This document shows, piece by piece, positions 1 through 36,131 of a stretch of DNA of 36,131 nt. The notes beneath the pieces were generated by a model, which had not been told where the DNA came from, did not search any database, and worked only from the letters and a program-made list of their open reading frames with translations. How positions within the stretch are numbered: position 1 is the first letter of the stretch; every line of letters begins with the position of its first letter. Both the position numbers and the translations under genes were made by a program. The DNA comes from Thermoprotei archaeon (lineage in GTDB: Archaea > Thermoproteota > Thermoprotei > QMSL01): contig QMSP01000020.1 in assembly GCA_003650925.1 (NCBI GenBank), forward strand, positions 1-36,131. Reading direction: 5' to 3'.

Positions 1-900
1 TAGAGCTTCCAACCATTAGATATTATGGCGAACCTCTGTTGAGAGCTGTTGAAGAAGGGCTAATACCTGAGAGCTTGATAGATAAGGCTGTGTCCAGGGT
101 TCTTCATGCAAAGTTCATGCTGGAATTGTTTTGAAAATCCTGTGTAGACTTAGATAAGGTTCCTCAAGTTCTCGATAATGACGAGGATAGAAAAGCTTGC
201 CTAGACCTTGATAAGCTCGTTGTCAAAGTGACTACCGTCCTTGAGGCTCTTAAGAGAAGAGCTGAGCCTAAGGTTAAGGTCTACTATGCTAAAGGATGTG
301 ATATAGCAGAAGCCGATAAGGAGGAGTTGAGAAAGGCTATTGATGTGACTTCTAAGGCAGATGTCATAGTAACAGCTCTTGAGAAAGGTCTGTTCTCTCC
401 AAGATCCATAACAGATAAGAGAAGGGATAGAGCTCTACCAAGCCTTCCTAAGGTCGGGAGAGCCTCTCTTCCTGTCTGAACATAGACTTGGCCACACCGA
501 GTTCAAATATGACAATCCTAGGATTGAGCCCAGTGGAGCTTCCATACTCAGCAAAGTCAGGATAAGCCTGGAGACTAGAAGGTATAGGCACAGAGAAGGA
601 GATGAAGTAGTTCGGCTATACATAAGGTCTTGGAGCCAAGTGTGACAAGAATTCTTAAGGAACCAGAGGCTTCACAGCGAGAGAAAGATAGTTCAATTCA
701 TCGTCGACACAGAACAACTTGCTTTCCAAGATGAAGATATGAGGCTTGTAGTTAAGTCACGAGTCTATGAGGTGATAATAAGCAACTCTTCAGAGAATAT
801 TAGGCTGAAGAGTAAATTTGAGCTTCATGGACAAGCAGGAGTTCTAAGGAATAAATTATGTTCCTCAGTAAGACAAGAAATCTCGAGTCCAGATGATTGA
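1..900 (+). pseudogene. Decayed glycoside hydrolase family 3 (beta-glucosidase/xylosidase) gene
   Basis: Three consecutive stretches in different frames read as successive parts of a GH3 enzyme. Positions 3-135 give ELPTIRYYGEPLLRAVEEGL followed by a typical LIDKAVSRVL helix and end at TGA just after LELF. About 139-477 gives a 'VDLDKVPQVL-D' segment, then KVYYAKGCDI and RDRALPSLP, as in the GH3 C-terminal alpha/beta domain. 481-900 gives the fibronectin-III-like end (HTEFKYDNPRI, REGDEVVRLYIR, VDTEQLAFQDEDMRLVV), with an in-frame TGA near 644 and a final TGA at 898-900. Internal material is missing: the nucleophile-containing and most other domain-2 sequence is absent and the middle is shortened. 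The 5' part lies outside the window. It sits downstream of, and convergent with, an oligosaccharide/peptide ABC importer, so the intact ancestor probably cleaved imported beta-glycosides. I see frameshifts, deletions and stops, so this is a relic and not a working gene. Confidence 0.85.
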
Positions 901-1059
901 TGAGCAAGCATAGTTCCTTCGATACTTAAAACTTTAGCAGATCATCTTGAAAGCTTGGAGAGCACACATAATGGTTCTTGAGTCTATATACTTAGGCAAG
1001 AAGATTTAAGTTAAAAGCTAAGTGATTAAGTAATAAAATGGCAAGAAAAATTTAGGGCT

Positions 1060-1248
1060 TTATGTTGCCTTTACTCTTCTATACATGAAGACTACAGCAA
1101 AGAGCACTATTATCAACACTATGGTCTCTACGGCTATAGCCGCCATGAGCGTGTTTATAGTTCCTCTTAAAGAAGCTATCTCGCCTTCAAGGCCCTTAAG
1201 AGCCTTGACCTCAGGTTCTATCCTGGATACAGTCTCCTTTACAGTAGT
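1060..1248 (-). pseudogene. Severed C-terminal stalk and membrane anchor of the family-5 binding protein
   Basis: On the minus strand this stretch continues in exactly the same frame as the binding-protein gene, directly after its TGA at 1251-1249. It reads TTVKETVSRIEPEVKAL, more heptad-like stalk, then a hydrophobic helix (AAIAVETIVLIIVLFAVVFM), a basic YRRVK end and TAA at 1062-1060. Archaeal solute-binding proteins often end this way, with a stalk and a transmembrane helix that holds the protein on the cell surface. The coding quality is undamaged apart from the one stop. It is therefore either a recent nonsense mutation, a sequencing/assembly error, or a site of programmed readthrough. 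Confidence 0.75.
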
Positions 1249-3171
1249 TCACTCTCTGGATAGACTTGTCAGCTCGCTCTCTATGGTTGACAACCTGCCC
1301 TTTATTGTCTCAACATCCTTCTCTAGAGTGCTAAGCCTCTCCTCAATGGCAGGGGCTACTGGAGGAGCTGGAGGCTTAAGGACCTTGGCTAGCTCCTCGA
1401 AGAGCTTGGACGTTGGGAACTGCAGCTCCTTTATCCATGCTGGCACAGTTGGAGTCTCTCCCTTGGGAGCTATGAAGAAGTACACGGGTATAGAGTTGAC
1501 CGTCCACATTCCGCCAGCTCCGAACCATCTTGGATCCTCTTCCTTAGGCCATCCTACCCAGTACTCCTCTGAGAACTCATACCATACAGCACCATAGAAT
1601 AGTGGTATTGCTGGCAGATCCTTAAGGGCTATCTCCTGTAGGCGACTATACATCTTGGCTAGCTTCTCAGGGTCAGTCTCAGCAGCTATGGCGTCTAGTA
1701 GCTCAGCAACCTCAGGGTTCCTATAGCGCTCCCAATCTCCGCTGGGATAGGCCTCGCCTACTGGGCCTGTTAGCCTGTAGTCCATGACAACTCTGAAGAC
1801 GTTCCATGGGTGATCGAAGCCTGGCCCAGCAGACCAGCATATCACCAGGTCAAAGGTTCCTCTAATTATCCTGTCCCACCATACAGAGAAGTCTGGGAAC
1901 TCTGTCCTAACGTCTATTCCTATCTTCCTCAGGTTCTCTGCTATCATCTCGCACATCATCATCCAGTCAGTCCATCCATAGGGCACCTGTATGGTGTAGG
2001 GACCTAGCTTAGTGCCATCAGGCATCTCACGCACTCCATCGCCATCTCTGTCTATTATACCTGCCTCATCCAGAATCTTCTTAGCCTTCTCAAGGTCATA
2101 GTCATAGCCATACTTCTCTAGGAGATCTTTGTCTATCCATTTTGCATAGGCAGGATAGATGTGTATTATCATTGATGGAGAAGCTCTTACACTATAGTTG
2201 AAGTACGCCTTGCTTACCAGGTCATTATATGGTATGGCATGAGCTATGGCTCTTCTAACTACAGTGACATTTAGTGGATACTTAGTGTAGGTTATGTATA
2301 GTAGAATTACGTCACCAGGCAGGAAGTAGGGTGGATGAGCGAAGTACGTTCTCCTGGCTAGCTTCTTCACAGTCCAGAACTCCCATATAGCTGGGTAGAA
2401 GTCCGTTGATACATCATGCTCTCCTCTCTCATATGCCAGTGCAGAGGCAGTATTATCCTTATATTCCCTACGACCAACGTACTTGGGCCTAGGGAGTCCG
2501 AATATGTCCTTACCCCACCAGTCGTCAACACGTACATAGATCCAGTGGTCAGTAGCCCATGTTAGAAGTCTGTAGGGGCCACATCCAATTATCTTCTCAG
2601 GATCGTCATCCTTGAACTCAGTTATCTTAGGCCCTAGCTCAGCCTCAAGCTTTTCAAACCTGTGCTTGGGCAGTATCAGCACAGTATGTAGAGCGCTTAA
2701 CAGCTGATAGTAGTTTATTTTCTTCAAGACAAACCTCACGGTCTTGGCATCTACAACCTCTACTCTATCGAAATAGTCCCAATAGCCGCTCCATGGCAAG
2801 GTGTACCTCTTGGCCAAGTCAAACGTATACTTGACATCGTCTGCTGTTACAGGAGTACCATCCCACCATCTTGCCTCAGGCCTTATCTTTACCTCAAAGG
2901 TGTACTCATCAATCCACCTGAAGCTCTCGGCCAGGTATGGTATCCAGACATCGTCTCTTGAGCTGTACAAGAACAGTGAGCAGTACATCAGGAATACTCC
3001 CCACGAGGTATCTGGAAGCATTGGGTTCCAGCCTGCAGGCGCTACAGCACCTGTGACCTCGCCTACCCACACTATCTCGCTTCTCGGAATCTCCTGCGCT
3101 AAAGTTATAGGTGTCACTGGAACCAATAGAATGGCCAGAAACGCTAACACAAGGCAATATCTATAATTCAT
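1249..3171 (-). CDS. ABC transporter solute-binding protein, family 5 (Dpp/Opp type)
   Basis: The 640-residue product begins with a Sec signal peptide (residues 1-25, hydrophobic LVLAFLAILLVPVTP, cleavage near LAQ). The SBP family-5 fold follows, with PYLAESFRWIDEYTFEVKIRPEARWWDGTPVTADDV near 80-115 and GCGPYRL near 195, and a heptad-rich stalk comes after about residue 607. It would bind peptides or oligosaccharides outside the cell and deliver them to the permease pair encoded upstream on the same strand. The ATG at 3171 was chosen because the signal peptide starts there. A TATA-like CTTAAATAT at 3211-3221 gives the gene its own promoter, although it is the last gene of the importer cluster. 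The reading frame is stopped by TGA at 1251-1249, and an intact stalk and membrane anchor continue in the same frame to 1060 (see separate entry). If the stop is real, the protein would be secreted and not cell-bound. Confidence 0.9.
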   Translation of the reverse strand: MNYRYCLVLAFLAILLVPVTPITLAQEIPRSEIVWVGEVTGAVAPAGWNPMLPDTSWGVFLMYCSLFLYSSRDDVWIPYLAESFRWIDEYTFEVKIRPEARWWDGTPVTADDVKYTFDLAKRYTLPWSGYWDYFDRVEVVDAKTVRFVLKKINYYQLLSALHTVLILPKHRFEKLEAELGPKITEFKDDDPEKIIGCGPYRLLTWATDHWIYVRVDDWWGKDIFGLPRPKYVGRREYKDNTASALAYERGEHDVSTDFYPAIWEFWTVKKLARRTYFAHPPYFLPGDVILLYITYTKYPLNVTVVRRAIAHAIPYNDLVSKAYFNYSVRASPSMIIHIYPAYAKWIDKDLLEKYGYDYDLEKAKKILDEAGIIDRDGDGVREMPDGTKLGPYTIQVPYGWTDWMMMCEMIAENLRKIGIDVRTEFPDFSVWWDRIIRGTFDLVICWSAGPGFDHPWNVFRVVMDYRLTGPVGEAYPSGDWERYRNPEVAELLDAIAAETDPEKLAKMYSRLQEIALKDLPAIPLFYGAVWYEFSEEYWVGWPKEEDPRWFGAGGMWTVNSIPVYFFIAPKGETPTVPAWIKELQFPTSKLFEELAKVLKPPAPPVAPAIEERLSTLEKDVETIKGRLSTIESELTSLSRE

Positions 3172-3192
3172 ATTTTCCTAACCTCTCAATTT

Positions 3193-3221
3193 TTAGCTAT
3201 ATTGCTAAAGATATTTAAGCG
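3193..3221 (-). promoter_or_regulatory. TATA box and overlapping inverted repeat upstream of the binding-protein gene
   Basis: On the minus strand CTTAAATAT (3211-3221) is placed to start transcription near 3190, about 20 nt before the ATG at 3171. Just downstream of it the inverted repeat TTAGC-6 nt-GCTAA (3193-3208) covers the expected transcript start. An inverted repeat at that position is a reasonable operator for a repressor. No protein binding can be shown from sequence alone. Confidence 0.45.
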
Positions 3222-3357
3222 TTACAATAGACGAGACGCCTTAGGTTAATGCTGTCGAACTGCATAATTTTTCTGTGAGCTTGATGATGTAGTTAGACCA
3301 TGTACAGTCTCATCTTGTCAACCTTTGAAGTAGGTCAGCGTTACTATAGTATCATAG

Positions 3358-3603
3358 CTAGGGGTAGGGGAGAGGCCTTAGCCTCCTATAGATTCTCAGG
3401 ATCACGAGTATGATGCCTATGAAGGTTATTATGAAGAGGAATACTGTATATTGAAACTCAAATCTCCATGTCTTAGATGATGATATGAAGTAGTATAGAA
3501 CGAATATCTCAAGGAGTAGAGCCCAAACTAACATGGTGAGCAGTTCACGCTCCATAACATTGCTCATAATGCTTAGCCTAAGGCATTGTAGAGAGGACTT
3601 CAT
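3358..3603 (-). CDS. Small two-helix membrane protein of the ABC importer cluster
   Basis: I do not recognise a family. With the start at ATG 3603, preceded by a strong GGGAGGAGG ribosome site 3-4 nt upstream, the product has 81 residues. It has two hydrophobic helices (LLTMLVWALLLEIFVLYYFI and the segment around TVFLFIITFIGIILVILRIY) and a basic tail ending RRLRPLPYP. A longer reading from 3666 would overlap the preceding ATPase and lacks such a site. The gene lies 22 nt after the ATPase stop and before the binding-protein gene, so it is probably co-transcribed with the importer. Possible roles include a small accessory subunit, but this is inference from position only. Confidence 0.6.
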   Translation of the reverse strand: MKSSLQCLRLSIMSNVMERELLTMLVWALLLEIFVLYYFISSSKTWRFEFQYTVFLFIITFIGIILVILRIYRRLRPLPYP

Positions 3604-3625
3604 GTTCCTCCTCCCGGCAATAGGG

Positions 3626-4423
3626 CTATACGAAGTCCTCCCATTTTCGGTAGAGCAATGGCGCACTCCTCACAAGCATCTTAGTGTACTCGTGTTGTGG
3701 ATGAGATAGAATCTCGTCTGGCTCTCCTTCCTCTATTATTCTCCCTCGATACATTATCATTATTCGATCGCTTACATAGTATGCTAGGCCGAGGTCATGA
3801 GTTATGAAGAGGACTGATGTCTTGTAGTTGTCACGCAAGCTGTTGAGAAGCTGGATTATGCCAGCTCTGCTGGAAGCATCTATCATGCTAGTGGGCTCAT
3901 CTGCTATGATGAGCTTGGGCTTTAGCATATAGCATCTAGCTATCATAAGGCGTTGTCTTTGACCACCACTTAGCTCATGAGGATACTTGCCTAGGATCTC
4001 ATCTGGATTAAGTCCTACTGCCTTTAGCGATTCTTTAACGAGCTCTTCCTTCTCTTTATCATCTAGCTCTCTATCAAATAAGTTGAAAGCTTGGTAGAGG
4101 ATGCGATCAACGCGATAGAGTGGATTATATGATGCATAGGGGTCTTGGAATATTCCATGTACTTTCCTATAGAAGTCCTTTATCTCCTCCTTCTTGGATA
4201 ATTGCCATACATCTTTCCCTTCGAAGAATATCTTTCCACTAGTTGGACGTAGCAGTCGAAGTATCATTCGTGCAGTCGTGGTTTTGCCTGAGCCGCTCTC
4301 TCCTACTAGTGAGACAAGCTCTCCCTCCCTGATCTTGAAGGAGACGTCTACTACTGCATGTATGTACTTGCGTTTAAAGAGGCCTACCACATATACTTTA
4401 TTCAACTTAACCACATCAAGCAT
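3626..4423 (-). CDS. Oligopeptide/oligosaccharide ABC transporter ATP-binding protein (DppF/OppF type)
   Basis: This 265-residue cytoplasmic ATPase powers import together with its partner ATPase encoded just upstream. All nucleotide-binding motifs are present: Walker A GESGSGKTT (41-49), Q-loop FQDPYASYNP (92-101), signature LSGGQRQR (151-158), Walker B LIIADEPTS (171-179) and the switch histidine in ITHD (near 209). The FQDPYASYNP stretch is typical of the DppF/OppF class. It is slightly short compared with the usual 310-330 residues because the C-terminal oligopeptide-type cysteine region is missing. It starts 6 nt after the previous ATPase gene, consistent with one operon transcribed from the promoter near 7355. 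Confidence 0.9.
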   Translation of the reverse strand: MLDVVKLNKVYVVGLFKRKYIHAVVDVSFKIREGELVSLVGESGSGKTTTARMILRLLRPTSGKIFFEGKDVWQLSKKEEIKDFYRKVHGIFQDPYASYNPLYRVDRILYQAFNLFDRELDDKEKEELVKESLKAVGLNPDEILGKYPHELSGGQRQRLMIARCYMLKPKLIIADEPTSMIDASSRAGIIQLLNSLRDNYKTSVLFITHDLGLAYYVSDRIMIMYRGRIIEEGEPDEILSHPQHEYTKMLVRSAPLLYRKWEDFV

Positions 4424-4429
4424 CTCACA

Positions 4430-5422
4430 TTACCCCCTATTCGATTCCTCGAGATAGAGATGACAGGCTACCCAATGGCCTTCTTTAACCTCACATAGAG
4501 GTGGTTCTCTTTGCTGGCATATCCTCATAGCATATGAGCAGCGAGGATGGAAGCGACATCCAGGAGGAGGCCTTATGAGGCTTGGAGGACGGCCTGGTAT
4601 ATAGGAGAGGCCTCGTCTTCTTATCTCAGGCTCTGGAGTTATCACTGAATTTATCAAGGCCTTAGTGTATGGATGAAGAGGATTATCCAGTATCTCCTCC
4701 ATGCTTCCAACCTCTATAACCTTGCCTGCATACATGACGGCTATTCTATCAGCTATCTGCCTTAGGATCGCTATATCGTGAGTTATGAAGAGTATACTTC
4801 TTAGAATTCTTCTCCTTTTAAGCTCAAGGAGAATTCTCAGGATCACCTTCTGTGTTGATACATCTAGCGCTGAGGTGGGCTCATCAGCTATCAAGAGCCT
4901 TGGCTCTAGCAGGGTAGCTATGGCTATAACTACACGCTGTTTCATGCCTCCGCTTAGTTCATGAGGATACATGCCAAGAGTCTCAGGAGGTAACTTGACA
5001 TCTTCAAGCCTTTGCCTTGCTAGCTCTAGAGCCTTTCTCTTATCCTTTACGCCTAGCCTGTAGCGCATGACATCAAACATGAAGTCACCAATTCTCTTCA
5101 CAGGAGGTAGTGAGTTTAGTGCACTCTGAGGTATAATGGATATTAGCCTTCCCCACACCTTTTCTCGAAGCTCTTCTCTTCTCATCCTCGTTATGTTGCG
5201 GCCTTCAATTACTACATCACCTCCTATTATGTGTAGTGGAGGCCTGATGTTCATTATGATGGTATTGGCCAAGGTGGTCTTGCCACATCCAGATTCGCCA
5301 ACTACTCCAAGGACTTCATCCATCATTATGTCCAAGTTCACTCCATCAACAGCCCTAACTGCAATATTTTTTGAGATGATATAGTATGCTCGAAGGTCTC
5401 TAACAGTTAGAAGTGTACTCAT
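4430..5422 (-). CDS. Oligopeptide/oligosaccharide ABC transporter ATP-binding protein (DppD/OppD type)
   Basis: The chosen start is ATG 5422 (MSTLLTVRDL), which follows GGGGTGAG and lies one base after the permease stop codon. An upstream ATG at 5461 would add 13 residues inside the permease gene. The 330-residue product has Walker A GESGCGKTT (42-50), signature LSGGMKQR (156-163), Walker B LLIADEPTS (177-185) and ITHD. It ends with the oligopeptide-transporter C-terminal region, GRPPSLIRPPPGCRFHPRC followed by two more cysteines (RICQQ, PLCEV) and VACHL. That cysteine-rich end is usual for this class and may bind an iron-sulfur cluster. It pairs with the following ATPase to form the motor of the importer. 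Confidence 0.92.
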   Translation of the reverse strand: MSTLLTVRDLRAYYIISKNIAVRAVDGVNLDIMMDEVLGVVGESGCGKTTLANTIIMNIRPPLHIIGGDVVIEGRNITRMRREELREKVWGRLISIIPQSALNSLPPVKRIGDFMFDVMRYRLGVKDKRKALELARQRLEDVKLPPETLGMYPHELSGGMKQRVVIAIATLLEPRLLIADEPTSALDVSTQKVILRILLELKRRRILRSILFITHDIAILRQIADRIAVMYAGKVIEVGSMEEILDNPLHPYTKALINSVITPEPEIRRRGLSYIPGRPPSLIRPPPGCRFHPRCSYAMRICQQREPPLCEVKEGHWVACHLYLEESNRG

Positions 5423-5423
5423 G

Positions 5424-6266
5424 CTACTCACCCCTAAGCCTTGGGCTGAAGTATTCGTCAAGAGCAGTAGAGAGGGCGAGAAGAGCAGATGCTACAGCCA
5501 CTAGTATGGCTCCAGGGGGTATGAACCACCACCACAGTCCTCTACGTACAGCATCCATGGCCTGTGCCCAGTATAGCACAATGCCTAGGGAGACTCCTTT
5601 AGTTATCCCCACTCCTATCATGCTCAGACCAGCTTCCGCCAGCATAGCGCCAGCTAATAGCAGCACGAAGTACATGAATATGTAAGATAACATGTTAGGT
5701 ATGAGATCCTCTATTATAACTCTGATGCTGGAGTAGCCTGCCATCTTTGATAGATACACGAATTCTCTCTCCTTTAGGCTAAGTATCTGGGACCTGACAC
5801 AGAGGGCCAGGTCAGGCCAAGCAGTTACGCCTATTATCAGAGCTACTAGGGTGGGGTCTCTGTACTTCACATATGCAGCTATGAGTATCATGAGAAGTAT
5901 TGAGGGGAACATGTAGAGAACCTTTGTTACTAGAGTCAATCCTTCATCAGTGAAGCCTCCCTTATATCCTGCCACTGCTCCTACGACGGTTCCAATAGCC
6001 AGCGCTATCAATCCTGCGAGAGTACCTATGTAGAGTGATGTACGAATTCCATGAAGTACTCTTGCAAGAATATCTTGGCCAAAGGTATTGGTGCCCAGGG
6101 GATACTTCTTTGAGGGAGGGCGCTCAGGTAGGCCTACGGCTTCAGTCGGGTCAACTTTGTAGAATAGAGGGCCTAAGAAGCCTAGGAGTACTATGAATAT
6201 TATTACGCCTATGCTAACAGCAGCCTTCTTAATTCTGAGGATCTCCAACACTAATCTAAGGGCCAT
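5424..6266 (-). CDS. ABC transporter permease (DppC/OppC type)
   Basis: This 280-residue inner-membrane permease has a short N-terminal helix (AAVSIGVIIFIVLLGFLGPL), the family segment PLGTNTFGQDILARVLHGIRTS (residues about 56-77) and five further hydrophobic helices. The cytoplasmic coupling loop has the EAA pattern REFVYLSKMAGYSSIRVIIEDLIPN. PLGTNxxGQDILARVL is diagnostic of the DppC half of peptide-type transporters. It starts 6 nt after the DppB-type gene, and its TAG is directly followed by the ATPase start, showing a tight operon. The substrate cannot be read from the permease. The neighbouring GH3 relic and GH130 gene favour an oligosaccharide. Confidence 0.93.
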   Translation of the reverse strand: MALRLVLEILRIKKAAVSIGVIIFIVLLGFLGPLFYKVDPTEAVGLPERPPSKKYPLGTNTFGQDILARVLHGIRTSLYIGTLAGLIALAIGTVVGAVAGYKGGFTDEGLTLVTKVLYMFPSILLMILIAAYVKYRDPTLVALIIGVTAWPDLALCVRSQILSLKEREFVYLSKMAGYSSIRVIIEDLIPNMLSYIFMYFVLLLAGAMLAEAGLSMIGVGITKGVSLGIVLYWAQAMDAVRRGLWWWFIPPGAILVAVASALLALSTALDEYFSPRLRGE

Positions 6267-6272
6267 AACTAT

Positions 6273-7301
6273 CTACCCTCCTACATAACCTGTTCTTATT
6301 CGTGGGTCAATAAGAGCGTAGACGAAGTCTACTATCATTGTTGCTAGTACGAACGTCAGGGCCAGTATCACATATATTCCCTGTATTAGAGGATAGTCTA
6401 AGGAGAGGAGAGCTCTGAAGAGGACCATGCCCATTCCCTGATAGTTGAAGACAAGCTCAGTTATCAGCGAGCCTCCAAGAATTGTTCCAAAGCTAGTTGC
6501 AAGGCCAGTGACCTGAGGCAGAATTGAGCTTCTGAAGGCATATGATAACAGCTTCTTATCTGGAAGCCCAAGAGTTCTAGAGAACACTATGTAATCAGAC
6601 TCTATCTCGTATATCATCAGCACACGCATACCTATAGCCCAGCCACCAAGAGCACCAAGGACAATAGAGAAGAGAGGAAGCGCTAAGTGCTGGAGGTAGT
6701 CGGCGATGAAGCGCAGAGAGAATGTTGGGATTAAGCCTACAGAGTACGTACCTCCAACAGGGAAGAGGGTCATTCTAACGGCAAAGAGGTAGAGGAGGAG
6801 CATTGCTAGCCAGTAGTATGGAGACTGTGAAAGCACTATGAAGACAGTCAATAACACATTATCGACTGCAGTCTGTCTTCTGTATGCAGCCCAAGCTCCC
6901 ATTAGGTTACCTATGGTCCAGGATATTAGCAGGGCTGGTATTAGGAGGCCTAGTGACCAAGGCAAGTTCATCGCTATGATCTCTGCCACCTTACAGGGGT
7001 AGGATGAGATTGAAGTGCCAAGATCACCTCTGAAGGTTCTACATACGAAGTCCACGTACTGCTCCCATAGAGGCCTACCTACGCCAAACTCCTCCATCAG
7101 GCGCCTATAGCTCTCCCTTATGAGCTCTGGATTTGCTTGTGCTTGCCTATATAGCTTTGCCAGTAGTGTAGCTAAAGGGTTGCCTGGAATAACCCTAGGT
7201 ACTAGGAATATTATGGTCAGGAATATGAAGTATGTGGCTAAGGAGAAGCCAATTTTTCTACTTATGAAAATTATGAAGGGATTGATCCCTCGCTTTCTCA
7301 T
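6273..7301 (-). CDS. ABC transporter permease (DppB/OppB type), first gene of the importer operon
   Basis: The 342-residue product has the DppB layout. An N-terminal helix (FSLATYFIFLTIIFLVPRVIPGNP) is followed by an extracytoplasmic loop holding 'EEFGVGRPLWEQYVDFVCRTFRGDLGTS', then five more helices. The coupling-loop EAA motif is SDYIVFSRTLGLPDKKLLSYAFRSSILP, and the end is FVYALIDPRIR. DPRIR near the C-terminus is typical of this permease half. It pairs with the next gene to form the translocation pore. ATG 7301 is the first gene of the cluster, and a TATA box lies about 50 nt upstream at 7351-7359. Confidence 0.93.
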   Translation of the reverse strand: MRKRGINPFIIFISRKIGFSLATYFIFLTIIFLVPRVIPGNPLATLLAKLYRQAQANPELIRESYRRLMEEFGVGRPLWEQYVDFVCRTFRGDLGTSISSYPCKVAEIIAMNLPWSLGLLIPALLISWTIGNLMGAWAAYRRQTAVDNVLLTVFIVLSQSPYYWLAMLLLYLFAVRMTLFPVGGTYSVGLIPTFSLRFIADYLQHLALPLFSIVLGALGGWAIGMRVLMIYEIESDYIVFSRTLGLPDKKLLSYAFRSSILPQVTGLATSFGTILGGSLITELVFNYQGMGMVLFRALLSLDYPLIQGIYVILALTFVLATMIVDFVYALIDPRIRTGYVGG

Positions 7302-7350
7302 ACTATGACACCACTACTTTGGTTGCTGTTATGTTATAACTCTCTAGCCT

Positions 7351-7359
7351 TCTTAAAAG
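7351..7359 (-). promoter_or_regulatory. TATA box for the ABC importer operon
   Basis: On the minus strand ACTTTTAAGA lies at 7351-7360, preceded by an A-rich AAAGTA that could serve as the TFB-recognition element. Transcription would start near 7328, giving a leader of about 25 nt to the permease ATG at 7301. The assignment rests on position and sequence likeness. Confidence 0.5.
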
Positions 7360-7506
7360 TTACTTTGACTCTTCCCCTCATCAGTTTTCGTTATTCCAAC
7401 GAGGACATATGATATCCTCTAGAGCATGTAGTACTTATTCGGAAATATGGTACAAGGAGGATAGAGCATGTATGAGGAAAGTAGCCATCATCGCCTGAAG
7501 TGAGGC

Positions 7507-7562
7507 CATGTCAGCTTACTGAGCCTTCATCACCTATCAGTCAGCCCTCTTCATCACCGAGA
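7507..7562 (-). ncRNA. C/D-box guide sRNA (2'-O-methylation guide)
   Basis: On the minus strand the four boxes occur in order: C GTGATGA (7557-7551), 10 nt guide, D' CTGA (7540-7537), 3 nt, C' GTGATGA (7533-7527), 12 nt guide, D CTGA (7514-7511). This is the compact archaeal arrangement that binds L7Ae, Nop5 and fibrillarin. The guide before D (AGGCTCAGTAAG) predicts target CUUACUGAGCCU, methylated on the fifth base from D (C). The guide before D' (AGAGGGCTGA) predicts UCAGCCCUCU. A palindromic TATA box CTTATAAG at 7579-7586 is 22-28 nt upstream of box C, which places the RNA start at about 7558-7562. The terminal stem is weak, and an alternative D' CTGA lies 4 nt earlier. Confidence 0.72.
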
Positions 7563-7843
7563 ATCAGAGTCCTGAACTCTTATAAGTATTTGATGTCACT
7601 ATGTCGTCAAGGATAGGTAATAATGTGAGTAGGATTGTGTCACCTGAGAGATCCGCTGGAGAGGCTACTTGAAGTAGTCCTAATAAGCTTTCTAGTGCTT
7701 GAAGAAGGTTGTGAGATATATTAGTCTAAAGGCGACTACGAGGAGCTTATTAGGGAGTTCTGCAAAGTGCTAATTAAGATAATCAGGAGCATATCCTGCT
7801 TGTGATGAACGCAGCATTTAAGGACCTGTTGTGAGGAGTACTT

Positions 7844-7901
7844 ATCATGATGATGAGCGTTGCCCTTGCTGATAAATGATGAGCCCCTTTGGACTGATGA
7901 C
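7844..7901 (+). ncRNA. C/D-box guide sRNA (2'-O-methylation guide)
   Basis: The boxes in order are C ATGATGA (7850-7856), 12 nt guide, D' CTGA (7869-7872), 3 nt, C' ATGATGA (7876-7882), 11 nt guide, D CTGA (7894-7897). These spacings are canonical for archaeal C/D-box RNAs. The guide before D' (GCGTTGCCCTTG) predicts target CAAGGGCAACGC, with the fifth base (G) methylated. The guide before D (GCCCCTTTGGA) predicts UCCAAAGGGGC, with the fifth base (A) methylated. UCA (7845-7847) can pair with UGA (7898-7900) as a short closing stem. A TATA-like ATTTAAGG at 7815-7823 would start transcription at about 7843. Confidence 0.75.
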
Positions 7902-7997
7902 TTCCTATTCTCAGACATCGCCTAGTCACTCCTTCTTAAGTTTTGATTATAGCCTTATTCTAGCATAACCAGCAAAATATAGTTCTGAGGAGTAAAT

Positions 7998-8963
7998 ATG
8001 CAGTTAAAAGAGATGGGCATCTTCAAAAGGCATGATGAACCCGTGCTAGTTCCAGATGATGTATATTGGCGATCCATGGAGGTATTCAATCCAGGCGCTT
8101 TCATGGATAAGGAGGGGAACATAGTGCTCCTCTATAGAGCCATAGGGGAGTATCTTAGCTATGTAAGCAGGATAGGCGTTGCTATAAGTGAGGATGGAGT
8201 CAACTTCAGGTATCTAGGTGATGAACCGCTCCTTTATCCCGACAGGATACATGACTGGATGGGGGTTGAGGACCCAAGGGTTACCATGGCTGGCGGAAAG
8301 CTTATGATTGCCTATGCCTCGCTAGCTCTTCCAGAGCCAGGCATATGGCCTGGCCTGAGGAGGCATATATCTCTCGTAGGTATAGCTGAGGCAGATAGCA
8401 ACGATCTCGAAAGCCTAGGGAGGGTGAGGAAAGTAGGCGTCATACTTGAGCCTCATCCCAATAGGGATGCAGCTATAGTTGAAGTCAAGGGGAAGCTCGT
8501 GCTCCTGCATAGGCCAGAGACGTGGGGAAGTAGGCCTTCAATATGGATTACTCCATTGAATGACTATAGAGGAGAGCTCAGACTGAGAGAGGAGAACTCC
8601 AAAGTGATCCTTGAGCCAGAAGGGGAGGAGCTGAAGATAGGATTAGGGCCACCACCTGTGAGGATTGAGAATGAGTGGTTGATGATATATCACGCGGTAT
8701 ATCCTCCCATGGTCTATGTGGCCTATGCTGCACTACTAGACGATGAGTTTAAAGTGCTCTCCAAGACTCCTCGGCCCATACTTGTGCCAAGAGTGGAGTG
8801 GGAGGTGTATGGAGATATTCACCACGTGGTGTTCCCAACAGGGATGGTTATTAAGGATGATGAGGTGCTTCTTTACTATGGTGCAGGAGACAAAGTCGTG
8901 ATGATGGCCAAAGCTGACCTATCAAGCCTTATGTCCATCCTGGATAAGCACAAGATGGAGTAA
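7998..8963 (+). CDS. GH130-family beta-mannoside phosphorylase/hydrolase-like protein
   Basis: The 321-residue product has the five-bladed beta-propeller signatures of GH130: EVFNPGAF (29-35), LYRAIG (45-50), WMGVEDPR (87-94) with the proton-relaying aspartate D92, NRDAAIVE (155-162), LLHRPE (169-174), KIGLGPPP (213-220), WLMIYHAV (227-234), GDIHHVVFPTG (272-282) and LYYGAGD (292-298). Characterised relatives phosphorolyse or hydrolyse beta-1,4- or beta-1,2-mannosides in the cytoplasm, sparing ATP by yielding mannose-1-phosphate. Whether this one is a phosphorylase or a hydrolase depends on phosphate-binding residues I cannot place safely. The ATG at 7998 follows GAGGAG. It is divergent from the ABC importer, with the guide RNAs between them. 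Together with the GH3 relic this points to oligosaccharide use. Confidence 0.88.
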   Translation: MQLKEMGIFKRHDEPVLVPDDVYWRSMEVFNPGAFMDKEGNIVLLYRAIGEYLSYVSRIGVAISEDGVNFRYLGDEPLLYPDRIHDWMGVEDPRVTMAGGKLMIAYASLALPEPGIWPGLRRHISLVGIAEADSNDLESLGRVRKVGVILEPHPNRDAAIVEVKGKLVLLHRPETWGSRPSIWITPLNDYRGELRLREENSKVILEPEGEELKIGLGPPPVRIENEWLMIYHAVYPPMVYVAYAALLDDEFKVLSKTPRPILVPRVEWEVYGDIHHVVFPTGMVIKDDEVLLYYGAGDKVVMMAKADLSSLMSILDKHKME

Positions 8964-9041
8964 GAAGGTTGTTCAAGCACTTCATTATTTTACATGATGA
9001 GAAGGCTTTATTACTCTCACTCATTGATCTGATGAGAGAAA

Positions 9042-9050
9042 GTTATATTA
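9042..9050 (+). promoter_or_regulatory. TATA-like box before the aspartate-pathway operon
   Basis: GTTATATTA at 9042-9050 lies about 40 nt upstream of the homoserine dehydrogenase ATG at 9089. It predicts a transcript start near 9071 and a leader of under 20 nt. The 125-base gap before the gene also has one lone ATGATGA (8994-9000), but without the partner boxes of a guide RNA. Confidence 0.4.
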
Positions 9051-9088
9051 CTAAGCATAAAGTCTCCTTGAGTAGAGAGCTGTAGATT

Positions 9089-10117
9089 ATGAGCGCTAAG
9101 AGGGAAGAGGTCAGCCTCACACTGCTGATATCAGGCTTTGGCACAGTTGGTAGGGCATTTACTAGACTATTGGTGAGGAAGAGGGATTATCTCGTTAGAG
9201 AGGGCATCAACGTCAAGGTTGTGTGCATAACTGACTCAAAGGGAGGAGCTGTTAAGGAGGATGGCTTCACAGCAGAGGAGCTTATGGAGTTAACTAAGGT
9301 CAAGAGAAGCGGACTCTCAGAGACGAAGTGGGGCATTAGAGGGTTTACCACCACTGATGGCCTCGATAAGCTCAAGCCAGATGTCCTCATTGAAGTCACT
9401 CCTAGCAATTATGAGACAGGCGAGCCTGGACTTCAGCATGTCATGAGGGCTCTTGAAAACAGCTGTCACGTAATTCTAGCCAATAAAGCTCCTCTTGCCC
9501 TTAAGTTCAAGTATATAATGAGTTTAGCTAAGAGGAAAGGCTCTCTGGTCAAGTACAAGGCGACGGTAATGGCTGGAACTCCTCTCCTCGACCTGATAAT
9601 CCATGGGTTGAAGGGCGCTAAGGTGTTATACATTAAAGGAATACTTAATGGAACTACAAACTTCATCCTCAGCTGTCTGGAGAGAGGACTTGGATGGGAT
9701 GAGGCTCTGCATGTAGCTAGAGAGAAGGGGATCATGGAGGCTGATCCACGACTTGACTTGGAGGGATGGGATCCAGCAGCTAAGCTGGTCATCCTCGTCA
9801 ATACCATTTATGACTCCGACTATAGCGTGAAGGATGTGAAGCGAAAATCCCTGACGAAGGAGGTCGTGAGGTTGATAGATGATGAGTTCACGGTAAGATA
9901 TCTAGCCATCTTCGAGAAGGGCCAATTGAAAGTAGAGCCTGTCAGGATTCATAGAAGCGATTTCCTGGCCCAGGTGAAGAACACATATAACTGTGTTGAG
10001 TTGAGGACTGAATACGATAATGTGATAAGGATCTTAGGCAAAGGAGCAGGAGGAACCGAGACTGCTTTCTCAATACTGTCAGACCTCATGTCGATAGCCA
10101 AGTATCTAAGGGGGTGA
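9089..10117 (+). CDS. hom: Homoserine dehydrogenase
   Basis: This enzyme reduces aspartate 4-semialdehyde to homoserine with NAD(P)H, on the way to threonine and methionine. The 342-residue product has the Rossmann nucleotide loop GFGTVGRA (16-23), the NKAPLAL segment (132-138) with the conserved lysine, KATVMAGTPLL (157-167), LNGTTNFIL (186-194) and the catalytic region EKGIMEADPRLDLEGWDPAAKL (212-233). It lacks a C-terminal ACT domain, so feedback control by threonine through such a domain is not expected. It is the first gene of a three-gene operon with aspartokinase (starting 4 nt after its stop) and aspartate-semialdehyde dehydrogenase. Confidence 0.95.
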   Translation: MSAKREEVSLTLLISGFGTVGRAFTRLLVRKRDYLVREGINVKVVCITDSKGGAVKEDGFTAEELMELTKVKRSGLSETKWGIRGFTTTDGLDKLKPDVLIEVTPSNYETGEPGLQHVMRALENSCHVILANKAPLALKFKYIMSLAKRKGSLVKYKATVMAGTPLLDLIIHGLKGAKVLYIKGILNGTTNFILSCLERGLGWDEALHVAREKGIMEADPRLDLEGWDPAAKLVILVNTIYDSDYSVKDVKRKSLTKEVVRLIDDEFTVRYLAIFEKGQLKVEPVRIHRSDFLAQVKNTYNCVELRTEYDNVIRILGKGAGGTETAFSILSDLMSIAKYLRG

Positions 10118-10121
10118 TGAG

Positions 10122-11312
10122 GTGGACTTGGTTGTTGTCAAGATAGGTGGTTCTGTCTTGACGAGCCCTCGTTCATATCAGATGGTAGCAGATAAAGTTA
10201 TGAAGTTGATTGATAAAGGCTATCTTCCCCTCCTTGTCGTGTCCTCGATGAAGGGCACAACGGATAGCTTGCTTAAGCTTTCACATGAGGTTGTTGGCGA
10301 GAATGGAGATGCTGAATTGCTAGATGAGATATTGAGCATGGGAGAGAGGCTTAGTGCGCAGGTTCTCACACTATGTTTAAGAGCAAGGGGAACAAAGGCT
10401 GTCTACCTAGACCCCCTAGATGAGAAGTGGCCTATCATAACCGATAGTGACTATGGAAATGCCAAACCTATGATTGATGAGACCAAGAGGAGGGTCGATA
10501 AATACCTAGTACCTCTTATCAAGCAGGGACTTGTTGTAGTAATTCCAGGGTTCATAGGAAAAAGCCTAAGTGGTAAGATAACAACCATGGGGAGAAATAC
10601 CTCAGATGTCAGCGCAGCCATCATAGCTAAGCTACTTAATGCCAAAGCGCTCGTATTTGTTAAGGAAGGAGGAGGCATACTACGAAGCTTGAACAGGAGA
10701 AGTGTCCTTAACAGGATATCTCTGCGTGAAGTGAAGCTGATGATACAGTATGGAGTCAAGGTATTACACCCCAAGGTTCTCGACTACATAGAGGGGATAC
10801 CCAAGGTCATCATAACATCGCTTGATGAGCTTGATCAAGTCAGAGGAACTGAAGTTGTTGGTGAGAGAAGAGGGAAGGTTAAGGTCAGGATGCTTAGGAA
10901 TGTAGGGCTGATAATTCTCATAGGGGTAGATAGAATTGAGGAAGCCCTAAGGGATGTCTTTGATGTAGTGGGCAAAGAGAAACTCATGATCTTGGACTTA
11001 GTGGTAAAGGAAGACTCTCTCATAGCCGTTCTCAATCATTGTCCAAGGGATATCAAATCCGTGGAGGAGAAGTTGTGTAGATATGCGAGGGTTGTGAGAA
11101 CACAGGAGAGGGTCTCCATAGTTACTATTGAGCATGAGGTTAAATTCTCACGTGATGTGATCACAAGGCTGGCCCTGGAGCTTAGTGAAATGATGGAGCG
11201 AAGCCTCGTCTATGATTACTGCATATATCCTGATAGCATTAAGATATATTTGCCCACCTCATGTGTAGATGCTGTGACAAAAGGAGTCATGGAGGTGATG
11301 CAGAGTGGATAG
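10122..11312 (+). CDS. lysC: Aspartokinase
   Basis: Aspartokinase phosphorylates aspartate to 4-phospho-aspartate, the committed step for the aspartate family of amino acids. The GTG start at 10122 is 4 nt after the homoserine dehydrogenase stop, whose last codons supply the GGGGTGATGAG ribosome site. Visible motifs are KIGGS at residues 7-11, VVSSMKGTTDSLL near 42, the segment GERLSAQVL near 72, the conserved TTMGRNTSDVSAAIIAKLL near 155-173 and VLHPK near 214. The region after about residue 255 (VRMLRNVGLIILIG onward) matches tandem ACT-like regulatory folds, so allosteric inhibition by an end product is likely. Length 396 is within the normal range for monofunctional enzymes. Its last 8 nt overlap the asd gene. 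Confidence 0.94.
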   Translation: MDLVVVKIGGSVLTSPRSYQMVADKVMKLIDKGYLPLLVVSSMKGTTDSLLKLSHEVVGENGDAELLDEILSMGERLSAQVLTLCLRARGTKAVYLDPLDEKWPIITDSDYGNAKPMIDETKRRVDKYLVPLIKQGLVVVIPGFIGKSLSGKITTMGRNTSDVSAAIIAKLLNAKALVFVKEGGGILRSLNRRSVLNRISLREVKLMIQYGVKVLHPKVLDYIEGIPKVIITSLDELDQVRGTEVVGERRGKVKVRMLRNVGLIILIGVDRIEEALRDVFDVVGKEKLMILDLVVKEDSLIAVLNHCPRDIKSVEEKLCRYARVVRTQERVSIVTIEHEVKFSRDVITRLALELSEMMERSLVYDYCIYPDSIKIYLPTSCVDAVTKGVMEVMQSG

Positions 11313-12366
11313 GCTAAAGGTAGGCATCTTAGGCGCAACTGGCCTAGTGGGTCAGGTATTCGCCTACTTCCTCGATAGACATCCATGGTTTGAGGTAACT
11401 TATGTAGGTGCTTCAAAGGCCTCAGCAGGCAAGAGATACCTTGACGCTATACACTACAAACTCGTCAGTATTTCAGACGAGGTTGGCGAACTTATAGTTC
11501 AAGAGGTAAAGCCTGACAAAGTGCCTAAAGATCTTAAGATAGTATTTTCCGCTTTGCCAAGTGGAGTAGCGAAGGACATAGAACTGGAGCTGGTGAGAAG
11601 AGGCTTTACAGTAATCTCAAATGCTGCTCCCATGAGGCTTGATGATGAAGTGCCTCTCATAAACCCTGAGGTCAATTGGGATCATTTAAAACTCTTGGAG
11701 GTACAAAGGCGCAAAGGATGGAGAGGAACCCTGGTGAAGAACCCCAACTGTACTACAGCAATCCTAACCCTATCCTTGAAGCCCATAGCCGACATGTATG
11801 GAATAAGAAAGGTAATAGTAACTTCAATGCAATCAGTGTCAGGAGCGGGATTCCCAGGGGTTTCAAGTCTTCAGATAATAGACAACATAATCCCGTTCAT
11901 AGAGAAGGAGGAGGAGAAGATGCAGACTGAGACTCTTAAGATAATGGGCAAGCTGAAAGACGAGAAAGTGAAGTGGGCTTCATTCAAGGTATCAGCCACC
12001 TGTACCAGGGTTCCAACGCTTGAAGGGCACATGATCTCAGTATTTGTTGAGACAGAGAGAGAAGTGAACATGAGCGAACTCATTAAAGCCATGGAGAACT
12101 TCAAGAGTAAGCCTCAAGAGCTCAAACTGCCCACAGCACCGGAGAGACCCATTGTAGTCAGGAAAGAGAAGGATAGACCGCAGACTAGACTTGATAGATG
12201 GATAGAGAGAGGCATGAGTGTGGTCGTAGGCAGGCTAAGAGAGGAGACCGCCCTAGATAGAGGCGTAAAGTATGTGGCACTAGGTCATAACTTGGCGAGA
12301 GGAGCAGCAGGCATAGCAGTGGTGATAGCTGAGCTCATGTACAAGCTAGGCTATATGGAGGCATAG
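11305..12366 (+). CDS. asd: Aspartate-semialdehyde dehydrogenase
   Basis: This 353-residue enzyme reduces 4-phospho-aspartate to aspartate 4-semialdehyde with NADPH, linking the kinase and homoserine dehydrogenase encoded beside it. The nucleotide loop is GILGATGLVGQ (8-18), SALPSG lies near 82-87 and the catalytic cysteine is C149 in NPNCTT. QSVSGAGFPG follows at 176-185, and the acid/base histidine is probably in EGHMISVFVE (H242 region). It is of the archaeal/fungal type. GTG at 11305 overlaps the aspartokinase gene by 8 nt, so translation is probably coupled. Confidence 0.95.
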   Translation: MDRLKVGILGATGLVGQVFAYFLDRHPWFEVTYVGASKASAGKRYLDAIHYKLVSISDEVGELIVQEVKPDKVPKDLKIVFSALPSGVAKDIELELVRRGFTVISNAAPMRLDDEVPLINPEVNWDHLKLLEVQRRKGWRGTLVKNPNCTTAILTLSLKPIADMYGIRKVIVTSMQSVSGAGFPGVSSLQIIDNIIPFIEKEEEKMQTETLKIMGKLKDEKVKWASFKVSATCTRVPTLEGHMISVFVETEREVNMSELIKAMENFKSKPQELKLPTAPERPIVVRKEKDRPQTRLDRWIERGMSVVVGRLREETALDRGVKYVALGHNLARGAAGIAVVIAELMYKLGYMEA

Positions 12367-12439
12367 CGATAGAAGTCGACAATAAGATACAGGCTTATAT
12401 TCATTCAAACACATATCTCACAAGGGATGGTAAAGAGGC

Positions 12440-13465
12440 ATGATGAGCATTGAGACGAAATTCATCAATCGTGAGCTTGAGATCGAAGCTCTAAGGAAGC
12501 TCGCCTATCGTGATTTTTCGAATGTCCTCTACATCTATGGTCCAGAGGGATGTGGAAAGACAAGACTTTTAAGAGAATTCATCAATGAGTTCGATGGTAT
12601 TGGCATATACATAGATGCCCTCGAAAGAGAAAATATGGAGAGCGCAATCCTACTCTCACCATTAGCTAGAAAGGCTAAGGACATGCTCATCACACTTGCT
12701 GAACAAGTCACAGGACCTGTTGGTAGATGGCTATGCACTGAGATTCTATCACTAGTAGAGAGAATATCACTGAAGGTTCAACTACAAGATAGAGGGCTTG
12801 TGATAATGGTAGATGACGTAACAAGGGCTCTTGGGCTTGATGAGATCGAACACTACATCAAGTGGTTGTATGAGCTACGCTGGAGAATAGCCAAGGAATA
12901 CAGGCCAAAGTTCGTACTCATCATCGCAACTACAAGCGAAGGATATAGTCTTAGTAGGGTCATTAGGCACACCTACAATGTTGCGAACCTTCTATGGAAT
13001 CTGAACAGAGATGCTTCCATCAAGCTAATGCTTCAACTAGATCCGCCTAGCATGCATGCAATCGATAGTGTATGGAGATTGACGGGAGGCAATCCTAGGA
13101 GAATTATAGAGATAGCCACTATCTTCCAGTGGGATATAGAGAGATGGCTTACAAGGCTGGAGCTTGAGCTAAGGAGCTTAGTTAGAATCATAAAGGCCGA
13201 ACAACTGGTACATGAGGTCATGCAACTAATAGAAGACCCTGATATTCTTGATAGGCAACCAACTCATAAGCTAGAGAGAGCTTATAGAATTCTGCTTGAA
13301 AGTAACCTCATGATGTATTCTGGATTGATGCTATTGTCATCATGGATTGAAGAGGATAAGAGCAAGTGGAAACTAAAGGCTGATGAAGAGCTCGGAATAG
13401 GCGAATATTATGCATGGCAGATTCCAGCTTATAAGCAGGTGCTATGTAGGCTATTGAAAGGGTAG
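12440..13465 (+). CDS. Archaeal-type P-loop ATPase (ATPase_2/AAA-like family)
   Basis: The 341-residue protein has Walker A GPEGCGKT (34-41) after an N-terminal FINRELEIEALRKL helix, which is the usual start of the archaeal ATPase_2 family. Walker B is VIMVDDV (121-127), a sensor-like IIATTSE lies near 160, and LTGGNPRRIIEIA near 215 forms the family's helical lid. The last 100 residues are helical and not recognised; many relatives carry a DNA-binding domain there. Proteins of this type are widespread in archaea with mostly unknown roles. The gene is 73 nt after asd, with a TATA-like CTTATATT near 12391, so it probably has its own promoter. Two adjacent ATG codons (12440, 12443) could serve as start. 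Confidence 0.8.
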   Translation: MMSIETKFINRELEIEALRKLAYRDFSNVLYIYGPEGCGKTRLLREFINEFDGIGIYIDALERENMESAILLSPLARKAKDMLITLAEQVTGPVGRWLCTEILSLVERISLKVQLQDRGLVIMVDDVTRALGLDEIEHYIKWLYELRWRIAKEYRPKFVLIIATTSEGYSLSRVIRHTYNVANLLWNLNRDASIKLMLQLDPPSMHAIDSVWRLTGGNPRRIIEIATIFQWDIERWLTRLELELRSLVRIIKAEQLVHEVMQLIEDPDILDRQPTHKLERAYRILLESNLMMYSGLMLLSSWIEEDKSKWKLKADEELGIGEYYAWQIPAYKQVLCRLLKG

Positions 13466-13484
13466 GGTTATAATTGCGATTAAT

Positions 13485-13545
13485 CATGCTCAGCATAATC
13501 TCAGGTCATCATCTATCAGGTCCCGGAGTACTCATCATCACAGAT
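13485..13545 (-). ncRNA. C/D-box guide sRNA (2'-O-methylation guide)
   Basis: Minus-strand boxes in order: C ATGATGA (13538-13532), 12 nt guide, D' CTGA (13519-13516), 3 nt, C' ATGATGA (13512-13506), 12 nt guide, D CTGA (13493-13490). This is an exact canonical archaeal layout. The guide before D' (GTACTCCGGGAC) predicts target GUCCCGGAGUAC, methylated at the fifth base (C). The guide before D (CCTGAGATTATG) predicts CAUAAUCUCAGG, methylated at the fifth base (A). UGUG before box C can pair with CAUG after box D (two Watson-Crick and two G-U pairs). CTTAAAAGTA at 13584-13593 would start the transcript near 13560. Confidence 0.8.
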
Positions 13546-13712
13546 AGTGCTAATCTTGGTTCAGGATAGTGCCATTTTACTCATACTTTTAAGCTTAACC
13601 TCATGTGTTAGCAGTACCTTATAAGGGGAGACTGCCTTCTCCGATGAGGATACTAACCTGCTTTAAACTTCAACAGAATTTAATAGCTTTCGAGTTTAGA
13701 ATAGGAGAATCT

Positions 13713-13721
13713 CTTTATATA
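13713..13721 (+). promoter_or_regulatory. TATA box before the glycosyltransferase gene
   Basis: CTTTATATA at 13713-13721 closely fits the archaeal box A. It predicts a start near 13742 and a leader of roughly 50 nt to the ATG at 13791. Confidence 0.45.
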
Positions 13722-13790
13722 TCAACTTCGTCGTTCTAGGTGGCGAGAAGGTTGGTAAGTTATGCGAATGAGCGGATGAAGGGGGATTGA

Positions 13791-14990
13791 ATGAAGATAG
13801 GCTACATATCCACGTATCCGCCAACTAGGTGTGGCATAGCTGAATATACTAGGTTTCTCGTAGAGGCTATCTACTCTATAAGTGATTATGTAAAAGTATA
13901 TGTATTCTCTGATACCTATGGCAAGCCCATTTACCCTTATATTGATGGGAATTGTATTGTGATACCATCGTTTAACCCTCGTGCTGAGGGTTACTATAAG
14001 GAGCTTATAGCCAGCATTGATGATGTTGAAGACCTTGATATAGTTCACATACAACACGAGTATGGGATATTCCATGGAGATAAGTGCTTGATAAAGCTGA
14101 TGAGGGGGCTGAAGAAGAGGAACATACCTATATCCATAACGCTTCACACAGTACTTCATCATAACAAAGGCAGGAGATATGTGAAGCTTCAAAGGGAGAT
14201 AGCTGAGAATGCAGACGTAGTCATAGTTCATAGCCTTCTTCAGGAATATGAGCTAAGAGCTCAGGGAGTAGACCTTAGGCGTATAGTGAGAATTCCTCAT
14301 GGAACTAAGCTCCTCTCCGATAAGGTCAAGGCTGATAAGGAGGAACTTGGCATACCTAGTGATAAAGCTGTCCTACTAACCTTTGGTTTTCTAAGGCGAG
14401 ATAAAGGCTTAGAAGATGCAATAAAGGTCTTTAGGCTTCTCCTAAGGGAACATGAGGATGTGCATTTAGTCATAGCTGGAGCCCCTCAAACTAAGGAGGA
14501 TATACTATACCTTAGTAAGCTGACTAAGATTGTGATGAAGGGCTTGCCTACGAAGAGCTACACCATGATAAGGCGATATCTTCCTCTTGAGGATCTCATG
14601 AAGATACTATCGATTGCAGATGTAATACTCATGCTCTATAAGGAGAGGCCTGACCACTACTCCGTCAGTGGAGTACTTCATCTTGCCATGGGAGCTGGGA
14701 AGCCTATTGTGTGTAGTCGGAGTAGTAGACTCATAGAGTATACTGAGCTAGTACCTGAGCTGGTATACTATGGTAGAGGGATAGGGGAACTCAAGATTTT
14801 AGTTGAGAGAGCTCTGTATGATGAGGAGTTGAGAGAAAAAGCTACTGAAAGGATAATGGAATATGCAAAGAAGACTTCATGGGAGAGAGTATCTGAAAGG
14901 CATTTAGAGCTCTATGCAGAGTTGATGGAGAGGAGAGGCCTTGAGATTGACTTCACCCTATCAGCCATGAGCACTTTATGGAGGCTGTAG
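13791..14990 (+). CDS. Glycosyltransferase, GT4 family (GT-B fold)
   Basis: The 399-residue protein begins with MKIGYISTYPPTRCGIAEYT, the glycine-rich first strand and loop typical of GT4 enzymes. DIVHIQHEYGIFHG (about 84-97), ITLHTVLHH (about 120-128) and ADVVIVHS follow. The C-terminal Rossmann half has LLTFGFLRRDKGLEDAIKVFR, HLVIAGAP and LPLEDLMKILSIADVILMLY. RPDHYSVSGVLHLAMGAGKPIVCSR, the nucleotide-sugar-binding region, completes it. It is a retaining enzyme that moves a sugar from an NDP-sugar to an acceptor, probably at the cytoplasmic face; the sugar and acceptor cannot be told. ATG 13791 follows GGGGGATTGA. The next gene begins 1 nt after its stop. Confidence 0.88.
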   Translation: MKIGYISTYPPTRCGIAEYTRFLVEAIYSISDYVKVYVFSDTYGKPIYPYIDGNCIVIPSFNPRAEGYYKELIASIDDVEDLDIVHIQHEYGIFHGDKCLIKLMRGLKKRNIPISITLHTVLHHNKGRRYVKLQREIAENADVVIVHSLLQEYELRAQGVDLRRIVRIPHGTKLLSDKVKADKEELGIPSDKAVLLTFGFLRRDKGLEDAIKVFRLLLREHEDVHLVIAGAPQTKEDILYLSKLTKIVMKGLPTKSYTMIRRYLPLEDLMKILSIADVILMLYKERPDHYSVSGVLHLAMGAGKPIVCSRSSRLIEYTELVPELVYYGRGIGELKILVERALYDEELREKATERIMEYAKKTSWERVSERHLELYAELMERRGLEIDFTLSAMSTLWRL

Positions 14991-14991
14991 C

Positions 14992-15654
14992 TTGCCGAAG
15001 GAGCTCACATCATTGATAGATTCATGTAGTAGATGTGAAGTAATCGATAAGCCTTATGTTAAGTTTAAGGTTTATGAAAAATGGCTTCCATGTCAGGTCA
15101 AAGCTTTAATAGTCATGGAATCTCCTCCTCCAGGCTTAAAGAAGAGCTTCTTCTACAACACTAATAGCCCTGATAGACTAAGGAGAAACCTTGCCTTCAT
15201 ACTAAGATTGGCCAGGACAGGTGATGAAGTCATAGAGTGGTTTAGGAGTAGAGGACTATTTATAACGAACGCTGTGAAATGTAGACCCTTAAGCAGAGAA
15301 AGGGTTAGCATTATGGCTAAGAACTGTAAATTCATCCTGAGGAGAGAAGTGGAGCTGTTGAAGCCAGAGGTGATCATAGCCATGGGATTGACAGCCAGGA
15401 GGTCAATTAGAGCATTGTCCTTAAGGAGCATGGTGAGGATCATCGAGCTGCCACATCCTAACTATATAGTGAGGTTTAGAAGGGATCTGATACCTCATGT
15501 GAGAAGGATATTTCATGAAGTTCCCAGCATAAATAGTAGATCTGGTAAAAATATTGACATAGAGGGGATGCATAGTGGAGAAGGACGTAGATGTAGTAGT
15601 GATAGGAGCGGGGCCTGCTGGCCTCTCAGCTGCGCTGTACTTGAAAAGGCTTAA
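14992..15654 (+). CDS. Fe-S uracil-DNA glycosylase-like protein (family-4-like)
   Basis: The protein resembles family-4 uracil-DNA glycosylases, which remove deaminated cytosine from DNA in thermophiles. Four cysteines have the spacing used to hold a 4Fe-4S cluster: C12-x2-C15 and C97-x14-C112. VMESPPPG (41-48) stands where family 4 has GExPG. FFY, ITNAVKCRP (91-99), LLKPEVIIAMG and LPHPNY (153-158, the HPS/HPN catalytic-loop motif) are also in order. A TTG start at 14992 lies 1 nt after the glycosyltransferase stop. The frame runs 80 nt into the thioredoxin-reductase gene; the last 30 or so residues (after about HEVPSIN) are low-complexity and family-unlike. Either the original stop was lost or the tail is tolerated. 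Activity on uracil is not certain, since motif 1 is altered. Confidence 0.75.
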   Translation: MPKELTSLIDSCSRCEVIDKPYVKFKVYEKWLPCQVKALIVMESPPPGLKKSFFYNTNSPDRLRRNLAFILRLARTGDEVIEWFRSRGLFITNAVKCRPLSRERVSIMAKNCKFILRREVELLKPEVIIAMGLTARRSIRALSLRSMVRIIELPHPNYIVRFRRDLIPHVRRIFHEVPSINSRSGKNIDIEGMHSGEGRRCSSDRSGACWPLSCAVLEKA

Positions 15655-16489
15655 CATGAGATGTATAGTAATTGAGAGGTATTTGCCTGGTGGAAGGCTG
15701 AATGAAGTTCCTATAGTCGAGAATCTCTTGGGCTTTGGAAGAGTCAAGGGCATGGATCTTGCCAAGAAGTTTCTCGAGCATGTTATGATGGAGGGAATAG
15801 AGATAGTATTTCCAGATGAAGTGGTGGATATCAAGAGAAGCGATAGGAAGTGGATTATAACTACAAGAGAAGGCAGAATCTATTCAGCGTATGCAGTGAT
15901 ATTTGCCACAGGGATGGAGAGGGTGAAGTTCACCATAGAGAACGAGGAGAAGTTTATGGGAAAAGGTGTGTCGTATTGTGCGGTGTGTGATGGTCCACTG
16001 TACAGGGGCAAGAAGGTGGCTGTAGTAGGCCCTGATGATAAGGCCGTCAAGGAGGCCCTGTATCTATCGAAGATGGCCAGTGAAGTTAGCTTGGTGTTTG
16101 AAGGCGAAGAAGCTCCTTCAGAATCATTACCTGACAATGTAGAGGTAATAATGGGGAGAGCCGTTAGAATAGAGGGTGATGATAGAGTGCGTAGGCTTGT
16201 AGTCAAGCTTCCTGATGGAAGTACTAGGCTCATAGAAGCTGATGCAGTGTTTGTCGCTAGGGGAGAAGTTCCTAACACAGCGATCCTTAGAAGAATAGGT
16301 GTAGAGCTCGATGAGAGAGGATTCGTCAAAGTAGACAGGGAGCAGAGGACAAATGTTGAGGGAGTGTTTGCAGCAGGAGATGTCACGGGGAGGGGCCTTC
16401 AGATAGCTATTGCCATGGGGGATGGCGCTATGGCTGCTCTTTCAGCTTACAGGTACGTGGCCAAGGTGAAGATGAGAAGAGGAAGATAG
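15575..16489 (+). CDS. trxB: Thioredoxin reductase-like flavoprotein
   Basis: The 304-residue protein has the FAD loop VVVIGAGPAGLSAALYL (7-23), ATGMERV (111-117), redox-active C135-A-V-C138 in SYCAVCDGPLY, and the second FAD motif VEGVFAAGDV (261-270) with GDGAMAAL. It would pass electrons to thioredoxin or a glutaredoxin-like partner. The second Rossmann loop reads VAVVGPDDKAVKEAL (148-162) where GGGDSAVEEA is usual. The HRRxxxR motif for the NADPH 2'-phosphate is absent (VSLVFEGEEAPSE). NADPH use is therefore doubtful; it may take NADH, another donor, or none. GTG 15575 is preceded by GAGGGGAT. It overlaps the upstream gene by 80 nt. Confidence 0.88.
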   Translation: MEKDVDVVVIGAGPAGLSAALYLKRLNMRCIVIERYLPGGRLNEVPIVENLLGFGRVKGMDLAKKFLEHVMMEGIEIVFPDEVVDIKRSDRKWIITTREGRIYSAYAVIFATGMERVKFTIENEEKFMGKGVSYCAVCDGPLYRGKKVAVVGPDDKAVKEALYLSKMASEVSLVFEGEEAPSESLPDNVEVIMGRAVRIEGDDRVRRLVVKLPDGSTRLIEADAVFVARGEVPNTAILRRIGVELDERGFVKVDREQRTNVEGVFAAGDVTGRGLQIAIAMGDGAMAALSAYRYVAKVKMRRGR

Positions 16490-16591
16490 AGAATACTTTA
16501 TTGTCTTGAGTGTAGATTTGATTTTAAATGCTCTGAATAGCGACATGCTTAAATGATGCCTCTTAGCACATAACCTTGAAGGGCGAAGGCC

Positions 16592-17089
16592 ATGAAGGAG
16601 GATGAAATAGTAGAAAAGGTGCTTAGGTCTGGGATAAGAAGGGATATATTAAAGCTCTTGAAGACGAGACCCTATTCCTTAAGTGAACTAACACAAGCAT
16701 TAGGCATGGAGACTCAGAAAAAGCCTCTAATATACTATCATCTTAAAACTATGATGACCTATGACCTTGTGTCTGTGATCGAAAAAGACAATGTGAAGTA
16801 CTATGTATTGACTGAGAAAGGAAGAAAATTAGCTAAGATCGCAGAGAAAAGGCCCTTCATAACTTTCATGAGGTACTCCTCTAGAATAATAATGCCTGTA
16901 GTAGGAGTAGTGTCACTGCTCATGCTACTCATAGGGATGAATACGGGAGATATTTACATATCTCAAGGCTTCGTAATTATAGGCTTTAGGAGCTTATTAG
17001 GCATGGCTTTTGCTATATTCCTATCTACATTCATTATACTAGTAGGCCTCTTCATTTTAGAAAAAACTCTAATAGGCAGGATAAGGTGA
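16592..17089 (+). CDS. Membrane-anchored winged-helix (ArsR-like) transcription regulator
   Basis: The 165-residue protein begins with a winged-helix DNA-binding domain. RRDILKLLKTRPYSLSELTQALG is helix 1 to 2, LIYYHLKTMMTYDLV is the recognition helix, and KYYVLTEKGRKLAKI is the wing and last helix (residues about 15-85). It ends with two transmembrane helices (IIMPVVGVVSLLMLLIGM near 105-122 and LLGMAFAIFLSTFIILVGLFIL near 134-156). Such archaeal proteins are thought to sense a membrane or extracytoplasmic state, but the signal here is unknown. It has its own upstream region with a TATA-like CTTAAATG near 16550. It converges with the FtsZ-family operon, their stops being 27 nt apart. Confidence 0.85.
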   Translation: MKEDEIVEKVLRSGIRRDILKLLKTRPYSLSELTQALGMETQKKPLIYYHLKTMMTYDLVSVIEKDNVKYYVLTEKGRKLAKIAEKRPFITFMRYSSRIIMPVVGVVSLLMLLIGMNTGDIYISQGFVIIGFRSLLGMAFAIFLSTFIILVGLFILEKTLIGRIR

Positions 17090-17100
17090 AAAAAGAAAAC
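17089..17100 (-). terminator. T-rich terminator of the FtsZ-family operon
   Basis: Just after the last gene of the operon the minus strand reads GTTTTCTTTTTTC (17100-17088). T-rich tracts of this kind are enough to stop archaeal RNA polymerase. No stem-loop is needed or seen. Confidence 0.5.
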
Positions 17101-17116
17101 AGGGAAGTTATTAAGG

Positions 17117-18094
17117 CTATAGCAGCTCTAGGCTTCCTACAAGCGATTCCACTGTAGGTGATCTGACTCCTGATGCTAGAAGCATTACTCTTGGCCTCTC
17201 TAGTAGGTCATTGATTCTAAAGCCCCAGTAGACTCTTGTTATTCCATACTTCTCCGTGACCATCCTTGGGGCCTCACTAGCCTCCTCCAGCGTTGTCTTG
17301 GATGGTGCTTCTACATACAGTAAAGCCGCAGAGGCTTCCTTGAGGTCTGCATCAAGCAGTACATTATTGACCGCGTTAGCACAGGCCTCTGAGATTCTCG
17401 TCCCAACTCCATGGCCTACTACGCCCAGCTTCATGTCCTTTACTACGCTTACGAAATCTGAGAAGCTTATACTAACTATTCCCCCCTTAGTTATTATATC
17501 CACAATGCCCTTTATGGTATTGACAAGTATGGTATCCATGAATTTGAATGCATACTGTACTGGTATGGTGCCTATTCTCTTGAGGAGTATATCGTTTAAG
17601 TGAACTATAGTGAGGTCAGCCGCGCTTATTATAGAGCCAAGGCTGAGTTTAGCATTCTCTATCCTATTCATGCCTTCAAAACTGAATGGTAAGGTTACAA
17701 CAGCTATCCTGAGAGCATTGGGTATTCTGTTGCCTATCTCCTCAAGGAGTATAGACATTCCTCCAGAAGCTGTTCCTCCACCAAGTCCACCAGTCACTAT
17801 CACCACATCTGGCGTTCCAAGGCTGGTTATCACCTTGCTCACATCCTCCTTCATAGCTTCCTCGCCTAGAGCTATGTTGCCGCCACATCCATGGCCTTTC
17901 ACAACAGTTTCTCCTATCAATATCTTATTCCTTACCTTCACGCTTCTGAGATGCACCAGTTCTGTGTGTACAGCGATAGCAGCTATATTCATTTCATCGA
18001 CTATGCCGACTTCATATAGCCTATTTAGTGTATTGCATCCACAGCCGCCTATTCCCACTATGGCAATCTTAGGGTTTATACCCACAGCACTCAT
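17117..18094 (-). CDS. FtsZ/tubulin-superfamily paralogue D (last gene of the operon)
   Basis: The 325-residue protein keeps the FtsZ fold order: nucleotide loop GIGGCGCNTLNRL (14-26), AVHTE (41-45, where FtsZ has NTD), the tubulin signature GGGTASG (105-111), PFSFEGMNRIENAKLSLG (136-153) and DLTIVHLND (160-168). The T7 loop VSISFSDF (207-214) and a full C-terminal domain ending LLASGVRSPTVESLVGSLELL follow. Of the T7 residues that act on the neighbour's GTP (E. coli N207, D209, D212), the first two are serine (S208, S210) and only D213 remains. It has no linker and conserved tail for FtsA/SepF-type anchors. ATG 18094 overlaps the previous stop (ATGA) after GAAGGTGA. It probably binds GTP but is unlikely to trigger hydrolysis alone. 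Confidence 0.85.
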   Translation of the reverse strand: MSAVGINPKIAIVGIGGCGCNTLNRLYEVGIVDEMNIAAIAVHTELVHLRSVKVRNKILIGETVVKGHGCGGNIALGEEAMKEDVSKVITSLGTPDVVIVTGGLGGGTASGGMSILLEEIGNRIPNALRIAVVTLPFSFEGMNRIENAKLSLGSIISAADLTIVHLNDILLKRIGTIPVQYAFKFMDTILVNTIKGIVDIITKGGIVSISFSDFVSVVKDMKLGVVGHGVGTRISEACANAVNNVLLDADLKEASAALLYVEAPSKTTLEEASEAPRMVTEKYGITRVYWGFRINDLLERPRVMLLASGVRSPTVESLVGSLELL

Positions 18095-19029
18095 TCTTTC
18101 ACCTTCTTCAGAAGATCTTCAACTTCCCTTATTTTGACACGAGATATCAAGGTAGTTACTCTATACCCAGGAACCCGCCAATTGTATGCAGCTCCTATGT
18201 AGTAGTCCTCTATACCATACTTAACCATGAGGATATCCCTTACCTTATCCATGTCCTCAGCCTTTAAGTAGGCTATAGGTGCCTCAATGAAGACTACTGC
18301 AGACCTCCCCTTTTCTACTCGAGCTGTGCAGTAGTAGTTTCTCAAGGCCTGGTCAAAGGCTGCTTCAACATCTCTTCCTGTGCCGAAGCTAATTACGCCT
18401 AAACCACCATCTCTAGTAACCTTCTCTATGTGAGTAAAGTCCACGGCCTGTATAGCATCTTTCACTTCTGGAATTTCAAGAATGCTCTTCAAGGATTCAA
18501 CAATATATCTGTTGCCTATCTCATAGAGCTGTCTTGGACTTGGAGAGAGAGGCCTTTTTCTAAGAACCTCGTTGGATAGGACGAACACTATGTCAGCCTT
18601 GGGAAGTAGCTCTTTGAGAGCACGTTCAGCGTTCTCTATCCTACTCTTAGCCTCATTTAGCGATGGCAAGACTATGTAGTACCATTTGAGCGCTTCAGGC
18701 ATAGCATCCTTCAGCTCCTCAGCTAAGGCTATCAGACCGCCACTTCCCATGCCTCCTCCTATGCCAGAGGTCACTATGATTACGTCAGAGCCATGTAGGC
18801 TCTTGATTGCTTCAGCGACAACGTTCTTCACCAGCCTATATCCTTCCTCATACTCTCCCCCTGTTCCTCTTCCCGATGGTGTCTTTATCCTGTGCTTCAC
18901 CCTGGCCATGCTTAATGCTCTTTCGTCTACGTCTATGGCTACAGTGTTGGCTGTTCCAACCTTCATCTCAAAGAGAGACACTATGTTAATACCACAGCCT
19001 CCTATGCCTACTACTGTTGTTCTCACCAT
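18091..19029 (-). CDS. FtsZ/tubulin-superfamily paralogue C, the most divergent copy
   Basis: The 312-residue protein starts directly with VVGIGGCGINIVSLF (6-20). It has AIDVDERAL where FtsZ has NTDAQAL, and the tubulin signature is GGGMGSG (91-97; the usual threonine is methionine). SRIENAERALKELLPKADIVFVLSNEVL (129-156) matches the region that contacts guanine. The T7 loop QAVDFTHI (194-201) has A195 for asparagine, keeps D197 and has H200 for the second aspartate. PFxFEG, present in the other copies, is replaced by LPSLNEAK. The C-terminal domain is shorter and ends in a basic/acidic helix (KIREVEDLLKKVKE). ATG 19029 follows GGAGGTG and overlaps the 91-residue gene by 7 nt. It may be a structural or regulatory subunit. 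Confidence 0.8.
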   Translation of the reverse strand: MVRTTVVGIGGCGINIVSLFEMKVGTANTVAIDVDERALSMARVKHRIKTPSGRGTGGEYEEGYRLVKNVVAEAIKSLHGSDVIIVTSGIGGGMGSGGLIALAEELKDAMPEALKWYYIVLPSLNEAKSRIENAERALKELLPKADIVFVLSNEVLRKRPLSPSPRQLYEIGNRYIVESLKSILEIPEVKDAIQAVDFTHIEKVTRDGGLGVISFGTGRDVEAAFDQALRNYYCTARVEKGRSAVVFIEAPIAYLKAEDMDKVRDILMVKYGIEDYYIGAAYNWRVPGYRVTTLISRVKIREVEDLLKKVKE

Positions 19030-19298
19030 GTTCCACCACCTCCTCCTACAGAGCCTCTGGAGAGCATTAGGCGAAGAGCTTGTACTAGTGCATGAAGAGC
19101 TTCATATTTGTCTACGTTCACTTGAGCTTCCTGTGTTCTAAGCCAGTCCATGAACTTCATGACTGGGGGGTCATAAGGCATGCTCTGAAGCTCTAAGTAG
19201 CGAGCTAGCTCTACCTCGCCAGGATTCTCTTCGAGGAACTTTATGGCTAGTTCGATTATATCCTTCTTCTCTTTTTTCCTCTTAAGAAGGGGGCTCAT
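19023..19298 (-). CDS. Small alpha-helical protein of the FtsZ-family operon
   Basis: I recognise no family. The 91 residues begin with a very basic patch (KRKKEKKD, 6-13). Amphipathic helices follow (IIELAIKFLEENP; ELARYLELQSM; PPVMKFMDWLRTQ; VDKYEALHALVQALRLMLSRG), and the protein ends with VGGGGGTW. The glycine tail is encoded by the ribosome-binding sequence of the next gene. ATG 19298 overlaps the preceding FtsZ-family stop by 4 nt (ATGA) after TTAGGAGGTGG, and its own stop overlaps the next start by 7 nt. Such coupling suggests fixed amounts relative to the filament proteins. The basic N-terminus could contact membrane or nucleic acid, and a role as an adaptor or filament regulator is a guess from position. 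Secretion or membrane signals are absent. Confidence 0.75.
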   Translation of the reverse strand: MSPLLKRKKEKKDIIELAIKFLEENPGEVELARYLELQSMPYDPPVMKFMDWLRTQEAQVNVDKYEALHALVQALRLMLSRGSVGGGGGTW

Positions 19299-20323
19299 GG
19301 CATACCACCTCCTAACAATCTTTCAACATATCTTGACTTTGCTCCTGTAATGAAGAGGGACGTCCTGATGTCAACCATTCCAAGAGTTGGCCTGAGGCCC
19401 ATGAAGACCTCTCCTATCTTCAAGTCATCGCTTAAAGTTCGTACCACAGACCTTATCTGACCCATGTCTAGTGCAGTCTCTCTTCCTTCGAATAGTATGA
19501 GAGCGCCCCTTCCTCCAGCCACGTCAGCTTCAGCGAAGTCATCTCTTATAGCCTTGGTGAATGACTCTAGTACGCTTCTTCCAACTCCAACTCCAGCGAA
19601 GCATATCCCAGATCTCTCCATTATCCTCTGCACATTGGAGAAGTCAACGTTTATGAGGCCAGGGCCTACTTCAGGAGAGTTCAGCTTTACTAACGCCTCA
19701 ACTATTCTTACTATCCTTCTATTCATTATTCTGAAGGCTTCAGGCATGCTTACATTACGCAATCTGGTGGCCAGCAAGTCATTGGCATTTACTATGATTG
19801 CATCGGCCACGTTCATCACCTCTCTTAAGCCATACCTTGCATTCTCAAGCCTTTCAAAGCCTTCCTCTCTGAAAGGCAGAGTAATTACAGCTACCTTGAG
19901 TGTCCTAGGCCTTTTTATGGATAGTTCTCTGAACAGTACAGGCAGTCCTCCTGTTCCAGTCCCTCCTCCCATTCCAGCTATGCCTATGACCATATCTACA
20001 TCCTCATCTATAGCTGCTATAGCCTCGTCAATGCTGCTCTCCATAGCCTTAGCACCAACCTCAGGTGAGCCATGAGCACCTCTTGCAAGCGTTAATGGAT
20101 TGCCCAGTAGTACTCTAGCATGACATTGAGTCCTTCTTAAAACCGCTGCGTCTGTGTTCATAGCTATGAGCTTTACTGGCAATCTCTCCTTAGCCAGAGC
20201 ATCTATTATGTTATTTCCACAGCCTCCTACGCCGACCACATTTATTTTGACAGCGGACTTCTTCTCCATCTCTTCTATGAAGCCTTCCTCTCGCCTGCTC
20301 ATTATATCACTAACCCACCCCAT
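19295..20323 (-). CDS. FtsZ/tubulin-superfamily paralogue B, the most FtsZ-like copy
   Basis: Start ATG 20323 is chosen because AGAGGTG lies about 6 nt upstream; a GTG at 20332 would overlap the preceding stop. The 342-residue protein has GVGGCGNNIIDAL (31-43), MNTDAAVL (55-62), GAHGSPEVGAKA like FtsZ GAGGNPEIGRKA, and an unaltered tubulin signature GGGTGTG (119-125). LPFREEGFERLENARYGL and VNANDLL (178-184) follow. The T7 loop LINVDFSNV (223-231) keeps N225 and D227, but the second catalytic aspartate is N230. In E. coli FtsZ, changes at that aspartate (D212) give proteins that bind GTP but scarcely hydrolyse it. The end is SRYVERLLGGGMP, with no recognisable adaptor-binding tail. An N-terminal extension of about 25 residues precedes the fold. 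Confidence 0.88.
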   Translation of the reverse strand: MGWVSDIMSRREEGFIEEMEKKSAVKINVVGVGGCGNNIIDALAKERLPVKLIAMNTDAAVLRRTQCHARVLLGNPLTLARGAHGSPEVGAKAMESSIDEAIAAIDEDVDMVIGIAGMGGGTGTGGLPVLFRELSIKRPRTLKVAVITLPFREEGFERLENARYGLREVMNVADAIIVNANDLLATRLRNVSMPEAFRIMNRRIVRIVEALVKLNSPEVGPGLINVDFSNVQRIMERSGICFAGVGVGRSVLESFTKAIRDDFAEADVAGGRGALILFEGRETALDMGQIRSVVRTLSDDLKIGEVFMGLRPTLGMVDIRTSLFITGAKSRYVERLLGGGMP

Positions 20324-20328
20324 GATTC

Positions 20329-21324
20329 TCACCTCTGGAGAAGCTCAACCTCACCAATCCAGTCCTCTATAGTCTTAGACCTAACCCCACTTGCTATCAA
20401 GAGGACAGAGCTTTCCCTAAGCTCAGGGTCTGTCCTAAGGCCCCAAAGTATCCTCTCAACATAGTACTTCTCGCTTAGCGCTCTGAGAGCGTCCATAGCC
20501 TCCTTTAGTGATGTGCCTACGGGGGCTTGAACTAGTAGTAGAGCACCTTTAGCCGATGAAGGGTCGGCGTCCAGTAGCCTGTTCTCTATGGCGTTCTCAA
20601 GAGCTCGTCTTATCATCCTATGCCTGCCAAAGCCCATCATACATAGCCCTGAGCCTTTTACAGCAGATACAAAGTCTGAGAAGTCAACATGCTTTATGGA
20701 GCCTTTTGGGTCAAAGCATCTTAGAAGGCTCTCTATGGCGTTAGCTACCAAGAGGTCGACAGCTCTAAAGGCCTCTCGTACTGGCAGTGAACCATACTTA
20801 TCCAAGAGCATATCATTCATGTTGACGACTATGAAGTCAGCTACAGGGAGGAGCTCTTTAAGGCCTACTTGAGCATTCTTTATCCTCTCCAATCCTTCAA
20901 ACTTGAACGGTATGTCACCTATGACGCCAACTACAAGGTCAGGTAAGGACTTCTTCAGCTCTGATACTATGTACGGAAGAGCTCCAGATCCTGTTCCTCC
21001 TCCAAGGCCACAAACCGCAATGAGCAGGTCAGGCCTTTTCACAGCCTCCAAGACTTTATCAATGTCCTCTTCAGCAGCTTTTCTCCCCTTGGCTATGTCG
21101 CCTCCAGTCCCTCTCCCTCTACATACAGTCTCGCCTATCTGTATCAGCGCATGAGCTTTGGTAACGGAGAGGGTATTTACGTCAGTATCCACGGCTATTA
21201 GCCTTGCTGGAACCTTCCTCCTGTAGAGGTTAGTAACGGTATTACTTCCTCCTCCGCCTACTCCAAGCACTACTATGTCAAGGCCAACTCGAGGCAGCTC
21301 CTCACTTCTATAGGTCATCTCCAT
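20329..21324 (-). CDS. FtsZ/tubulin-superfamily paralogue A (first gene of the operon)
   Basis: ATG 21324 is preferred: a TATA box at 21351-21359 puts the transcript start near 21330, downstream of the alternative GTG at 21342, leaving an almost leaderless mRNA. The 331-residue product has VVLGVGGGGSNTVTNLY (18-34), AVDTDVNTL, GRGTGGDIAKGRKAAEEDI, tubulin signature GGGTGSG (108-114), PFKFEGLERIKNAQVGLKELL (139-159) and VNMNDMLL (167-174). In the T7 loop KHVDFSDF (211-218) asparagine is H212 while both aspartates, D214 and D217, remain. Among the four copies it has the best-kept acid pair and is the likeliest active GTPase. The C-terminal domain ends LLIASGVRSKTIEDWIGEVELLQR with no adaptor-binding tail. 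The stop is about 5 nt before the next ATG. Confidence 0.88.
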   Translation of the reverse strand: MEMTYRSEELPRVGLDIVVLGVGGGGSNTVTNLYRRKVPARLIAVDTDVNTLSVTKAHALIQIGETVCRGRGTGGDIAKGRKAAEEDIDKVLEAVKRPDLLIAVCGLGGGTGSGALPYIVSELKKSLPDLVVGVIGDIPFKFEGLERIKNAQVGLKELLPVADFIVVNMNDMLLDKYGSLPVREAFRAVDLLVANAIESLLRCFDPKGSIKHVDFSDFVSAVKGSGLCMMGFGRHRMIRRALENAIENRLLDADPSSAKGALLLVQAPVGTSLKEAMDALRALSEKYYVERILWGLRTDPELRESSVLLIASGVRSKTIEDWIGEVELLQR

Positions 21325-21350
21325 AGAGCTCGTCTTAATCACCTCATGCG

Positions 21351-21359
21351 TTATATATA
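21351..21359 (-). promoter_or_regulatory. TATA box of the FtsZ-family operon
   Basis: On the minus strand TATATATAA lies at 21351-21359, an excellent box A. Transcription is expected about 25 nt on, near 21330, just before ATG 21324. The rest of the gap up to the divergent MgtC/DUF4010 gene (21360-21622) is AT-rich. It holds plus-strand TATA-like TTTATAAG at 21553-21560 and ATTTAAAG at 21569-21577, either of which could serve that gene. Confidence 0.55.
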
Positions 21360-21622
21360 GTAAGGGAGATAAAAATCATTATCAGATTAAAGATATTGAA
21401 AGCCTCGTTAAAGAGAACATTAAAAGAGCATTAAAGCTTTTACATGAGACCATTAGAGCTTTTAAAGGAGGTAGAAGCTCTGAGGCTTAGAATCAACCGC
21501 CCTAGAGGATGCAGTCAGAAGAATGCTAAGTTTTCGCTGTCATGAGGGAATGTTTATAAGGCATGAACTATTTAAAGAATATATGACTATATAGGTCAAT
21601 ATGGTTTATAGAGGTGATGGGG

Positions 21623-22948
21623 ATGATTGAGCTGCCTCATGCCGACTGGGAGCTGTTGCTTAGGCTAATGATCAGCTTTATGTCAGGGGCCTTGATGGGG
21701 CTTGAGAGAGAAAAGTACAAAATAGTGAGGTATGGCTTGGAGGAGAGTGAGCAAGCAGCTCCTGGTGTAAGAAGTTTTGGTTTTATAAGCTTAATGGGAG
21801 CCTTCACTGTGGTTCTTCCCATGGTATCGAATAATGGAGCAATATCCTTTCCTATGTCGATCTCATTCATGTTCTTGTCTGTAGCCATCATAGGGGCCTA
21901 TACCATATACAGATTCATGGTCTTGAAAGAGGGAGGTATTACAACTTCAATAGCTCTAGGCATAGCTTATGCTGTAGGTATAATGGCAGGCATGGGCCTT
22001 CTCCTCGAAGCTATAGCCATAGCGATATTCTCGGCTTTTGCACTAGCAGTCAAGCTTCGTATTGAGAAGGTGATCAGGGGAATGACATATCATGAGTTGA
22101 TATCAGCTCTTGAAATAGGAGTGCTTGTCTTTCTCATAGGGCCTTTCATTCCTGAGGGCTATGACCCTCTCTTTCATATCGTGAACTTCAGAATGCTGTA
22201 TCTCTTCTTTGTTATAATCCTCATCATATCGTACCTAGGGTACATATCACTGAAGACAATAGGACTGAACTTCATAGAGTACTTCTCCATGTTGGGAGGT
22301 CTAGTGCATAGTGAAGCTACTACAGTATCCATTGTAAGCCTTTATAGGAAAGGCGTTATTTCAAGGAACTTGATGATGGGCTCCCTGATAGCTACAATAA
22401 CCGCTATGATAGTGAGGAACTGTGCTCTCGTGCTTGCTCTCACAAGCCTTAGCACTAGAGGAATAGTGTTAGAGGAAGATATAGCTTATGCCCTCCTAGG
22501 CCTTATACCCTCCGCAGTTATAGGCTATGTCCTCTTCAAGTTTCTCCTTGTCAAGAACGGGGAAAGACCTGAAAAGCTTAGCCTTGAATCACCTTTTAGC
22601 TTCAAGGTAGCCTTCAAAGCTCTGGTTACTTTCACGGCTATACTCGTAATAACCGCCATGGCTACTAGGGTGTTTGGAGTGGCTGGAGTACTTGGGTCAA
22701 GCATACTTGGAGGACTTGTCAGTGCAGAGGCAGTAATATTTACAGTATTCTCCTTGGCTTCTGCTGAATCAGCTTCTCTTGAGCTAGCCATAGTATGCTC
22801 ACTTTGTGCTACTCTATCCTCTGTGCTGAACAAGGTGCTATTCGCTAAGGCCATGGGCGCTGATAACAGGTTCATTAAGGACATGTGGTGGAGGATCTTG
22901 CTGATAATTATACCGCTCATATTAGCCTCTATAATGTTAATGAGCTAG
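21623..22948 (+). CDS. MgtC/DUF4010-family membrane protein
   Basis: This integral membrane protein of about 441 residues starts with the MgtC/SapB-type segment LLLRLMISFMSGALMGLERE, followed by GVRSFGFISLMGAFTVVLP. A long DUF4010-type half with many hydrophobic helices comes next (GLVHSEATTVSIVSLY, a family hallmark, about residue 227, and GLVSAEAVIFTVFSLA, its inverted-repeat partner, about residue 370). Bacterial MgtC proteins affect magnesium and phosphate physiology, but the DUF4010 family has no settled function. ATG 21623 is chosen because GAGGTG is 6 nt upstream; GTG 21614 and ATG 21617 are other in-frame options. The gene is divergent from the FtsZ-family operon. Confidence 0.82.
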   Translation: MIELPHADWELLLRLMISFMSGALMGLEREKYKIVRYGLEESEQAAPGVRSFGFISLMGAFTVVLPMVSNNGAISFPMSISFMFLSVAIIGAYTIYRFMVLKEGGITTSIALGIAYAVGIMAGMGLLLEAIAIAIFSAFALAVKLRIEKVIRGMTYHELISALEIGVLVFLIGPFIPEGYDPLFHIVNFRMLYLFFVIILIISYLGYISLKTIGLNFIEYFSMLGGLVHSEATTVSIVSLYRKGVISRNLMMGSLIATITAMIVRNCALVLALTSLSTRGIVLEEDIAYALLGLIPSAVIGYVLFKFLLVKNGERPEKLSLESPFSFKVAFKALVTFTAILVITAMATRVFGVAGVLGSSILGGLVSAEAVIFTVFSLASAESASLELAIVCSLCATLSSVLNKVLFAKAMGADNRFIKDMWWRILLIIIPLILASIMLMS

Positions 22949-22993
22949 TGTTAATTAGTATGAACCCGTAGATTGATAATTTAGGAGGCAAAT

Positions 22994-23947
22994 ATGCTGT
23001 GGATAGATAAGAGGAAGTGCAGAGAGGTAGCTCTAAAAGTGGAAGGCATTCTTCCTAGTTCCGTGGATGAGTTTACAGATCCAAGATACTATCCACCAGA
23101 AGGAGAGGATGAGGAACAAGTTGCTAGGTATTTCTTCTTCATGGTAGCCATAGACCATAGAACTCACCTACCTGGTCATGAATATAAAGCCGTCATAGAT
23201 GGTCAAGTTCATAGTGGAGCCGACCTTCTCTATCGACTTGGAATGAAGAGATACCTAGAGAATCGTGCCTTCTTTTCCCCAGAGTCTATGGCTAATATTA
23301 CCAGAGAGGATGTAGAAGAGTGGCTTAATGTAAATGAGGCTAAGATAAGAGATCCCGACGTAAGAGCCTATCTCCTTAGAGACGCCGCCGTAAAGCTCAT
23401 TAAGCTCTATGAAGGGCAAGTCATGGAGCTGATAAAGGCCTCATCAGGCTATCTCTACTCTCCCAGAGGTGTGAAAGAAGGGCTTATAGAGAGGCTAAAG
23501 GCATTTAGAGCCTATGAAGATCCTGTCGAGAAAAAGCCCTTTCTCCTGTTCAAGTTCCTTGAGAGAAGAGGGATAGTGAAGGTGAAGGATAAGGATAGAG
23601 CACAGATCCCCGTGGATAACCATCTCACTAGGATAGCCATTAGACTAGGACTTGTTAAGGTGGATGAGAAGCTCAAGGAAGTATTCCTCTGGAGGAGGGA
23701 AGCCACATGGGAAGAAGACATAATCATACGCCTCGCCGTGAGAAGAGCCTACAAGAGGCTTTCTGAGGAGAGGAAAATCGATATAATGATCCTTGATGAT
23801 TTCCTATGGAGCTTCGGAAGGAGGGTATGTGGGGCAGAGAAGCCCAGATGCAATGAATGCCCCCTTTCAGACGTGTGTGATGCTTTCCATGAAGAAAGCA
23901 CAAGGATGTTGAAGGAGCATTACTATTATGATACCTGGTACTACTAA
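22994..23947 (+). CDS. Fe-S HhH-GPD glycosylase-like protein with Q-salvage-type N-terminus
   Basis: The 317-residue protein combines two sets of features. Residues about 42-110 (QVARYFFFMVAIDHRTHLPG, GADLLYRLGMKRYLENRAFFSPESMANITREDVEEWL) resemble queuosine-salvage (DUF2419/Qng1) proteins, themselves distant relatives of DNA glycosylases. Residues 205-221 (IPVDNHLTRIAIRLGLV) match the HhH-GPD catalytic strand-helix, with D208 in the place of the catalytic aspartate. The end carries C279-x6-C286-x2-C289-x5-C295, the endonuclease III/MutY-type 4Fe-4S loop. It is therefore probably an N-glycosidase acting on a base in DNA or on a modified nucleoside. I cannot choose between the two substrates. 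ATG 22994 follows TTTAGGAGG. It converges with the RpiB-like gene, 12 nt away. Confidence 0.7.
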   Translation: MLWIDKRKCREVALKVEGILPSSVDEFTDPRYYPPEGEDEEQVARYFFFMVAIDHRTHLPGHEYKAVIDGQVHSGADLLYRLGMKRYLENRAFFSPESMANITREDVEEWLNVNEAKIRDPDVRAYLLRDAAVKLIKLYEGQVMELIKASSGYLYSPRGVKEGLIERLKAFRAYEDPVEKKPFLLFKFLERRGIVKVKDKDRAQIPVDNHLTRIAIRLGLVKVDEKLKEVFLWRREATWEEDIIIRLAVRRAYKRLSEERKIDIMILDDFLWSFGRRVCGAEKPRCNECPLSDVCDAFHEESTRMLKEHYYYDTWYY

Positions 23948-23959
23948 GACTGAGTTGGC

Positions 23960-24421
23960 TTATTGTTTCATATACTTATTCTCCACTTCCTCAACCATGT
24001 TAATCATAGGCTTTTCTTTTTCGTCGAAGGGAGTTGTGAACCAGGCCTCAAGTATTTCCTTAGCGACATATTCCGAGGTAAGCCTTATGCTCATAGCAAG
24101 GACGTTGGCGTGATTCCATTTCCTAGCTCCTTTGGCGGTCTCGGCATCAACACATAATGCTGCTCTTATGCCAGGCACTTTGTTGGCAACTATTGTTACT
24201 CCAGTCCCTGTCCAGCACATGACTATTCCCTCATCACATTCCCCGCTTCTGACCATCTCAGCAACCTCTAGAGCTACCCTAGGCCAAGGAACTTCTCTTC
24301 CCTCCTTAGGCGCGCCAACAACTACTACCTCATGTCCTCTTCTCCTAACCTCCTCTATGACTAGGTCTACTACATGAGCAGGCATATCACTTCCTATGGC
24401 TATTCTCATGCCTTGCACCAT
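23960..24421 (-). CDS. RpiB/LacAB-family sugar-phosphate isomerase
   Basis: The 153-residue protein has the RpiB fold: MRIAIGSD (5-12), GEC-DEGIVMCWTGTGVTIVANKVPGIRAALC (60-90) and RKWNHANVLAMSIRLTSEYVAKEILEAWFTTPF. RpiB interconverts ribose-5-phosphate and ribulose-5-phosphate; relatives act on galactose-6-phosphate or allose-6-phosphate. The candidate catalytic cysteine is C69. Two usual features differ: SDHAG is SDMPAH, and the anion-binding CGTGxG is CWTGTG. The substrate may therefore not be ribose-5-phosphate. ATG 24421 and ATG 24409 (MRIAIG) are both possible starts. It follows the alpha/beta hydrolase gene by 12 nt on the same strand. Confidence 0.8.
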   Translation of the reverse strand: MVQGMRIAIGSDMPAHVVDLVIEEVRRRGHEVVVVGAPKEGREVPWPRVALEVAEMVRSGECDEGIVMCWTGTGVTIVANKVPGIRAALCVDAETAKGARKWNHANVLAMSIRLTSEYVAKEILEAWFTTPFDEKEKPMINMVEEVENKYMKQ

Positions 24422-24433
24422 AATCTAGTCTGA

Positions 24434-25465
24434 TCACTGTCGCCCTATAAGATACTTCATGATCAGAGTGAGGAGAATCATTAATACAACCAACCCTATG
24501 AAAGGAAGAGCCTTGAAGATGAGGAGCTTGGCTTCTCTACTGACCAGGTGTTTCTCTCCTTTTAAATGATTGTCGAAGAAATCAAGTGCTCTAGCTAAGA
24601 CCAGATCTAGCGGAAGGTTATGCCCAGTGTTGTACCAGTATATCTCCTTAGGCTCTCTAGCTCTCTTAGCCAGCTGAGCTTGAGCCTCGGTAGGAACTAT
24701 CTCGTCATACTTGGCTAGGTGAAGTTGAAGAGGTCTAGGAGAGAATAAGTGTATGAAGTTCAGCGGATCTATTGGATCAAGCATTTTCTGAAGCTCTTCG
24801 TACGATATGCCCATTTCAGGAAGCTTCTCTCTTATCCTTATGACTGAGGGATGCTTACTTCTCGCTATCATCAGGGACATACTTCCTCCAGCTACTGCTA
24901 ATACGGCAGCCTTCACTCTAGGCTCCACCCCTATGAAAATGGCTCCAATGATGCCACCCATGCTCCCTCCAGCATAGCCGATTCTCGTATGGTCTATTTC
25001 CTCAATGCTTTCAAGGAAGTCTATGGCTCTTCTCAAGTCGACTACTGCTTGAATAAAACCCCTAAACGACTCCTCTATAATGGGCGAATACAACTCCTTG
25101 CCAGGAACGCTTCTCTCACCATGAAGAGGAGCGTCTATGGACAATACTGCATAACCCGCCTCAGCTATCAGATCAGCGGCTGGTAATATGTCCTCTTTTC
25201 TTCCTCCATAACCGTGGAGGAATATTATGCAAGGATGAGGAGCCTTGTTCTTCTTAGGGATGATAAGGAGAGCAGGAACACGTTCATTATTTATGCTAGT
25301 ATAGTATACCTTATACACCACATATCTAGGATTCTCGCTGATTCTATCCATCGTTGCATTAAGCGGTAAGTCTTTATCGTACTCATAGTACTGTAGATAG
25401 TCCGTACTGTTTATGGCTTTGGCTAGATGAAGTGAGGCAAGGAGCATAAGGATAACAAGATCCAT
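24434..25465 (-). CDS. Secreted, membrane-anchored alpha/beta hydrolase
   Basis: The 343-residue protein starts with a short signal peptide (MDLVILMLLASLHLAKA). It has the alpha/beta-hydrolase core: oxyanion HGYGG (84-88), DAPLHGERS (111-119), nucleophile S168 in GGSMGG, acid D254 in KYDEIVP and histidine H282 in NTGHNLP. A transmembrane helix (FIGLVVLMILLTLIMKYLI, about 322-340) forms the C-terminus. It is therefore expected on the outer face of the membrane, anchored at the C-terminal end, as an esterase, acetyl-esterase or peptidase. Such enzymes (acetyl xylan esterase or dienelactone-hydrolase-like) cannot be told apart by motif alone. A C/D-box RNA lies just upstream (25482-25540). Confidence 0.82.
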   Translation of the reverse strand: MDLVILMLLASLHLAKAINSTDYLQYYEYDKDLPLNATMDRISENPRYVVYKVYYTSINNERVPALLIIPKKNKAPHPCIIFLHGYGGRKEDILPAADLIAEAGYAVLSIDAPLHGERSVPGKELYSPIIEESFRGFIQAVVDLRRAIDFLESIEEIDHTRIGYAGGSMGGIIGAIFIGVEPRVKAAVLAVAGGSMSLMIARSKHPSVIRIREKLPEMGISYEELQKMLDPIDPLNFIHLFSPRPLQLHLAKYDEIVPTEAQAQLAKRAREPKEIYWYNTGHNLPLDLVLARALDFFDNHLKGEKHLVSREAKLLIFKALPFIGLVVLMILLTLIMKYLIGRQ

Positions 25466-25481
25466 TTCAGCATCACCTCTC

Positions 25482-25540
25482 CTAGTCAGTTCGTCTCTTC
25501 TTCATCACGCATCAGTAGTCGATCTCTTCATCATGCAGTA
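25482..25540 (-). ncRNA. C/D-box guide sRNA (2'-O-methylation guide)
   Basis: Minus-strand boxes in order: C ATGATGA (25534-25528), 12 nt guide, D' CTGA (25515-25512), 3 nt, C' GTGATGA (25508-25502), 12 nt guide, D CTGA (25489-25486). The layout is canonical. The guide before D' (AGAGATCGACTA) predicts target UAGUCGAUCUCU and that before D (AGAAGAGACGAA) predicts UUCGUCUCUUCU; methylation is expected at the fifth base from each D box. A TATA-like GGTTAAGTA (25559-25567) fits a start near 25538. The RNA ends about 20 nt before the hydrolase ATG on the same strand, so the two could share a transcript. Confidence 0.8.
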
Positions 25541-25654
25541 CTACATAGGGGTGACATGATACTTAACCCTTTTCCCACTGGAGAAATCTAAGCTAAGGAC
25601 AACTTAATGAGGAGGATTATCATAGAAGTGACTAGACAAGTAATAGCATGAAAT

Positions 25655-27634
25655 CTACTTCCCCTCCTTTAGCTCGTCTGATGATATCTGCTCTACTGAC
25701 ACAGCTTCCTCGAAGGCCTCTATGCCCTCCTCCACTCCGTAAAAGATCCTTTCAACTATGTAATCGACTACTTTCTCAAATTGACCTCCTAAGCTATGCT
25801 CAAGCTCTCTGAGAGTTCTATATACCATCAGGACAGTAATAGCTAGCATTACCAAGGAGATCGTGAGTGATACATGTTGTGTCAATGGCGTTATGTGAGG
25901 CATGATGAGACTCATAGAGTACCAGACTATAGCTATGATGCCTAGGGATGTTAAGCAATTTATCACTGCTTTGAGCGAGGAACTTGTTGTCCAAAGGCGC
26001 TCAGCAATTATTTCAATGAGGACAAGGATCATATTTCTGAGGGCTAATACTGTACGAAGTGAGAAATAGGCTATGAGGAGCGCGTATATCAAGGTGACCA
26101 CTAGTGTGGATTCGACTTCAAAATAAAATATCTCGATGGAAAATTGAGGTATATGAGGAGCAAGTAATAGGAAGGCCATGACCAATAGAACAAGCTTAAC
26201 TAAGTACATGACTGTAGCATGAAGATGTTTCTTTAAGCCTTGTCTCAGTAGAGCTTCTTGACTGGTAGTTATAATGTGTGGCATAACTTCCCTTCTCATC
26301 CTTGCCTCAGACACTATGAAGCTTGGATGAACCTTGAGCATATGACATATGATGAAGAATGTGGATGAGGCTACTAGATAGTAGAGAGCGAGCGAAGGTA
26401 GGCCTATAATCAACGAAAGGACTATGATGAAGAGCCTCATATCTCTCGTCACGTAGGCAGGAGGAGATGGAGCAATGTCATACTCCTCAGGCTTGTTCAG
26501 AATGCTTAGAGCATTAGCATACTCTACAAGGAATATGCTTGCTGAAGCTATAGGGGTTAGTAGGTCCTTTATGAGACCGCTACACGTAAGGCCAAGAGCT
26601 ATTATGATGAGGAGGTCTGTTACTCCATGGGTAACGAGCGTACATACTCTCTCATTAACTGTCTCTTGCTTCATGAGGCTGTGTAGCTCATCACTTGCTT
26701 CTCCCAGTATGGCTGCGAGATATACTAGAGAAGCTGCTACAAGACCTAGTCCTAGACGCATACATGGAAGCGATAATAGGGCTATGAAGAAGCCTACTAT
26801 GGATAGCGTTAATGGGCCTACTGCTATCCCTGTCCTGTAGAGCCATGTCGATAACTTCGTTGAGAGAGGCTTGAAGAGATATTGGGATATAAAGCCTTTA
26901 CTTGACTTGGTTAATTCTCTTTGGATAATGCTCCAGTATATTCTTCTAGCCTTCTTCAGATCCTCGGGAGTATCTATATCGAGCCATAGGAGATTAGTGA
27001 CATCCACATAGTCTACTTCTCCCATGCTCGAGGCGTACTTGAGGGCATCACTTATCGATGCTTTAACTCCTTTCTCTCTAATCACCCTCATGACTATCTC
27101 TTTTGACTTCCTATTGAAGAGGATAAGGCCTGTATCTATGCCGTCAACAGGAGGTAGGCTCTTTCCAACGTCGCTCACTCTTCCCTCTCTGATTCTTATC
27201 TTAAGACCTTCCATGGCCTTATCCCAGCTCGGACTTCTATCAAGACATACTACAAAGGCTTTAGTCGATTTGGTCGATAGAATTCTTTTAAGCATCTCAC
27301 GCTCAAATATGTGGTCAGACATCAATACCAGGAATCTACTTAGGTTCAGTTTTCTTATCGCAAATGCTATAGGATATAAATTGCCAAAGTCCTCCCCTAC
27401 GTAGTCAATGGAAAGAACTTTGGCCTTGTAGCCTACTTTCTCCTCAAAAACTGACTTGAACTCAGGCCTTGTAACTACGTATATGTCCTTGAGACCAGCT
27501 TTCTCAAGCCTTTCGATAATGAAATCTATGATACTTTTACCTGGGGCTATCTCAAGCATGGCTTTAGGCTTATCATGAGTATAAGGATATAATCTCGTTC
27601 CCTTCCCTGCAGCTATTATTATGGCAGGAAACAT
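25655..27634 (-). CDS. Nucleotidyltransferase fused to an inactive-looking CDP-alcohol phosphatidyltransferase domain
   Basis: Residues 1-232 are an NTP-transferase domain: AAGKGTRLYPYTHDKPKAML (8-27), DIDTPEDLKKAR (219-230). Residues 245-445 align in layout with the membrane half of bifunctional inositol-1-phosphate cytidylyltransferase/di-myo-inositol-phosphate-phosphate synthases (KGFISQYLFKPLSTKLSTWL, then helices, then VTRDMRLFII). Such enzymes make the heat-protecting solute di-myo-inositol phosphate. However the catalytic motif DxxDGxxAR-x8-G-xxx-D-xxx-D is nearly gone: EASDELHSL stands at 312-320 and no aspartate occurs from 316 to 339. A further region (about 470-659) adds four hydrophobic helices and an acidic cytoplasmic tail. 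Usual length is about 430 residues, so this is an extended form. It probably makes an NDP-sugar or CDP-inositol; transfer activity is doubtful. Confidence 0.75.
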   Translation of the reverse strand: MFPAIIIAAGKGTRLYPYTHDKPKAMLEIAPGKSIIDFIIERLEKAGLKDIYVVTRPEFKSVFEEKVGYKAKVLSIDYVGEDFGNLYPIAFAIRKLNLSRFLVLMSDHIFEREMLKRILSTKSTKAFVVCLDRSPSWDKAMEGLKIRIREGRVSDVGKSLPPVDGIDTGLILFNRKSKEIVMRVIREKGVKASISDALKYASSMGEVDYVDVTNLLWLDIDTPEDLKKARRIYWSIIQRELTKSSKGFISQYLFKPLSTKLSTWLYRTGIAVGPLTLSIVGFFIALLSLPCMRLGLGLVAASLVYLAAILGEASDELHSLMKQETVNERVCTLVTHGVTDLLIIIALGLTCSGLIKDLLTPIASASIFLVEYANALSILNKPEEYDIAPSPPAYVTRDMRLFIIVLSLIIGLPSLALYYLVASSTFFIICHMLKVHPSFIVSEARMRREVMPHIITTSQEALLRQGLKKHLHATVMYLVKLVLLVMAFLLLAPHIPQFSIEIFYFEVESTLVVTLIYALLIAYFSLRTVLALRNMILVLIEIIAERLWTTSSSLKAVINCLTSLGIIAIVWYSMSLIMPHITPLTQHVSLTISLVMLAITVLMVYRTLRELEHSLGGQFEKVVDYIVERIFYGVEEGIEAFEEAVSVEQISSDELKEGK

Positions 27635-27835
27635 GCTTGGTAACCTATTCGCGGGCAGTCACTAATAAGAAACTCGCCTTGAAATATAGTGTTCTAGGAT
27701 CGTTTATTAAATGGCTCATGTTCAAAAATGAAATATATTAACGTAAGTATTGCGCAATGATTATATCATACTTAGAATTCGCAGGACATGTATTTATGCA
27801 GTACATGCTTTCTATTACTTCAACTTCATGATAGC

Positions 27836-28591
27836 CTAAGGAGCCTTTGCATGGAGCCTCTTCCTTAGGATCCTCCTTAGAAAACGACGTGTTCTCTCTT
27901 TCCTAGGATGATAAAACACTTCTTCAGGAGTTCCTTCCTCAACTATCACCCCTTCATCAATTATAATGACTCTGTCAGCTATATCCTCGGCGAAGTCCAC
28001 CTCATGGGTTACTATGACCATTGTCATGCCTTTTCTAGCTATGTCCTCCAGTAACTCGAGAACTTCACCCACCAACTCAGGATCAAGGGCTGAAGTTGGT
28101 TCATCAAGTAACATCACGTCAGGGTCCATGGCTAGAGCTCTGGCTATAGCTACTCTTTGTTGCTGACCTCCTGATAGCTGCAGCGGATAGTTGTAGGCTT
28201 TGTCCTCAAGTCCAATGCCCTTAAGTATTGCCAGTGCTCTTGAATACGCCTCCTCTCTTCTCATTCCCTTAACCACTCTTAGAGGCAGAGCTATGTTGTC
28301 TATGACCTTAAGATGAGGAAAGAGATTGAAACTTTGGAATACAAAGCCTATCCTCCTTCTTATCTCCACTATATCTACATCAGGGTCTGTGACCTCAATG
28401 CCATCGAAGAATATTTTGCCACTTGTAGGCTCCACAAGTCTAACGATACACTTGAGCAAGGTGGTTTTACCTGAGCCGCTAGGCCCCATTATGACTATGC
28501 GCTCGCCTTTTTCCACATGGAAGTCTATGCCTTTGAGAACCTCTAGATCGCCATACCTTTTCTTTAAGTCAATGACCTCTATCAGAGCCAT
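27836..28591 (-). CDS. Polar amino-acid ABC transporter ATP-binding protein (GlnQ type)
   Basis: The 251-residue ATPase has Walker [10 protein letters not shown] (36-44), Q-loop [12 protein letters not shown] (83-94), signature LSGGQQQR (139-146), Walker [15 protein letters not shown] and the switch histidine in [19 protein letters not shown] is typical of the polar amino-acid importer class. It drives uptake through the permease encoded just upstream, whose last 10 nt it overlaps. ATG 28591 follows GAGGAGGGG. It is the last gene of a three-gene operon. Confidence 0.93.
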
Positions 28592-29262
28592 CTACTACCC
28601 CTCCTCATCATTCCAGGTATAGCGAATCTCTCTTCAAGGTATCGAGAGATCTTGGATGAAGTGAAGCATATTATGAAGTATATCAAGGCGACTGCGAGAT
28701 AGGTCTCAAAAGGCCTAAAGCTCCAGGCCACTACATACTCTCCTCTTCTGGTCAGCTCAGCTACTCCAATTACCGATACCAGAGAGCTGTCCTTGATGAG
28801 GGTTACTAATTCATTAACTAGAGCGGGAACCATGTTTCTAACAGCCTGAGGAAGAATTACGTAGCGAAAGACCTGCCACTCCTTCATGCCAAGGGACAGA
28901 GCTGCTTCGACTTGACCTCTAGGTATTGATTGAATGCCAGCTCGCACTATCTCAGCTTGATATGCTCCACTATTGATACTAAGGGCTACGATGCCAGCTG
29001 TCAGAGGGTCTAAATTTATGCCAAGACGAGGCAGGCCGAAGTAGATGAAGAGGATCTGCACAAGAAGAGGTGTACCTCTTATGATCTCAACATAGGTGGA
29101 GGATAAGGAATATATAAGCCTGTTATCAGATAGACGAGCTATACCTGCCATAATCCCCAGCACAAAACCTATAGCAAAGGATATGAAACTGACTATAAGA
29201 GTTATCTTGACGCCTTTTAATAAAAATGGGAGAATTTTTAAGATGAAGAGTATAGGCTCCAT
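28582..29262 (-). CDS. Polar amino-acid ABC transporter permease (HisM/GlnP type)
   Basis: ATG 29262 is chosen ([21 protein letters not shown]) because GGAGGATG lies just upstream and it is 4 nt after the binding-protein stop; an ATG at 29301 would lie inside that gene. The 226-residue protein has the His/Glu/Gln-type features [62 protein letters not shown] (coupling loop) and [36 protein letters not shown]. About five transmembrane helices are visible. It probably works as a homodimer, since no second permease gene is nearby. Confidence 0.93.
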
Positions 29263-29266
29263 GAGT

Positions 29267-30115
29267 TCATCCTCCGAACCACTTCTCAACCAGCTTGTCA
29301 AGCTTTCCTGTTTCCTTGAGTTCCTTCAATACCTCATTGATCAAGTCCAAGAGCTCAGCTTCACCTTTCCTTACAGCTATGCCATAAACCTCTCCTGTCT
29401 TTACGATGAAGGCTATCTTGAGCTCAGGATACTTCTTGACGAAGGTCTTAGCCACTGGTGCATCCATTACTACAGCGTCCAGGTGTCCTATACGAAGCGC
29501 TTCCACGGCAGCGATGAATTTATCATAACTATACAGGTTCTCTTCGCTTGTAATGCCTGCTTCAACAAGGTTAGTAACTGCCCAGTCCTCGCCCGTGGTT
29601 CCACTCTGAACTCCTACCTTCTTGCCCTTTAGGTCGTCTAAGCTAGCTATTTCACTATCCGCTCTGACCAATATAGCTTGGTCAGCTTCAAAGTAGGGCT
29701 CTGAGAAGTCCACTACCTTCTTTCTCTCCTCAGTTATCGACATGCCAGCTATTATCAAGTCTATCTTGCCGTCTTGGAGGGCAGGTATCAGAGCATCAAA
29801 GTCCATGTCTACTACCTTAAGCTCAACACCCAGTTTCTTGGCTATCTCCTTGGCAATATCTATGTCAAAGCCCATTATAGTGCCGTTCTCAGCTACGAAC
29901 TCAAAGGGAGGGAAGTCAGCTGATGTACCCACTACAAGATAGCCTCTTTCCTTTATTACATCAACCAACGTTTTCTCCTCGCGCTCAACCACTACACGAT
30001 GGTAGGGACCTCCGTATATAGGAGTCTTGAAGACAAACTGTATCGCTACAAGGGCAATAGCCACGACCAGAACAGCAGCGGCCGATATTAGGACTAGTGT
30101 CTTCTTCTTCTCCAC
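29267..30115 (-). CDS. Polar amino-acid ABC transporter binding protein (SBP family 3)
   Basis: The 282-residue protein has one N-terminal hydrophobic segment (LVLISAAAVLVVAIALVAIQFVF, 7-29) with no lipobox cysteine, so it is anchored as a membrane-tethered extracytoplasmic domain. The family-3 fold follows: GYLVVGTSADFPPFEF, GFDIDIAKEIAKKLGVEL, IPALQDGKIDLIIAGMSIT, VVDFSEPYFEADQAILVR, LKGKKVGVQSGTTGEDWA and LDAVVMDAPVA. It binds an amino acid, possibly glutamine, glutamate or a basic one. GTG 30115 is the start, and a TATA box CTTTATAAAC at 30144-30154 gives a leader of about 10 nt. The stop lies 4 nt before the permease start. Confidence 0.92.
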   Translation of the reverse strand: MEKKKTLVLISAAAVLVVAIALVAIQFVFKTPIYGGPYHRVVVEREEKTLVDVIKERGYLVVGTSADFPPFEFVAENGTIMGFDIDIAKEIAKKLGVELKVVDMDFDALIPALQDGKIDLIIAGMSITEERKKVVDFSEPYFEADQAILVRADSEIASLDDLKGKKVGVQSGTTGEDWAVTNLVEAGITSEENLYSYDKFIAAVEALRIGHLDAVVMDAPVAKTFVKKYPELKIAFIVKTGEVYGIAVRKGEAELLDLINEVLKELKETGKLDKLVEKWFGG

Positions 30116-30143
30116 AATGCCCTTGGAGGTTTAGAATAACTGA

Positions 30144-30154
30144 TGTTTATAAAG
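30144..30154 (-). promoter_or_regulatory. TATA box for the amino-acid ABC transporter operon
   Basis: On the minus strand CTTTATAAAC at 30144-30154 is a near-perfect box A. A transcript start near 30124 leaves about 10 nt before the GTG at 30115. The same gap up to 30322 shows no other feature I can support. Confidence 0.55.
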
Positions 30155-30322
30155 CTTTCTAAACTCTTAACCTGTGTTCTATAGGATGAATAATTGGTAG
30201 TTTTAGATGAAAGTATACCCAATAAAGGTTTATATTTCACGCATGGTATGAAGTTCTTTGTGCAGCAGTGTGAGCCACTTGATGTCATGCTTAGACATTG
30301 AGAATTACCGATTCACATAAAG

Positions 30323-31402
30323 TTATTCCTCAACAAGAATAGAAGCTCCTATTCTTTCAACGCCCTCTCGCCATCCATCTCTTGCATTATAATATATTAT
30401 GATTTTTTCCTCGTAGCCAAAGACGACATCTAGCTGATATACTAGAGCTCTTTTCCAGCCTGACGTTGGAGGGATAATGGGGTTGAAGGGGGCGTCAATC
30501 CATGAAATACCATCCAGAGATGCCATTAGACATATAGCAGAGCGACTTCTGTCCTTCTCATCCTTATATATACCGTTATTGAAGCCTATGTATTGATCAC
30601 GCCACCTATAGACTTTGAGAGCTCCAGCTCCAAAGTTCCTGTAAGAAACCTTGGGGTCTGGACTTATTATGGGCTTTCCATAATGCTTGTAAGGGCCATA
30701 GATATCATCGGATTCAGCAAAGCTTATGTACTTTGGCTCCTCATATCCACAGTCCTCCAGAAGTATTGTTCCAGCAGAGTAGTAGAGGCGATATGTACCA
30801 TCCCCAGTTCTGATTAAACAAGGATTTCTGACTTGTTTAAAGGGCCCTTCACACTCCCAAGGAAGTTGAGGCTCTAGAAGAACTACTTCATCAGACCACT
30901 CCTTAAGATTCCTGCTTTCTCTGATGCATATCCTTGTGTTCCATTTCTCATCTGGCAACGTGTACACCATGTACCAGATCCCCTTCTCCTTGTACAAGTA
31001 CACAAGACAACCAGGCCAAGGAAGCGTCTCCTCATATCTCCAGTGAATGCCATCGCTTGACCTCAGGTGATATATTGTCCTGCCAGCGTGAGCGAACATG
31101 TGCCAGTACTCATCGTACTCTCCTGGAGGAATAACTTGAGGATCGCCTATAACATTGCCAGGCTTGGGACCGCCTGGAGGGTCTATTAGAGGGTTTTCGG
31201 GCACATCTCTCCACTTATCAGGTGTCCACTCAGGGATCGTGAGCAGATTACACACCTCCGATGAATAATCTATGCTATAGAGGCAAGTTAAGCATAACGT
31301 ATGTTTGAGCGCAGGCCTTGAGCTTAACGATCCATAGGCTATCAATGACTTGCATGATTTGACATGACTATAGTGCCTTCTAGGAAAAGCTCTTATGCTC
31401 AT
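30323..31402 (-). CDS. Five-bladed beta-propeller glycosidase-like protein (GH43/GH32-like)
   Basis: Repeated propeller-blade signatures are visible: DVPENPLIDPPGG, GDPQVIPPGEYDEYWHMFAH, YHLRSSDGIHWRYE, YMVYTLPDEKWNTRICIRESRNLKEW, VRNPCLIRTGDGTYRLYYSAG, SFAESDDIYGPYKHYGKPII, FGAGALKVYRWRDQYIGFNNG, LMASLDGISWIDAPFNPIIPP and a final KIIIYYNARDGW blade. This resembles GH43-, GH32- and GH130-type propellers, but I cannot fix the family or its acids. The first 50 or so residues (MSIRAFPRRHYSHVK and on) are unlike the fold. The true start may be GTG 31255, within a GGAGGTGTG ribosome-like site, which would give about 310 residues. No signal peptide is clear. It is divergent from glycerol kinase. 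Confidence 0.65.
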   Translation of the reverse strand: MSIRAFPRRHYSHVKSCKSLIAYGSLSSRPALKHTLCLTCLYSIDYSSEVCNLLTIPEWTPDKWRDVPENPLIDPPGGPKPGNVIGDPQVIPPGEYDEYWHMFAHAGRTIYHLRSSDGIHWRYEETLPWPGCLVYLYKEKGIWYMVYTLPDEKWNTRICIRESRNLKEWSDEVVLLEPQLPWECEGPFKQVRNPCLIRTGDGTYRLYYSAGTILLEDCGYEEPKYISFAESDDIYGPYKHYGKPIISPDPKVSYRNFGAGALKVYRWRDQYIGFNNGIYKDEKDRSRSAICLMASLDGISWIDAPFNPIIPPTSGWKRALVYQLDVVFGYEEKIIIYYNARDGWREGVERIGASILVEE

Positions 31403-31435
31403 GAAGATAACAGATTTACCTGTAGGGAGTATTAA

Positions 31436-33016
31436 ATGAAGGAGAAGAAATATGTACTAAGTATTGATCAAGGAACTACAGGCACCCGAGCCATGCTGTT
31501 CACTCATGATGGCTTGCCTCTGCCGGGCGGTTGGGCTTATTGTGAACATCAGCAGATATATCCTAAGCCTGGCTGGGTAGAGCATAATCCTCTTGAGATA
31601 TGGGAAAAGACAAAGCTTGTGATAAAAATGGTCCTTGAGAATACCAAGATAGACCCAAGGGAGATAGCGTCCATAGGAGTCACTAATCAAAGGGAGACAA
31701 CGATCATATGGGATCCTCGAACAGGCAAGCCTGTCTATAACGCCATCGTGTGGCAATGCCGTAGGACAACACCACTCGTAGACCAGCTTAGGAGGGATTA
31801 CTTCGATGTAATACAGGAGAAGACTGGTCTAATACCAGACCCATACTTCTCAAGTACGAAGATCTGGTGGCTACTAGACAATGTATCTGGGCTACGAGAG
31901 AGGGCGATTAAAGGTGAGGTAGTCTTCGGCACTATAGATACATGGATAATATGGAATCTAACCAAGGGAGGCAAGGACATCTTAACGCCAGAGAGGCTTG
32001 GCGCTCACATCACAGACTACAGCAACGCCTCAAGAACTATGATATTCAACATACATAAACTTGACTGGGATGAGGAGCTACTTGAGATACAGGGCAAGAT
32101 ACCACGTGACATCCTGCCTATTCCAAGACCATCAAGCGACAAGGAACTTTATGGATTCACAGGGCCTGAGGTCACGAAGCTACTGAATGGTGTGGAGGTC
32201 CCAGTATGTGGTGATGCAGGCGATCAGCAAGCTGCACTCTTTGGACAAGTAGGCTTTGACCCAGGAGACATAAAGTCAACCTATGGGACTGGAAACTTCA
32301 TACTGCTCAATATAGGCACCAGGCCGATAAAGTCAAGGCATAATCTGCTGACGACTGTGTACTATAGTCTAGAGAAGAGCAAGGCTTGGTATGCTCTTGA
32401 GGGAAGCATATTCATAACAGGAGCAGCTATACAGTGGCTACGCGATGGATTGAAGATAATTGAAGTATCAGCTGAGATAAATCCACTAGCTGAAGCTGCT
32501 TCTGACACTGGGGGAGTCTACTTCGTTCCAGCGTTCGTAGGACTTGGAGCTCCCTACTGGGATATGTACGCTAGAGGGCTGATAATTGGTATAACCAGAA
32601 GCACCGAGAGAAAGCACATTGCACGAGCCTGCTTGGAGGCCATAGCCTACCTGACGCGTGATGTGATAGAGGCCATGATGGCTGATACAGGCATGAAGAT
32701 AATAAGGCTTAAAGCTGATGGAGGAGCCGCTAGAAGCGACTTCCTAATGCAGTTCCAAGCTGACATCCTCGGCATTGAAGTGTGGAGACCAGTGGTCTTC
32801 GAGACCACATCACTAGGAGCGGCGTACTTGGCAGGACTAGCAGTAGGATTTTGGAAGGACTTAGATGAGATCAAGAGGAACTGGAAGGTTGAAAGCATCT
32901 TCAAGCCAAGGATGAGCACAGAGTTACGTGAGAAGCTATATAAAGGCTGGAAGGCAGCTGTCAAGAGAGCTCTTGGATGGGCTAAGGAAGTCCCTTGGGC
33001 TTATGGTCTTGAATGA
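31436..33016 (+). CDS. glpK: Glycerol kinase
   Basis: Glycerol kinase phosphorylates glycerol with ATP to sn-glycerol-3-phosphate in the cytoplasm. The 526-residue protein has the FGGY signatures [15 protein letters not shown] (8-22), [14 protein letters not shown]-type [76 protein letters not shown] and [22 protein letters not shown]. It is about 25 residues longer than usual, mostly at the C-terminus. It leads a run with both subunits of glycerol-3-phosphate oxidation, so the cluster performs glycerol breakdown to dihydroxyacetone phosphate, or recycling of lipid glycerol phosphate. Confidence 0.96.
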
Positions 33017-33025
33017 TAACAACAG

Positions 33026-34534
33026 GTGTCTGAAGTGAGGGAATATCGCGTAGTGATAATAGGTGCTGGCATAGTCGGTTCATCAATTGCTAGGGTACTA
33101 AGCATGTATGAGAACCTTAGGGTTCAAGTAGTTGAGAAGGAGCCTGATGTAGGCTGGGGAGCCACTAAAGCTAACACTTCGATACTGCATCCTGGCCATG
33201 AAGAGGATCCTGATAGACACCCAGTCAGAGCAAGATTATGTGTTCAGGGCAATAAGATTTGGCGACGATGGATTAAGGAGCTTGAGATACCAGCTAAATT
33301 CCCTGGGGAGTTGATGCTAGCATTTAATGATGAAGATCTAAAGCGAGTTAGGAAATATATTGACCTTGCTAGGAGGAATGGTGTACCTGGCGTAAGGCTG
33401 ATAACTGATAGAGAAGAGCTTGAGCAGCTAGAGCCAAACGTATCCGAGGGCGCCATAGGCGCTCTATGGGCGCCAACAGCTGGTCAGATAAACCCCATAC
33501 AGGCAACCATAGCCTTGATAGAAAATGCTGTTGATAATGGTGTCATGCTCCACGTCGAGACAAAGGTCATTGGGATAAGGGTAGAGAAAGGGTTAGTGAG
33601 AGGCGTTGAGACAACCAGAGGATTTATCGAGGCAGATATTGTGATCAACGCCGCTGGAATATACGCAGATGAGATATCAAAGATGGCTGGCATCGATGAG
33701 CTTAGAATACACCCACGGAGAGGTGAATATTTTGTATTTGACCCACTAGCTGAGCCCAAGGTGACTAGAATAATCCATCCTATACCTACGCCAATAACTA
33801 AAGGGGTTTATGTCATAACTACTACCGAGGGCAATCTGATGATTGGACCATCAGCAGTAGACCTGCCCGAGCATGCCAAAGAGGATAAGAGCACTACACT
33901 TGAAGGTCTAAACTACGTGTGGAAAGAGGCTAAAAGACTGGTCAAGAAACTGCCGCCTAGGACAATGATAATAAGGGCCTTTGCAGGGCTAAGGCCTGAG
34001 CCCTCTACAGGGGATTTTGTGATAAAGGCTTATGATGATCCATGGGGCTTTGTGAACGTAGCAGGCATAAGGTCCCCTGGCCTAACTTCAGCACCAGCCA
34101 TAGCTTATCATGTAAGAGACCTACTGCAAGAGAAGCTGGGCGTAGAGCTCAAGGGGAAGAGGAAGTGGAATCCGTACAGAAAGGATATGGTCAGGTTGAG
34201 GAGAATGAAGTGGAAAGAGATGAAGACCTTAGTGGTGAAGGAGCCTGCCTATGGATGGGTCATCTGCGAGTGCATGAGAGTATCTGCGGCGGAAGTCCTT
34301 GAGGCCATTGAGAGGATGAGAAGGATAGGCATAAGGACGATAACGCTTGATGGAATAAAGTTCAGAACTCTGGCATTGATGGGTAGATGTCAGGGCTCAT
34401 TCTGCAGGATACGTATAGCGCTACTACTACAGAAGCGTCTAGGAGTGCCACTGTGGAGCATAACCATCAGAGGCGGCGATACGAGATATGCCATGGGAGA
34501 CATCAAATGCCTTTGGAGGAAAGGTAGAACATAG
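33026..34534 (+). CDS. glpA: Glycerol-3-phosphate dehydrogenase, FAD subunit with BFD-type 2Fe-2S domain (GlpA-like)
   Basis: The 502-residue flavoprotein oxidises sn-glycerol-3-phosphate to dihydroxyacetone phosphate and passes electrons on, probably to the membrane. VVIIGAGIVGSSIARVLS (9-26) is the FAD loop. GATKANTSILHPGHEEDP, INAAGIYADEIS, IHPRRGEYFVFD and PEPSTGDFVI are typical of the DAO/GlpA family. The C-terminus is a BFD-like 2Fe-2S domain: C414-x-C416, then C455-x4-C460 in GRCQGSFC. GTG 33026 is 10 nt after the glpK stop. The stop is followed at once by the next gene, so the three are one operon. Confidence 0.92.
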   Translation: MSEVREYRVVIIGAGIVGSSIARVLSMYENLRVQVVEKEPDVGWGATKANTSILHPGHEEDPDRHPVRARLCVQGNKIWRRWIKELEIPAKFPGELMLAFNDEDLKRVRKYIDLARRNGVPGVRLITDREELEQLEPNVSEGAIGALWAPTAGQINPIQATIALIENAVDNGVMLHVETKVIGIRVEKGLVRGVETTRGFIEADIVINAAGIYADEISKMAGIDELRIHPRRGEYFVFDPLAEPKVTRIIHPIPTPITKGVYVITTTEGNLMIGPSAVDLPEHAKEDKSTTLEGLNYVWKEAKRLVKKLPPRTMIIRAFAGLRPEPSTGDFVIKAYDDPWGFVNVAGIRSPGLTSAPAIAYHVRDLLQEKLGVELKGKRKWNPYRKDMVRLRRMKWKEMKTLVVKEPAYGWVICECMRVSAAEVLEAIERMRRIGIRTITLDGIKFRTLALMGRCQGSFCRIRIALLLQKRLGVPLWSITIRGGDTRYAMGDIKCLWRKGRT

Positions 34535-34546
34535 GTGAGGCCTATG

Positions 34547-35797
34547 ATGTACTACGATGTAGTAGTCATTGGTGGAGGACCTGCAGGACTGGCGGCTGCT
34601 ATAAGAGCCAAGGAGCTAGGACTAAAGACCATATTGCTAGAGAACACGGATAAGCTCGGTGGAATACCACTACAGTGCGTACACACAGGCTTTGGTCTCC
34701 ACTACTTCAAAGAGGACCTCACAGGAACCGAGTTCATATATAGATTCATAAGGAAAGCTGAACAGATAGGCCTTGAGTATAAGCTAAGGACTTACGCACT
34801 AGAGCTAGACATTATAGCTCATGATGAAAAGATCATTAAGGCACTGTCACCAGAAGGGTCGCTTGAGATAAGCACGAAGACAGTGATATATGCCGCAGGA
34901 GCTCGTGAGCGCCATGTGTTTGAAGTGAACATCGTGGGGGATAGGCCAAGTGGCATTTACACAGCTGGTGAGGCTCAGGCGATGATGGATCTGTATGGCG
35001 CACTGCCTGGGAGGAGGATAGTGATAGTGGGCTCAGGAGACGTAGGACTGATAATGGCTAGGAGATTTGCACTTGAAGGTGCTAAGGTGATGGCTGTTGT
35101 AGAGATCATGCCTTGGCCTGGTGGATTGCTCAGGAACGTAGTCCAATGTCTGGAGGACTATGACATACCATTACTACTAAGTCATGTAGTACTTAGAGTT
35201 CATGGTAAGGAAAGAGTTGAGAAGGTAGTTATAGCACAAGTAGACGAGAGGCTTAGGCCTGTGCCAGGTACTGAGAAGGAGATTGAGTGTGATACGGTCA
35301 TAATAGCAACAGGCCTAGTGCCCAATATTGAGCTTCTTGAGAGGATAGGTGTAGCAATTGACCCAGCAACTAGAGGGCCAAAGGTAAATGAATTGCTTGA
35401 AACAAGCATTCCAGGCATATTCGCAGCTGGCAATGCCTTGGTGATAAATGATCTTGTCGACTACACAGCTGAGCAAGGCGAGAGAGCTGCGGAAGGAGCG
35501 AGGATATTTGTGGATAATGACGGAATACCATCAGCTGACTGGAAACCCATTGAGAAGGGTAGGAATGTTAGGCTAGTCGTTCCACACTACATAAGTGGTG
35601 AGAGAGATGTTAAATTATATCTGAGGGTGCAAAAGCCAGAGCGTGATGTTTACATACGAATTCCAGAGATAAACAAGAGGACATTTCATCCAAAGGTCAT
35701 GCCATCCGAAATGGTGACCATGGAGCTGAGTAAGGAGGAGCTGAGAGACATTGGGGAGAAGATCACCATAGAGGTGATTCGCCGTGGAGAGTTGTAG
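34547..35797 (+). CDS. FAD/NAD-dependent oxidoreductase, partner of the glycerol-3-phosphate dehydrogenase
   Basis: The start chosen is ATG 34547 (MYYDVVVIGGGP), about 6 nt after GGTGAGG; ATG 34544 and GTG 34535 are other options. The roughly 416-residue protein has the FAD loop VVVIGGGPAGLAAAIRAKELG, then GGIPLQCVHTGFGLHYF and ATG-like YAAGARERHVFE. A second dinucleotide loop RIVIVGSGDVGLIMARRFALEGAKVMAVVE, AGLVPN-type ATGLVPNIELLERIG and GIFAAGNALVINDLVDYTAEQGERAAEGA follow. It belongs to the pyridine-nucleotide-disulfide oxidoreductase-like subunits that occur beside GlpA and DUF1667 proteins in anaerobic bacteria and archaea, and probably passes electrons from glycerol-3-phosphate to NAD or a carrier. 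Confidence 0.88.
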   Translation: MYYDVVVIGGGPAGLAAAIRAKELGLKTILLENTDKLGGIPLQCVHTGFGLHYFKEDLTGTEFIYRFIRKAEQIGLEYKLRTYALELDIIAHDEKIIKALSPEGSLEISTKTVIYAAGARERHVFEVNIVGDRPSGIYTAGEAQAMMDLYGALPGRRIVIVGSGDVGLIMARRFALEGAKVMAVVEIMPWPGGLLRNVVQCLEDYDIPLLLSHVVLRVHGKERVEKVVIAQVDERLRPVPGTEKEIECDTVIIATGLVPNIELLERIGVAIDPATRGPKVNELLETSIPGIFAAGNALVINDLVDYTAEQGERAAEGARIFVDNDGIPSADWKPIEKGRNVRLVVPHYISGERDVKLYLRVQKPERDVYIRIPEINKRTFHPKVMPSEMVTMELSKEELRDIGEKITIEVIRRGEL

Positions 35798-36131
35798 CGA
35801 GAGAAGAATCCTCTGCATCATATGCCCTGTAGGCTGTGAGATAGTTGTGAAAGTAAGAGGAAATGAAGTACTTGAAGTCAAAGGAGCACAATGTCCCAAG
35901 GGACGAGACTATGCCGTGGAGGAGGTGAGTTCACCAAAGAGAGTTGTTATATCTGTCGTTAGATGTAGAGGAGGAGAATTGCCTGTAGTATCTGTGAGAA
36001 CAGATAGGCCAGTGCCAAAGGACAAGATATGGGATATAATGAAGCTTCTCTCAGAGATCGAAGTTGAAGCTCCTGTTGAGATGGGGCAGATAATAGTTGA
36101 GAACGCCCTTGGGCTGGGAGTCAACATCATA
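35784..36131 (+). CDS. DUF1667 cysteine-rich protein of the glycerol-3-phosphate oxidation complex (3' end outside window)
   Basis: The frame from GTG 35784 reads MESCSERRILCIICPVGCEIVVKVRGNE, then VKGAQCPKGRDYAVEEVSSPKRVVISVV, and VRTDRPVPKDKIWDIMKLLSEIEVEAPVEMGQIIVEN. The cysteine pattern C-x2-C-P-x2-C and a later C-P-K-G matches DUF1667 proteins, which sit with GlpA-type dehydrogenases and probably hold a metal or Fe-S centre for electron transfer. GAGGTG at 35771-35776 is placed 7 nt before this GTG, so the start is well supported, and the gene overlaps the previous one by 14 nt. The reading continues past 36131 with no stop, so the product is incomplete here (116 codons seen). Confidence 0.85.
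   Translation, partial: MESCSERRILCIICPVGCEIVVKVRGNEVLEVKGAQCPKGRDYAVEEVSSPKRVVISVVRCRGGELPVVSVRTDRPVPKDKIWDIMKLLSEIEVEAPVEMGQIIVENALGLGVNII

What the first reader, a model, noticed from the sequence alone, without database searches (positions are those of the whole stretch)
17117..21342. Operon of four divergent FtsZ/tubulin-family proteins plus a small helical protein
Seen directly: five minus-strand genes in 4.2 kb, three junctions overlapping by 4-7 nt and one separated by about 5 nt, one strong TATA box and one T-rich terminator. Each of the four large proteins has the GGCGxN-type first loop, a tubulin G-box and a T7 loop, yet they differ from one another throughout. Archaea normally have one or two FtsZ genes, plus CetZ in some groups; an operon of four coupled, non-identical ones suggests a multi-subunit filament or membrane-remodelling machine. 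Several ftsZ-like genes have been noted in korarchaeal genomes, but I know of no characterised system of this form.
Basis: partly seen in the sequence, partly recalled or inferred. Interest (0 to 1): 0.92.

Follow-up and report, generated by a model that had tools for sequence, protein, structure and literature searches.

The report
Conserved four-FtsZ operon in an archaeon
A heat-loving archaeon, from a group that almost entirely lacks the cell-division protein FtsZ, carries one operon of four different FtsZ relatives plus a small helical protein; the same gene order is kept in a distantly related archaeon and, expanded, in another, so it looks like an ancient set of specialised filament subunits that nobody has characterised.

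Summary
Five minus-strand genes (17117-21342) overlap by 4, 4 and 7 nt or sit about 5 nt apart. Four (A, B, C, D) are intact FtsZ/tubulin GTPase-family proteins; the fifth (S) is a 91-aa predicted helical protein. They are the only tubulin-domain genes found in a 98.6%-complete genome. Of 81 genomes in its class, only one other has this system. Gene order A-B-S-C-D recurs in a 'Bathyarchaeota' MAG (ex4484_205). An expanded form, A-B-S-X-PRC-Y-D, occurs in 'Thermoprotei archaeon B15_G2'. In the tree all operon proteins form one group outside FtsZ1, FtsZ2 and bacterial FtsZ, and A, B, C and D each form an orthologous group across genomes. The catalytic T7 loop differs by paralogue: A keeps both aspartates; D has lost the first in all three genomes; C has lost the second; B has lost it in two of three. 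All lack the FtsZ C-terminal linker and SepF-binding tail, and the genome has no detected SepF or ESCRT-III. Best reading: a mixed, GTP-dependent FtsZ-type polymer with specialised interfaces, for division or membrane shaping. A CdvA-like gene shared with an FtsZ-less relative means division cannot be assigned. Polymerisation is inferred.

The parts
20329..21342 (-). gene A: FtsZ-family protein, 337 aa from GTG or 331 aa from ATG 21324; T7 loop HVDFSD, both catalytic Asp kept
   Evidence: (PF00091 4e-30, FtsZ_C 1.6e-8); orthologues 55% (G357) and 41% (G120) identical
19295..20332 (-). gene B: FtsZ-family protein, 345 aa from GTG, about 342 aa from ATG 20323; N-terminal extension of 25-28 aa; T7 loop NVDFSN
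   Evidence: (PF00091 7.7e-33); orthologues 61% and 43%
19023..19298 (-). gene S: 91-aa basic-N-terminus helical protein between B and C
   Evidence: no family; BLAST 4e-16 to G357, 6e-4 to G120; AlphaFold four helices, pLDDT 68; no PDB fold match
18091..19029 (-). gene C: most divergent FtsZ-family protein, 312 aa; T4 loop GGGMGSG, T3 loop shortened, T7 loop AVDFTH
   Evidence: (PF00091 6e-25); AlphaFold pLDDT 90.6, TM 0.8-0.86 to FtsZ crystal structures
17117..18094 (-). gene D: FtsZ-family protein, 325 aa; T7 loop SISFSD (first catalytic Asp replaced by Ser, as in both orthologues); T4 loop GGGTASG
   Evidence: (PF00091 4.8e-32, FtsZ_C 4e-9); orthologues 63% and 47%
21352..21359 (-). TATATATA, possible TATA box, which would put the transcript start near 21328-21330, just upstream of ATG 21324
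   Evidence: inference from spacing; the octamer alone is not rarer than chance
17083..17110 (-). T-rich stretch after gene D, possible archaeal terminator
   Evidence: direct reading; not scored as a hairpin terminator

Best explanation
The operon encodes a self-contained, co-inherited FtsZ-type cytomotive system of four specialised subunits and a small partner. SHOWN: four intact FtsZ-fold proteins in one probable transcription unit; one clade separate from canonical FtsZ; each paralogue orthologous across genomes; order A-B-S-C-D conserved; paralogue-specific T7 loops conserved. INFERRED: A and D (one sub-lineage) and B and C (the other) co-assemble, so that different longitudinal interfaces have different GTPase activity, somewhat as in alpha/beta-tubulin. 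A presents a complete T7 loop and would trigger hydrolysis in its neighbour; B, C and D would form slow or silent interfaces; C may bind GTP poorly and act as a structural or regulatory subunit. Lacking a C-terminal tail and SepF, the polymer would reach the membrane through S or short N-terminal extensions; in G357 a PRC-barrel protein is added. The most likely job is membrane constriction or remodelling: cytokinesis (about 0.4) or cell-shape/other membrane work (about 0.4).
For: Operon and domains. Only four tubulin-domain genes in the 98.6%-complete genome. Order A-B-S-C-D in L038 and A-B-S-X-PRC-Y-D in L035+L037 (names). Tree: operon proteins separated from FtsZ1, FtsZ2-type and bacterial FtsZ at 100/100; A, B, C, D monophyletic at 100/99, 100/98, 97/95, 100/95; (A,D) against (B,C,X,Y). 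T7: A HVDFSD/RVDFAD/HVDFSD; D SISFSD/SISYAD/GISYGD; C AVDFTH/RIDFPT; B NVDFSN in two of three genomes; 42 of 48 reference rows keep D..D. C-terminal tails 7-13 aa against a median of about 38 in the references. Purifying codon pattern. Contig C20 matches its genome in GC and tetranucleotides (flanks r 0.56-0.59; within-genome mean 0.55). PRC-barrel in the G357 operon, 1.8e-9; PRC proteins with SepF recruit FtsZ in Haloferax (PMC10936438).
Against: No experiment and no heteromer prediction. B's T7 change (D to N) is not in G120 (SIDFSD), and C's partners X and Y in G357 are only loosely orthologous, so not all T7 differences are old. The distribution is very sparse: three MAGs. The same-order relative G001 (94% complete) has no FtsZ at all and must divide without it; G000 shares with it a syntenic CdvA-like gene. 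No lipid-binding element is demonstrated.
Confidence: 0.55

Rival explanations
1. This is the organism's cytokinesis machine, replacing both canonical FtsZ/SepF and ESCRT-III (a strict division-ring reading).
For: No other tubulin-domain gene, no Snf7/ESCRT-III hit, no SepF in a 98.6%-complete genome; the proteins are nearer FtsZ than CetZ, TubZ or tubulin; Thermoproteales are long known to lack FtsZ and CdvB (PMC8178401, PMC9723716).
Against: G001 of the same order and 79 of 81 class genomes lack the set and still divide; G000 and G001 share a syntenic CdvA-like gene; G120 also has a canonical FtsZ and SepF. The Snf7 model is insensitive: it scores S. acidocaldarius below its cut-off.
Confidence: 0.3
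2. A cell-shape, motility or intracellular-membrane system (CetZ-like or FtsZl-like in role), with division done by a CdvA-based machine shared with relatives.
For: Sparse distribution; CdvA-like gene present; co-existence with canonical FtsZ in G120; no C-terminal SepF-binding tail.
Against: No sequence affinity to CetZ over FtsZ (CetZ E-values 20 or more orders weaker); no vWA or protein-kinase partners of FtsZl1 next to the operon.
Confidence: 0.3
3. Four independent paralogues that merely share an operon: redundancy or dosage rather than a heteropolymer.
For: No direct evidence of co-assembly; G357 has extra copies X, Y, X2, Y2, as in lineage-specific gene amplification.
Against: Each paralogue is an old orthologous group kept in the same order in divergent genomes, with paralogue-specific active-site changes; recent amplification predicts near-identical copies, but they are 28-41% identical.
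Confidence: 0.25
4. Binning artefact: the contig comes from another organism, so the claim about the host's division system is wrong.
For: The two named carriers are MAGs and the window genome is an 81-contig draft; G120 has about 7% contamination and the operon there lies on a 9-kb contig.
Against: Composition of both flanks and of the operon fits G000 better than the other genomes compared; the flanking glycerol kinase is 77-79% identical to those of classmates; the three operon copies are 41-63% identical in A, B and D, close to the divergence between these genomes (median reciprocal-best identities 51% and 38%), so they are not one contaminant.
Confidence: 0.08

Closest known systems
Archaeal FtsZ1 (M. 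jannaschii 1FSZ/1W58)
   Same: Best solved-structure match for A (E 8e-51) and for the A and C group profiles (2e-64); same two-domain fold; EGxxR element of the T5 loop
   Different: Separate clade with a long stem (100/100); degenerate T7 in B, C and D; no C-terminal linker/tail; four genes in one operon
Dual FtsZ1/FtsZ2 systems (Haloferax, Odinarchaeota; PMC8178401, PMC12583498)
   Same: More than one specialised FtsZ in one cell; OdinFtsZ1 tethers by an N-terminal helix, a conceivable route here
   Different: Two FtsZ genes with intact catalysis, and SepF; here four linked paralogues and no SepF found in G000 or G357
CetZ (Haloferax; 4B45, 4B46, 3ZID)
   Same: Divergent archaeal FtsZ/tubulin relatives in multiple copies
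   Different: Sequence similarity far weaker than to FtsZ (1e-11 against 1e-51 for A); fold match also lower-ranked
FtsZl1/FtsZl2 (Makarova and Koonin 2010, PMC2875224)
   Same: Non-canonical FtsZ families proposed for membrane remodelling, found in operons
   Different: FtsZl1 operons carry vWA, kinase and GTPase partners; none here
Culexarchaeia-type FtsZ-like clade (PMC9723716)
   Same: Reported deep clade includes Bathyarchaeia and 'unclassified Thermoproteia' sequences, so may overlap with this family
   Different: Described as a homolog in a tree, without an operon of paralogues; overlap could not be tested here
alpha/beta-tubulin, BtubA/B and Asgard AtubA/B
   Same: Heteropolymer with catalytic and non-catalytic T7 interfaces is the mechanistic analogy (from general knowledge)
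   Different: Not the same family: tubulin matches are only 1e-4 to 1e-11; co-assembly here is unproven

Membership tests
FtsZ/tubulin superfamily | Tubulin/FtsZ GTPase domain and fold | tested here: met
   PF00091 above cut-off for all four; C model TM 0.8-0.86 to FtsZ
Canonical FtsZ (FtsZ1/FtsZ2) | Falls inside the FtsZ1 or FtsZ2 clade | tested here: not met
   Operon proteins split off at 100/100 with M. jannaschii FtsZ1, haloarchaeal, TACK and bacterial FtsZ on the other side; TIGR00065 below cut-off
Canonical FtsZ (FtsZ1/FtsZ2) | Catalytic T7 motif NxDxx[D/E] | tested here: not met
   Both acids kept in A (HxDxxD); D lacks the first; B and C lack the second in G000
Canonical FtsZ (FtsZ1/FtsZ2) | C-terminal linker and SepF/FtsA-binding peptide | tested here: not met
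   7-13 residues after the last strand; references 11-65, mostly over 30; no SepF in G000
CetZ | Closer to CetZ than to FtsZ | tested here: not met
   PDB comparisons: FtsZ 1e-51 to 1e-64, CetZ 1e-11 to 1e-22; no CetZ row in the tree
FtsZl1 | Operon with vWA-domain and kinase partners | tested here: not met
   Flanking genes are MgtC/DUF4010 and a wHTH membrane protein
TubZ/PhuZ | Plasmid or phage origin and sequence affinity | tested here: not met
   No relative in viral contigs; PHROG PhuZ hit only 1e-8 for A and C
Heteropolymeric tubulin-like system (works like) | Paralogue-specific catalytic and non-catalytic T7 interfaces | tested here: met
   Sequence level only
Heteropolymeric tubulin-like system (works like) | Co-assembly of the subunits into one filament | not testable with these tools
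   Needs multimer prediction or purified proteins
ESCRT/Cdv division | CdvA plus CdvB (ESCRT-III) in the genome | tested here: inconclusive
   CdvA-like protein at G000:C2:49515-49826 (30.7 bits); no Snf7 hit, but the model is insensitive

The most novel reading that the evidence does not exclude
A four-component FtsZ heteropolymer, with one catalytically complete subunit and three interface-specialised ones plus a new small partner, is the division or constriction machine of a crenarchaeal lineage that has neither canonical FtsZ/SepF nor ESCRT-III: a third architecture for archaeal cytokinesis and an FtsZ counterpart of the alpha/beta-tubulin division of labour.
Probability: 0.27. Interest if true: 0.93.

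Novelty: new variant of a known kind. Interest (0 to 1): 0.78.

Why it matters
How Thermoproteales-type archaea divide is an open question, since they lack FtsZ and CdvB (PMC8178401, PMC7617429). A conserved operon of four old, active-site-differentiated FtsZ paralogues in a member of that class gives a concrete, expressible candidate. It also offers a natural case of an FtsZ polymer that may have evolved hetero-interfaces as tubulin did, testable with five thermostable proteins from one operon.

Tried and rejected
Chance ORFs: rejected (HMM scores, orthologues). Recent tandem duplication: rejected (28-41% identity; orthology across genomes). Pseudogenes: rejected (intact frames, codon-position pattern). 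Contamination: not supported by composition, flanking-gene affinity or divergence, but long-read proof is missing. Viral origin: two viral-contig scans found no relative. S as a known family: no Pfam, NCBIfam or PHROG hit and no PDB fold match. N-terminal amphipathic helices: hydrophobic moments are only suggestive. The genome-contig scan with A alone found nothing; the D alignment found the two named relatives and 19 bacterial FtsZ-family hits of 25-34% identity. A second draw of the phylum gave largely the same genomes. CetZ sequences for the tree could not be obtained. I looked next to two Snf7 genes for CdvA or CdvC and found neither. Whether C of G000 and C of G120 are true orthologues is uncertain: long branches meet, and when each is dropped the other stays in the B/C sub-lineage but not at the same node.
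Full report
OBSERVATION. The five ORFs exist as described. From the minus strand the order is A (20329-21342), B (19295-20332), S (19023-19298), C (18091-19029), D (17117-18094). Junctions are about 5 nt apart (A/B, if B starts at ATG 20323) or overlap by 4 (B/S), 7 (S/C) and 4 nt (C/D). Pfam Tubulin scores A, B, C and D at 4e-30, 8e-33, 6e-25 and 5e-32; FtsZ_C is found in A and D; NCBI's FtsZ equivalog model hits all four but below its cut-off. S matches nothing. The TATATATA at 21352-21359 would place a transcript start just upstream of ATG 21324 (inference); as an octamer it is not unusual. The T-rich end is visible, but no hairpin terminator was scored.

GENOMIC SETTING. The window is contig C20 of a 2.14-Mb, 81-contig, 98.6%-complete genome, and these four are its only tubulin-domain genes. 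Forty relatives have none. In its whole class of 81 held genomes only one other, G357, has them; two further class members have a single weak tubulin-domain hit. From the genome sizes, the named member 'Thermoprotei archaeon B15_G2' and the near-absence of FtsZ and ESCRT-III, I infer the class that includes Thermoproteales-like archaea. The literature says these lack FtsZ and CdvB (PMC8178401, PMC9723716, PMC7617429), though CdvA-like proteins were later found (PMC10936438). GC and tetranucleotide profiles of both flanks and of the operon (mean r 0.56, 0.59 and, for the short operon segment, 0.46; within-genome mean 0.55) fit this genome better than G357, G120 or G001. The flanking glycerol kinase is 77-79% identical to those of classmates.

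CONSERVATION. A phylum-wide search (398 genomes) showed two further arrays. G120, named 'Candidatus Bathyarchaeota archaeon ex4484_205', has exactly A-B-S-C-D on a 9-kb contig (A 41%, B 43%, D 47% identical; S found by BLAST at 6e-4). G357 has A-B-S-X-PRC-Y-D across two contigs that share a 61-nt overlap, plus a second incoming path X2-Y2-D. Its 79-aa insert is a PRC-barrel protein (1.8e-9). With the D profile, true D orthologues score 526-596 bits; in the phylum-wide search the best protein from any genome without the operon scores 219. Flanking genes are not conserved, so the cassette itself is the unit. A, B and D are about as similar between genomes as other reciprocal best hits (median 51% with G357, 38% with G120), consistent with old inheritance or old transfer.

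TREE. IQ-TREE with 64 and with 47 sequences puts all operon proteins together, apart from M. jannaschii FtsZ1, haloarchaeal, TACK and bacterial FtsZ (97/94; 100/100 with a long stem). A, B, C and D are each monophyletic across genomes (100/99, 100/98, 97/95, 100/95). There are two sub-lineages, A+D and B+C(+X+Y). The duplications therefore precede the split of these operon copies. The C pair rests on long branches and is the least secure.

ACTIVE SITES. Aligned to M. jannaschii FtsZ1, the T7 loop, which reaches into the neighbour's GTP pocket (PMC12583498: motif NxDxx[D/E]), differs by paralogue. A keeps both acids in all three genomes (HVDFSD, RVDFAD, HVDFSD). D has Ser for the first acid in all three (SISFSD, SISYAD, GISYGD). 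C has lost the second (AVDFTH, RIDFPT). B has Asn for the second in two of three (NVDFSN) but Asp in G120. Of 48 reference rows, 42 keep both. C also has Met for the T4 threonine and a shortened T3 loop, yet is predicted to keep the full fold (pLDDT 90.6, TM 0.8-0.86 to FtsZ). None has a C-terminal linker and tail. Codon-position differences show purifying selection.

MACHINERY IN THE HOST. No SepF, no PRC family hit and no Snf7 hit was found in G000. A CdvA-like coiled-coil protein lies at G000:C2:49515-49826 (30.7 bits, just over the cut-off; 27.7 by hmmscan) in the same place as in G001 of the same order, which has no FtsZ. Thus the order can divide without this operon, and a division role is plausible but not established. 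G120 carries a canonical FtsZ and SepF as well.

S PROTEIN. 91 aa, basic N-terminus, four predicted helices at modest confidence (pLDDT 68), no fold match. Its fixed place right after B in all three genomes suggests a physical partner of the filament (inference).

HOW IT MOST LIKELY WORKS (inference). A mixed polymer in which A supplies catalytically complete interfaces and B, C and D supply slower or silent ones, attached to the membrane through S or short N-terminal extensions, doing constriction or shaping work. This is like alpha/beta-tubulin in logic but made of FtsZ-type subunits.

KNOWN OR NEW. FtsZ-like sequences of Bathyarchaeia and 'unclassified Thermoproteia' have appeared in a tree (PMC9723716), so individual proteins may not be new to databases. 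I found no description of this operon in the papers searched. I file it as a new variant of the FtsZ superfamily.

Noticed in passing
G000:C2:49191-49988 (L175:7192-7989) and L176:6500-7387: CdvA-like protein (CdvA coiled coil; PRC-like N-terminus weakly recognised in the G001 copy) near a RecA/RadA-type recombinase gene, syntenic in two genomes of the same order that have no detected ESCRT-III.
   Followed up: partly
G000:C19:1-20000 (L099): Strong tetranucleotide outlier against the rest of the genome (mean r 0.18 against 0.55); no Rfam match; possible contaminant or mobile region.
   Followed up: partly
L035, L036, L037 (G357): Two different FtsZ arrays run into the same gene D by an identical 61-nt contig overlap; over the last 130 or so bases L035 and L036 are nearly identical while X is 72% and Y 54% identical: tandem arrays with gene conversion, or two strains.
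   Followed up: partly
L037:6598-8636: Downstream of D in G357 lie a 95-aa protein and a coiled-coil protein with a winged helix, possibly extending the operon.
   Followed up: no
window 22994-23947: 317-aa protein with weak queuosine-salvage (PF10343) and HhH-GPD/EndIII iron-sulfur-motif similarity.
   Followed up: no
window 16592-17089: Convergent wHTH protein with C-terminal hydrophobic (membrane-like) segments, ending 28 nt from gene D.
   Followed up: no
window 25655-27634: 659-aa NTP transferase similar to the bifunctional inositol-phosphate cytidylyltransferase/DIPP synthase of Thermococcales but far below its cut-off.
   Followed up: no
L062-L079: Lentisphaeria/Victivallales and other bacterial FtsZ-family proteins matched by short peptide patterns of gene D (25-34% identity); not examined further.
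   Followed up: no

Follow-up and report, generated by a model that had tools for sequence, protein, structure and literature searches.

The window, by which we mean the whole 36,131-nucleotide stretch analyzed here (contig QMSP01000020.1 of a Thermoprotei archaeon, assembly GCA_003650925.1), carries on its minus strand a gene, referred to below as A, in which a nucleotidyltransferase domain of the IPCT type is fused to a membrane domain related to the CDP-alcohol phosphotransferases (CAPTs). The original prediction had described a fusion resembling the bifunctional IPCT/DIPP synthases (DIPP, di-myo-inositol-phosphate phosphate; DIPPS, its synthase), and this description held: the coordinates delimit exactly an ORF that runs as a single open frame from ATG to stop, its product matches the IPCT/DIPPS model NF041135, and its architecture recurs in many other genomes. 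The features of the gene are as follows.

25655..27634, minus strand: gene A, 659 amino acids, an ORF with relatives of the same architecture (IPCT, CAPT dead at the sequence level, C-terminal membrane domain)
26915..27634, minus strand: IPCT nucleotidyltransferase domain, residues 1-240, with AAGKGTRL (8-15), K24, LMSDH (104-108) and WLDIDT (217-222) kept
26327..26902, minus strand: pseudo-CAPT domain (DIPPS type), residues 245-436, with six-TM-type helices in the model
26627..26704, minus strand: lost CAPT signature site, residues 311-336 (GEASDELHSLMKQETVNERVCTLVTH)
25700..26272, minus strand: C-terminal membrane domain, residues 455-645, outside any Pfam family and common to relatives with an intact motif
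25658..25747, minus strand: acidic tail, the last 30 residues, with 9 D/E and 2 K/R, not kept in relatives

The nucleotidyltransferase half of A appears intact, as had been predicted. It matches PF00483 (E 2.8e-18), has the NTP_transferase fold together with the GxGTRL, PK, metal-binding Asp and WxDIDT elements of an IPCT, and keeps a set of candidate catalytic residues (R14, K24, D107, K158, D167, D219, and D221) that are invariant in 9 relatives. The NF041135 match extends over residues 4 to 431 (E 1.2e-43); its score of 149.7 bits lies below the equivalog cutoff of 580 bits of that model, which was built for Thermococcales. The best PDB sequence matches of this half are 4mnd and 2xme. Based on family membership and the conserved residues, the cytosolic half of A would make CDP-inositol from CTP and L-myo-inositol-1-phosphate. 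A has the same domain order as the bifunctional enzyme of Archaeoglobus fulgidus (AF0263, PDB 4mnd; NF041135), from which type of enzyme it probably descends, and shares its nucleotidyltransferase residues, and 4mnd is its best PDB match in both sequence and fold; it differs from AF0263 in lacking any CAPT signature and in having an extra C-terminal membrane domain.

The CAPT signature reads D1xxD2G1xxAR...G2xxxD3xxxD4 (PMC4634129). In A, all 8 of its positions are changed: in register, D1 corresponds to G311, D2 to S314, G1 to D315, A to H318, R to S319, G2 to E328, D3 to T332, and D4 to H336. The nearest aspartates are at 315 and 340, so the earlier statement that none lies between residues 316 and 339 was exact. 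No Pfam family matched residues 245 to 436, but the half still aligns in register with DIPPS (hhalign probability 94.6, E 7e-8), and the best PDB match that Foldseek returned for the AlphaFold model of A (pLDDT 77) was again the A. fulgidus IPCT-DIPPS structure 4mnd. Thus, the six-helix CAPT membrane fold was kept and the active site lost, in agreement with the original prediction. A displaced motif is rejected by the register of the alignment, which puts the lost signature at residues 311 to 336. At the sequence level, the transferase half of A is catalytically dead. Comparison of close pairs gave dN/dS values of 0.24 to 0.30 for the dead CAPT domain versus 0.14 to 0.17 for intact CAPT domains; by this measure, purifying selection continues to act on the dead domain, which is constrained though relaxed.

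The C-terminal membrane domain consists, in the model, of four long helices (459-494, 509-538, 551-580, and 585-656) and a beta-hairpin (499-508), and no Pfam family was found for it. Its presence had been correctly noted, but it is not an addition that accompanied the loss of the active site: A-type proteins have it both with and without the CAPT motif, and it is ancestral to the A family. We considered whether it might be an MscS-type channel domain (hhalign probability 0.1 to 0.4, no Pfam family) or a second CAPT domain (no hhalign support) and rejected both. One genome (G246) has the domain as a separate 157-amino-acid ORF (L154:3668-4141). The acidic tail is real in A, and relatives show no conservation of it.

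We then surveyed 398 Thermoproteota genomes for A-type proteins and for a second, variant CAPT, B, whose motif has the form G-x-x-E-H-x-x-D-x-L-Y/F-E. A-type proteins were present in 36 of the 398 genomes (one of them, that of G212, being a fused IPCT-B protein) and B-type CAPTs in 32. The search for the same losses in orthologues that the original prediction had called for was successful: motif-less A was found in 14 genomes, namely, that of the window (G000), seven of family f4, which we take to be Thermofilaceae, five of family f20, and G036. Thirteen of these 14 also have B, and in the exception, G036, the contig ends within the A gene, at the side on which B would be expected. Orthologues with the motif intact, which had been put forward as evidence against the prediction, do exist and were read in 19 genomes (f15, f23, f40, f41, and f51), but B was found in 0 of the 19, where the search recovered nothing beyond their own CAPT domains and some weak matches to other CAPTs; lineage-specific loss is therefore supported rather than refuted. 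A Fisher test of 13/14 versus 0/19, calculated by hand on genomes that are not independent, gave a p value of ~2e-8. In all seven f4 genomes, B lies directly downstream of A and starts 1 to 11 nt inside its end; in the five f20 genomes, it follows directly after a short gap. A and B thus probably form one operon in the Thermofilaceae-like and f20 genomes. Three genomes have incomplete pairs: in G026, B lies at the end of a contig and A was not found; G005 has a broken A, with B not found; and G094 has a B fragment lacking the motif, with A not found. We regard the latter two as joint decay of A and B and count them as support for the pairing.

The survey also bears on two other explanations of the missing motif. 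That the CAPT half of A is alive by means of relocated or new residues seems very improbable. Acceptor-side residues are partly left (TRDMRLF in A versus SRDVRLF in DIPPS), but all 15 motif-less members that were read have most or all signature residues changed and share no conserved acidic cluster, and 13 of the 14 genomes concerned supply a B. An artifact of assembly, frame, or alignment has next to no likelihood: nothing was found in its favor, the frame is a single open one, and 14 genomes share the loss, among them G008, G011, G014, and G017, which are assembled into one or a few contigs. As the loss recurs across independent assemblies, this explanation would need an alignment error common to them.

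The number of losses was estimated from a tree of the A-type nucleotidyltransferase domain, on which three changes are needed. A single clade of motif-less A was rejected (approximately unbiased [AU] test, p 9e-5), and an intact protein, L138, nests with the f20 losses (99/99). The motif was probably lost three times separately and at least twice, as judged from these sequences. In the f20 proteins, D4 is the sole signature residue kept, and we interpret them as an intermediate stage of loss. A phylogenetic sign test gave a p value of 0.25, a test that cannot reach significance with only three independent contrasts. Horizontal transfer of A could alter the count of events but not the association of A with B.

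Among the CAPTs, B is a clade of its own (100/100). It keeps D1, D2, G1, A, R, G2, and D4; in 26 of 26 sequences read, E stands in place of D3 and the spacing from G2 is one residue shorter. The seven f4 proteins share the motif DGVDGKLAR...GxLEHSxDxLYE, and their N-terminal domain lacks the nucleotidyltransferase motifs. By sequence, the N-terminal domain of B is only weakly like nucleotidyltransferases (hhalign probability 64; rmlA_long E 0.005 in one member), while an AlphaFold model of B (pLDDT 81) matches 4mnd and A. fulgidus AF2299 across both domains, and also further nucleotidyltransferases; kinship of this degenerate domain with the nucleotidyltransferases is thus suggested more by the modeled fold than by sequence. 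AF2299 (PDB 4o6m and 4q7c) is the nearest PDB sequence match of B (E 1.7e-7) and is close to it in fold (TM 0.78 by target). It combines an active CAPT with a cytidylyltransferase-like domain (PMC4634129) and in this resembles B rather than the window protein. B differs from it in having E for D3, one residue nearer to G2, the canonical spacing of AF2299 being taken from the family definition. An origin of A as a duplicate of B is not supported, since its dead CAPT domain matches DIPPS at the probability given above and B at only 2.0 and since B is a separate clade.

Outside the genomes with A, B is either fused to an intact IPCT or encoded within MIPS-IPCT-B operons (MIPS by PF01658, E 3e-28 to 3e-34), which places it in an inositol pathway. 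Given the E that B has for D3, shifted by one residue, its transferase activity is itself presumed; we infer that B acts on CDP-inositol and that the product is DIPP. The original prediction had left open whether the activated compound was a sugar or inositol, and both the IPCT/DIPPS family match and the MIPS-IPCT-B operons favor inositol over a sugar. In one such operon (L121:4981-6234, minus strand), a B of the clade that partners A has an N-terminal extension of ~200 amino acids; the IPCT of this locus is intact and stand-alone, and A is absent from it. Several IPCT-B or A-B loci have genes for mechanosensitive channels in their vicinity (L122:1366-2052, L123:4603-5325, L125:5831-6619, and L071:5547-6284), an arrangement that would fit a role in osmolyte synthesis.

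In the genome of the window, B is encoded on another contig:

Contig C32, 2591-3313 (L102), minus strand: B of G000, 237 amino acids, CAPT domain only, motif DGVDGKIARLRKRKTYIGKLEHSIDMLYEQ

This B has the same variant motif as the others (PF01066, 29.8 bits versus a cutoff of 22), and contamination is unlikely because the tetranucleotide profile of C32 matches that of the window (r 0.972). It is not beside A, lacks the degenerate nucleotidyltransferase domain, and has a long branch (1.46), so the pairing in this genome rests on gene content and not on linkage. MIPS was found there with PF01658 (E 3.6e-34), while a search with PF07994 gave no match. A broader scan of genome contigs with the single protein as query returned gammaproteobacterial nucleotidyltransferases only. 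A third CAPT gene, on contig C39 (L032; L104:1946-2626), encodes an intact stand-alone DIPPS-like protein. It has no adjacent IPCT and is flanked by genes that, by eye, encode a probable N-acetylglucosamine-6-phosphate deacetylase and a glycosyltransferase. In this organism, the C39 protein might use the CDP-inositol made by A, with B performing a different reaction; its full canonical motif (DGVDGEIAR...GAYLDSVLDR), its NF041135 match (E 1.6e-41), and the failure of the A1 profile, at a threshold of 1e-25, to find a second IPCT in the genome speak for this. We nevertheless consider it improbable, as stand-alone DIPPS genes in related genomes adjoin their own IPCT with no motif-less A there, and motif-less A tracks B, with a strong DIPPS match in 0 of the Thermofilaceae-like A genomes.

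The arrangement that we consider likely is one in which A makes CDP-inositol, B transfers inositol phosphate, and the dead domain of A serves as a membrane platform, probably for B. B, a divergent CDP-alcohol phosphotransferase, would take inositol phosphate from CDP-inositol and attach it to an acceptor, most probably a second inositol phosphate, to yield di-myo-inositol-phosphate phosphate. In the f4 and f20 genomes, B usually carries what may be the reciprocal defect, a degenerate nucleotidyltransferase domain, and an enzyme that is usually one chain thus appears to be split over two half-dead partners. The dead domain of A would most likely be a membrane anchor and dimerization surface that holds the cytidylyltransferase beside B. 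The idea of a pseudotransferase scaffold serving another membrane enzyme, put forward in the original prediction, has gained in that the loss of the site is real and a candidate enzyme, B, has been found; the scaffold role itself is a proposal.

More tentatively, A and B may be the two subunits of an obligate membrane heteromer, each with one live half and one dead half. Known CAPT homodimers have anion sites to which both monomers contribute (PMC8633023; PMC4634129), and it is on such homodimers that the idea of a dimer is based: the dead CAPT domain of A would take the place of the second protomer, the dead nucleotidyltransferase domain of B would do likewise on the cytosolic side, and CDP-inositol would pass between subunits. 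Such a heteromer would have arisen at least twice, after B replaced the fused DIPPS. A simpler account, which we judge somewhat unlikely, is that A works as an ordinary IPCT and its dead CAPT domain is a mere membrane anchor, with CDP-inositol diffusing to B and no A-B complex. The unlinked genes in G000, the faster evolution of the dead domain noted above, and the fact that other genomes encode stand-alone IPCTs beside a separate B or DIPPS are all in its favor. However, the overlap or close spacing of the A and B genes across two lineages (12 genomes) and the reciprocal retention of dead halves in both proteins suggest interaction, and an anchor could be much smaller than a six-helix domain.

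Whether as platform or as heteromer, the A-B arrangement is a variant of the IPCT/DIPPS system. Pairs of stand-alone IPCT and DIPPS genes (G001-G003 and G050) encode the same two steps on two chains; unlike A and B, they have no dead halves, and their CAPT belongs to a different clade from B. In trypanosomatid deoxyhypusine synthase, a dead paralogue is likewise kept beside a live one and is reported to raise activity 3,000-fold by forming a heterotetramer (PMC3663545). There, one site was lost in one paralogue, whereas of an enzyme with two steps, A seems to have lost one half and B the other. If our reading is correct, nature has repeated an experiment in which a bifunctional enzyme loses a site, a distant cousin takes over, and two complementary pseudoenzymes remain, and the pair offers a system for asking why membrane enzymes keep dead domains.

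Two other groups of genes in the window were noted. On the minus strand at 17117-21342 lies an unusual cluster: four genes of the FtsZ/tubulin family in tandem (PF00091, E 6e-25 to 8e-33), of which two also have FtsZ_C, and a 91-amino-acid ORF among them. On the plus strand at 31436-35797, genes for glycerol kinase, a type 2 glycerol-3-phosphate oxidase-like protein, and a Pyr_redox protein follow one another consecutively.
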